DNA from: Monosiga brevicollis MX1
Taxonomy: Eukaryota; Opisthokonta; Choanoflagellata; Craspedida; Salpingoecidae
Direction: 5' to 3'
DNA: 64,000 nt
Assembly (NCBI RefSeq): GCF_000002865.3
Contig: NW_001865040.1
Coordinates: 194,888-258,887, forward strand
In this document: positions 1 to 64,000 of the stretch, in pieces
How positions within the stretch are numbered: the first letter of the stretch is position 1
Layout of the letters: the number at the start of each line of letters is the position of its first letter
Made by a program: the position numbers and the translations under genes
Notes under the pieces: generated by a model
Told to the model about the DNA's origin: nothing
Seen by the model: only the letters and a program-made list of their open reading frames with translations
Databases searched by the model: none

Positions 1-3000
1 AAGCACGATAATGGCTGTATCACTATCTGTTGCCCCGGCATGATCAGCTCCACGTGCGCCTTGTTGCTGTTCTTTGCTTGCCTTCGGGTTGGCAACATGA
101 CCACGATCATCCTCGCGATCAAAGAGGTTGGCAGCTGCCTGATTCATATCCCCTTTGGTAGTGGCTAGTTCGGCACGCACACTCGCTTCAGAAAAGCCGT
201 ATTCCATCAGCTCCTTGACTTTGGCCTCACTGACAACGTTGTCCGAGTCCGTGACACTTGTATTGCCTGCGACCTCGCGCTTCGACTGCTCCTGGGCCAT
301 GGGCACCCTGCCTTCTGGCGCGGGAGGACGAGGGGGCCGAGTCTTGCTCGGTGACTGACTGCGACTCGAGTGTGGTGAACCAGATGGCTCCAAAAGTTGC
401 ACGCGTCGCAACTTTACCAAGAAAGAGGAAAAGAGGGGGTGAGTGTCAAGATGGAATGACCATGACAAGGCCTGGAAGAAAGAAATAACGATGAAACCAG
501 AGAACGCTGACGCAAACTGACTTCAAACTCAGTTGGTCCAGCTTGGGTGGAAAACTGATAGACCAACACATGGCCCGAGGCGTGGGAGACGGCTAACAGC
601 AGCTTTGTGACATCGAACACGACGTGCATCACGGCTCGATCGTCTGCAGACGGACAGACAGACAGACAGGGAGTTGATAAAAAAATACACAAGTCAAGAG
701 CTCAAACATGAGATGAGGCGCTAGTTGCACACCCTAGCCAGCCCCCATGCGTTCTGCCACGCATCCAAACGTACCACCATAGGGCATCAGCGTCACGTGC
801 TCTGGACTGTAGGGCAAGCGCAGCTTGTGTACCAGTATCACATCGTCTGGCAGAATTTTGGCAGGCAAAAAGGTCATCAGTCCTTCCAGAACGACCAAAG
901 TAAAACAAAAATATGTGCACAAGAATCAAACTTACCGGTAGCCCAATTCCAAAAGAGCACGCTGCCATCAGCGTGACCTGTGATTAAGAGGTCACCAAAG
1001 GGTGGGGTGGTTGAGCCCCGTTGGCTGCCGCCATTGATGGGCGAGCGGGCGGATCGAGGACTAGTGGGTGTGGCCTGGCCCTGATGCATGTGCTCATCAC
1101 GAGCAGCTAGCACCAAGGCATTGAAGACGGCTGCTCCTGGACTGGAAATGTGTTGACTGCACGTCAGAACGCTGTCTTGCACTTGCAGACCGTGCATAAC
1201 ATCGATGGAGGCTAGATGCGCATCGACGTCCAGCACTTGCAGTTTATCAGACGTCAGAAGCACCAGCGTGTCCGCCGACGCCCCCTAATTTGAGACAACC
1301 AAGCAAGACAATCCCAAATCAGTCGACATATGATGCCTTATGGCACAAGCTTGAATGACAACGCTTGTGCAAGGCTTGTGCGAACAATAGAATGCTTTTG
1401 CGGCAGCAGTGCCAGGAGTTGCACCCTACCTTGGGGCCATCGGAAAGGAGAAGGATGTCCATCACGTCATTGTCCAAAAAGGAGTTGCGCACGCGTCCGT
1501 CCGGCATGAGTATGGACAGCGTGTGTGCTTGCCCGTCCAGAGGGGCGGGGCCACCATCGTGTGCCAGCAGCAAGCCACTGTAAAAAAGTAGATCAGAAGA
1601 GGAAGCGTAAGCAATGACGGCAGTACCAAACAAAGAATGCTCATCGCGCAACAATGCAGAAGCCTCTCCGCATAACCTACCCTTTAGTCTGCAGCGCACT
1701 CATGTGCAAAACGGGCTCGCGGAAAGAAAAGTCCTCTTCAGTTTGCACCTGCTCGGGCAGTGGCTTCTTGGCATCCCAGCTGTGTAGGCCGCGATGGCTG
1801 TGAGGGGTGATGACTGATGCTGCAGCGCGCAGGGCGAGGGCAAAGACGGCATGCGCCAGTGCGAAGGCTCGGACACAGACCGCATTATGTCGCCATTCAC
1901 GTGACCAGTATAGAAAAACTTGCCGTCAGGGGCCCAACAGGCGCTCGTGGCCACCTATAAGGGACCAAGGACGAAGACGTCAACAAAGTTGTCAGCGACG
2001 GTTTGCATCGCAGACGGCATCGTCTGGATGAGTAATAAGGATCGATCTGTGAGGCAGTAGTGTAGTTGAAACACGCTGCCTCTCACCGCATTTTCCTTCA
2101 TCTTGAAGCGGTCTAGAACCTGGCGCTCCATCACGTTCCACGTTGCCAGGTAGCCACGCTCGTACACCAAGAGCAGCTGTCGCAAGGAGAGTCGGATGTG
2201 AGACGCACCAAGCCTAGTTTCAGAGGGAGTGCCCACACGGGGGGACCTCTGGAAATTGACCTACGGTGGAGGTATTGCCCGGCTGTGATGCAATCTTGAT
2301 GACAGGGCCCGGATTGAAGCCGCTAAAATGGGGTGAGTTCGGGATCGAGGATGTAAGCATGCTGTCCGTGCAAATGGGGTACGGGCAAGCACCAGATATG
2401 CGATGATAAGTAAGGGCATACTTGGTGGTGACTTCGTTCCACATGATTGCGTAGGTGCTGCGCACGAGCGTGTCACTCCGAATCAGGTATACATTTCCGC
2501 GGTTGGTTCCCACGTAGAGCCAACCGTCACCGCCCGGCGCCAAGTGCACAAAGGTAAGCCTGCACGACATGGACAGGCAAAGAAATGATGCGTCGCATTC
2601 AACGTGAGGTGACTGTTCGACGTGGATGGATGGAATAAGGAAGGCTGAGAAGCGAAAGCTTGGTAGCGTGACGCGAGCGTACTCTTCGTGCTTAAAGGCG
2701 AGTGAGTTGATGAGGCGGGGCGGATCCTCTGCCCAACGCCACTGGTAGAGGGTAGCTGACTGCGTCACAACAATCAACTCTCCCTATTCAAGATGCCCCC
2801 GGCAAAGTCGTGCTGGGTGAGTGGGCGATGCTTGGTGTCCAAGACGGGAGGCCTCAAGTCACAAGGCTTGTTTTGGCCAACCGCATCCGTCTAGCCCTCA
2901 GCGGTACCTTATTAGGAACAAAGATGAGTTGAATGATGTGCTCAAGCTGCTGCTGAAACTGCATGGCACAGCCAGGGTGCCCAATGCTAATAAAGACGCC

Positions 3001-3526
3001 ACACGCCCATCCGCCAAGCAAATAAAGACCACGCACAAGTAAGAGAGAGACGTGGTGGTCCATGTGGGCTGGAGCCGATGCAGAGTCCCGCCACAAGCAC
3101 CTACAGTGTGATGGCTCCTGAACGAGTGCCGACAGCCAGAACGCCCTGATCTTGATCAAAGGCCAGGCATGTGGGCATGGGAGGTAGGCCGATTGCGGGG
3201 CCCTTTCAACCAGGCAGACAGGGACGCATAGCCCATCAGAAGCGACAAGTGGCGCGGCAATACAGGGTAGCGCAGCAAGACGTGCGATGGAAAAGGCGGT
3301 GGCCTGAGCTCGAACAAACCTTGCTGAGGAGGTAGGAATGGCCGTGCAGCTTGCCGGTGGGCGCGGTGACCCGACCATCGTGTTTTTTCCGCCCACCATC
3401 GCGGCCAAAAAGGCTTTTAAACATGGCGAGCGTTTGAGGCCGCCCAGCCGCGGCGATCGACGCGACCTTGGCACCTGAGGCAGTTGAGAGAGGGATGGGC
3501 TCAAATCGACACTCTTGTACGGTCAA
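1..3526 (-). CDS. STXBP5: Tomosyn/STXBP5-like Lgl-family WD40 protein, 5' half (runs off window start)
   Basis: Multi-exon gene whose translated exons follow animal tomosyn in order. Seen: an N-terminal MFKSLFGRDGG start (ATG at 3424; an in-frame ATG lies at 3526), then LAFDQDQGVLAVGTRSGAI (about 3100-3200), IQLIFVPNK, ATLYQWRW, GWLYVGTNRGNVYLI, YAIMWNE, HPGPVIKI-like text, LLITGHADGSVLFWNW (about 940-1010) and LLLAVSHASGHVLVYQFS (about 550-640). These are the hallmark strands of the first beta-propeller of tomosyn/Lgl. In the family the protein binds syntaxin/SNAP-25 and restrains vesicle fusion in the cytosol. The last exon in the window (1-411) enters the variable linker and contains a UBA-like domain (116-228). 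The second propeller and C-terminal R-SNARE motif would lie left of position 1 and are not visible. About ten introns with GT-AG ends. An Lgl rather than tomosyn assignment is possible, because the SNARE tail is unseen. Confidence 0.85.
116..228 (-). other. UBA domain encoded inside the tomosyn-like linker
   Basis: In the same frame as the upstream propeller-1 exon junction (acceptor near 412) the protein reads VKELMEYGFSEASVRAEL, followed by a segment ending QAAANLFDR. The spacing and hydrophobic pattern (MGF-like loop 'MEYGF', 'A...L', 'AAANLF') are those of a ubiquitin-associated domain of about 40 residues. UBA domains bind ubiquitin. Animal tomosyns have only a disordered splice-variable linker here. 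That this exon belongs to the tomosyn transcript is inferred from phase-0 continuity. Confidence 0.7.
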
Positions 3527-4191
<665 letters not shown>

Positions 4192-6912
4192 ATGCGGTCC
4201 CCTGCCAGGGCATGTGCGACGCGAGGCGCGAGGCCTGGCGACTGGGGCGGCTGGACGATTGCCTTGGCGCTGGTGAGTGTGGTAGGCGCAGTGGCCGCGC
4301 AGGAGAGCTGTACTACATCCGAATTGTTGCGACAGAAGGAACACTTTGCTCGCGCGGGAGCACTTGCGTCGCCTGCCTGCCAAGCTTGGTCATGCTCGGT
4401 CACTGAGCATCTGCCTGAGGTGGAAGCGGACCTGGCTCGGCTGGCAGCACCAGAAGCCAAAGCCTTTTTTCAGGCCATGGGCTCTCACCTTCGTACCGTG
4501 GACGTGCGCCATGCAACAGTACCAACCGCTCTGCTGGGGCACATCGGCCAGCTGCACGGCCTCGAGAAATTAATCCTCGTCAACGCCTCACTCACCCTGC
4601 CCGCTCCACTCGTGGGCTTGTTGGCGGGCTGGCCGCGCCTTCAACACCTCGATTTGGGTGAAAATGTTCTGTCAGCTGAGCAGCTGCCTGCTCTTTTGTC
4701 AACGCTGCACCACACCGCTCCCGCGTTGCAAACCCTTGGCCTAGCTGGTGCACCGGTATCGGACGAGCTGCTAGCGAGGCTGCCTACCCACCTTCCCAAG
4801 GTGGCGCGCCTGGACCTATCTCGAACGCGCGTTACGGGAGACGGTCTGGCTACCTTGCTGGCATCGGACATGAGCGCGCCGGTAGCTGCGCTGCGGCTAC
4901 AGGGGCTCGATTTGAGTGAAGCCAGTGAGTCGGAGCTCAGGACAATCATCACCCGGGCCACAGATCTGGATCTGAGCGGTGCACGTCTTGGTTGGGTATC
5001 TGCCAGCTCAGAAAAGGAGCGCGCATCTGGAAATGCGCCCAAGCGCTTGGTTGCTCGCCGTTTGCAGCAGGGATTGACTGAGCTGGTGAATACTGTGCAA
5101 AGCTCGGGGCTCGTTGAGCTGGACCTCAGCGAGAACTCAATGCCAACCGTGTTTGACGCAGTGCTTGACCTCCTGAGCCGCTCAACGCGGCTTCAAGTTC
5201 TTGGCTTGGATCACACCGAGCTGACTGATGCCGAAGGCGAGCAGCTGATGACTGCATGTCTGCAGCTAACCGGCCTGCGGGAGCTGCGATTGCAGGGGAA
5301 CCAGCTTTCGGACGCTGTGGCTGATGAGCTGGCCTCGCTCCTCAGCACACACAACAGGCTGCGGCTGTTGGACTTGACCAACAACAGCCTGTCTGATTCT
5401 GGGACGGAAGACCTTGCTTCGGCTTTGGCTGACAACCAAGCACTGCAAGAGCTGCACCTGCGGGGAAACGCCATCGAAGATGACGGCGTCGATGCCCTTG
5501 CACGCGCTCTCACAACCAACACGCAGCTTCGCAAACTGGCGCTGGATAGCCATTCGGAAAGGCATTCGACGGATCCGATCCCATCCGCTACAAGCGAAGG
5601 CACTGCATTCTCCGACCCCATGGTGAGCAACGATGCAGCATCAAAGACTTTGGGCAAGCCTGACCGCGCGGCAGCGCCACCCCCGCTGATTCCTCTAACC
5701 ACCGAGTTGGCCGGACAACGTGAGGCCGAGCGTTATGCCCAGCCGGATGAGCAAAAGGCCGCCACTGACGTGGTCCAGGCTGACGCACTGGCCGAGTCGG
5801 AGCTGCGGGCTTTACCCGCGGCTTGGGTGGAGATACAAGCCGCGACGGCAGCCAATAAGCTCGCACCCGAGTGCCCTGTCGGTGCCTTAGTGCAGGACTC
5901 AGAGTGTGTCACCGAATGTGGGCCGGGCTATCTTCATCAAGCTGAGGCGCGCCGCTGCGTACGCTGCAGTAGCCCATGTGCCGCGTGTTCCGGGCGCGTG
6001 AACAATTGCACGGCGTGTGCAGCACCCCTTGTTTTAAGTGGCCACCGATGCGTGGCGGCCTGCGGTCCAGGCATGGTAGAGGAGCCCATCAATGGAACAT
6101 GCTATCCCTGCCACGACGAGTGCAGCGATGCAGGCTGCTTTGGGCCAGGTCCGCGCGAATGCTACGCCTGTCAGCACTTCAGCAACGAGGGCATGTGCAT
6201 GGTTCACTGCCCCAAGGGCAAGAGCCCAGATGGGGCCTATCGGTGCTATGATGTCTCTGCCAGCCCGATGCGGCGGTGGCTGGAGGGGCTGCACCTGAAA
6301 AAGTATGCCGACCTCTTCCACCGGGACAGGATCACTTTTGAGCTGCTGTATGACTTTGATGATGCGGACCTCAAGGAATTGGGCGTGCGCTTCTCTCCGG
6401 AACGAGCCAAGGTGCGACGTGCGGTCAAGCAGCACGTGGAGCAGCTGGATGCCCGTTTTGCACAGTGGGCCCAACGTTTGCACCTGCGTCTGCCAGCGCA
6501 GAGCGTGGCGCATCGGGCCTGGACATTGGGCCAACGTTGGTGGGCCTGGGCAACTGGCGAGGTTTGTGCTGTGCTTGACTATCACGACGTGCAGCGGGAC
6601 TTTATGGCGCAGCCCGCAGCGCGAGCAGTCATTCGGACAGCCCGCAGCGCGCCGGCTGGTGAGGGCCACGAGCACAAGGCACGCTGCCGCCGCGCCTGGA
6701 ACGCTTTTCAAGAGCTCATAGATTTATACAACCCCATGACTTACGCGGCGCGGCACCCAGGCTGCCCTCCCGCAGCGGTTCGCTACTCCACACTGAACCT
6801 GATTCATCGTGGACAGGAGTTGCTCTCTACCTGTGGGCCGCGCCCAGGGCGGGCTGAGGCTACTGCGGCCCTGAGTACAGACACACGCCTTCAAACTCGG
6901 GTGGAGCTCTGA
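4192..6912 (+). CDS. Secreted leucine-rich repeat / Cys-rich (furin-like) / SAM domain protein
   Basis: Single long exon, 906 residues from ATG 4192. The frame stays open through the upstream CT repeat, but that part is low complexity, so I start at the methionine before a signal-peptide-like segment (hydrophobic core WTIALALVSVVGAVAA, residues about 20-35). Residues about 115-480 are ribonuclease-inhibitor-type leucine-rich repeats (e.g. LRLLDLTNNSLSDSGTEDLA). A Ser/Thr/Ala-rich spacer follows. Residues about 560-690 are Cys-rich with CxxC pairs like growth-factor-receptor/furin repeats. Residues about 693-753 form a SAM domain (WLEGLHLKKYADLFHRD, then LKELGVRF). A tail of about 150 residues has no hydrophobic span. 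An out-of-frame ATG lies 11 bases upstream (4181). Function unknown; a surface or secreted recognition protein is an inference from the LRR/Cys-rich part. Confidence 0.85.
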   Translation: MRSPARACATRGARPGDWGGWTIALALVSVVGAVAAQESCTTSELLRQKEHFARAGALASPACQAWSCSVTEHLPEVEADLARLAAPEAKAFFQAMGSHLRTVDVRHATVPTALLGHIGQLHGLEKLILVNASLTLPAPLVGLLAGWPRLQHLDLGENVLSAEQLPALLSTLHHTAPALQTLGLAGAPVSDELLARLPTHLPKVARLDLSRTRVTGDGLATLLASDMSAPVAALRLQGLDLSEASESELRTIITRATDLDLSGARLGWVSASSEKERASGNAPKRLVARRLQQGLTELVNTVQSSGLVELDLSENSMPTVFDAVLDLLSRSTRLQVLGLDHTELTDAEGEQLMTACLQLTGLRELRLQGNQLSDAVADELASLLSTHNRLRLLDLTNNSLSDSGTEDLASALADNQALQELHLRGNAIEDDGVDALARALTTNTQLRKLALDSHSERHSTDPIPSATSEGTAFSDPMVSNDAASKTLGKPDRAAAPPPLIPLTTELAGQREAERYAQPDEQKAATDVVQADALAESELRALPAAWVEIQAATAANKLAPECPVGALVQDSECVTECGPGYLHQAEARRCVRCSSPCAACSGRVNNCTACAAPLVLSGHRCVAACGPGMVEEPINGTCYPCHDECSDAGCFGPGPRECYACQHFSNEGMCMVHCPKGKSPDGAYRCYDVSASPMRRWLEGLHLKKYADLFHRDRITFELLYDFDDADLKELGVRFSPERAKVRRAVKQHVEQLDARFAQWAQRLHLRLPAQSVAHRAWTLGQRWWAWATGEVCAVLDYHDVQRDFMAQPAARAVIRTARSAPAGEGHEHKARCRRAWNAFQELIDLYNPMTYAARHPGCPPAAVRYSTLNLIHRGQELLSTCGPRPGRAEATAALSTDTRLQTRVEL

Positions 6913-7552
6913 GTTTGCCAAACCGTGCTCCTTGTAAGGATTGAACTGGCCCCATACTTTGGCAAAGCCCAGCTGCTTGGGTCTTCGGACGTCTCTCTGG
7001 GTGTATTCATGTCTGTGTGTCCTTGTATGTCCAATCGATCTTGATCACTGCACAATGTCGCCCAAATGGCCACGCCGGGTTGGTCAAGGTTGATGCTGTA
7101 TTACGTTCTCGACCAGTTGAATCCCATGAAGAAAGACCTTAGCCTCATAGCTTGTGCGATGAACGAGCTTGCCTGTCCAAAAAAGCAACGGACGGCAATT
7201 CAGTGACAGGGCCTGAAAAGAGGCCTCGTCCTCGCGCAGTCCACATCTGGATGTAAGGACGAATCAATATTTCACCATGGTCGCAGAGCGCGACCCAATC
7301 TACCACCCCAGTCATCGTCGATGGTTGCTGGCTTGACACCGCCGAGGCAAACAGTGACACCCTCTTTCATCATTCACTCCCCAAGATTGCGAGATCAAGC
7401 TCTCTCATACGTTATGCGTTGCCATGATGAAACTCACTTCTGTATGTGTGTGTGGCTTTGCCCTTTTTGCAATCTCCATCACTGCTGTCCTTCTCTGAAG
7501 GAACCCTATCATCGCAAACTGCGGACAATGTTTCATCAGGCCGCAATCACCG

Positions 7553-7617
<65 letters not shown>

Positions 7618-8088
7618 TGATTACTGATGGGCCCGTGGGACATGCCGGTTGCGAAAACACACTAAGCCGCTCAAAATGGCAGCGCGATGGAGCGTACCGG
7701 CATGCTTTCCAAGCCAAGAACCGATCATCCATCGTATCATACCGGCCCCCGTGATCTTACAGAGAAAAACTCGTGCAGTGAGCACAAATCAGGGTGAGGG
7801 TACTCGCCAAGCCTAAATATTGTACAACGCACCCACTGACACCGATGCAACACACACACACACACGCACAAACGCACGCCACACACACACGTACACGAAC
7901 GCACGCAGTGACCGCGCCAGTGGCTTCATTTTTCTACTCCCCGGCACTGAAGTATGCCACTTGTTTGTTGGCCTGCCGCCCGCCGTTTTGTGTGAAACGG
8001 CCAGCACCGGCTGCCATTGGCCATACAGTCTGACCCTTCGCTTGCTTTGTCGTAATAGACTCCACAGTCGCTCTTGTTCACCGCCGAA
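6913..8088. other. Intergenic, with GT and CA microsatellites
   Basis: Between two same-strand genes. Contains a (GT)n array at 7555-7615 and CA-rich runs at about 7852-7910. No convincing coding segment on either strand. Confidence 0.6.
7555..7615 (+). repeat. (GT)n microsatellite, about 30 units
   Basis: Uninterrupted GT dinucleotide repeat in the spacer upstream of the HSP20-CBS gene. Confidence 0.98.
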
Positions 8089-9707
8089 ATGCCGTACTTC
8101 AAGTATGACCCTGTGTCGGCCAAGTCGTGGGGCGACGAACATGCCCAAGACACCCAAGCCGCACATCCCTTTATGGGACCCGTTGACATTACCGAAGACG
8201 ACAACAGCTTCACCTTTGTGACGGACTGCCCCGGCCTGTCATCCAAGGTTGGACTGGCGACAGCAGCTGCCACTCGCTCCGTGTGCTCCGCCTTAGCTAC
8301 CGTCTTGCCCGTCTTGCTCACGCTCGTTTCCCTCTTCGCTGCAACGCCTCCTTGTGGGGCATTAGGACGTGCATGTGCGCGTGACCAGTGACCTTTTGCA
8401 GATTAGCGGTGAGCGCACCCCGCGCACCCCGGACCAAAACGAGAAAGTTCATCGGTAAGCCAACTCGCGACTCGCAGAGGCCATGGCCTCGCACCTTGTG
8501 ACATCAAGTATTCCACACTGATGCGTCTTGGTCTGATAGCATGGAGCGCAGCATGGGCAAGTTTTGCCGCACCTTCCGCCTGCCCACGGCCGCCGATCAC
8601 GAGCAGATCACAGCCAACTGCGAGCATGGCGTGTTGACCATTCGCGTTCAAAAGAACCTCAAGCTGGAGCAAGAGCAACTTGCCTTGGCCGACAAGGAAG
8701 CCGAAGTTGAAGGCGACGGCTCCCTGAACGAGGACTTTGCTGGCGTGCCCATGACCATCTTCCCGACCCCTGCCCTGGGCAAGATTATCATCCTCCGCTC
8801 CGACATGTCCATCCTGGAGGCCGTCAACCTGCTCAGCGATAACCACATCCTTTCGGCGCCCGTTCGCGACGTCGATCAGCCTGACGACGCGCCCTGGGAC
8901 TCTATGTACATTGGCATCCTTGACATGATTGGTGTGGTATTCCACATGCTTCAGGTCCTCGACGCTGACGAGTCCCAAGGCGACTTCAAGGAGGACATCT
9001 CCCAGGTGGAGCGCTTCCGCAACACCTCTGTCAAGGAAGCCATCTCGTACTCGCGCTTTGGCCCCTTCATCCCCGTCGACATGGACGCCGGCAATCTGCT
9101 CGACTGCATGCTGCTGGCTGGCCACCATGGCGTGCGCCGCATTCCCGTCGTCAAGACTCCCGGAGGCGGTCTGACCAACATTATCACCCAATCGGCTCTT
9201 GTGCAGACGCTCTCTGCCAACCTTTCCCGCTTCACCTCAGTTGGTGGCAAGACCCTCCGCGATCTTGGTCTCGGCAAGGCTGGCCGCCTTTTCACCGTCA
9301 ACATCAACCAGCCCCTCCGCGAGGCCTTCCGCCTCATCCGCGACAAGGACATTTCCGCCGTTCCCGTGGTGCAGGACGATGGTCGCATTTGTGGCAACAT
9401 TAGCGCGCGCGACGTTCGCCTCATCGTCTCCTCGTCCAAGATCTACAAGCTTCTTGACATGTCCATCAAGGCCTACCTTGACGTGGTGACGGCAGGCAAA
9501 GAAAACAAGGCCGTCGTCTGCGGTCCCGATGACACTATGGAGGACGTCATTCGCAGCCTCGTCGAGAGCCGCATCCACCGCATCTACGTTGTCGATGGCA
9601 ATGATCGCCCCCTGCGCGTCGTTACGCTCCGCAACATCCTCAAAAAATTTGTCAAGGAGCCTCACGGTTACTTTGGTCGCTACTTCTCCAGCGCGTACCC
9701 TGCCTAA
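8089..9707 (+). CDS. HSP20 (alpha-crystallin) domain fused to four AMPK-gamma-like CBS repeats
   Basis: Three exons: 8089-8247, 8366-8454 and 8540-9707 (471 residues), phases consistent. Residues about 15-125 form a complete small-heat-shock-protein fold: FVTDCPGLSSK, DVHVRVTSDLLQISGER across the first junction, then ERSMGKFCRTFRLP and HGVLTIRVQK. From about residue 149 four CBS motifs follow: SILEAVNLLSDNHILSAPV, DCMLLAGHHGVRRIPVV, EAFRLIRDKDISAVPVV with SARDVRLI, and VESRIHRIYVVDGNDRPLRV. The last two resemble AMPK gamma closely. CBS pairs (Bateman modules) bind adenine nucleotides; in AMPK gamma they sense AMP/ATP. Plant SnRK1 beta-gamma proteins carry a carbohydrate-binding module N-terminal to gamma; here an HSP20 domain takes that place. 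Nucleotide sensing or chaperone activity is inference. The usual Asp after the fourth CBS repeat is Asn (TLRNIL). Confidence 0.9.
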
Positions 9708-10262
9708 GTTTGATTGTACCCAAAGGCGGCGTTGATGAGTCGCCTATCTCTGGTCTCCCGGACTGCCGTGCAGTCACGGCGCTGCCCAGAGTGGAGGCTC
9801 CATGCATAGCAATGCGCATCCATATCAGTGTTTCGTTTTGTTTTTGTTGTGTGTCCAGGACACGCTACTTTCTTCCGCTCTAGTCTCTCCTACCTCACAT
9901 GCCAGCGTGTGTGATGTTGACATGTTTCTTTGCGTGTGTGTGTTTGTGTGTCATGTCGACAGAGTTTTATCCTAATTAATAATGGTAAACAAAACCCGAG
10001 TCATGTAGTGCGTCAACTTGAAAGCACGCACGCGCTATTCCATCATCATCATGAGAATGCCACCATCCCATCATCATGAGAATGCCACCATCCATCCAAC
10101 GTTTTTACATGCCAAGCAAAGTCCAACTTTCCGCCCCTCACAGTTTATTCCATTAATTTGTTGCGATTAGGTGTGAAGACAAAAAGAAATCCGAACATAG
10201 AACTATGAGCTGCTAACGTGATTGCACAAACATGACGTGAATGACAAGACATCAGAACGCAT
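9708..10262. other. Convergent intergenic region with a 25-bp tandem duplication
   Basis: 3' flanks of the HSP20-CBS gene (+) and the unknown gene (-). Contains two identical 25-bp copies at 10044-10068 and 10069-10093. AT-rich stretches may include polyadenylation signals. No gene seen. Confidence 0.6.
10044..10093. repeat. 25-bp direct tandem duplication
   Basis: Unit begins catcatcatgagaatgcc and is present twice without mismatch. Confidence 0.95.
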
Positions 10263-13200
10263 TCAAAAAACACTCAGAGACAAGTTGTGTTGAGCAGATG
10301 GCCCTTGATATTCGACAATCTCCAGCACCACCGCTGCAGCCAAATAAACGTCCTAAAGACACAGGTCAAAAGTTCTAGTGAGCATGTTGAACAAGGAAAA
10401 AAAAAAAAAAAAAAAAACCCCAGAAATAAAACAAAATAAAAATAATAATTGAACAGGGCCAGAAGCGTACCGCAAGACGATAAGAAAGAACGTCTCGGCG
10501 ACCGAGCAACGGGATGAGAGTATCGAGCAATAAGGTCGAGCTTTTATTGATCAACTGCTGTGCCGTCGTGTCGGCGCCCAGGACAGTCTCATAGGCCAGA
10601 ACCCGAATACGGGACACCTAGAGCATAAAACAAACGGTCAGCCACCGCTGGCATGGCTTGCCAAGACTATTTGGTGGTCTCTGAGAACGTACTTGCACAG
10701 GGGCCATTGGGGTGAGGCTTTGGCGCACCCGTAGGCAAAGGCCAGACAAAGAGCTATGACTTGGCAAGTTGTAGATGGAAAACCTGTGTGATGGGCAATA
10801 CCAGCCGCCACTTGAATCAGCCTTGGCGAAAAACAATTTGAAGCCTCAAGCACTTCACAACGGATAGCCAGCATCCAACGCACCTTCCACCTTCTAGCTT
10901 GTAAATGGATTGGGCAGCAAGGCAGACGCCCACGTCCGTGAAAGGTTCTGGTATCTCGGGAGGCGCCGAGCAGCGCAGTTTCATGGGCAATTTGGACAGC
11001 TTCTGTTGGGGTTCAAGTAACAAGGCACGAAGCACCAAGTCGCATTCCTAGCACCCAATCAATATCATTTCGCCACGCGAGCAGGCGTCAAGACCAACCC
11101 GCGGTATGAGGAACCATGCGAGAAATAAAAACATTTCAAGCAGGCTGCACAACAAGAGGGCGTCTATGCCTCTTGCTGGTAAAAGTTGGGTGGATAGCTC
11201 ACCGAGGGCGCCGCAAACGTCACCAAGCAGTCATACGGTTCCTGGCCAGCCGCCTCAATCGGTAGCGACGCATCAGCGTGCAGGGCTTGGGCCTGATCCT
11301 CGTTGTTTCCGATCCAAACGCGCCATCTACAGCCCTCGAGCATGGCTGCATCTCTGGCTGGGCGTACAGTCAAGTGCATCGGCCCGACCAGTCCGCAGAG
11401 TCGGACGGTGATCCTGCAACGACCCCGAATACGCCTAAAGATTCAAGCATGGACACACGCCAAGTCACTAGGTGTGTACAGGAATCTGCTGACAGGTGAC
11501 GATGCACATGTGATACCAACACTAACATTGCTTTTGATGAGCCAGCCACATGCTCGTGGTGTAAAAGCCACCACAGCTGCGCATCCACCTACCAATGTTG
11601 AATGCAAGTGTGAGAGAATCAAGCCGAGGGATCTCGTTTCAAAGGAAAAGCAAAAACAAACCCACAATAAACCAAGCGCCACAACTTCTATGCAAACACC
11701 GCGCATGCACAGCGCATACGGCCCCGGGAAAATGATTACCTGCGTCTGATCTGCGGCGCTGCTGGCGGCGGGCTGCATATTAGCCAGCCAAATGCCAACG
11801 ACAGATTCGGCTGTCATGACGCGCCACGGACGGTGCCAACCGGGGCGGGTCGCTTGGCCGGCAGCATCCGTAGCACTCGCCAAGAGTCCGACCTCCCGAA
11901 CGTCGTCATCACCCACATCGGTGCTCCGCAAGCGCAGCTCGTGATAGCAGCGATCCTCAAGGGGGCGCAAAGGGAAAATCCACGTGCGTTTGGTCACACG
12001 GTTTGGTAATCGAATAGTACCGAGCACTTGCTGGGTCGTACCAGTACAACCAATGACTTGCCACGTCACGGCCTCATTCCAATGCAGGTCTGGCACCCGC
12101 AGATAGAGCCCCTCAACGCGCACAGCCCATGGGCATTGCACGAGGATATCCGATCGTCCTTGGCGATAGCGACGCGTGGTCACGCACACCGGTACCTCCT
12201 CGTGGCGAGGCCGCTCCAGAGTTAGGCAGCGCAGTTGTCGGATCTTGTGCGCTTCCTGTTGGGGAAGAATATCTGCCTCCGTTGGACTAGCAAGCAAGAT
12301 GCGCAGAGAAGGCGAAAGATGGCTGTCGTCCGTCAAAAGTTTTAACCATGGCGCCAGCGACTTGAGAGGGTCTGGAGTGCCCTGGAGAAAGCCAAGAACG
12401 CCAAAGTGCGTGGCCAAGTCCTGGCGCTGAGTTGGAGTGTAATGTTCATAAAGCCAGGCCAATGCATCGGGGTTGGCGGAATCTGCTGGGGCGCACAGAC
12501 AGACCCACAGCAAAAACGCCGCCTGCACGAGCTCGCCAGCATCGCGGTCAGCAACAAGAAGAAAGATGGTGGGTACTTCTTGATCGAGGCTTTTCCGTCT
12601 GCGATCTAGAAGACTCTGCAAGGTCGCTGCTGCATCGCGATGACCCATGACATGAAGGAGATGACGCAGTGGCAGGCGTATTGAGGTCGTCAAATCATCC
12701 GCAGCTAGCAGGGTGTTTCGGTAATCAGCAGCGCTCTACGTTGCAAGCAAAGAAAGGCACATGGAAGGGCAGATGATGTCAGGCACGCGGGACCGGACAG
12801 GTTGAGACCAGAACTAGCGGTGATGGTCAAAAGTCGACATCTGTGCATTTTGGGGTGCCACGAACCTCAGAGCCTGGAGCGTCTGGCTGACACAGATCGA
12901 TCAAGCAAATGTTTGGATCCACCTTGGCCGAGTCTGCATTCGAGCAGCTCCCGCTTTTGTCCCGTAATAGCTGCAACAGCTCGGCAGGAGGCTGTGCATG
13001 CGGCGAGGAGAAGAGTTGCACAGAACAAGCACACGGACAAACGTTTTTGGCGTGGTCAGTGTTCATGACCGAATGATCGTTTGCAACGCAGCCATCACAC
13101 ACTGGTTGATGGAGCGTTGGAGCGTTTGATGATTGCGAGCAAGTACGCGTACCGGGAGCACGGGCCCCGAGGTGAGTCGAATGACATTGTGCAGCCAGAT

Positions 13201-14372
13201 AGAATGGTGGCGATCAGGCAGGAGACACTGCAATTGAACAAGGGACTCATGTCGGTAATAAAGCTTTGGCTGGTCCAAGAGAAAGCGACTGCAAGGGTCA
13301 GAGGTGCGTTTGAGAAGATTCGGACCGAAGCCGAGAGCCTGGTGCAGGATATAGGTTGCGATGCATACCAGCATGTCAGCAGCATGTCCTCCAAGACCAA
13401 AGCATGACCAAGATGAGCCGGGGGACACAGGTGGGTTATGAAGCGTCGCTGTACACTGGCAAAGCAGCGACGCATGCCCACGTTCCAGCAGAGAGCATCT
13501 ATCCCTCCATGCGAACGAAGCATGCCGTGGAGATCATGGGCGTGTGCGGGTAAGGAGTGAGCTGAACCTAGTCATGGGGAAATCGATGGTACGACGAAGC
13601 CAAAGGGATACCAGGTTCGGCAAGTTGTGTAAGCTCAGAGGCGTCCACGACCACGGCTCCATCGATGGGCATGTCGGGGATATTGGCTGGGTCATGCTCC
13701 ATTGGGATTGAGGCCAGCGATAGCCAAGCCGATTGGCGCAAGACCTAACCAGACCAGCGATGAATGGCATTGAGCGATTGGCGGATCTGATCAACTCTGG
13801 GCGTGGAGGGGTGCAGGAAGGTAGAGAGGCGGCAGACCATGAATTTTCGTTGGTGCAACTCAACGGTCTGCAATTCAAGAGGTAGCAGCAGCCAGGATGC
13901 TTCGGGCCGCGCGAGTCGGCCTAAGATGAAGGGAACCGAGCTGCGAGTCACAGAGGTGAGATAGGCGGCACTGGGGTCTTGATTTGCTCTTGGAGTCAAG
14001 GCGACCAGCTGCGTACATTTGCTTGAATTTGCAGGTGGCATGCCACTGATGGAGAATGTCAATGGCGGCCTCGGCAGAATCTGCATGCTCCATCACCACA
14101 CGGGGTCGGCGAGGCGCTGGGGGCACAGCAACGGCGACATGTTGTCCAGAGCCCGCGGCACTCTCAGCCACGACATAGATAAAACGCGCTCTATGGGAGG
14201 GGGGTCATTCAAAAGGGCCGATGAGGACAGTGCCTGCTAGGGTGAAATCGGTTTGCTGGGAGGGTGGACGACGGAAAAGGCTGAAGCATGAGTCGAGAGG
14301 CATGGAAAATTCATGTCTGCGAGGCAGGGTTGGCACGCACTCGGCGTTGTGGGCCAGCACGACGAGCGGCAT
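10263..14372 (-). CDS. Multi-exon gene of unknown function
   Basis: Not recognised. Supported exons, in transcript order, include about 13870-14170 (FIYVVAESAAGSG; AIDILHQWHATCKFKQMY), 13770-13950 (SVPFILGRLARPEASWLLL), 13580-13700 (NIPDMPIDGAVVVDASEL), 13210-13410 (ATYILHQALGFGPNLLKR), 12830-13030, a large exon about 11750-12730 (SIRLPLRHLLHVMGHRDAA; HEELRLRSTDV-type beta-rich text), about 11165-11330, 10866-11048 (PMKLRCSAPPEIPEPFTDVG), 10471-10617 (LLLDTLIPLLGRRDVLSYRL) and 10263-10352 (AAAVVLEIVEYQG, then stop). The protein would be soluble, helix-rich first and beta-rich later, with no signal peptide or membrane span. The start (ATG 14372, MPLVVLAHNAEC) is tentative and two genes are possible. 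A TRAPPC10/11-type trafficking subunit was considered but not supported. Confidence 0.45.
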
Positions 14373-15499
14373 GCTGCTCTGCTACTGCACCCCAAGGCGA
14401 CACCAGTGCATGCACGAGGCGAGGTTTGACGACACAGCTCTGTGTCGGCTGGATGTCTTAGGAATGAGAGAGGCTGTCCATCAGCAAGCACAACAGCGGG
14501 GCCACCACGTGCTGATCCCGCCAGTGTGACTTTGATTTTCTGTTTAGATGGTTCAGCGTTGTCCACGAGTCCAAGCCCTTGGGCTGCCCGTTCCCTCCAA
14601 GCTCAGGCGCGATGGGCCTTTCGCAGTCACCGAGCAAGACCACGCCTGCACCCCCGGGCGACGCACTGCACTGCATCCAGCACTCGAGCGATCGAGCCAA
14701 TGGACACAGCGAGATTGCTTTTTTTTTTTGGAGAGCAAGAGAAAGAATAAAAACATCTGACATCAACACTTGACAAGCGTCCCCACGGAGGAGAAGAGGC
14801 ATAATTACCACATGTAAAGAGAGAGAGAACAAGTTCCTTTGTTCTCTCTTCTTCTCTTTCTTTGTGCTTTCTCTCTCTCTTTGTTTCTCCGACCAAACCG
14901 AATTTGTTTCTTTGTTCTCTCTCTCTCTTCCTCTCTCTCTCTCTTTGTTCTCTCTCCTCATTCTTTTGTTTTATCTCTCTTTTGCGCATGCAGGAAAGAA
15001 ACACCCTGTTGGATCTCTCTTGTCAAGAAAGGGGGCGGGTACGTGCCTGTGCCTGGGCCAGTGCGTGACCTTGGGTCGACTGGTCGTCTGCTGTGCATGT
15101 CTTGATGGTTCTCGGAAAGGGGGTTGTGACTGGGTGCACCAGGGATCTGTGACTGGGTGTGGAGGAGCTGGGTGCTACCTGGTGGTAGGGTGGGGCTGGG
15201 CGTGGGCGTTGGATCAGCTGTTGTTGCCGCATGGCTGGCTGGCTGGTTAACTGGCAGATGGCGTGTTCTTATAGGCTGACGAGCTCGCAGGCTGGCGCCA
15301 GGAGGATGGTGACGCCGACAGACGACACACGGACCGAAGCCACAACCGTTGAAGACGTACGTTGCGCGTGCCCCCTGTGGCATCGACCGCATGATGGCTT
15401 CTCGTCCTTTTCAACCCCCCCCNNNNNNNNNNNNNNNNNNNNNNNNNNNNNNNNNNNNNNNNNNNNNNNNNNCCCAAAAAGGGTTTTTTTTTTTTTTAA

Positions 15500-15532
<33 letters not shown>

Positions 15533-15789
15533 CCCCTCCTCTTTTCCCGACTTGCGTTTCATTTGACGCCTCGCTGATTTGATGCGCAGCCCGCGGTACT
15601 GCACTTGAACGAAGTGACTGGGCCCGATGGGCGTTTGGTCTTTGGACGAGATGGTGCGGATAGCTTCTGACATCTTCTTAATCCTTCGTTTGACTTGCCC
15701 GTGCTCGTGTTTTTTCTTTGTCCGGTTTCAATCGACAACTCATCCTGACTTGCACTTGCTGAGTAGTTCGCGATTTACGTAGCGATACC
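14373..15789. other. Intergenic, pyrimidine-rich, with assembly gap
   Basis: CT/T-rich runs about 14819-14985, G/C-rich spacer, then the gap region. The first exon(s) of the TRPA gene probably lie here or in the gap. No complete coding exon recognised. Confidence 0.5.
15418..15531. other. Assembly gap with low-quality flanks
   Basis: Fifty N (15423-15472) flanked by C runs, then cccaaaaaggg, a T run, aaaa and a C run of about 27 bases. The homopolymer flanks look like read-end noise rather than genome sequence. Confidence 0.9.
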
Positions 15790-18700
15790 GTGACTGCTCT
15801 TCCGATCGGAACCACGGATGATGAAGATGACGAGACTGCTGATCTCAATGATTTGCAGGAGCTAGCCCTGGCCCTTATCCAGGCCGTGCGCCAGGAGGAC
15901 CAAGGCCGCATCCAGCGTTTGCTGCAGAAACGCGCCCACCCAGACTTTATCAACCTCAAGGACGATCAGCTCCTCACAGCCCTTCATTATGCTGCTCGGG
16001 CTGGCAAGAAGGGCATCGTTGCCAATCTCACCGAGCACGGGGCTGGTCAGTTGGGGCCCATTGCTTAAGACTGAACTGGTTTTGCTTTGACACGAGTTGC
16101 ACGCCCAGTTCAACCTGGCCTCGCTGATGATGATTTCATAGACCCCTGTGCTTTTGGCGAGGAAAGCATCACCCCGCTGCATCTAGCAGCCAAGGCTGGC
16201 GCGCGCGAGGCGCTCAGCACGCTGATCGATGCTCTGGCTGATCCAAAACTGGTCAACGTTGGCGATGATTACAGCCAAAGCCCACTCCACTATGCCTGCC
16301 GACGCTCCCGAACCATCAATTGCGTCAAGCTGCTGCTCCAACGCAACGCCAACGTCAATGCCTCCGATAAACAAGACGTGACTCCATTGCACAAGGCGTG
16401 CATGTACGGGCACCGCAAGGTGTGCTTCGTCAAGACCAGTCCACTCATGGGCACCCCTTGAGCACGCACACTCAAGGGGGCAACTCTCACACACCCACCT
16501 GCACTGCATGCCGTGCCGACGACGTGTGGGGTTGTTAGATGGTGGCAGTGATGCTGGATGCTGGTGCCAACATTCGTGCCCTTGATAATGAGCAAGGCAC
16601 ACCGTACGTTTTCATTTTTACCTTTCAACTCGGGCGTTTCTGCCTCGAGCTTCGACATTAGACTGACTTCTCCCCACTCACTATTGTTCTAGGCTGCACA
16701 TGGCAGCCATGGAGGGCCACAGCAAAGTGGTGTCGCTCCTTTTGCATCGCGGACAAGAGGCTGTCTCGATGATGCTGCGTGACAAAGACACCTCTGGTCC
16801 GATCCGGGCGCAGATGGCAGTGTAGCTCCCCATGTTCCCATACTGCCCCTGCGTCATCCTGACCAGCAGGTTCTTCCGTGGCTATGTAGGCAATACGGCA
16901 TTGCATTTGGCAGTGGAGAACGGCCATCCACATCTCGTGTCACTGCTGATCAAGGCCGATGAAAGCATCATCCACTTGGTCGATGCTCGCGGGCGCACGC
17001 CCTTGCACGTGGTAAGGGGTTCTGGCCTCTCCACGTATCCGCGCCAGCCCACGAGCGCAACGGCATGCTTGCGGCCATCCAACGATGCAATCCAGCCACC
17101 CGTCTCCACGTCTTGGATATGGACGCTCATCATCACATCACCGATGCGTTGTGGAATTTGGTTTTGGTTCGCATTGGCAGGCAGCAGCTGCAGGAAGCAA
17201 GGGCGCGGATATCTTCCAACGCCTCTTGGCCTACGGCGCTCGACTGCCAACAACTGATTCAGAAGGACTCACAGCAGCTCACGTGGCTGCCATGCACAAC
17301 AACACAGCGGTGCTGCGGCTGATCCTTGACAGCAAGGGTGAAATCAACTGCACCGATAACGACGGGTAGGCTTTGGTTTGAATCCACCCTGGTGCTGCTG
17401 GAAAGCCAATTGGTACCGTCACCGACCACCCCTCACCCTTCTCCATCGGCGGCTCGCACGCGCCTGTGGGGGCTTTTAGGTTTACGCCCCTCATGATTGC
17501 TGCTTGGAAAGGCCAACTGGAGGCTGTCAAGCTTCTTTTGCAGAACGGAGCCGATCTGACAGTCACTGATAAGCTTGCGTATGTGTCTCGCAGCGCTGAC
17601 ATGCCACGCTGCTTTTGGCATCTCAAAGCTTGAATATGATCAAGGTGCTTACTTGATGGCGTGACGCGTGCAGTAAAACCGCGATTCACTGGGCGGTGGA
17701 GGGCCACCACGACAAGGTCGTGGCCGAGTTTCTGCAGTACATCCAAATTCACACCCTTTTTTCTGTCCTTGAGCAACCCGATCGGTGCGTGTCAACTTCA
17801 ACTTGTCCAGTGGAGACGCAACAGCTGCCTCTGCGAGAACCTTTGTCCTGGTGCTGATCAAACCAACCACCCTGACCGTGCCTCGATCACATGTTTTAGG
17901 CATTTGGATACTTGCATGCACGTGGCGGCCAGCGCCGGTCACATTGGTATATTCGAACAATTGTGCCAGGTGGACGAAGCTACGGTCGTCCGGCTGATGC
18001 AAGCTCAAAATGATGATGAGCAAACACCATTGCATTTCGCCGCCAAGGCCGGCCATGCACGCCTGGGCCAAAAGCTATTGCGCCGGAATGCGCAGCTGTC
18101 CCTCATTGAGGATGCGGACTGTAATCGCGAGACGGCTTTGCACATTGCGGCCAGCTATGGGCACGCCTCCTTTGTCAAGATGCTTCTGGATGAAGGGGCC
18201 TCTGTGGAATCACGGTACGTGTCGGCTGTGGGTCCAGTCCTTTTTCCTTGTCTGCATCTCATGTGTTCTGACTGCTGGATGGCGAGCGCAGGAATAGCAA
18301 GCGATGGACTGCACTGGACTCGGCGGCCAAGTTTGGTCACCTGGATGTCGTCGATGTGCTGCTGGCAAACAATGCACCTATCAATGCCGCCGACATCAAT
18401 AACGTGCGTCAGGCGCTTCGGTTGTAATTGCTAGCCGAAATCACGTGCACGGGGCTCATGCACAGGCCTGAACGTGGGTGCTTTAGGTCACGCCTCTGCA
18501 CTTGGCCGCAGAGCAGGGCCACGTTGACGTCGTTGAGCGGCTGATTGACGGCAACGCCTCGCTGCGCATTCGCAATGCGGCGGGCATGAACGCCCTGGTA
18601 CGCTTTTGATCTTGGCCCAATTTTGTGTCAAAGTAAACCCTGTTTCAAGTGAGGCTTGGGTGACTGTCATCCAACGTACTCACGGCCTTGTTGTGCCGTC

Positions 18701-19676
18701 TCCAACTTTTTTTGGAGAGATAGGAAGCTGCTGTCATGGCAGGTCAGTTGGATGCAGCGCTCAAGTTTATTGGCCACAACCGCTGGATGGAGGCCATGAC
18801 CCATGGACAAGATTCCAAGGACCTGGGCGGGTCGCGTTCAACGTCCTTAACCACTCGCACGACTCCTATGAAACGCATGATCCGCTTCTTGCCCGAAGCG
18901 GCTCTCGCTGTACTCAAAGTACGTGGCTACAGATTGGGAGTGGGAGCAGGGCAGAGGAAGGCATGATCACGAAGGCATGCGGTGTTCAAAGGTTTGTCTT
19001 GCAAGCCTGGGCTCATGGATTCGTGATCTACGACTCGCTGCATGCTTGCTTGTGTAGCGATGCCGGGAGTCAGTGCCAGATCGACCCAACTGCGAAAAGT
19101 ACATTTGGCGGTTCATTGATGAGGCTCCCAAGGGTAACATCTCGCACGTGGAGGACCATCCCTTGATGCTGATGGTGCATCACAACCGCGCAGAGCTGCT
19201 GGCGCATCCCGTGGTCGAGGCGCTGTTGTTTCACAAGCAGAAGAAGTTTGGCGCGCTCAGCATGTTTGTCAACCTGGCCCTCTATGTCACGTTTTTGGTC
19301 TTCTTGACCTACTTTGTGTGCCGCGTGCCCGTGGCTTTGGATAGTAAGCCAGACCTGAGAACTAGCCAGTACTTTGCATCGGCCATGATTATGGTGCTCT
19401 CTGGGATTCGTCTTCTCGCCGAATGCCTGCAGCTCAGCTTTGAGAAGCTTCGCTACTTTACCGATCCCTTGAATGTTGTCGAGTGGGCCGTGTTCTCGTG
19501 CTCGGTGGCCTTTATCGTGCCATTTTGGCTGGATTATGATCAATCCGTAACACAGTGGAGCGTGGGGGCCGTGGCTGTCTTTTTGTCGTGGATCAACGTG
19601 TTGCTCTTTGTACGAAAGCTTGATGTGTTTGGCATCTACGTCCTCATGTTTGAGGAAACGCTCAAGACCGTGATCA

Positions 19677-19712
<36 letters not shown>

Positions 19713-20848
19713 CGGCGTGTGCACTGGTTTTTTTTGCAGGCCGCATGGTTATGATTTGGAGACAGGCGGAATTTCGACTCATCCATTCTTTCTCTGTCGT
19801 ATAGGTCTTGATTGTCTCGCTCCTTTTCTTGGCGGGCTTTAGCTTGAGCTTCCACATTCTGCTCAACAACACTTACTACTTTTCCAATGCCGATCGCTCG
19901 TTGATGAAGACCTTTGTCATGATGACGGGTGAATTTGGTGCGCACGTCTGTCTGCGCCTCGAGCATGCTTTGTTCATGGCGACCATAATGTCAAGAGACT
20001 AACGCAGTCATCTCGGCCTCCCTTTTTTTTGTTTTTAATTTTCTACCTTTCTTTCTTGTTGCAGAGTATTCGGATTATTTTGTTGATACGGTGCATCGGT
20101 TTCCGACGCTGCCCTTCTTCATGTTTGCCGTGTTTGTGCTCTTGATGCCTATTCTGCTGATGAATCTGCTGGTACGACACTTGATTGGCTCTCGCTGGAT
20201 CTTTGCAAGGAGGTGTGTCATTCACTTGTTCTGTGGCAGATTGGTCTGGCGGTCGGCGATATTCAACGCATTCTGGAGCATGCCAAGTTTGCACGGCGCA
20301 AGGCGCGCGTGAAAGAGCTTTTGCCGTTGCAAGAGTTTGGTAGCTGGTTGACGGCGACTTTGCCCTTTCTCCGCACCAATCCTGAGCGCTTCTTTGTCAA
20401 GGTCAGTGCTCATTGTGGAGATGGTTGGTTGAGACCGATAGAAGTGGTGTTGTATGCCGGGCGCCAGCTTACGCCCTGATCGGATTTGGGACAGGAATAC
20501 GTATTTGACCTGGCAGCCCGTCAACCTTGGCGAAAGGTGGTGTCGGCGTTGATCGACAGCGAGTTTGATTTCGAGCGGGTAGGACGTGGTTGCACTGCAG
20601 CGCCTTGCTGGGTATGCGAACGTGGTGCGCCGTTCTCATTTGTTTTGTCTGTTGGCTGACCTTTCAAACAGTATGACGAGGATACTGACGTGTCTGAGTT
20701 GATGCTGTTGCGAAAGGAAAACACACGCTTGACTGACGACCTGAAGCAGCTACGCAAGACATTGCGGATCGTTTCGCGCGAGTTTGAGGCTCAAAGCAAG
20801 CTCATTGATCGTCTTGCCCACCACCATGATATCGCGCTCATTGATTGA
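15790..20848 (+). CDS. TRPA: Ankyrin-repeat TRPA-type cation channel (5' end uncertain)
   Basis: About 17 exons. N-terminal half: some 14 ankyrin repeats (e.g. TPLHLAAKAGAREAL, SPLHYACRRSRTINCVKLLL, TPLHMAAMEGHSKVVSLLL, TALHIAASYGHASFVKMLL). Then a linker and a six-span channel domain (about 19240-20300): LALYVTFLVFLTYFV (S1), FASAMIMVLSGIRLLAE, VAVFLSWINVLLFVRK, VSLLFLAGFSLSFHIL (S5), pore MKTFVMMTGEFG, and FVLLMPILLMNLLIGLAVGDI (S6). The pore and S6 match TRPA1, in which the filter reads MLGD; here it is MTGE. A short C-terminal coiled coil (ENTRLTDDLKQLRK) is the counterpart of the TRPA1 tetramer core. Family role: plasma-membrane Ca2+-permeable chemo-/thermo-sensor. The first visible exon opens at about 15790 with no in-frame ATG and an upstream in-frame stop, so the start exon is upstream, perhaps in the gap. 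A GT repeat forms one intron donor (19679). Confidence 0.85.
19679..19711 (+). repeat. (GT)n repeat forming a 5' splice site
   Basis: The exon ends in atcaag and the next bases are an uninterrupted GT array of about 16 units, so the intron donor is part of the microsatellite. The acceptor ends at about 19804 (gtatag). Confidence 0.9.
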
Positions 20849-21094
20849 GTGCTGACCCTTGTGTGCTTGCAAAAGAGTGGTGATTCTATGAGTATGAAGT
20901 AGCCGCTGTCTCCCTTTTAACACTGGAGTAGCGGGGCGGGGCTCCTATAGTCGGAACAAAAGTCGACCCAATCGATCTGAATTTATGAATGAATGGAGCA
21001 ACGACAAAATCTCTCTCTCAAAAAAAAATTGTGTGTGTGTGTGTGTGTTGTCTCTTTTTTTTCTTCTCCATTTTTTTCCTGTTGTTGTCTGAAG

Positions 21095-22318
21095 ATGGCG
21101 AGGTGCTGGGGCCTGTTTGGTGTGGTCGTGGGGGTGTGGGCTTTGGTGGGGACGGTGGTGGAGGCCCAAACGAGTTTTCCACCGCCATTCGATCGGGTGT
21201 TGGCTTTGGGTGACGCGGGTCAAGATGTGTTTATCTTGCAGAACCTGATCCGCAACAACAACCAGAGCATCGTGTTGCGAAACGCGTCGGCTGTGTTTGA
21301 CAATGCAACACAGGCAGCGGTGGTTGCGCTGCAACAGGCTTGGGGCTTGAGCGCGACGGGCGTGGCTGATGCCACGACTTTGGCCACGGTGCTGACACAG
21401 CTCAGCTGGGATCGCTATGTGGATGACGGCCGTCCTGCGTCGGCTCGTGGTTACGCGTACAAGATTCTGGTGCCCGTGCACCGCAACCGCAGCCTGGAGA
21501 CCACGGCTGAGCTGCAAGCCGCCAATGGGACCGTTCTTTACCGCTTTCAAGGTCTGTGCCTTGGATGGTCGCGAGTCAATTCAAGCACGGTTTGGCTGCT
21601 ACGAGTAAATTGTATCGCTTGCTCATTCGCCTCGTGCAAACGCGATCGTTCTCCGTGTGCGTCGGGTCCTGGGTGCTAGTGCGGGCGCATGGCTACAACA
21701 GCTGCCAGTGTGATGATGACTGGCCCAACTTCCACAACGACAATCCAGGGCTAAACATGTTCACGTCCAACGGCAATACGGTCACGGGCTTGATCATGGC
21801 CGACCTGAACAGCCCGGAACCAGATCCCAAGTCCTATGGACCCTATCCCATCAACCGGGCCGTGCAAGGGCTAGAGGGCAATGCGGCCTGGCTCGTGCCC
21901 AACATTCGAGATGGCTTGCTTTTGCACACGGGCGAATGGCCCAACTGGAGTCCCGGGGAGCCAATGCCCAACAGCGAGGGCTGCATGCACGTTCGTTTTG
22001 TCGCATGGTTGCCTTGGTTCTGATTGACGCGCGTTGTGTGTCAGTTTCGGTTCAACTCTTAAACTTGTGCCTCATGTCCATGGGTGTGTTGGTGTAGGCG
22101 TATCCCGAGTCGATTGATACCATCTACAAGACCCTGGTCAGCTTGGGCGTGGTCGTGCACACCAATCCCGGTAGGTGGAGGCTGATCTGCGCTGCGCGTG
22201 GCGCTAAGTTTGCATGGTGGTTTGACTCAACTTTGACCGCATGCACGTGTTGCCAGGCGGCGTGTTGCCCTATCCCTACAAGTCGCAAGGCCTCTTCAGC
22301 ATCTACCAGGTGGACTAA
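21095..22318 (+). CDS. Secreted peptidoglycan-binding / YkuD L,D-transpeptidase-like protein
   Basis: Four exons: 21095-21551, 21680-21990, 22098-22170 and 22257-22318 (300 residues). All introns are GT-AG and the phases agree. A signal peptide (LFGVVVGVWALVGTVVEA) is followed by a PG_binding_1 domain (LALGDAGQDVFILQNLI, then AAVVALQQAWGLSATGV; residues about 40-105). Residues about 150-290 carry the YkuD signature: a His (LLLHTGEWPNW), 15 residues, then NSEGCMH, the counterpart of the bacterial S-H-G-C motif with the nucleophilic Cys at about residue 254. In bacteria YkuD enzymes make or exchange peptidoglycan cross-links. In this setting action on bacterial wall peptides, or a changed substrate, is inference. 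It lies 246 bases after the TRPA gene on the same strand. The Glu before Gly-Cys (usually His) is atypical. Confidence 0.85.
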
Positions 22319-23020
22319 GGGCATCGAGTCATGACTCGGCGCGGCTGCGTCCTTGGCGGCGCCCAGAATTGAGTATACGAACGTAGTGACCATATTACAT
22401 AATTCATCGTTCACTGACTTCGCCAATAATATCTGACATTTTGTTACATGTTTGAGCCGCCGCCTGCCATGGCATACGTATCACCAAGAGGAACACATGT
22501 AGCCAAACCTCCCGTGTGCTGATGTGCTGCCAACTGTCCCCTCTTGAAGCAGGACCAGCTGGATCATTGAGCATGGGACACATTCCCCTTGTCAGTGTAC
22601 TTGATGAAGCTATAAAGTAACTTGTTGCAGATGTATCATGGATAGTAATAACCTTATAAAGCGATGAGTGCAGTATTGATACGTAATGTCTGTGCGCCTC
22701 CTTCACAATGTCACCTGACCACAGTCTCATATCTCTGTCTTTGACTATGCGTTTGATAGTCTCTCTGCTTTAGTGTTTGAATCTACCCGTCTCGTCGTCT
22801 CGTTCCTGTCCCCATCTCTGCTTTTCTCTCAGTTCCTGTCTCTCCCTCTACGGTTTTCTCTGACTTTCGCTAAAGTCTCGTTGCTGGGGAGGGGTGCAAC
22901 AATTTCTTTTGGCAGTGCAGGCCGGCTGATTCAATCAGTGGTCTGCATCTGACTCGCTGCCCTTTTCAGCAGCACAAAAGTATGTCTGCATGCTCGGCGC
23001 TCTTGGCTCTGTGTGTGTGA

Positions 23021-23025
<5 letters not shown>

Positions 23026-23063
<38 letters not shown>

Positions 23064-23090
23064 GGTTTCGAGAGAGAGAGAGAGAGAGTG
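23026..23090 (+). repeat. (GA)n microsatellite, interrupted
   Basis: Two GA arrays separated by a short unique stretch, flanked by GT runs. Confidence 0.95.
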
Positions 23091-23204
23091 AGAGGTGTGT
23101 GTGTGCATGTGTCGTGATGGCCCCGACGATTGTGGGCGGGCAGAACAACCGAAAACAGCACACGCATCCATCTATTCGTCGGTTGTTGTTCCATATCCTC
23201 ATGC

Positions 23205-23206
<2 letters not shown>

Positions 23207-23244
<38 letters not shown>
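23207..23244 (+). repeat. (GT)n microsatellite
   Basis: Perfect GT array of about 18 units upstream of the ABCA gene. Confidence 0.97.
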
Positions 23245-23246
<2 letters not shown>

Positions 23247-23661
23247 CATTTCTTTCTTGTCACTGGATCTCTGGTGTGCGATGAGCCGCCCCCCACTCTC
23301 GGCTCCGCCCCTTTCTCGCACTCAGTGTGACATTGGTGTGTGTGCGTGTGTATGTGGACAGCTCACGCGGCGCGGCTGCCTGCCTCCTTGTGATGACCCG
23401 GCAGGCTACGCCCCCCACCCCCCATTCCCCTTCTGAAGCCACTAGGTAAGGGGTGACTGAGTTCTTACCCACATTGGCGCCCACTCTGCGTTTTTCAGAC
23501 CGCACTGGAAAGGTTTCAAGGCCCACATGAGCCTTGTCTCATTTTTCTTGAGCTCCATCTCAAGCTCAACACCTCACAGCTGCCGTTGCTTTCTCACCAT
23601 TCTTACCTTTTGTGATCTTAATCAAGCCTGTTGGCAGTGAGCTGCCAGTGACCGAACCGCC

Positions 23662-26600
23662 ATGGTTCGCGCTTCCACGGGCACAGCCTTCAAGCTACTG
23701 CTATGGAAAAACTACAAGCTTCAGGTACATCAAGCATCCGCCCCCCGCATGTACCAGCCTCTTGCGCCAGGCATGCTCTGCTGCTCCTTCTCATGCATCT
23801 CAACTTCTGACATTAACGATGCGTATAGGTTCGCCGCCCAGTCGGCACCTTTTTTGAAATTTTTGTGCCCACGTTTCTCTTCCTGGTCCTCTGGTCCCTC
23901 CGGTTCGTTGTGTCGGGCTTGTGGCCGCCCGCCACCCACATTCCGCATGATCAAGTCCAAACCCTTGGCCACCAACAACACTCACGCCCTGCGACGTATT
24001 TATAGAACACTGCTGAGCCAAGACAATCCGCCAGACACGGTGTTTTGTAGCATGCCCGTCTCGCCCCTCGATTCCATCACGCCACTAAACAACGGAGGAT
24101 TGGGAAACTTGCAGTCGGAATTCGGCTGTAACTCAGCCTTTTACTTTCAGCCTCAATTCTTGATCAACCCAGACAGCGCCAGCGCCGACGAGCCTCTGCT
24201 GACCAAAGTCGGCTACACTCCCAATATCCCCGAGGGTGCGCCCAAATGCCCGGCTCCAACATGCCATTGAGTCATGGTCCTCTTTGCCGCTTGCGGTTGC
24301 TTACTCATTCCCTTCTGTGGCCAACCGGGCTTGGCAACCACGCTTTGCAACCCCTCCTTACAGTGGCCAACTTCATGAGCACTTTCCAGACCGCTCTTGG
24401 CACCTACTACAACCGCTCGTGTATCCTGGTGCCCTTTGAAGATGAGGGGTTTACCACTGCCGCCACGGGCAATGACAGCTTCACGGAAGGAGACTTCTAC
24501 TTTGGCGTCGCCTTTTACTTGGACGACGATGGTGCAAAGGGCGAGCCCGGCCTCGACTTGAGTACCAACAAGGTGTGTATGCCCATACACCCATTTCTGC
24601 CGCGGGGAACGCGAAACACGCCCCTCTTAGTCTCACATGTTTATACATGCGCCCTTGTGCGCATCTCACTCACCTTAGGTGCACTACGAGCTGCGCATGA
24701 CTCGCGACACCTTGGTCGACGAAGACGAGGATGGCTTCCAGACAAGCGACCTTTTTCCTCAGTGGATTACTCTGGTTTGTGCTTCGTCACTCAATTTTAC
24801 CTCCTGCTTGATACGTTACTTTTTCCCTGATCCCCTGCCTGTTTGGCACGTCTGCAGGGCCCGGATATGAATTCAGCCTATTACGATTCTGGTTTTACCG
24901 TCATGCAAGCACTTTTTGATTCGCTCATCCTCATGGAGGTGTCCGGTTCAGACGTACCCCCCGTCTCATACCATCTCAAGCCAATGCCTTGGCCCTCCTA
25001 CTCTGACGACAACTTTATTTACGTCATTCGGAGTACTCTGCCCCTCATTCTTATCTTTGCCTTTATCTATTCGGCCAGCTCGTACGGCTTTCCCCATCGC
25101 CCCCCCTTTGTATGTGCATGTCTGTGTGCGCTAAGCACGCTCACGGAGACCTTTGTGTGCTCATCGCTCGATACAGCATCACACGCGAACTCGTGTTTGA
25201 AAAGGAGCAGCGCCTTAAGGAAATGATGAAGATGATGGGTCTTTCTACTTGGGTGCATTGGCTGGCGTGGTTCACCAAGTGCTTCCTCTTTCTATTCATC
25301 TCCGTAGTCATTATCATGATCATCTTTGCGGTTGGTGACTGCTCACGCAGTGCCACGGCCATGGTTCGTCCCTGCGTTTTGCTCATTTTCTTTTTGACAC
25401 CGATACCGGTATTTCTTTCCACAGGGCGCCGAGTTTGCGCGCTATTCCGACGGAGGACCCGTGTTTCTCCTCTTTTTGCTCTTTGCCGTCAACACCATCT
25501 GCCTCTGCTTCATGTTCAGGTATTTTTTTTTCTTTTCATTACTCGTTTGCGGCAGTGTAAAGCACAGACCCGAATCTCACTCCTTTTCTTTTTTTTTCTT
25601 TTCTTTGCACTAGCACTTTCTTTTCAAAGAGCAATGTGGCTTCAGCTGCCGGTGCCATCCTCTTCTTCCTCTTCTACATGCCCTACCTCTTTATTAGCGT
25701 ATGTGCTCCCGGAGTTCTGCCTCTAGATAGCTCCCGCTGAGTTGTGTAGACGCGGCAATAGAAGGATCACCGTCGTCCAGTTTTTTCCTCGTCTTACCTG
25801 GTTGCCAACCAACCTGATCCGGCTCACTCGGGCCTGATCGCCTTCCATTTTTGTGTAGGAGGGCCTCGACGAGATGCCGCAATCAGATAAGGCCGGTGCC
25901 TGCTTACTTGGTCCAACCTGCGTTTCCATTGGCATGGATATCTTGTCCCGTTGGGAAGCCTCTGGTACGTCTGCTGACAAGTCTACTTCGCTTTGCCCTG
26001 TCTGCGTGGCAGCTGGCACATGGATAGCACAGCTGCCGTAATGCATCTTCATGCCTGTGTAGGACAAGGCCTGACGAGCAGTACCGTCAACAAGTCACCT
26101 TATGACGGTGACAGCGCCAAGTTTTCCATGGCGGCCGTTTACGGCATGCTCTTCTTGGATTCTCTTATTTATTTGCTTGTTACTTGGTACGATTGAGAGA
26201 ATGGCTTCCGCTTTTTGAGTTGTTTCTTCAGGGTACTGCTTTAACTCGATTTGTCTGTTGACGACTGTTGTTTTTTTTCAGACTTACCCCTTGTTGATGG
26301 CTCATCTGTTCACATGTTTTGCACTCTCTTGACTTGTTTGATGGCAGGTACATGGAGAATGTTTTCCCCGGTGAATATGGCGTGCCTAGGCCTTGGTATT
26401 TCTTTGCCGATCCCAAGTACTGGACCGGCAAAGCCGACGAGGAGACACCATCCAATGCCCCCACCGTACCCCGTATGTTCTCTACCAAATCTCTGTTTTG
26501 ACGGCACGCTTGAGTGTTGCTGGCAACACTCCGGTAAAGTCGTATTCACGCGCCGGCCAACATTTGCGGACTTGACAGATGGCACCGGTCCGCGAAGTGA

Positions 26601-29600
26601 GTTTGTCGAGGATTTTGCCGGCAACAACGCTGTAGGCATTCAGATCGAGGGTCTGCGCAAAGTTTTTTACGTAAGTGTTGATGCATGCCATTCAAAACTT
26701 TCTCCATGCGGGTCCTCATTGTCTTTGCCTCGCCGACACACACGCACCCACGGAACTTCTACAGCCACAAACGGGTGGCGCAAAGGTGGCGTTGGAGCAC
26801 CTCGACCTAAACATGTACCGGGACCAGATCACGGCCTTGTTGGGGCACAACGGTGCTGGCAAAACAACGACCATCTCCATGCTGGTTGGCATGTATCCAC
26901 CCACTGCTGGCACGGCCAAGGTGAACGGCCACAACATCAACGACGATATTGATGGCGTACGTGGGTTGTTTGACTGCGAGAATTGCCCCGACATCGGTTT
27001 CTTACTACTTTCTCTCACTGGTTGAACATGCGCGTGCTCATTTTCAGGTTCGCGATTCTTTGGGCATTTGCCCTCAATTCGACACGCTCTTCCCTACCTT
27101 GACCGTGTCTGAGCACATTGTGTTTTATAGCCGCCTGAAGGGTCTCTCCGTGGCCGAAGCCGAGGCGGAAGTTCCCGTTTACATCAAGGACATTGACCTT
27201 GAGGTGTGTTTGAATGCATCTCAGCATGCGCTGGCAATCCTGCCCAGCGGTGAAGTGCTTGTTTGGACTGCTTGCCCCCCTTGCTCAACATACTTTTTCC
27301 TTTGCAGAACAAAGCCGACGCCCGCGTCAACTCGCTCTCGGGAGGACAGCGCCGCGCCGTTTCTTGCGCTTTAGCACTCTGTGGTGGCAGTACCTTTGTG
27401 GCCCTCGATGAACCAACATCCGGCATGGATCCCTTCAAGCGCCGTCACACCTGGGACATGCTTCTGAAGCACAAACAGGATCGTACAATTGTACGTTTCT
27501 CTTGCCATCAAATTCGTAGCCCTCTTGTTTCATCCATTGTGCTGAACGTCGGCGCTTCCGTCTAACCACTTTTGTTTCCTTGCTTTCATGCGATGTCTCC
27601 AGATCCTAACGACCCACTTCATGGAGGAGGCTGATATTCTTGGCGATCGCATTGCCATTCTTGCCGACGGCGAGCTACGCACTGTCGGCAGCTCAATGTT
27701 TTTGAAGAATACTTTTGGTGTTGGCTACCACATGACTGTGGTCAAGGGTAGCAACTGCGATGTCGTGGGACTGCTGAATCTGGTGCAGCGTTATGCCCCC
27801 GAAGCTCAGATGACCAGCAACGTGGGCAGTGAGTTGACGGTGGTGGTACCCAAGAGTGCTTCCTCCAGATTCCCCGACATGTTCGCCGAACTTGAAACTG
27901 CGCAGCGCAAGCTGGACATTGCTAGCTTTGGTATGGGTGTGACTACTATGGAGGAAGTCTTCTTGAAGGTGCGATCGCGCGACTAGCCCATGGCTATATG
28001 TGATGGATGACACACGGCCATGCCACCACTTATGCCTGCTGCCGCTTTTGTCTCAGGTGGCAGAGGGTCGGCACTTGCAATCTGAGAGTGAGCAAAAAGA
28101 GGCCGAGCATTCCGCGCTCATCATGCCGGAGACGCGTCAATCTCGTGTGGAGACGGGCATGGCGCTACGCCTGCATCAATTTCGGGCCATGCTTACAAAA
28201 CGCTTTGTCTATTCACTTCGCAATAAGAATGCCATTATCACCCAGGTGGGTTCTACGCTTCCCATCCATTCGCCCGCTCCGCTTTGGATTCTCTTTCCTA
28301 CCCTCCCCCTCTTGATGTTCCATGCTTTGTGCAACGGCTCATTTGCACCATTTGCTTGTCATTTTGTCTGCTAGATCCTTCTGCCCTTGACGTTTACTTT
28401 TATTGCCCTTGCCGTTGTTACATGGGGGGCGACTGACAGTTTGGAGGAGCCAGAACTGCTCTTTGCCTTTGATGGTTATGGTGACACGACGCTGCGTTAC
28501 TCGGCCCAGGACACGGCAGGCAATTACTGGTCTTGTAAGTAACATCTGCATGTTGGGTGCCTCCACCCACTGGCCGTGCCGATGCCTTTGTTGTCTTTGC
28601 CATTTGTGCACGCTCCTGTTTCACTGTCACCATTTGATATCGCGTACCCGTTTTTGCCCCGGCTGTGCAGACATTAATCCCGAGGGCGAAGCAGCCTTGG
28701 CTGAGCTGGCTTCGCAGACGACGCCTGGCATGTCGGCCTTTACAAGCCAGTTTCCCGGTTTGACCTCGGATGCTCGCTTTGCGCAGTTCTCCCTGATGGA
28801 TGAGACAGCTGGAAACATGTCGGATATCTTGCTCGAGGCTGCCCGCAACTACAACCGGGACGACTTTTTCCAAGAGAACATTGCTGCCGTGCACGTGCAG
28901 GCCGGTCCGCTCATACTCGCAGCCGTCGGATCGGCGCTGCAGTGGTGGGACGGTAACAACTTTGTGGGTTCTACTGTACAGTGGACCTCGGGCACGACCA
29001 TTCAGTTTGTGTTTGCCACCGACCTGGGCATCTCCTCTCTGATTGCAGACGGCACAACGGTCGAGTTTGTGTACGGCGATGCGACGACTGACATGAGCGT
29101 TCCCGTGTGCAATGGCGATGCGGTCAAGACGGCTTGCGTGTGGACCCCGGCCTCAAGTGTGGCCGATGTCGAGATTGACATGAGCGGTGCAGGCACGACG
29201 CCGCTATCAATCTCATTTGAAGCAGCGAGTCGCTCGGACACGGGTTCGCTGCGCGCATTTGGGTGGTTCTCCATGCAGGCTCTGCACGGCGCACCGCAGA
29301 CGCTCAACCTCATTTCCAACGCCGCCATTCGACAAGCGACGGGTGATAGCAGCGCGCGGATCTACACGTACAACAAGCCAGCCCCACTGTCCTCCGCAGA
29401 TGCTGCGGACGAGATTGAGACAGATGCTACAGGATTTCAGGTGGCCATCAACCTTGTCTTTGCTACGGGCTTTTTGATGGCGTCTTGGATGCTTTTCATT
29501 ATCGCCGAGCGCGCCAACAAGGCCAAGCACATTCAGTTTGTTTCGGGCGTCAACGTGACCGTTTTCTGGCTGGCCAACTACACCTGGGACTTGTTTACTC

Positions 29601-31843
29601 TGCTTTTCCCAACAATTGGCGTCCTGATCATTTTCGCTGCCTTCAACGTCCACGCATACACGGATGACAATCGACTAGGCCTCGTCTTCCTGCTCTTCAT
29701 GCTCATGGGCTGGGCCGGCATCCCTCTCATCTACATTGTGAGCCGATTCTTTAGCACTCCGGCTGGTGGCTATGCCATGACATCCATCTTTCTGATCATT
29801 GGTGGCATAGCCATGCTACTGGGTGTGTTCATCAGCCTGTTGCTCAGTGATCCCGATACCAGCGAAACGTTACGCTACGTCTTCTACCTTGTGCCCAACT
29901 TTGCCGTCGGTCAAGCTCTCTTCGATATGTACACCAACTACCTGTATGAAGAACGGTGTGCGACCGCAGGACCTGGCGACCTGGCATGCTTTGAGGCCAC
30001 CGACTATACATCGATGGAGATTCCCGGTATTGGCGCCCCACTTTTGTACTTGGCTATTGCTGGGCCAGTGTGGTTTGCGCTGCTGATGCTCTTGGAGCAT
30101 GACATCCTCCCCAGCTTCGACCCTCGGGCATTTAACACCCCCAAGCGTGAAGAGGACTCGGACGTGGCCAAGGAGCGCCAGCGCGTGCTGGCGGGACAGG
30201 CTAACGACGATCAATTGGTTGTGCGCGACTTGGTGCGCGTGTACAACAAGAGTGGGCAAGGTCGATCCTCTAAGGAGCGCTTCACGGCGGTCGATGGTTT
30301 AACGTTTGGCATCCCGGCTGGCGAGTGCTTTGGCCTGCTTGGAGTAAACGGCGCTGGCAAAACCACCACGTTCCGCATGCTGACGGGCGATGAGCACCCC
30401 ACCGAGGGCTCGATTGTCGCGGCCAAGTACAACCTGGCGACTCATCTGCGCCAAGCACGTCAATTTATTGGCTATTGTCCTCAGGTGCGTATGCGATTCA
30501 GGGGTCGAGACGAAGAGGCGTTGCCCAGGCAGGCTTGTATCTTCTCATATTCGTTCTTCGTGCATGCAGTATGACGCCTTGATTGGGCTGCTCACGGCCC
30601 GCGAACACTTGGTGATGTATGCCCGCCTGCGCGGCGTGCCTGAGGAAGAGGTGCGAACACTGGCTGTGGTCGAGGCAGATCTGCTGTGGGTGGGTCCGCT
30701 CACGCGAGCCGCTTCCATGCTATAGGTTGGCCCGCTCGTGTCGGAGCTGATCCAAAAGCTGGATCTCAGTATGTATGCGGACAAGCCGGCTGGTACTTAT
30801 TCTGGCGGCAACAAGCGCAAGCTTTCTACGGCCATTGCCATCATTGGCAATCCTGCCATCGTGTTCCTGGACGAGGTGCGAGCGAATAGGCTTGTTACTT
30901 TATTTCTGCACCCCTCCTGTGTGTTGGCTCATGGCTGTTGTTTGATCTCGGGGTGGCTTGTTTCTCATGGATTTCGGCCACACTAGCCCTCAACCGGCGT
31001 GGACCCAGCTTCGCGACGTTTCCTGTGGCGTGTACTGGACGGTGTCAAGGCCAACGGCCAATCAGTCGTGCTGACCAGTCACAGCATGGAGGAGTGCGAG
31101 GCCTTGTGCAGTCGTCTAGCTATCATGGTCAATGGCCGCTTCCGTTGCATGGGGAGCCCTGGCCACTTGCGCAACAAGTAAGGAGTGTGGGATAGCTGGC
31201 ATCGTGTTCTTCCGCAGATGCTGTTCAGGCCAATTGGTTTTACGAGTGATTGGAGCCTCACGAGTGGTTCCTTGTGGTACACCCGCGACAACAGGTTTGG
31301 CAAGGGCTACCGTCTGGCCATCAAGATGCGCCCAAACAATGGCCAGGTGGGTGACACAGCTGGCATCAAACGGTTTGTGGAGGCCAACTTTGGAGGCGCT
31401 AACCTGTACGAGGAACACAATGGCTACGTACAATTTGACGTGAGTATTTGCATGGTGTGAAGCTATGAAGTGTAGCTGGTCCTATGAAGTGTAGCTGGTC
31501 CTATTATCATCAGTTGAGCGAGGTCGCGACAGCGTCGGTGATTGCTTCTGATGTTTTTGGTTGTTACACTTATGAGCTACTCTCTGTCTCTCTTCCACTT
31601 GTCTTGCTCTGATGCTTGGTACAGATTGCCGTGTTGGCCGAGAACACCTGGTCTGAGATGTTCCGCAAATTGGAGCATGCGCGCCAACAGTTTGATATCG
31701 AGGATTATTCAATCTCCGAGACGAGTCTGGAACAGGTCTTTTTGCAGTTTGCCTCGGAGCAACACTCGGACGAAGCGGAGCGTGTTGGCGACTTTAGCCG
31801 CACGTCGGCAAGCCAGAGCCAAGATCGCGTGACCACGCTATGA
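23662..31843 (+). CDS. Full-length ABCA-subfamily ABC transporter
   Basis: More than 20 exons. The start ATG at 23662 (ccgccATGG context) gives the ABCA-type N-terminus [10 protein letters not shown], then [20 protein letters not shown] as the first span. The first membrane domain includes [20 protein letters not shown], typical of ABCA. NBD1 (about 26770-27700): [10 protein letters not shown] (Walker A), [13 protein letters not shown] (Q-loop), [11 protein letters not shown] (signature), [12 protein letters not shown] (Walker B/D-loop), [10 protein letters not shown]. The second membrane domain has a large luminal loop (28670-29440) and [22 protein letters not shown]2 (about 30220-31180): [64 protein letters not shown]. 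All catalytic motifs of both NBDs are intact. The family moves lipids across membranes by ATP hydrolysis. The specific lipid cannot be told from sequence. Confidence 0.93.
31464..31501 (+). repeat. 19-bp direct tandem duplication in an ABCA intron
   Basis: Unit ctatgaagtgtagctggtc twice, perfectly, inside the last or next-to-last ABCA intron. Confidence 0.95.
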
Positions 31844-32519
31844 GTAGATGCGCGATAAGGTATATTTTGAACCACCCCCGGAGCCGACTGGGTTGCGTCA
31901 CTCTGTGAGAGATTGTGAACGTGTGCACGATCGGTCATGTTGTACTGAGTTGTCAGAGTTGTGGAATTGTGTGTCTGTGTTCTCATGGGCTGCGTCTTGG
32001 CGAGCTTTGGCGTTGTACGATTGTTGATTGATATAACACACACGTCAAGACGTCAAGGGCAACCAGCTGTTGTGAATTTTCGTGTGCCTGTAATGTCAAA
32101 CTCGAAATGGCATAATTGAATGCTTTGTCGACGCTTGCATGTTCGAACCACTTTCTCAATGGCAGGTTCCTCCCATTCCCATTAAATGGAAATGCCCATA
32201 TTCCCACTCGCTTTGTGCTTTGTTTGCGTCCTTGCGATCGATTGGGAAGCCCACAGATGGCAAGGCAGAGAAGGAAATGAAATATTATATAATAGTCGCT
32301 GAATTGTTTTGGCCCTATCGCAGTCAACTCAGCGCGATCATGCATGCCAGGAGCTTGACACTGCCAAGCTGAAGCATTCATCGTCCAAAAACAACTCAAA
32401 GAGCATTTTATTATCAAAATCATGTTTGTACATGATGGCTCTTTCAAAGACGGGTGATGGGGTTGTCGCTCAGCGACAGTCAAGGGATCGAGGCGGGGCA
32501 TAGTAGTACGGGAGCAAGG
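31844..32519. other. Convergent intergenic region
   Basis: 3' flanks of ABCA (+) and the CCDC134-like gene (-). AT-rich around 32280-32300. No gene or RNA recognised. Confidence 0.6.
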
Positions 32520-33434
32520 CTACGGCACGGTGACGATCTGCGGGGCTCGGGCGAGTTGGCGATGGAGCACGCGTTTGATTTCAACGCTTTCCAAGTGTGC
32601 TTGGCGCAGGCGATCTCTTTGGCCACGGATGAGACTCAGCTCACTGAAAGGATTCTCGTAGTTTGGGTCTGGTTCGTCGGTGAGCTGCATTTCTTGAAGC
32701 AGCAGTTCGAGGGCGCGGCGGTGCGATGGTTGTTCTTGGTAGATTCGGGCGGGCAGGCAGATGCGTGTTACAGCCCAGCGCACGAGATCCACACGCACGG
32801 GGTACTTGTCCACCAGCGCATGTACCTATGGTCAAGTCAGACGTGGCAGGTCCAAGGGGAAGTGAAGGGGGAAGCAAGTCAAGGTCACGGGCGAAGGAAA
32901 GGCCAATGGGGATGGTCCCGGGTCTACCTGATCGGGCAAGCGGAGCGCCAAATCGGCAAGGAAGGCTGCATTCTGCCAGACTTGAATGAGCGCTTCCAGC
33001 TGCGCGGGCTCGTCCGGAAGCTCTGGTTGCGCCACGTCAATGTTACTGGCAAGCTGGCCCTGAGCGGCATGCAGTTGGCGAAAGATCTCATCGAGCAAGG
33101 GCTTGGTGAGGGCAAATCGACGCTCAAAGAGGGGCTTGGCGAATATGTGCTCCGCTGCAGCCATGTGATGACGCCGCTTTTCGACAAAGTGCTTGACAAA
33201 GGCCTGATAGAGCCGCTCGCCCGTTGCCTCGCTGTCAGCGAGGGCGGGCTCATCAGCGGCGGCCGCAGCGCGCAAAGCCTCGAGTGTGGCCTGACCCGGC
33301 ATCGCAGCATCCCCCTCCAGCGCCCCCATAGCCCCGATGAAGCAAGCCATACCCAAGACCAGGACCAGCGCCCAGTTTGAGCCAAGCCCGGGCCATGGCC
33401 GCCCACATCTAGATGACGCGCGCAGCGCAGCCAT
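32520..33434 (-). CDS. CCDC134: CCDC134-like secretory-pathway protein
   Basis: Two exons (33434-32928 and 32825-32520), 270 residues. An N-terminal hydrophobic segment (WALVLVLGMACFIGAMGAL) acts as signal peptide or anchor. The rest is helical and aligns along its length with human CCDC134: VEKRRHHMAAAEHIF with the VKRREQL helix, VWQNAAFLADLALRLPDQVH with the VENTAFFGDVVLRFP segment, VDLVRWAVTRIC with the LIRWGISFC segment, and PNYENPFSE with NFQNPF. Human CCDC134 is a small secreted/ER-luminal protein; its molecular role is not inferred here. The animal protein ends in an ER-retention-like QSEL, whereas this one ends PQIVTVP, so retention by that signal is not expected. The intron is 102 bases with GT-AG ends. 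Confidence 0.8.
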
Positions 33435-34454
33435 CTTGTCCAGTCGCTGGAAAAAAAAAAGTGAGAGAGAGAGGGAGAACGCGCTGGAAGCCGAGCATTA
33501 TACATCCAAGGGGATGAACTTTATATTTTGAAGAAACGATGACATGCTGACTATTTATGGGATTCAAGGGTAAAAAACAACCGACTTTTGGTAAAAGTGA
33601 CTGACTGACAGCTGGTCGTCAGATTTTCTGGTGCGAGAAGATCCGTTTTTAACGTTGAAACAATACAAAAACCACCCACTATCCGTTTCTTCACCTTCTC
33701 GAAGGAATGTCCCCCGCCACCCCCAGCTCCGCATCCTCTTTGCTTTCAAGCAAAGCTCGATCCAAAAAGTGGGCGGATCACCAAACAAAACAACAAAGCG
33801 TTTAGGTGTGTAGAGCGGTGTGAGCGAGAGCGAACCACACACACAAACGAAAGAGAGAGAGAGAGAGAGAGAGGGACGAGTCAGTGACTTTCCTTTTGTT
33901 GACGGCTGAGACATCAACCGCCAATGTAAGTCAACTGCAGCGCCAAACGGCAGCGCCGCTCCATGTTCATCGTTGGTTGTGAGACACGGGGACACACACA
34001 CAGTCAAGGGGTTGAAACAGCGTTTGAATTGGGCCTTTGGCCAGTACCATTGCCTGTTTTGGCTTTTGGCGTTGCACTGCCAAACAAGAGCTTGGCAGAC
34101 AGCCCCTGATCAAGTCCTCGAGCGCCAAGGGGCGGATCACAAAGCACCACTCGGGGTTGATCAGGCAGTCGCATCCACAGTCGTTCAGCCTTTGCAATGC
34201 TACAGTGGACTCGTGCATGGCTGTGGATGGGTGTGCCTTGTTTTGCTTGCTCAGCTTGTGTGACTGCCACTGATTCTGAACGATTTTGATTCATTGCTTT
34301 TGGCTGCTGCTGCTGCCATGTCCGTGTTTTTTGTGCCCGCGCCACATTCCATCCACCCATCAGAAGACACCACTGCTCGAGGACCTGCTCTGCTCCAATC
34401 TCATTGTTGTGGTGCGCTATTTTCTTTTTGCTCGGCCCTCGTGTGTCCGGTAGC
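33435..34454. other. Divergent intergenic region, probable bidirectional promoter
   Basis: Lies between CCDC134 (-) and MYO6 (+). Contains a short GA run (33849-33875) and a CA run. No gene recognised. Confidence 0.6.
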
Positions 34455-37400
34455 ATGGATCAAGGACGCAAGGTCTGGGCGCCCAATGTGGCCGAGGGCT
34501 TCATTCTGGGTGAAATCTCGGACTTTGGCGCCGACACCCTCACTGTTCAGCCCATCGACGGTGGCAAGGTCAGTTGCCACACCTCGACCCTTTGCCCTTC
34601 CCCCGTCCAGTTTTATTCAGTCATCTGTGATACGGCTACTTACCTCAAAACTGCGTTTCATGATGCTGTTTTAGCCCATCGATGCCCCTTACGATGCCGT
34701 CTACCCTGCAGAGGAGGAGGATGCCAAGGATGTGGCCGATAACTGTACGTATCATCGACGCAAACACCCGTGTCAAGGCTTGAGCAGTGACCGATTTCTC
34801 CGATGCTGATGGCTGTGATCCCAATGCTTCTTGCAGGCGCCCTCATGTACCTGAACGAGGCAACCCTCCTCCATAACCTGCGTCGCCGCTTCATGAAGGA
34901 CGACATTTACACCTACACGGCCAACATCCTTCTGGCCATCAACCCTTACCATACCTTGGACATTTACGGCAAGGAAGTGCAGGCCCGTTACCGCGGCGCC
35001 TCGCTCGGTGTGGAGCCCCCGCACGTCTACGCCATTGGTATGTGAGCCGCACCCTTCTTGGTAAACAAACCATCGCCGAGCTACCACGCCTTACCAGCTA
35101 TTTCCTCACGATGTTGCGTCGCTTGCATCATCTCCTTAGCCGACAAGGCCTACCGTGACATGCGTAACCTTCGCCTGAGCCAGGGTATCATTGTCAGTGG
35201 TGAGTCGGGTGCCGGTAAGACCGAATCCACCAAGCACATTCTGCGCTACCTTACCGACTCGTACGGTGGCGGTGGCAACGTCGCCGACCTCGAGTCGCGC
35301 ATTCTGGCCGCCAACCCTTTCCTCGAGTCGTTTGGTAACGCCAAGACCACGCGTAACAACAACTCGTCGCGTTTCGGCAAGTTTGTGGAACTCCACTTCA
35401 ACCGCAACGCCCTTGTTGTGGGTGCCTACATTGAGCACTACCTCCTTGAAAAGTCACGCATCATTGAGCAGTCGGACAAGGAACGTAACTACCACGTCTT
35501 TTACCGCCTTTGCAAGGGTGCCCCCGACAACGTGCGCACCGCCCTCAACCTGGGTGCCGTCGACTCGTACGAGTACCTCAAGCACGGTATCTGCACTGAC
35601 GTCCAGTTCCTTGATGACAAGAAGGACTTTGCCATCATGGAAAAGTCCATGGACGACTGTGGTCTCAGCGGCGAGGAGAAGTCAAACGTCTTCCGCATCT
35701 CTGCTGCCGTGCTGCACATTGGTAACATCTCCTTCGATGATTCTGGTGATGATGGTACCGCCACCGTTGCGGCGGACAGCCAAAAGTCGCTCGAGGGTGT
35801 CGCCAAGATGCTCGGCCTCGAAAAGGATGCCTTCAGCGAGTGCATGTGCTACAACTTCCTGAACATTGCCGGTAACGAGATGAAGAAGGGCAAGACCGTC
35901 GAAGACGCGCGCTTCAACCGCAACGCCCTGGCCAAGGCCATGTACTCAAAGCTCTTCGACTGGATTGTCGCCCGTATCAACCAGTGCTTCCCCTTTGACC
36001 GCTCTGAGAACTTTATCGGTGTCCTCGATATCGCCGGCTTCGAGTACTTCCAGGTCAACAGCTTTGAGCAGTTTTGCATCAACTACTGTAACGAGAAGCT
36101 TCAGCAGTTCTTCAACGAGCGCGTCCTCAAGGACGAGCAGGAGCTCTACGTCAAGGAGTCGATCAAGTTCAAGGAGGTTGAGTTTGTGGACAACCAGGAC
36201 TGCATTGACCTCATTGAGCTCAAGGGCACTGGTATCCTCTCCATCCTGGATGAGCAGTCCAAGCTGCCCCGTGCCAACGACGAGGCTTTCACCGAGAAGC
36301 TCCACCAGGTGCACAAGGATCACTTCCGCCTCCAGCTGCCCCGCAAGTCCAAGATGGCTTACTACAAGAAGCTTCGCGATGCCGAAGGCTTTATTGTTCG
36401 CCACTTTGCCGGTGCTGTCTGCTACCAGACCAACGGCTTTATCGATAAGAACAACGATGCTCTCACTTACGATCTGGCCGCCCTCATGGACAGCTCCAAG
36501 GATCCCTTCACCCGTGCTCTCTTTGAGGCCAAGGAGGGTGATCCCAAGCCTCAGAAGGGCAAGATTACCCTCATCTCCCTGGGCAGCAAGTTTATCGGCG
36601 CCCTTGGCCAGCTCATGGACAAGCTCCGCTCCACCCGCTCCTCTTTCATCCGCTGCATCAAGCCCAACCAGAAGATGCAGCCCAAGCTCTTCAGCGGCGG
36701 CGAAATTCTCTCCCAGCTGCAGTGCGCTGGCATGGTCTCCGTGCTTGACCTCATGCAGGGTGGTTTCCCCTCGCGTACGGCGTTCCAGGACCTGTACGAC
36801 ATGTACAAGTCGGTGCTGCCCCCTGCACTGGCCTCGCTCGACCCTCGTACCTTCGCCAAGGCCCTCTTCAAGGCCCTTGGTCTGAACGAGGACGATTTCC
36901 AGTTTGGTGTTTCCAAGGTCTTCTTCCGCCCCGGCAAGTTTGCTGAGTTTGACACCATTATGAAGTCTGACCCCGAGAACTTGCAGAAGCTGGTTGGCAA
37001 GGTCATGGAGTGGCTTGTCAAGCAGCGCTGGAAAAAGCTGGCCTGGGCTTGCGTCTCGTGCCTCAAGTTTGCCGCCAAGATTCGTGCTCGCGCTGGCTCA
37101 GCCATTACGATCCAGAAGACCGTGCTCATGTACCTTGCGCGCCGCACCCACAAGCCTCGCTACCAGGGCATCAAGCGCCTCAGCCAGTTCCGCGATCAGC
37201 TCCACACCCTCGGCGAGGTCGTGGAGAAGCTCGAGAAGAACAAAGAGAAGTTCCAGAAGATTGTCGGCGACATCAACGGCGAGCTTGATACGGCTATCAA
37301 CAAGATCAAGACCTCAGACTCGATCACCCGTGATGACATCAACAACCTTGCCAAGGGCATGGAGGACAAGATGGAGAAGCAGCTGGCTGCTATCCGCAAG

Positions 37401-38429
37401 GAGCAGGAGAAGCAAAAGCTTCAGGCCGAGGCGGACCGTTTGAAGAAGCTGGCCGAGGAGAAGGAACGCCAGCGTAAGCAACGTGAGGACGAGGAGCGCG
37501 AACGCCAGGCTGCCGAGGAGGAGGCCCGTCGTGTCAAGGACATGGAGGCCCAGGCAAAGAAGGAGGCCGACGAGGAAGCTAAGCGCATGGAGCAACTCCG
37601 CATCCAGAAGGAGAAGGAGGAGCACAACGCCAAGCTTCAGCAGAAGCGCTCCGAGGAAGCCAAGCGCGAGGCTGAAGAGCAGGCCCGTGCCGAGCAGGAA
37701 CGCCGTGACCAGGAACTGGCCATGCGTTTGGCCCAGGATCAGGCCAACCCTGATCAGGCCCTTACGGATGAGGCTCGTGAGGCCATTGCCAAGGGCCCCG
37801 CCGTTAAGCGCAAGAACCTGCGTGCCGTTACCCACTCGAGCAAGAACGTCGAGAAGGCGCACAAGCGCCACGACCTCAGCAAGTGGAAGTATGCCGATCT
37901 CCGCGACACGATCAACACGTCGTGCGACATTGACCTGCTCGAGGCTTGCCGTGAGGAGTTCCATCGTCGTCTGAAGGTATACCACGCTTGGAAGATGAAG
38001 AACCAGCAGAAGCAGGCTGCTCAGCAGTCGCGCACGCCCTCTGCTCTGCACCAGGCGGCTACATCGCGCTCGGCGGCCCCTGCGCCCCCGGCCAAGGCCA
38101 AGGCCAAGAAAGGCGAGCTGCCCCAGCGCTACTTCCGCATCCCCTTTGTTCGTCCCGATCAGGACAAGAAGGCTGGTTACCAGAAGAAGGGCTGGTGGTT
38201 CGCTCACTTCCACGGTCAGTGGATCGCCCGCCAGATGGAGCTGCACCCCGACAAGCCCCCGGTCCTTCTCGTGGCTGGCAAGGACGACATGGAGATGTGC
38301 GAGCTCAGCCTCGACGAGACAGGTCTGTCCCGCAAGCGCGGTGCTGAGATTCTGGCTCGCGAGTTCGAGGAGGAGTGGAAGAAGCACGGCGGCCAGCCCT
38401 ATGTCGTGGCCACGCCTGCCAAGAAGTAA
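34455..38429 (+). CDS. MYO6: Myosin VI heavy chain
   Basis: Four exons (34455-34568, 34675-34744, 34837-35037, 35140-38429), 1224 residues. The start [11 protein letters not shown] matches the human MEDGKPVWAPH start. The motor has [12 protein letters not shown] (P-loop), [10 protein letters not shown] (switch I), [17 protein letters not shown] (switch II) and a complete actin-binding region. After the converter comes the myosin VI reverse-gear region ([17 protein letters not shown]) and one IQ-like helix ([16 protein letters not shown]). A helical tail then has a long charged single-alpha-helix/coil (about 37390-37760). The cargo domain contains the RRL motif ([15 protein letters not shown]) and [19 protein letters not shown] with [15 protein letters not shown]. 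In animals it is the minus-end-directed actin motor of endocytosis and microvilli. Oddities: the insert-1 region is missing, the WWY adaptor motif reads WWF, and the C-terminus after the last helix is shorter than in animals. Confidence 0.98.
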
Positions 38430-38876
38430 ACACTTTTGTCGTCGCTTCAGGATGGACGTGTGGGGTCCAGTTGCGTTGCCGAATCAGTTTGTTTGTTAAT
38501 TTTTGTACTGATTGGCTTACGCTTTAGTGTTTGCGTTGGCTTCTTGTTCCTTTCTTTCTAAATGTTACTGCGGCGAGGTGTTGCCCTTTTTTGTTAAGCA
38601 CGGAACACGATGACCCGCCCTCAAATGACAACTGTTTACGAATTGAGACCCTTGGTTTTATTTCCTGTGCTGACCACAACCAGCTCGCCAAGAGGCTAAT
38701 CACAATTAGCGATGCGATGTGCCATTTGTCAGATTAATTTCCAACAACATGCACTTTTGATTTTTTCTTTTTGGCCAACACCGCCAATACCTAGGACTGC
38801 CTGCCTGCCCGCCTGCCTGCCTGTTCGACGGCCAATCCTGGTCACTGTCGGCCGTGGTCATTCAAAGGAACCGTGC
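38430..38876. other. Intergenic between MYO6 and TMEM18
   Basis: MYO6 3' flank and TMEM18 5' flank, with a short tandem tgcctgcc run at about 38800-38822. Nothing else seen. Confidence 0.6.
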
Positions 38877-39835
38877 ATGATGGAGGCTGGGTCTGGGGAT
38901 TTTGTGCCACCCTTTGAAGCTCCAAAAGATGGCGAAGAGCTGAGCTCTTGGACGTTTTGGCAGTTTTTTCTCGAGAATGTCAGTCTGAGGGCCAGCGAGC
39001 TGCTGTGCCATGCCTCTCTCTCTCCTGCCCGAGCCTCTAGTTGCACCTCATTCGCGCAATGCCCTGTTTGTGGTGCATCCCATACAAGGTCGATTGGACA
39101 GAACCACTTTTGGCCGGCCTGATTGCCTTCCACCTCCTTTGCTTTATGATCATTCTAACCACGAAACGGTTTCAGACCTTCCAGCTACTCTTTGGCACCG
39201 CACTCGGTCCGTCTGCATGTGCCCCTGTGGTCACGCAGCTGCCGTGGTCCAAGGTTGCCCTCATACTCAATCCGTCCTTTTCTGAACGCCAATGCAAACC
39301 TATTTGCCAGGGTGTCTTGTTCTATGCGCGGAGCAGATCAACGAATACGGTGCTCTCCACTGGGAGTATGTTGATGGCCCCCTGATATCTCGCAATCGCT
39401 CAACGATCATGCTTTCAGATCCACTACTCATCTTGGCAACCCCCTCTTTGTTTTTTCTCATAGAGAGCTAGCACAGCACCAGTATTTTGATTCTTATGGA
39501 TTCTTCATCTCGATTGTCTTCTCCTTGCCCATCCTTCTCAACTGTCTGCTCTTGGTGGTACGCACGCACTTGTCACATTTGTACTTGACTGCCAAGCCCT
39601 CCTGCTGTGGCTCCAATCTCATGCTAGCTCCCGAATAAACCAGATTATTTGGGTTACCGATGCTTCTGGCATGCTGGTCAGTCTCAAGCGTCAGCAGCTG
39701 TTGGCCCGGCGTGCTGCTACAGCCAAAGCACAGGCACAGCTTGAGCCCGAAGCTGAGGCTGAGGCCATTACTCCCTCTCCTGAAGCTGCTGATGTGGACT
39801 CGCCAAGCTCAACCCAAAATAAGAAAATTCAGTAA
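38877..39835 (+). CDS. TMEM18: TMEM18 homologue
   Basis: Five exons (38877-38978, 39041-39206, 39311-39365, 39464-39557, 39644-39835), 202 residues against 140 in human. A soluble N-terminal extension (EAGSGDFVPPFEAPKDGEE) precedes the conserved core: VDWTEPLLAGLIAFHLLCFM (span 1), a second span ending in LVLCAEQINEYGALHWE, and QHQYFDSYGFFISIVFSLP (span 3). These correspond to the human DWTEPWL, CAEYINE and YQYFDSRGMFISIVFS segments. The human protein is a small multi-span protein of ER/nuclear membrane with a Lys/Arg-rich C-terminal nuclear signal. Here the tail begins with a few basic residues (LKRQQLLARR) and then becomes Ala/Glu/Pro-rich and acidic, so the polybasic tail is not conserved. 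Function unresolved in the family. Confidence 0.9.
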
Positions 39836-40513
39836 ACTGATAGGCGTGCCGTCATCGTTAGTCACCGATCAAATCGAATAAGTTCAGGACTGTGACCCTT
39901 TCCTTTCTTGTTGACTCGCTCCGACTGGTGACAGCGGTCGGAACTTTCTTTCCAACGTCAGAGACAAGCTTCGATTGCATTGTTGTTAAGTCGCCTAGGC
40001 GTTGAGTCAAGGGTGAAGACTGGGGGTAGGGAAAGACAGCGAAACGCAGCCAAAAACCAGAATACGAAAGTAAACCTTGAGCAGGCTTTTAAAAACGACA
40101 CAAAGTGGGCCTTGGGCCCAAGTCAAGCCAAAAGTGCACCGTGCACTCTTCTGACATGACAAGAGAAAAAAAATAAAAATCATCAGATAGAAAATCATCA
40201 GATAGACCTTGGGTTGGTGGCTTGGAAACACAAAAGCCGAAAACAGGTCGGTTAGAGTTCGATCAAATCTTCTCAATCCAAGACAACGCAGGATCGAAGG
40301 AAAACGGTAAAATGCACATTGGAATAGAAACGAGAATGTTCAGACAAGCTGCCTCGGCGGCAAGCAGGCCCCAGTGTCAAAAGGAAAAAAAAAAAAATAC
40401 AACAGTGGCTCAAGCCACAGCAAAATCACCTTGGTAGGAAAAAAAAAGAATACCCACATGTTCAAAAAGAGAGGGAAAAAAAAAAAAAGACGTCTGCAAT
40501 CAAGGGCTCTCAT
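39836..40513. other. Convergent intergenic region, A-rich
   Basis: A-rich runs at 40384-40396, 40439-40448 and 40476-40489, and a 15-bp tandem duplication (aaaatcatcagatag) at about 40176-40206. No gene seen. Confidence 0.6.
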
Positions 40514-43500
40514 TCATTCATGCAAGATGTCCATTCCACTGGTTGGGGTGAGTCGAGAGTCACCGTGGGGAGTGACGCCGCGTTTGCGCTTGGGCAAAAT
40601 ACGTTCCGGCCCGTAAGCGCTGCTGACACCCGAGATCATGGAGCTGGGAGTAGTAGTCCAGCTGCGCTCTCCTGGCAAAGGAGAGAATGCCTGGTTTCCT
40701 GTCGCCAAGTGTTGAAAGTTGGTTGGTGCGGAAATTCCGGCCTTCAGGGAGGAACGAGAACGAGGGGTCGTGTCTTCGCCGTCATCTTCCTCCGTGGCGA
40801 GGTCCACCGCAAACACCGGGTTGTGGAAAGCACGCTTAGACTTGTAACGGGGCTGTGCCAAGTAAGATGCTGGTAGTCGTCGGTAGTTCCACAACAACCA
40901 AGCGCTCACAGCAAGCAACACTGACAGCAGAATGGCACCAATGACGAGCAGAGCCGTCACGGCTGAAGCAGCGGCCTTGTCACAGCCTGAGCTGGCCGCA
41001 GCGGGTGCAGCCGTCGTCTGGGTCGCAGAGCCAGTGAGACCGACTTGCACGTCTTGAGCCACCACACAGCCACCAACAGTGCGGCTACGGCCCGCACCAG
41101 GCAGAGTCACGCATGCCAGGTTGTCCCAGGTCAAATTAGTGCGAGAAGCATCATAGGCCGTGATGACCAGGGCTCCTTCTGCAAATGGGCTGACAATCCA
41201 AGGACTGTGACCAGCGAAGTTGGCGAATTGCCAGAGCGGACAAGTGATGCATTCAGACAAGCACAAGCCAATGAAACCGCACAGCGAGACACCGAGAGAG
41301 AACAGCCTTGATGTTGGGGCATTGGGGTGCGATAATGAATACGCACCTGGTGCAGTTGGTCCAGTTTAAATCAGCTGGACGAGTGGCGATGCCCGAGTCC
41401 AAGGCACAGGCCCCCACTGGAAACGACCAGGCTACTACAATGCCCTGATCAGTCCAGAAAGCAGAGACAATCGAGATCTCGGTCCCTTTAGCTTCTGTAT
41501 AAGAATGATGCACGCAAAGACAAAAAAAAAGAATCAAGGGGCATGTCAGCTCATGAGTTGGGTGCATGCCCGCCCCATTTGCCGGTGTTGAAGTAGGCCT
41601 CCCAGGACACTCGGTTGTTGACGTACCACGGGAGACGTTGTAGGATCGGGTGGGGCCCAGGTTGCCGGCCGTATCCATCGCCTGAAACGACAAGTGCATG
41701 GTCGTGCCGGCTGCGACGGTGACATTTACGGTGGCCATAGCGTAGCCATTGTCAACCTCTGGATCCAAAGGCAACGCGGCCCATTCACTGGTTGAGCCTG
41801 TCAATGGGCATGTGGCGCCGTCGCAATTGAAGCGCCAGAGGAGTTGCGCCAGTAGATCACTCGGCTCATTGCTCGTCAATCGGACCTCCACGTCATCGTC
41901 GGGCGCATTCGATGCCACTTCTCGAAAAGGCCCACTCACAAATGCCACGTCCGGGGCCTTGCCATCTACTCGTAAGCATGCGACCAGATAACAGAGTACT
42001 TAGAGCATGGATTCAGATATGCTGCAAGGCGAAGGCACCGTACCGAAAAAGACGGCAATCGCATCGACTGGCTCGCCCATGGCTGGGCCATCCCCGTCCT
42101 GAACCTGAAGCACAATGGTGGCCTTCAGCTGCTCAGCGTCTGCGTGAGTTGCCGAAAAAGATTCCCAAGACGGGAGCTGCACGCTATCCAGAGGCAGGTC
42201 GGGCTGACGAATGACGGCAATTTCTCGGCCTTTGAGACCGCTTGCTAACAGGGGCGCAAAGGTGGTGTCCCAAGAAGCAAGCCCGGGTCTTGTTTGATCT
42301 ATCTCAAACTCCATCGTATTCTGCTCCTGATTCACCTAGATACCACGGCGGCGTTATGGCAGCATGCGCAAAGCGCACCATTGCCACAATTGCATTAAAT
42401 CGTGACGCGAGACAGCGCTTGACCAAGCGTCCCCTCTTTTATCTATCGTTTGAGCAACGCCTTGCGCATTCTACACTGCGTTGCAAGACGCACCTGAATA
42501 GTGCTGGGCGTGACCAGCGGAACAAGCGCCACCAACTCATTCTGGACGTGCGTCCAGTCCGCGTTCGTCATGGGGGCCATGTCGGAAGCCAATTCGAGCA
42601 CAAAGGACCCATGCGCGAGGCCACATGTGCTATTCAATCCTGCTGGCACATCGATGGCTTGCTGGCTACCATCGGCTGCCACAGCCCACATCTCGGTCAC
42701 CACGCATCGTAAGGCGCAAGAGGGCTTTGTGCAAGCGACTCGCACAGGCACCAAGGGCTTGGCCACGTGCTCCGGCAGGGGGTCCCAGAACATGGCCGTT
42801 GGGGCTGACGAGTCTATGAAAGAGACCAGAGTCGATGCAAGAGTCGGTCACAGCGTACATGCTCGCGGGACAGGGGAACAGCGCGATAAGACTCACCAAC
42901 AAGCCAAGTGCGTTGGCGCGAGGGGCCTGCGTTACCAGCCTGATCCATCGGTGTGACATCCACAAGCACGCTGCTGCTGGCCGCAACTAGCCCTTGCGCT
43001 GCGCCCGAGAGAGTTGAGGGGAGGTTGAGCGGCGAAGAGCAATTATCAATCGCAATGTCAACTTGCTGGCCAACAATGCGGCAGCTGTATCGGATGTCCG
43101 GCTCTGGGCTTTCAAATAGGACGCGCACATCTGATGAGGGAGTAACAAAGTCGACCGAGGACAGTTGGTTTTGTAGCACTCCATCAATCACGAAAGGGCG
43201 AACAAATCGAAAATCAATGGTATCGTTCACCAGGGGAACGGCGGTCACAGATGTGGTGGGTGGCATGGCGTCTGCGCGGGAAGGAGGGTTGATCGTGGCC
43301 AGGGGCCAGCAAGCCAAGCAAATTTAAAGTGAGAAGTTTCCAGTGCTGGTTTTAGCCGACCAGACTAGAGCAAACAGCGAGCCCTGTACGTACCATAAAT
43401 CCAGCTCACATTCAGGACAGGGCCGACGTTGCCAGCCAGATCGGTCGGGCGCAGCTCGACCCAATGTTGGAAGTACGTTGCCTGTACACAGGCGAACGTC

Positions 43501-46500
43501 TCTGCATCCATGTGTGCGCTGAAGCTACCACAAGCAGCGACATCATAGCTGCGCGGCGTCATGTCACAGATTTCAAGAATGCCAGCGGCACAGGCGTCGG
43601 TGCCAAAGTACCAGTCGTCCATGGCACAGCCCGCAGCAAGCGCCAGGCTACAGGGAGAGGGGGTGCTGGTATATGTTTGAGGGTCTATGCTCCCAGCCAC
43701 ATCTATCATCGACACCACAAACGGGCTGACGCAAGCTTCAGCTGCCATGCACGTCGTAGAAAGGGCACCGCCATTGGAGCTTTGAAAACAGTAGCGGCAA
43801 GACACGGCAGAAGCTTCAGACAACTGGAAGGAGACAGTGGCTTGCAGGTTGGCAGATACTGCAGCCGGCTGCTCCAGCACGATCACGGTCGGTGCAGTCA
43901 CGTCGATGGTAAAAGCGCTAGAAGTCACGGCGCGCGTAGCATCCAAGTTGGTCTGCGCATTGCCAGCAGCATCCACCGCATACACTTCAAAAAGATACGG
44001 CCCCGAAACAAGATTGGAAAAGCTCACGTGGGTGGTGCATGGCGCAAAGATGTTGAGTTTGCGTGTTGCTGTCAAAAGACAAGCCTCATCATTTGCACCA
44101 GCTGTAGTGACCGAGACTGGTTGGCAAGCGAGGCGGCAATAAAACGCCACGTCGGCCTCGGTCGCACTTAAAGTGAAGTGTACCTCGGTCTGATTGGTGA
44201 GGCCCGACACAGCAGATCCGGGACCATCCTCAACTAGCGCCACGGGCGCGGTGGCATCCACAGTCCACGCCAGGGAAGTGACAGGCCCGACGTTGTTTGC
44301 AGCATCACGGCCACGCACATGCACAAGGTGGCGCCCTTCAGTGAGGCCAGCCAGGTTGATGGTTGACGCGCAGGCGTGAAAAACAGCAGTCGCTTGCCCG
44401 CATGCGGTGGTTGTGGCCGAAGAAACGAGACGTGTGGCCGTACAAACACTGCTTTCAGTCCGGCAAGCCAGCTCTACGCCACGAGCGCAGTTGAAACTGC
44501 ACTCCCACGTCGTGCTGTTATCGGCAGTAGTGTCCACGAGCATCAGCTGAGCAGTGGTGCTTTGCGTGCGACGCACAGCCCCGAGTACTGGGGAGTTGAG
44601 GGATGCGTAAACGCGAGGGGCTTGGGTGTCGACGTGAAACTGATGATGCAGAGCGGTTCCAGCGTAGTCAGACGCCCCGTAGGGCACCACGTCCAAAGTG
44701 TAATAGCCATCCGAGAGGGGAGTGATGGCGCCCAGCACCACGCGAGCGGTCAAGCGGCCCGAAGCGCCCGCAGACAGTAGCTCGTATGTCAAATCAGTGG
44801 AACCCGCTTGCCCCAACCGGGAAAGGCGAGCCTCGAGGCGGCGTACGTGACCAAGTGTAAACAAGATTTCCAAGCGCGTGTTTGCGGTGACGAGAGGAAG
44901 GGCCGTCGTTGGCTCGAAGACCAGGTCGGATTGGTTGCCGATGTCCCATGTTAGCGCAGGCGCTTGCAGCGTGGCGGTATTATTGGCCGCGTCTACCACC
45001 TCGATGCTCAGAAGGTGATGGGAGCCCAAGTTGCCAGTGCGTACTTGAATCACACCGGTGTTGGAACAGTCGGCTGGTCGACCATTCAAGTGGCAAATGG
45101 CCAGGGGCTGATGAGTGGGACCGAGCTCATCCACGGCCCAGACGAATTCCAGAGTGGCATTGGCGGCAACAGGTTTGAAGGGTTGGGCTACCAGCGCAAC
45201 ACTGGGCGTTCGGCGGTCAATCACCCACGCAAAAGCACGGAAAGCACCACGATTTCCAGCCCGATCGTATGCTTGGACGGCGAAGGTGTATGTGCGCGTG
45301 GCTCCAACAGCAACGGGGCTCATGCTGGCTTGGTACGGTCGGTAGTTGTAGACATTGATGCGGCGGTTGTCCATATCATCTGAAAAGTTTCCATCTGCTG
45401 CAAAGGTTGGCCCTGACGCGGGCACCGCCTGCACACCACCACCACCGCCGCGAGCATCTCGATGAGTTGTGACGCCGATGTGAGTCGCAGATTGTGCAAA
45501 GACGCCGGCAACAGGTGCGACTGAATGACGAGGAAACGCTCTTACCGGTGTAATGGGATAACCATCGAGGTGAAGCTCAAATGCAAAGCCATGACAATCT
45601 TCAGCGCGGCCTGCGTGGTAGATTCAGAAGCAGACATGAGCATCGAGACACCAAATGCCAAAGAACACGGCATCAAACTGCTGTGGTGTCGTGACTCGTG
45701 GCAAAATCTCATGCACGCCGGCTCGAGGGCATACCAAGGTGGTCCACGAATGAAGTGGCACCGAGGTCGTCATCTGGCTCGACATCCCAGGAAATGACGA
45801 CGTCACCCCGGGCCGTGCGAGTGGGGCCAGCCACAAACTGGACGGTATTTCCCTCAAGGTCTAGTAGGGCAGAGCGCGGTCAGTTGTGGGCGATGCAAGG
45901 TAATCAGCCTTTGGGCCAACACCCTCAGCATCCGGACTGCATGCAACGTTTTGGCAGTGCCACCACCAACTGTGTTCGGGTGAAACAGAAAAACAAGAGC
46001 AGTCTTTATGGCCGAACCTTGGAACCAGATGTAGTTGGCTAGCGGGCTGAGATTACCAGCACGGTCCTGAGCACGGGCCTGAAAGAGCTGAAGGCCATGG
46101 GATATGTCGCCTGCTGGGAAAGCCACACGCACAACCTCTCCTGCTTGAGAGCTGCCACAGAGTTGCCAGTTGGCGTCCTGGTCAAGAATCTGTTGGCGCA
46201 CGATGCTCAGGATGCTTGCGGAGGCGTTGAGTGCCCCCAAGGCAGTAGAGAGACTCTCAAGCAGCCTCGCTCCTGTCCAGTCGAAAGTTACGGTTTGCAA
46301 ACCTTCCCAGGCTTGTTGCAACATGGTCTGGGCGGTCGTTGCAGCTGCTTCACTCTGAAGCGCCAGCCAATGCTGGAGGGCGGTGTCGGTCCAATTGGTG
46401 AGGGCACCTGCAAATGTCCCCAGCTCAGCATTGTAAGCCATGACGCGGCACTGCATGATCACTGGGAACTCGTTGCTTTCAAGCTCAAAGAAGGTCGGCT

Positions 46501-47249
46501 CGGTGTTGGGATTGTGGCAAGGCGGGGGGCCGCGCCCAAGGATCTGGCCATCCATCGCTTCGTATTGCCCGATCGTGATGGTGGGTGCGAGAGCGTCTGC
46601 TCTCGTCATGGGTGCATTGCAAGAACGGCGCATGTGAGTCACAGACGGCGTTGAGCACCCATCGCGCAGTCATGCGCATCCACTTACCGATCGTCCATCG
46701 ATAGGTGGCCCACGGCGCCGCTGCATTCTGTTGCCGCGCACCGTTGACCAGTGGTACTAGGCGTACTAGGAGAGCCTCGTCTCCGGCACTCTGGAGCTGG
46801 GGCAGTTTGGCGCAAGAGCCGGCACTCAAAAACCACATCAATGCCTAATTGCCCGGCCCAGGAGCTGGGGGTTGTCGGCGAGCGTGACAGAAAAAAGGTG
46901 GTGGCCTGTTGCTTGCCAGGTAGTGTGGCAGCGAGCTTGGTTGAAGCATTGCTACCACCGCTGGGCAGGGTCATGGGAAACTGGTGGGAGGCAAGCACGG
47001 GCAACGCGAGTGAGCGGCCAGGGGCGCTGGGCGGGTGGGCGAGGGCAGGAGTAGCAGTACCTGAAGGTCCACATGACTATCCACATTGCACCAGCCCGCG
47101 GACAGGGCGTCGCAAGAGGCCAAAACGGTCGATGTTTGCAGGCATAGGATGAGCAACAGCCCAAGCCATACAGCCGTAGCAGCGCAGCCGACCCAGGCTC
47201 TCGGGGCCCGAGACGGGTGGCGCTGAGGCAACCCCATCGGCATGGCCAT
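40514..47249 (-). CDS. Large type I membrane protein with repeated Ig-like (Big/HYR-type) domains
   Basis: About nine exons, the largest about 43390-45430. Start ATG 47249 gives a signal peptide (AVWLGLLLILCLQTSTVLA). The ectodomain is a string of about 100-residue beta-rich repeats. Each ends in a pattern like VxAxDxAGNxGP and is followed by a xxDxTAPxV linker: VRGRDAANNVGPVTSLAWTV then DATAPVALVEDGPG; VYAVDAAGNAQ then DVTAPTVIVLEQP; VQAYDRAGNRG then DRRTPSVALV; FQAMDTAGNLGPTRS. Such repeats are Ig-fold modules common in bacterial and protist adhesins. Some carry paired Cys. Near the C-terminus a single span (TALLVIGAILLSVLLAVSAW) precedes a cytoplasmic tail of about 120 residues, rich in Ser/Pro/Lys and ending MDILHE. 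A cell-surface adhesion or matrix role is inference. Exon borders outside the large exon are approximate. Confidence 0.75.
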
Positions 47250-48219
47250 GCCAAGAGGATGAAGAAGCCAAACCGCTTCCCTTCAGCTGATATTCCCAGC
47301 CCTTTATGAGGTGTTCTTAACCTGTGGACGGTGGTAGTCGCGCCCACACATGCATGGTGATGGAGCCAGCCGCACCCCTGAGCCTCTTAATTTTCATCGA
47401 TGAACATAGGCGGTGGCCTGGATCAACAACAGCCCATGGGGTGACTCTGTTGGTCGGATGTGAAAATGGCCCGCACAAGCTGCGCTGGGCTATGGAAGAA
47501 CACACGAGCACAAGGGCCACGTTTCCAATGGATCGGCGCTCAATCCAACGACGGCGGCGCGGTGCGCAAATGAGGGCAGGGTGCGGCGCATCCGCCTTCT
47601 TCTAAATCCTTTTAGTTTGCTGCATTTACTTACTTTATTAGATTAACGAATCTGCATAAACATCATATATAGATACATTAACCGTATAAAACATCCACCC
47701 AGTCAGACGCTGCAACAAGCCAAATAATCTCTTCACAAACTCTGGGAAGCTTAGCAAGAAGTTAATGTTCTGGGCCTTATACATGTACATAAACCCTCTA
47801 TGTTGATACATAAAGTACAACAAGGATGACAATAAGCTGTCTACAAAGTCAAATACACCTCTTGTATGTAAACCGGGTTACCAACTGTCAGTAAGCCATC
47901 TATCCCTCTCTCAATTCATTCTCTCTCTCTTTCATTTCTTCTGTTTTGTGCTGAATTTGACCGCAACGGCAGTCGGGTCAGACCCAGCTTGGCGCGTGCT
48001 TTGCCCCTAACTCGTTTGTGAGCGCAGGCGACTTGACTCTTGCTGGTCAGTGGCAGTGCATTTCTTGCTAGCTCCTGCGCTTGTGGATGTGGTCCTCACT
48101 TTCTTGCTTATCTTGTTGCACGCCGTCACTTCAAGTAGCCCAGTAGTGCGGCCCAGTGGTGCGCACTCGTTCGGTTTTTCCTCGGCGCACAGCAATACAA
48201 CTCCGTCAAGACCCAAGTC
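47250..48219. other. Divergent intergenic region with an AT-rich island
   Basis: 47605-47880 is clearly AT-rich (e.g. catatatagatacattaac) compared with flanking GC-rich sequence. No coding potential, terminal repeats or target duplication seen. 48000-48219 would hold the PSMB2 leader. Confidence 0.55.
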
Positions 48220-49397
48220 ATGGACTTCTTGTTGGGCCTGGTCGGTGCCGACTTTGTGTTGGTGGCGGCTGATACTGCACAGATTCGCAGTGTTGTGCGC
48301 ATGAAATCAGGTCCGCTTTCACCCAGTAGCCTCGGGGGTTCCGCCACGTCATTCACGACGAGCTGCAGACCTCTCAGCGTTGGGCTCATCGTATCGATGC
48401 CATTTGCATAGACTTGGATAAGACTATGAAGCTGACGGACAAGACTATGATGCTCCTGGCTGGCTCTGGTTCGTGCCCACCGTCTCGCTCTTGAGCTTTG
48501 CGTCACCGTTGCCACTCGGCCTTGCCAGTCACAGTTTGGACACCCAGTGAGCCGGTGGCTGACAGCCTTTGTACCGGTGGTCTCGTCACTCACACGTTTG
48601 GGTCCCTGTCGCCTCAATGTGTGCAGTTGGCGCGTGCAGCAACTTTGGCGACTTGATGGCCAAGAACATCAAGCTGAATGGCATTCGCAACGGCTACGAC
48701 CACTCACCTGCTGAGTGCGCCAACTTTGTGCGCAAGTCACTGGCAGATGCTCTCCGTACTCGAGTACGTCCCACTTCAAGACACACATTTGTTCAAACAT
48801 CACACTTCGCGTACCCCTCCCCGTTTTCCTCCGTAGCCTGGGGCTGGTCTCATTTCCGATCATATCACACGCATGCATGCGTTTTCAAGGGTCGCTCATC
48901 CCCGTCTGACTTCTCTCTTCTCTTTGTCATTCGCTAGGAGGCCTATCAGGTCAATTTGCTGCTTGGTGGCTACGATGCCCACGATGGACCAGAACTCTAC
49001 TACATCGACTACTTTGGTGCCATGGCCAAGGTGCCCTTTGGAGCCCATGGCTATGGTTCCTTCTTTACACTGGCCACTCTGGACCGTCACTACAAAGAAG
49101 GCATGAACTTTGAAGAGGCCAAGGACGTCATGCGCAAGTGCATCGAGGAGGTTCGTTCTTATCGAGTTTTGGCATGGGCTGTTTTGACTGAACCGCTTGT
49201 GCTGTTGTTCTTGAACAATTTTGTGCCAACAAAAACAAATACGCGCTTCCGCATCTCGCGCAATTCACGTCCTCCCGTACTGTCCTAACCTTGTGCCATG
49301 CTCATCTCGACAGGTGCGCACGCGCTTCATCGTCAACATGCCAGCCTTTACCGTGCGCGTTATCGACCGTGAGGGCACGCACGAGGTCACTCTTTAA
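48220..49397 (+). CDS. PSMB2: 20S proteasome subunit beta-4 (PSMB2)
   Basis: Five exons (48220-48310, 48412-48468, 48627-48763, 48938-49150, 49314-49397), 193 residues against 201 in human. It reads MDFLLGLVGADFVLVAADT, MLLAGSVGACSNFGDLMAKN, LNGIRNGYDHSPAECANFVR, VNLLLGGYDAHDGPELYYID, APFGAHGYGSFFTLATLD-like text and MPAFTVRVIDREGTHEV. It aligns without gaps of note to human PSMB2. This is one of the non-catalytic beta subunits, made without a propeptide, so there is no processed Thr1, as expected. It sits in the beta ring of the 20S core in cytosol and nucleus. Introns are 100-175 bases, GT-AG, phases consistent. Confidence 0.97.
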
Positions 49398-50144
49398 GCA
49401 TACCACCACCCAATCTTCGTGTCACTTGTCCCAGCATCCGCTGGTGTCTGTCCTTGAGCGTATCATTTTGCCCTTGCCGGCCTGAAGCTGGCGGTATCGA
49501 CGATGGGCTATTTTTGTGACCTGTGTTGTAGCGTTTCATGCATGTCGCCCCTCGTGCGCCTCGTTTCTTGGCAATTCTTGTTCCTCTTTCCTTCCTTCCG
49601 CGCGCCCTCTCTCTCTCTTCTTTCGACTCCGTGTCACACTTTCTCCCATTTTAATTGTTGCTGTTTTGTCATTTTTCGTCTATGCCCGGCTTGGGTATGC
49701 CTTTGGGTGAGTTTGGGCTGCAACGCGGCCATCGCCCCGCCTTCCATGCATCCAAGCAATTGACCTGCACGCTTTTCATAAAACAAATAAATAAATAAAA
49801 ACACACCTTTCCAGTCAAGCTCGGCATGCTCAGTTCACCCATCAGCACACATGTTTTACCACAACACCGCTTGCCACGACACCAGTCGTAAATTAATCCC
49901 TTTTACTGCCGTTTGGGGCTTGGCCAGATTGAAGCATCAAAGTACATCGCCATGTAACACTTTTTTTGTGTAACTCCTCATAACACAAACCAAAAGAAAG
50001 TCTAAAAAAGAAAGGGTTATGCAACACCTGCACGAAGGGATGACCGGATGACTGGCGCACAAAGTCTTGTAGGCGAGGACCAGAGCGCATTTTAAAGCCT
50101 TGCGCATCGTGGGCATCACGGCGAGACGGCGAGACTGATTGAAG
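49398..50144. other. Intergenic; PSMB2 3' region
   Basis: T/C-rich 3' flank with overlapping AATAAA hexamers at about 49785-49800, a candidate polyadenylation signal though far from the stop. The start of the NADAR leader is at the right edge. No other gene. Confidence 0.55.
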
Positions 50145-50624
50145 ATGGCACGATATCACCCTTTTTATCACGGGCCGCTGTCCAACTGGCACATGGCCAG
50201 GTTTGTGGACACAAACCTGGGACGCACGTTCAGCTGCGTGGAACAATACATGATGTATCGCAAAGCCATCTTGTTTGGTGATGCCGAGTACGCCGAAGCC
50301 ATTATGGAGGCCACCACGCCGCGTGAGCACAAGGCTTTGGGCCGACACGTGCGCAACTTTGACGAAGAAACTTGGAAAGCTCACCGCCGGGAGATTGTGC
50401 GTTCGGGTGTTTTGCTCAAGTTTGCCCAGAATCCCGAACTCAAAGCTGAATTGCTGTCACACCCGGCACACACGGTCTTTGTTGAAGCCAGCCCCCGGGA
50501 TCGCATCTGGGGCATTGGCCTGGACGTCAAAAACCCTGCATGCCATGACCCCCAGAAATGGCGGGGACTGAATCTCTTGGGCCAAGCCCTCACCGAAGCT
50601 GCCGAGCAGCTCCGCCAAGCATGA
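50145..50624 (+). CDS. NADAR/YbiA-type N-glycosidase domain protein (DUF1768)
   Basis: Single-exon gene of 159 residues starting at ATG 50145. Motifs: HPFYHGPLSNWHMARF, CVEQYMMYRKAILFGD, ALGRHVRNFDEETW, LKFAQNPELKAELLSH, ASPRDRIWGIGLD, KWRGLNLLGQAL. These are the diagnostic blocks of the YbiA/NADAR family, and the domain makes up the whole protein. Bacterial YbiA cleaves the N-glycosidic bond of reactive riboflavin-pathway intermediates; other NADAR proteins act on ADP-ribose-like compounds. Which substrate applies here cannot be decided. The Asp/Trp/Gly block (DRIWGIG) and the invariant Glu (VEQYM) are present. Lack of introns is unusual in this gene-dense, intron-rich window. Confidence 0.9.
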   Translation: MARYHPFYHGPLSNWHMARFVDTNLGRTFSCVEQYMMYRKAILFGDAEYAEAIMEATTPREHKALGRHVRNFDEETWKAHRREIVRSGVLLKFAQNPELKAELLSHPAHTVFVEASPRDRIWGIGLDVKNPACHDPQKWRGLNLLGQALTEAAEQLRQA

Positions 50625-50889
50625 GTAGACTGACGCATTAATAATAATTGAAGATTGAATCGAATTACATTCTGAATTGACATGTGAGGCTTAACATTGG
50701 AAAACATCACTCAACGTAAATTGACCTGTCGAATAACATTGTGTGAGCTCGTGCCGAAGTTGGCCACTCGCTGCTCTCTTACTCTTCAAGATTAGAAACG
50801 CTGCAGTTTGCAACGTCATTGGTGCTTGGCACCGGCGATCCTCCACCATACCATCAATCTGGTAAAAGCCTTGACTCACAGTCGCCCCG

Positions 50890-52434
50890 TCATCGGCGAT
50901 GGCGGGGTGTGTAGGTGGTACTATCGTGCAGCCGGACTTGCGGACGATAGACATCGTGCGACTCGGTCAGCAGATTCAGCGGGCACCTGGCATCACCGCC
51001 ATCGTATGCCAGTGTGCAGGGTGCGATCTGGACTTCATAAAAATTCCAATGCAAGGTGCCATCTGCTTTCAGATCAAACACACCATAGCCGGGTCGCGCC
51101 AGCCGCGAGGCCGAGTAAGCGGGCATTTTAGCCCAATCGGCATAAATATTGTGGCCTCCCGAACCCACCACGAGGTGCACCATGCCATGGTTGTCATCGC
51201 GTTGACCATGTGCCAGGGGGTACATTCTCTCGTAAACGTGGTCATGACCCGTGAGGAGAAAGTCGACTTGATGGTCGAGCAGGACCTGCTCCAACGAGTC
51301 ACGCAACTCCTGCATCTGAGCGGGCTTCATGTCATGTTTGTGATCATGCCCACGTAGATGGGAGACGTACATGGGGAAATGCCACATAACCATGATCCAG
51401 GGATGGGCTTCGGGGTTGGCGGTGCGGCGAGCTTGGGCAGCAGCCAGGTCCTGAACCAACCACTTGTACTGATCGGTTCCAGGACCATGCGGGGCCATGG
51501 AGTCCACAATAGCCACGTGAATGCCAAAGGTGTCATAGCTGTACCAATGCTCGCTGGAGGAGCCGCTGGCCCGAGCCGCCAGGTCGTTGGGCAAGCGCAT
51601 CTTGTAAGCCTCGCGAACGACGTGATTCTCCGACTCGTGGTTGCCAAGACAGGTTTGATAAAGCAGTTGGGCCACAATGGGCTGGGCTCGATTAAAGTAG
51701 GTGCTGAGGCCGTTAAGGTCAAAGGCATAGGAGACGTCGCCCGGGTGAAGCCACATGGACAGGTTCGCTTCATATCTCAGAGCTTGCATCACCATGGGAG
51801 CGGAGTAGGAGAGGCCCAGATCGCCGACAAGCGCAATGCGGGCAGAACTGAGGGTGTCTATTGGCATGCGGATGTGATACACCGCGGTAGCCGCGCGCCC
51901 GTTGAAAACGCGGTAATAGACGTCCGTGTTGGGGGTTGCGGTCAGCATGGCCGCATAAAAGGTCATGTGCAGCGTGTCATAGTCATGGTCGACGCGCTCA
52001 CTCGCCACCGCCAGATTGTTCAGGTCCTCGGCGTGAAAGCCAAAACGGACCTGAACCAAAGTAGTGGGACCACTGATCCCAAAGGAGATGGCCAGCTCGC
52101 CCGCGCGGCCCGTGACAGCGCCAAAGACCTGCTCCGGCACCTGCTCATGGGTGTGGTGGGCACTGGCCACATCACAGGTGCATTCTGTGCATGTGGCAAG
52201 ATAGCCGAACACGGTCTGGCAATTGGTCGAACCACTGCCACAGTGCTGGTGCCCCGTGGAGCACTGGGGTCCCTCACAGATGGGTCGCTCAGGCGTGCAC
52301 AAGCAATGCGCGTCTGTGCCTCGGTGCGACACCACGGCCTGCTCGCCATTCTCGCACAGAGGTCGAGCCTGACCCCCATACTCTCCCACAAGGCCAAGCG
52401 CAACCATCACCACAAACGCCATTCGTACCGCCAT
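50890..52434 (-). CDS. Secreted purple acid phosphatase-like metallophosphoesterase
   Basis: Single exon, 514 residues from ATG 52434. The frame stays open further upstream, but the hydrophobic signal peptide MAFVVMVALGLVGEYGGQA fits this start. A Cys-rich segment of about 80 residues (multiple Cys; CLCTPERPICEGPQC) precedes a beta-sandwich N-domain (about 110-190). The catalytic domain carries the five metal-ligand blocks of purple acid phosphatases: VGDLGLSYSAP, HPGDVSYAFD, CLGNHESE, VMWHFPMYVS and LTGHDHVYER, all in order and intact. PAPs hydrolyse phosphate monoesters with an Fe-Zn/Mn/Fe pair in lysosomes or outside the cell. The Cys-rich N-terminal module is not part of the standard domain. 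Convergent with the NADAR gene, 265 bases apart. Confidence 0.93.
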   Translation of the reverse strand: MAVRMAFVVMVALGLVGEYGGQARPLCENGEQAVVSHRGTDAHCLCTPERPICEGPQCSTGHQHCGSGSTNCQTVFGYLATCTECTCDVASAHHTHEQVPEQVFGAVTGRAGELAISFGISGPTTLVQVRFGFHAEDLNNLAVASERVDHDYDTLHMTFYAAMLTATPNTDVYYRVFNGRAATAVYHIRMPIDTLSSARIALVGDLGLSYSAPMVMQALRYEANLSMWLHPGDVSYAFDLNGLSTYFNRAQPIVAQLLYQTCLGNHESENHVVREAYKMRLPNDLAARASGSSSEHWYSYDTFGIHVAIVDSMAPHGPGTDQYKWLVQDLAAAQARRTANPEAHPWIMVMWHFPMYVSHLRGHDHKHDMKPAQMQELRDSLEQVLLDHQVDFLLTGHDHVYERMYPLAHGQRDDNHGMVHLVVGSGGHNIYADWAKMPAYSASRLARPGYGVFDLKADGTLHWNFYEVQIAPCTLAYDGGDARCPLNLLTESHDVYRPQVRLHDSTTYTPRHRR

Positions 52435-52807
52435 CCTCACTCGTCTCAGTTGGAGCTGCCTCCACCTCGTTTCCTTGATGGGTATTGCGTTCCCTCCAGC
52501 CTCCAGCCTCCAGCCTTGGCGAGCAAAAGCCGGAAACAGCAAACTGCAGGTGGTGCAATAGTGTGTGTGTGTGTGAGTGTGTGTGTGATAACTTGACGTG
52601 TGTATGTCAGAAAAAATGTAACACCCGATATTAATTTAAAGTTTGTTTTTCGATGGTGTGGCATTGGAGAATCACAAGTTGGGGCAGGTACAGATAAGTC
52701 GTGTTGGCAGACATGCCACCCACCAAACTGCTAGCGCGTCAGTTCCCGCGCTCAGCGCGCATGAAAAAAACAAGTCAGAAAGACGCGACTCGAAAGCAGA
52801 GACTAGC
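52435..52807. other. Short intergenic region with GT run
   Basis: Leader of the phosphatase gene and 3' flank of the acidic RIIa gene. An interrupted GT run lies at 52560-52588. Nothing else seen. Confidence 0.6.
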
Positions 52808-54592
52808 TTATATCCGCTGGTTCCACATGCTCTCGGTATCAAACATGCTGTCAGCAACGGTGTAGGCATCATCATCATCATCATCATCCACGTCGCCCTC
52901 ACCGTAGCCATCGTAGTACGGTCCCCCGCGGCCTGAATCTAGCGGGGCAGTCTTCCAAAGGGATAGCACGTCTGAGCCCGAGCCCGAGCCCAAAGCCTCA
53001 ACATCGGCCTTGGAGGACTTGGACGGACGCTCGGTCAAGGTGCACTGAAGAGTCAAGTTGTCATCGTCATCCTCTTCGTCCTCATCCTTGGCCGTGGCAC
53101 CAAGCGAGGCCATGGCGGCTGCTCGTTGGCGCGTTGAGCTAAACATCAAGGCCACTGGATCCTCCTCGGGCTCAGTTGCCTCAGCACCCACTTCGTCGGC
53201 CGCAGGCGTGGGTCGATGAGTCGATACGTCGGGTTGAAGCATGGCCGATGAAGATTTGACGCCACCTTTGGATCCGGGTGATGATCAATGCATAAGTTGT
53301 GGCCCGGGAAGCCAGTGAGCGAGGCGAGGTGCGCGGCCGGCGAGCAGGAGCGAGCGTCTACCTAGCTTTTCTGGATCATATTGCTCTGCAAGCTGCCGAC
53401 GCCACGATTCGGCCACAGCTAGACAATAGCAGAAATCAATATGCGGTCAGTCACAGGGGGGAGAGGTGTTGAAAAAAAAACGAAAAAAAAAAAAAAAAAA
53501 AAAACAGGAGAGAAGAGATCAATGTCAAACAGAGGCAGGCAAGCAGTTGGGCAAGTCGAGAAACGCGGCGTGGTGGCGGAATGTGAAGAACATGTCAGAC
53601 CTGGGTCGGGCATGTGAAGTGTCGCGGCCTCGGCTTCGAGGAGCGCATCTTCTGCGAAATTTGTTAAACCCCATGGTATAGGCGATCAGGTTGTATCTGG
53701 CCATGTCAGCGGGAACGATCGAGCAGCTACGGGATCGAGCAAATGGCGAACCAACCATCAAGTGCAGCTCGCCCATCGGATGACATGGTATCCGTGGTGT
53801 TGGGCTCTGAGTTCTTCTGTGTTGAATTTGGTGCAGAAGGCTGAGTTGAAGCACTGGAACCTTGTCGACCGGACTGTGTTGTTTGCACTGGAGACACGGC
53901 TTGGGGCTGAGCCGGCAGGGCCGGGGTGGCCAGCTCCTCAGATTCATCCCAAGCAGCATTGGCAGCTACTGTCATGTAGACCAGGCAGGTCGGAAAAAGC
54001 AGGCGTGGGCAAGCGAGGCCAGGTGAGAGGGCCAGCAGAGTAACAAGCCCAAACTCTGATGCAAGGCAGCGAAGAAGCGCAGGATGAATGCGAGGCACCT
54101 TGGCGTGCACGTGAGCGACGGCTGTGGCCTGGGACATGACTAGAACGGTGGCTGGTGTTGGTTGCTGTTGCCGCAAGCGAACTTGAACACTTTTGAGGGG
54201 GGCGACGCTTGGATGCCGAGGTTTCAGCCGCCTTGGCTGCCACGGTCTGCCCACGTCCAAGACCGTGAGCCAGAGAATGGCGGTCGGGTTGCAATTGCAA
54301 GCCGAGGCGTAGCAGGCGACGACGGATTCAGCGACGGCGATTTCGCACCTTGCCTTCCTTGGCAGCCACACGATTACGTATCGCGCGATAGAGGAAGCGG
54401 AGGGGATCTTCGGGCTTGGTCGAAAGGAGCTCCAGCATCAGATCCTGCGCATTTCATCGATGTGAGACAGCAGCGATGATGGGACACAAGGATACGGGGC
54501 AGATAAGGGGTAAAGCTGACGACAGCGTACAGCAAAGAGATCATTGAGATCAAACCGATCTACGTATCGCTGGTCCTCTTCGCTCAGAGCCA
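52808..54592 (-). CDS. Protein with RIIa-type dimerization/docking domain and acidic C-terminus
   Basis: At least five exons. Start ATG 54592 (MALSEEDQRYVDRFDLNDLF), spliced at a gtacgc donor to DLMLELLSTKPEDPLRFLYR. Together these give the helix-loop-helix of RIIa/DPY-30-like docking domains, very like the N-termini of adenylate kinase 8 and other ciliary proteins (L..LL..KPEDP..FL). A Ser/Gln/Pro-rich exon follows (about 53760-53960), then EDALLEAEAATLHMPDP, AVAESWRRQLAEQYDPEKL (about 53355-53410), and a last exon (52808-about 53260) with Asp/Glu runs. One run of seven Asp is coded by a GAT repeat (52868-52890). No enzyme domain is visible. An axonemal or A-kinase-anchor-binding role is inference. 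Exon joins in the middle are tentative. Confidence 0.55.
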
Positions 54593-55359
54593 TGGTCGGT
54601 CTTGCTACGCCGGGTCACGCAGGGGTTTTCTGTTTGCTTTATTAAAACCTCTCTCTCTGAATTTTGAACAAACAACCAGATGATCCAGACAACGAAAACA
54701 GTGAGTGTGGGTGAAAATTTGAAGCTGTGTATCCGGATGCTACCACTTGATAGACGAGCAGTCGATGTTGCTACCAACTGTCCTTGCTTCTTCTGTTCCC
54801 ACTCTTACAATGGGATGGGACGTTGCGCGAGACGTGAAAATGGCAGCCTGCTGTGCGATGTGATAGGACGCCGTGGGGACACAGCGGCGCTCGGGCGGAC
54901 TTCTCTTTCCATCCGAGGTCGAGGCCAATGAGCAGCCGGAGACCGGGATCGTCATGTCGACGTTCGGTAGGCATCGCCTTTCCAATCCTTGACAGACAGT
55001 GTAGGGAGATTGTGGCGAGTACCGCGACCTTGGTTGGTGTCATGCAGTTTGCTGCGGGACAAGCCAATGAGGCCATTTCGTCGAACAGACCCCCATTGAT
55101 CCACATGCTCAGGTCAATACGTCTTACCAGCCCCGCCAGCCCCCGCCGGCCCGCCAGTCCCGCCATACTAGCCCTTGTTGCATTTGTGGCACCCTCCGTC
55201 CCATCCCCGATCCGTACCAGTCGGCACCATACTCTTTATTGACCACACACCCTGCATAGAGTACAAACCGGTCGTAATATAGAACTACTGTTCACAACAA
55301 CAATTCTTTGACTTGTTTTTGCTTTTCTTTTGTTTGATCATCACAATAGAGAGAGAGAG

Positions 55360-55396
<37 letters not shown>

Positions 55397-55971
55397 GAAG
55401 TCAAACGGCAGTCGTGACTGCAACTCTGCGACTTTCCATGTCAAGCTTCTTCTCCTTCCCCTTGTCCGTGCTCTTCTTCTTCTCCTCCTCCTCCTCCTCC
55501 TGCTGCTGCTGGCCCTTGACCTTTGGACTTGGGCGAGCGGGTGCATACGCCACGCCGCGGTCTTGTGGGATCTGTCTGGTTGCGCTCGTCAAGGACAGGC
55601 GCAGTTCTAGCTGCCGTCGCCGTTGCTGCTCTGGGAGAACGCTGGATGAGTGAATAGAGCTCGCAGCAGATAACCCGCCATGCCGCGCTGAACCTGTCTT
55701 GAATCTTCGGCCCGCCATCTCCCAGAGATCCCAGCTGCTCGACGTATGTTGCCGTGCCTTGTTGCGCCTTGTTTTCTTGCTTCCCACCATCGGATCAATC
55801 AAAATTTTCCGCGCCATCGGAGCACGCACCGCCACAACCTTCTCAGGCAACGCTGACAGGCCTCATGCTCCATTGCAGCGACACTTTTGTCGTTGTCCCT
55901 TGTTTCTGCTGCTGGTTCCAAAGCTTGCTATTCAAACGTAGCGCTCGATTCAGATCCCGGACACTGTCGCC
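54593..55971. other. Divergent intergenic region with GA/GT repeat
   Basis: Between the RIIa gene (-) and the MEKK gene (+). A compound (GA)n(GT)n microsatellite lies at 55349-55394, and a tcctcc/tgctgc triplet run at about 55480-55510. Open frames here lack protein-like composition. No gene supported. Confidence 0.55.
55349..55394 (+). repeat. (GA)n(GT)n compound microsatellite
   Basis: About seven GA units running directly into about sixteen GT units. Confidence 0.97.
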
Positions 55972-58964
<2,993 letters not shown>

Positions 58965-59814
58965 CCGAAGGCTGTCTTGAGCTTGGCGAGTGCCTTTGTC
59001 CAACAGCTGGGCAGCTGTCGAAGGACACCCCGCCACACGCTCACAGCGGCATGTACTGCATGCACATTCTTTTCTTAAGGGCCAGTCCTGCGGGCCAGGT
59101 GGCTTGGATGCCTTTGGCAGCGTTGCTGCAATGGGCCATGTTTGTGTCTGTTTGCTTGTATTGCATCGCACACCTTATCACTCATCAGAGTACCACCATT
59201 TTGCGATGTGGTCGTGCCCTTGTTGCTGCTCGTATCGTGTGCGATGATGTCGTGCTGGTCACCTTTTTCCGTCATTCTTCCCGTTTTGCTTTTTCAACTC
59301 CCTCGCCTACGCTGTCGCTGCTGTCGTTCCAGCCCTTTTTTTTTTATTGGCCTTTTGATATATTTTCCTACCCTTATTTTGTGACGGACTACTGGGCCTG
59401 TCGGTTTCCACGTCCATGTGTGATGGCCCTTGCGCATCTTGTTTTGAGCGCAGCCAGTAGACGTGTTGGTGGCTTCTTGTTTTCCTCCTTCATGCCTCAC
59501 ATTCTCCTTCCACTGCCTGTTTCGTGCCTCGGATGTGCCATGCACTGGCCATGACAGGTGGTGATGGCAAGGGATTGTTTTGCATTTTAATCGAATCACA
59601 AACGTGAGCCCAAGGTCAAACACAAATGCGATTGACCATAAAACGCCTCAAACACACAATCGCTGGCCTCGCGCCCATCAGAGATGGCCTTCAAGCCCTT
59701 GTTGCGACAAAACGAGGACGCGGGAAAATCGAAAAAAAAGAAAAAAAAAGAAAAGAAAAGGACGGTAAGCAGAGCAAAACAATTCAAGAGAAAAGAGGGA
59801 GGTCAAGGGATTGT
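58965..59814. other. Convergent intergenic region
   Basis: 3' flanks of MEKK (+) and myotrophin (-). Pyrimidine-rich (T run at about 59337-59345) and A-rich (59725-59762). No gene recognised. Confidence 0.6.
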
Positions 59815-60533
59815 CTACTGCAGCAAAGCCTTGACGGCAGTCGACTCAGCAGCGCTGAGGTAAGATTGCCCATCTGGGGTCTTGCCGTCCTTGCGCGCAC
59901 CCTGCGTACCCCACACGACACATTAGTTTCGGTCAAGCCAAGTGAAGCAAGCCTTAAAGAGATGTGTGGACCGCTGACAGCAAAACGTACCGCTTCAAGA
60001 AGCGCCTTGACAGAACTGGCATGACCTTCCCAGACGGCCGCCAGGAGTGGCGTGATGCCGTGCTTATCCTCTTTCTAAAGATTGGGGTGGAGTTGACAGC
60101 ATGTGAGGCACTTGGCACAGACAGCGCACATCATCTCAATCCAGTGAAGAATGAGGCATGCGGGTACAGGAGGAATAAAACGAGGTAGAGCATGTTCCAT
60201 GGCGAAGGAGGCCTATAATGATACGCACATTGACGTCAGCGCCCTTGCTGACGAGGTATTGAATCACCTCGGTCTGACCCATGTCGGCCGCGTAATGCAG
60301 AGGACACCGGCCCCCTGAGAGCTCGGCATTGACATCGATGCTCTGAGGCAAAGAGGATGGACAGAATCGAGCATACCCATGGTCAGAGTTGATCGTGAAC
60401 CCAACAGGCGCCCAAAGCCGTGCTTAAGCCCGTCAGCGACAGCGACAGCGCGTCTGGCACAGACCTCGGCCTCGACGATCTTTTGAACCTCATCAAGGTC
60501 ACCGTTCTTAATGCTCCATTGCAAATCAGCCAT
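59815..60533 (-). CDS. MTPN: Myotrophin (V-1) ankyrin-repeat protein
   Basis: Four exons, about 117 residues against 118 in human. ATG 60533 gives [20 protein letters not shown]; then [20 protein letters not shown] and [29 protein letters not shown], and a last exon [16 protein letters not shown] ending VKALLQ and stop (TAG at 59817-59815). This matches human MTPN nearly block by block, including the terminal KALLQ. In animals V-1 binds heterodimeric actin capping protein and blocks its capping of barbed ends, in the cytosol. The capping-protein contact surface cannot be judged fully by eye, but the length and all four ankyrin units agree. Introns are GT-AG. Confidence 0.93.
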
Positions 60534-61332
60534 GTTGACGGATGAGGAATTCTGAAGCAGAATCAAGCACACAATGGATTGAACCCTATCATGCAAGGAA
60601 ATGGTCAAGGCACACCGAATGACCGACGATGGTAAGCCGAGGTCATGAGAAGCAAGGAGACCCCGAGTGGGCGGTGAATTTGGAACAAGACGGCCATCAC
60701 AAGGATAGGTCCCAAGGTGGTTCAGTCAATCAAACCGATAACCCAGCAACTCTTCAACGCTGCCCGTTCCCCTCCCACACACACACGGGTCGCCCGTCGG
60801 TGTACGCTGCGTCGCGTCCCCCACCCTGCCACACCCCGATGCGCCAAGATGCATTTGTTCACTGACCTCTCTCTTCGTTTTGTGATAACACACAAAAAAA
60901 TGAAACAAAAGAGTCTTGTTTTCTTTTTTTTTTTCTTTTTTCCTTTTTTTCTTTTTTTCTTTTTTGTTTTTTTTTGTGTTTTTTTTCTTGTTCTGATGGT
61001 GGAGCTCTGATCAATGCACAAGGCAAGGCCGGAAACGTGGGGCAGGAAGAGATTTGAGGAGCAAGGGTCTTTTGAAGGAAAAAGGCCACGAATGACAAGC
61101 ACACAAATCCCAAAATCAATTTGCGAAACAAGAACGTGATCAGACTTAACCTGAATCCCGAACAACAACACGACGCGAGCAAGGGGCCAGGCAGGCGTGT
61201 TGCGACTAGGCACGATGATGATAACTCTTTTTGTCATCGTGAAGGGAGAACGTGCTATTTGGTTTGCATCAAGGGCCCAAGGATGGTGCGCACGGACCGC
61301 TGGTCCATGGCTGCTAACGGAGATGTCACGGC
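60534..61332. other. Intergenic with a T-rich tract
   Basis: A poly-T/TTTC tract spans about 60920-60990. Left part is the myotrophin leader, right part the FYVE-START 3' flank. No gene recognised. Confidence 0.6.
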
Positions 61333-63177
61333 TCAGACAAGAGCCGTCTTGGTGGCACCGCTGTCATCACCGTCGGCGGGTAGCTTTTCGGGCTCGGGGA
61401 TGTCTGATGACTCCATAAACTTGATCATTTGAGCTGCCCAGACGCCAAAATCAAGAATAGAGCCAGAGTGAGGGGGGTTGCATGGGCTGAGGCTGTGGCT
61501 GGGCCGGGGAAAAAAAAAACACACGCACCCATCTGATCGACGGTCTTGCCAATGGCACTGTTCACGATGCGTGGCGGGATAATGCCTCGTGGATCCGTAT
61601 GAAAGTACTGCAGTTCAAAAGCAAGTTGGGTGGCATGAGCATGGCGGGCAAGGATGCCCCTTTTAGATTCATGGATTTCCTTTCCTTTGTAGATTGGGTG
61701 GGACAAGCGTCTTGGCTGGCACTAACCGAGGTGATGGTAGTATGAGGACGGCCATCCTTCTCCGAAGCCACAAACTGGGCCAGACCGAGGTTGATCTTGG
61801 CACGCACGGTGCCACGCACGGATGTGCCAAGCGGGTGGCCAACCGAGGTGGAGATGAGACTCTTGGCACCCTTGGCTTGGGGGTCGTTGACAGTACCGTT
61901 AATCCAGGCCGAGTAGATGCAGACGTCACGGTTGTCCAGCACGGGCACCTTGTACAGCACATAGATGTACTCGGCATCCTCATTGATCTGCGCATCACCA
62001 TGGGGCATTAGGTCTCGATGGCTTTGTGCAGAAGGTGTGAGCAACAGGCCAGCATTACCATACCGTCTCCAACGTTTGGCACTTGAGCATGTCCGGTTGC
62101 CACGAGCCCCAGAGTGCTAAGCACCGTCAAGAAAAAACACAGCAGGCCATATGGCAAGGTGAGCTGTACATCCACCAAGCATCAAGCGCTGTAGGGTGTC
62201 GATGAGCCCAAGAGCGGAGGAGAGTGGCGTACACTTGTCGTTGTAAATGGCAATGACCTTGCCAAGCGAGGCATCAACTTGCATCTCGCAGCGGACGACC
62301 ACCAGGGCCGAGTCCTTCATCTTCTTGACATCAAGCTTGACACCCTTCTTGTCAAACTTTCGAGCCCAGTGATCCTCGGGTTCACTGCAGCAAATGTGTG
62401 GGGTGGCCAAGAGCATTGAGCTTCTGGAACTGATTGAATCACCAGAGCGCATGAATGAGAATGGGGCGGGCGGGATACCTGCACAAGTCTTTCAGCTTTT
62501 GCATCAGCTCGGCATGTACGGTGGGCACGTCTAGAAGCGTTGTGCGCGCGGCGTTGGTGTCGTGAGGTGCCGAGCCCAAGATTAAGACTGGAAGTCGTCA
62601 ATGGCACCCCCCCCCCTTTTTTTTAGCCATATGGCGCCCTGCACACGAGTCGGGTGCTTACCAGGACGGTCGGCGGCCGCGGGATCGGCATCTAGACGCA
62701 GCTGTGGGAACCAACCCGGCAGGTTGCTTGATGAGCTTTCACCCTCAGTCTTTGACATGCGCCTTGAGCGAGCCCAAAAGCACTTGGTCCAAAGAGGAGA
62801 TGGCGTGCGAGAAGAAGGCCCTCACCTTCTCTAGGTTAAGATGGCACATGTCGCAGGTGCGCTGAGGCCCCTTCATGTCGAAGCTTTCGGGAAGCTCATC
62901 CTTGTGGGGCGAGCAAGTGTCGCAGAAGATTCGACCACACGCACTGCCAGGGCGAATAGAGTCAAGTTGTGGTGCACACATCGACAGGAAGACGAGGCAA
63001 GGCTTGGGAAGATTTCACGGCCAGGCGGCGGAGGACGGACCGGCAGTGGTGCTTGCGTTTCATCATGGAGAACTTGACATCACAGCCCACGCAGTTCTTG
63101 ACGTTGGTATCTTCCTCCCAAAGGGGAGCAACCTTGTCCGGGTCGACGCGGCTAGCGTCCAGGTCTTCAGCGCTCAT
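61333..63177 (-). CDS. FYVE zinc-finger plus START lipid-binding domain protein
   Basis: About seven exons from ATG 63177 (MSAEDLDASRVDPDKV) to TGA at 61333. The FYVE finger comes first: VAPLWEEDTNVKNCVGCDVK, SMMKRKHHCRSCGRIFCDTC across an intron, then CDMCHLNLEK. The WxxD, R/KHHCR and Cys pairs that bind zinc and PI3P are present. The rest (about 250 residues) is a START domain: WARKFDKKGVKLDVKKMKDS, ALVVVRCEMQVDASLGKV, EDAEYIYVLYKVPVLDNRDV, SLISTSVGHPLGTSVRGTV, and a final helix GVWAAQMIKFMESSD. Inference: a lipid-transfer or lipid-sensing protein recruited to PI3P-positive endosomes. FYVE-START proteins are known in protists such as oomycetes but are not a standard animal architecture. Several introns are 80-150 bases. 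Confidence 0.85.
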
Positions 63178-63757
63178 GATGGCGTGCGACGGAAAAAAAG
63201 CAAAAGAGAAAAAAAAAGGGGGGGGGGGGTCTAAAAAATTCAAGCAGTCATTGCGCGAGAGAGCGCGGGCATCCACACCCAGGCCAAAGGGGCGACGGCG
63301 ACGGAGACAGAGACAATACATGCAAAAAAAAAAAGAGAGTGAGCGAGAGAGAGAAGGAGGGGCGGGGGGCCTGGCGCAATCAGCAAGCGGGTTCGCCCTT
63401 GACGGTGTGGCGTCTGGCCGTGCTGCTGCTTCCTTTCCCTCCAGGACTGCTCAAATGGCGTGGTCCAACCTACCTAGAATTTGCTGTTGTTGACTTGCGT
63501 GATCCGATGATAAATGGCGCACGTCACCTCTACAAACGCCACACACCATCAGCATCGTTCAAGAGTCGACTGTCCACCAGCAGCAGCAGCAGCAGCAGGA
63601 GTAGCAGGAGTAGTAGCATCGCATCACACCGCTCTGCTCCTCTCGGGCCTCGGGGGCGTGTCGTACCTTCTTGTTCACTGTCCAAATGTACCAAATGCAT
63701 TTCAAACACACAGATCACCTGTTGTAATCAAAATCACACACACCATCACACACACAC

Positions 63758-63771
63758 ACTCTCTCTCTCTC

Positions 63772-63853
<82 letters not shown>

Positions 63854-63854
63854 G
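63758..63854 (+). repeat. (CT)n microsatellite
   Basis: CT array with one interruption (cgct near 63783), ending before ctagtag. Confidence 0.97.
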
Positions 63855-63919
63855 TAGTTTCTCTTTCTACATCCGGATGTAGTTTATCTCTTTCTGGTTT
63901 CTGGTTACTCTCTCTAGTT

Positions 63920-63921
<2 letters not shown>

Positions 63922-63995
<74 letters not shown>

Positions 63996-63996
63996 T
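63922..63996 (+). repeat. (CT)n microsatellite at window end
   Basis: Second CT array, interrupted once near 63980, probably related to the preceding one by local duplication. Confidence 0.95.
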
Positions 63997-64000
63997 GTCT

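Follow-up and report, generated by a model that had tools for sequence, protein, structure and literature searches.

One stretch of the genome of the choanoflagellate Monosiga brevicollis MX1 appears to join two protein modules of quite different kinds: a small heat-shock domain and a module resembling the nucleotide sensor of AMP kinase (AMPK). We asked whether a single gene really encodes both, what kind of protein it would make, and how such a gene could have arisen. The DNA that we analysed (the window) comprises 64,000 nucleotides of contig NW_001865040.1, and all coordinates below refer to it.

One gene for an HSP20 domain and four CBS units

The spliced coding sequence, on the forward strand, has 1416 nt and is predicted to encode 471 residues, with two GT-AG introns in phases 0 and 2 (Table 1). 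The original prediction had placed the splice sites at these positions, and they proved right: a plant class I HSP20 query and a query from a small heat-shock protein (sHSP) of the same genome each picked both introns when run against the raw DNA with a spliced aligner. A further candidate intron (8633-9035), which appeared when human gamma1 was the query and the intron penalty was low, was rejected as false; it lies at the ragged N-terminal edge of that query.

Table 1. Features of the gene, in window coordinates.
Feature	Position	Strand	Remarks
Exon 1	8089..8247	+	Start codon, 31-aa N-terminal arm, first part of HSP20/alpha-crystallin domain (aa 1-53)
Intron 1	8248..8365	+	118 nt, GT-AG, phase 0; plant and own-genome HSP20 queries agree
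Exon 2	8366..8454	+	Middle of HSP20 domain; spliced alignment
Intron 2	8455..8539	+	85 nt, GT-AG, phase 2; plant and own-genome HSP20 queries agree
Exon 3	8540..9707	+	Second half of HSP20 domain, linker, entire CBS module, stop codon; one open frame
Linker	8655..8732	+	aa 122-147; end uncertain (aa 147 to 159); Pfam HSP20 match reaches aa 127
Gamma-like four-CBS module	8733..9704	+	aa 148-471; Pfam, PDB and paralog alignment
CBS3 unit	9288..9422	+	Asp245 equivalent kept; phase-0 intron of the paralogs just before CBS3 absent here
CBS4 unit	9507..9650	+	Asp317 equivalent is Asn

Both domains were recovered by profile searches. The Pfam HSP20 family matched residues 33-127 over profile positions 1-93 of 102 (E 7.1e-22; 77.9 bits against a cut-off of 20.8), and the Pfam CBS family matched with an E of 3.2e-29, three stretches passing individually, i.e., three of the four CBS units. 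We recognise the fourth because the CBS part matches fission-yeast AMPK gamma (PDB 2qr1_G) end to end, at query positions 39-333 (9.8e-18). None of the 17 NCBIfam families listed scored above its own cut-off. The predicted resemblance to AMPK gamma held up, since the best PDB matches of the CBS part are AMPK gamma chains (human gamma1 at 8.6e-18, with 350 aa of the window protein).

The two domains share exon 3. A stop-to-stop frame of 401 aa (8502-9707) spans both, and of the 95 residues in the Pfam HSP20 match 51 come from exons 1-2 and 44 from exon 3. The aligned HSP20 domain ends at aa 121, and the first residue locally aligned with a CBS paralog is aa 160, 114 nt further on; a weak global alignment with the paralog N-termini already begins at about aa 146-149, some 78 nt past the HSP20 end. 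The exon 3 frame contains no in-frame stop between the HSP20 and CBS parts, and a spacing of 78-114 nt could hardly accommodate both the 3' end of one gene and the 5' end of the next. A tandem of two genes was rejected on account of the continuous open frame and the short spacing. It might still be imagined that the locus has two separate transcription units, or an isoform with the CBS part alone, with the main product starting inside exon 3 and the fused frame a by-product. Internal ATG codons, including one at 8541 at the very start of exon 3, would allow this, but the same uninterrupted frame and short spacing speak against it, as does the fact that the part of the HSP20 domain held by exons 1-2 needs exon 3 for the rest; we consider it highly improbable. 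The Pfam and PDB matches and the shared exon all agree with the predicted order, HSP20 N-terminal to four CBS units in one protein, and confirm, as read from the genomic DNA, one gene encoding an HSP20 and four-CBS chimera.

Codon composition was examined along the gene. Third-position GC ranges from 0.68 to 0.82 over five segments, and from 0.73 to 0.82 in the codons of the HSP20, linker and CBS parts. Codons ending in A make up 0.09 of the HSP20 part, 0.03 of the CBS part and 0.19 of the linker, which has 26 codons. An antisense open frame of 277 aa (8403-9236, reverse strand) faces exon 3 and is probably a shadow of codon bias. Upstream, a TG repeat lies at 7555-7615, about 470 bases 5' of the start codon. 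A pattern scan for a three-unit heat-shock element, allowing up to one mismatch, gave no match between 7000 and 8089; window-wide it gave 11 matches against 14.1 expected, the first at 13309 and none near the gene. An AlphaFold prediction of exon 3 alone, run with no alignment, had a mean pLDDT of 35.

Relatives of the HSP20 domain and of the whole protein

The closest PDB structure to the HSP20 part is a plant 18.1 kDa class I protein (5.9e-19), with 48% identity over 90 columns. The domain has a conserved core, to which the GVL region and the stretch preceding it belong. In a tree of HSP20 domains (84 rows, 91 columns) from which eukaryotic rows are almost absent, the window domain lies close to a plant class I domain, without support. 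A six-frame search of the 39.47-Mb assembly (57 contigs), made exon by exon so that its counts are lower bounds, found HSP20 matches at three places: the window and two stand-alone sHSPs (L028 and L029). Spliced alignment showed that the introns in the window's HSP20 part are common to neither of these. In the same tree, the L028 and L029 domains group with four picocyanobacterial ones (95/87), apart from the window's domain; gene transfer is possible, in a tree that is weakly resolved.

In sHSPs, a C-terminal I-X-I/V tail links oligomers. Both stand-alone sHSPs of the genome keep it, and by eye it is absent from the linker that follows the HSP20 domain in the window protein, which makes large oligomers or cages of the sHSP type less likely. 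Plant class I and bacterial sHSPs have the HSP20 domain in common with the window protein, but where they carry the tail the window protein has a linker and a CBS module instead.

We then asked whether similar proteins occur elsewhere, in searches that sample prokaryotes, plasmids and viruses; a relative would be expected in eukaryotes. We kept 80 bacterial loci, of at least 534, related to the HSP20 part. In contrast to the 471 aa of the window protein, the stop-to-stop frames at all 80 are 139-240 aa long, so that none exceeds 250 aa; two of them are cut off by the end of a contig. A search with the whole protein gave 17 matches, spread over 10 bacterial genomes; all are HSP20-only by query range and lie in frames of 147-212 aa. 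With this query, two of 297 genomes of one phylum, searched at 1e-20, gave a match, both again HSP20-only. It also matched 1437 plasmid records, and in none of them did a single place cover more than 80% of the query. The viral searches yielded two relatives of the HSP20 part, and no relative of the CBS part was confirmed among 66 pattern matches.

Nor did we find an HSP20-CBS protein in the literature, mostly non-subscription papers, or in the prokaryotic DNA searched. In the accessible parts of five papers that mention both domains (PMC6629376, PMC5852551, PMC12529230, PMC7902927 and PMC6011575), CBS domain and Hsp20/alpha-crystallin concern different proteins, and the same holds for the accessible part of PMC1534042, checked without the term 'Hsp20'. 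Within that scope, the claim that no described family has this layout stands. One genome is so far the only one known to carry the fusion, and the pairing of HSP20 with four CBS units would be an undescribed combination of two known kinds, as far as the literature and prokaryotes were searched.

The CBS module and the AMPK subunits of the genome

The original prediction had also offered a second reading, a gamma subunit with a substitute for its usual N-terminal module. This depends on which AMPK subunits the genome holds elsewhere. A canonical gamma gene, L025, shares 52% of 122 aligned residues with human gamma1 (55% over 169 columns), and its 111-aa exon matches human gamma1 in the PDB at 7.9e-35. 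One AMPK beta C-terminal domain was found (L013, 6.5e-26). An alpha-like gene, L039, has kinase exons matching at 5.2e-9 and 1.1e-9 together with an AdenylateSensor match below cut-off; the genome search for AdenylateSensor gave nothing at E 0.001 and, at E 10, two sub-threshold exon pieces, which the kinase exons of the locus support. From these matches L039 is likely AMPK alpha. With canonical gamma, beta and alpha-like genes all encoded elsewhere, the window protein is not the genome's replaced gamma subunit.

It belongs instead with four divergent four-CBS paralogs of the same genome (L022, L023, L024 and L026). Over 169 columns the window protein is 30-36% identical to these four, against 26% for L025 and 29% for human gamma1. 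The value for L023 and L026 (30%) is barely above that for human gamma1, so identity alone hardly separates its relatives. A tree of seven sequences did separate them, splitting L025 and human gamma1 from the five divergent genes with 100/100 support; the order within the five is poorly settled, and long branches were flagged. The end branch of the window copy is the shortest of the five (0.51 versus 1.43-4.72), which hints that this copy is the most constrained, with the caveat that the paralog models were built with the window protein as guide, which may inflate the other branches and partly explain its short one.

We then examined individual residues, numbered as in human gamma1 and anchored at K170/R171 as in PMC6274893. 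According to the parts of that paper available to us, the K170/R171 pair couples the CBS3 nucleotide of gamma to the alpha linker, and R171A is among the changes that make human AMPK non-responsive to AMP. Five positions involved in coupling to alpha (K170, R171, K174, F175 and F179) correspond to Ser, Ala, Gln, Thr and Asn in the window protein and to Lys, Arg, His, Phe and Asn in the model of canonical L025. K174 and F179 thus differ in L025 too and carry little weight, as they do not discriminate; the F175 equivalent is also Phe in the divergent paralog L023. All five divergent genes have lost the K170/R171 pair, a feature that the paralogs share with the window protein along with their side of the tree.

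These results bear on the possibility that the protein is an alternative AMPK gamma subunit, with HSP20 in place of the N-terminal module. Its best PDB matches are, after all, AMPK gamma chains, and alpha-like and beta genes are present in the genome. Divergent gamma proteins exist, too. Plant AKINbetagamma, AKINgamma and PV42 are, like the window protein, divergent four-CBS relatives of Snf4. In AKINbetagamma the beta-sandwich domain ahead of the CBS units is a carbohydrate-binding module, not HSP20. The accessible part of PMC3080427 places plant gamma-type proteins in three groups and reports that AKINbetagamma contributes to SnRK1 complexes. Against a gamma role stand the separate canonical gamma, the 100/100 split that sets the window protein apart from it, and the substitutions at the alpha-coupling positions, including the residue whose mutation abolishes the AMP response. 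Given the same three observations, the predicted replaced gamma subunit is not supported, and we regard an alternative gamma subunit as improbable.

What the module could bind is a separate matter. Equivalents of Arg152, Ser226, Asp245, His298 and Arg299 are kept in the window protein, and five others carry substitutions (Arg for His151, Ser for Lys170, Thr for Ser314, Arg for Ser316 and Asn for Asp317); apart from K170/R171, we take the listed gamma1 residues to be nucleotide contacts. The CBS1 Asp90 equivalent is Gly in an alignment to the human sequence made by hand. Of the conserved aspartates of CBS1, CBS3 and CBS4, one of three is therefore kept, that of CBS3; the accessible part of PMC11088877 mentions conserved aspartates without position numbers. 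Among the paralogs, Asp317 is kept in all four and Asp245 in three. In sum, the window protein shares with AMPK gamma and Snf4 the four tandem CBS units, the CBS3 Asp and the CBS4 His-Arg, and it differs from them in lacking equivalents of K170/R171, of Asp317 and (by hand) of Asp90, and in its added HSP20 domain. It appears to retain mainly a CBS3-like nucleotide pocket. When CBS3 is the sole working site, AMP binding is weak and ATP is preferred, according to the same parts of PMC6274893, so a lone CBS3-like site would be no sharp AMP sensor. Control of the window protein by adenylates (AMP/ATP), as had been proposed, is possible.

Origin and possible function of the fusion

Intron positions offer some indication of how the fusion arose. 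In spliced alignments all four paralogs have a phase-0 intron at an identical codon boundary just before CBS3; its lengths (88, 148, 137 and 136 nt) are all indivisible by 3. For L022 and L026 this intron was recovered again with three queries at a lower intron penalty; their N-terminal models at that penalty were unstable, and only the pre-CBS3 intron was used for both. L023 has six introns in its CBS part and L024 seven, at both penalties tried. The canonical gamma has its introns at other positions than this one. A spliced alignment with a paralog query placed no intron in the window's CBS part. No HSP20 match was found near any of the four paralogs in the six-frame search, and visual inspection of L022, L023 and L024 showed a start codon shortly ahead of CBS1 in each. 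An intronless CBS part beside intron-bearing paralogs suggests either that a processed copy was joined to an sHSP gene or that introns were lost later. Since long single-exon frames occur nearby, a lack of introns is not in itself unusual in this region. Just 5' of the gene, at 3682-6912 (+), the window has a single frame of 1076 aa with leucine-rich repeats, a growth-factor-receptor/furin-like cysteine-rich region and a SAM domain, and at 35046-38429 (+) a single frame of 1127 aa for a myosin VI, in which motor, lever arm and cargo-binding domain are all present.

Under the processed-copy route, an intronless four-CBS copy would have been joined to the last exon of an sHSP gene, where it replaced the C-terminal tail. 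Under the alternative, the fusion took place while the gene was intron-rich, and its 3' introns later disappeared through recombination with a partial cDNA. In cDNA-driven loss the 3' introns go and the 5' ones stay, the very pattern of this gene, which retains two introns at its 5' side and none at its 3' side. The marks of a retrocopy are also poor. The only A run nearby, of 21 nt at 10397-10417, lies 690 nt past the stop, and the window contains four A runs of 12 or more; no shared flanking word of 9 or more was found around the CBS part at the places compared, and repeats within 8560-10300 are weak or internal. Nothing speaks decisively against the loss route, which predicts the same present structure as the processed copy, and we give it somewhat less than an even chance. 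It is also possible that the pre-CBS3 intron was gained in an ancestor of the four paralogs, the order within the five genes being unsettled. Also 3' of the gene, a 25-nt sequence is duplicated exactly in tandem at 10044-10093.

In the explanation that we favour, and to which we give an even chance of being right, an HSP20 domain of plant/bacterial type was fused, by way of a processed copy, to a non-canonical gamma-like disc of four CBS units, making a ligand-gated chaperone independent of AMPK alpha. The window's domain would dimerise in the way of plant and bacterial HSP20 domains, as the relevant stretch aligns with the plant domain, and would bind exposed hydrophobic surfaces. The CBS disc would bind one ligand, either an adenine nucleotide or something like it, with the CBS3/CBS4 half as the most likely site. 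Binding would alter how the HSP20 part assembles or engages its clients, so that the protein would work as a ligand-gated chaperone without AMPK alpha. The gating step itself we purely infer. Weighing against this explanation are the changed nucleotide positions, the weak AMP binding of CBS3 as a sole site, the missing I-X-I/V tail, the poor retrocopy marks and the negative scan for heat-shock elements 5' of the gene. In the parts of the literature accessible to us, sHSPs are described as ATP-independent chaperones. We know of no ligand switch acting on an sHSP.

The HSP20 domain might instead be a dimerisation or targeting arm and nothing more, with the CBS disc a scaffold or ligand binder that exerts no control over a chaperone. 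The missing I-X-I/V tail and the loss of several nucleotide positions would fit such an arrangement, and CBS modules often serve in assembly or regulation. It sits less well with the conserved HSP20 core, GVL region and preceding stretch included, and with the retained equivalents of Asp245, His298 and Arg299; on balance we think it unlikely, if a serious contender.

A more specific form of the ligand-gated chaperone, in which client binding by the HSP20 part is switched by adenine nucleotide bound to the CBS disc, thereby linking energy state to protein protection while bypassing AMP kinase, in a protein born from a processed copy, appears distinctly unlikely to us. If true, it would mean that M. 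brevicollis has a chaperone that reads the cell's energy state directly, a question that can be addressed with one recombinant protein. The gene may also be a case of a new domain pairing that came about when an intronless gene copy was joined to another gene.
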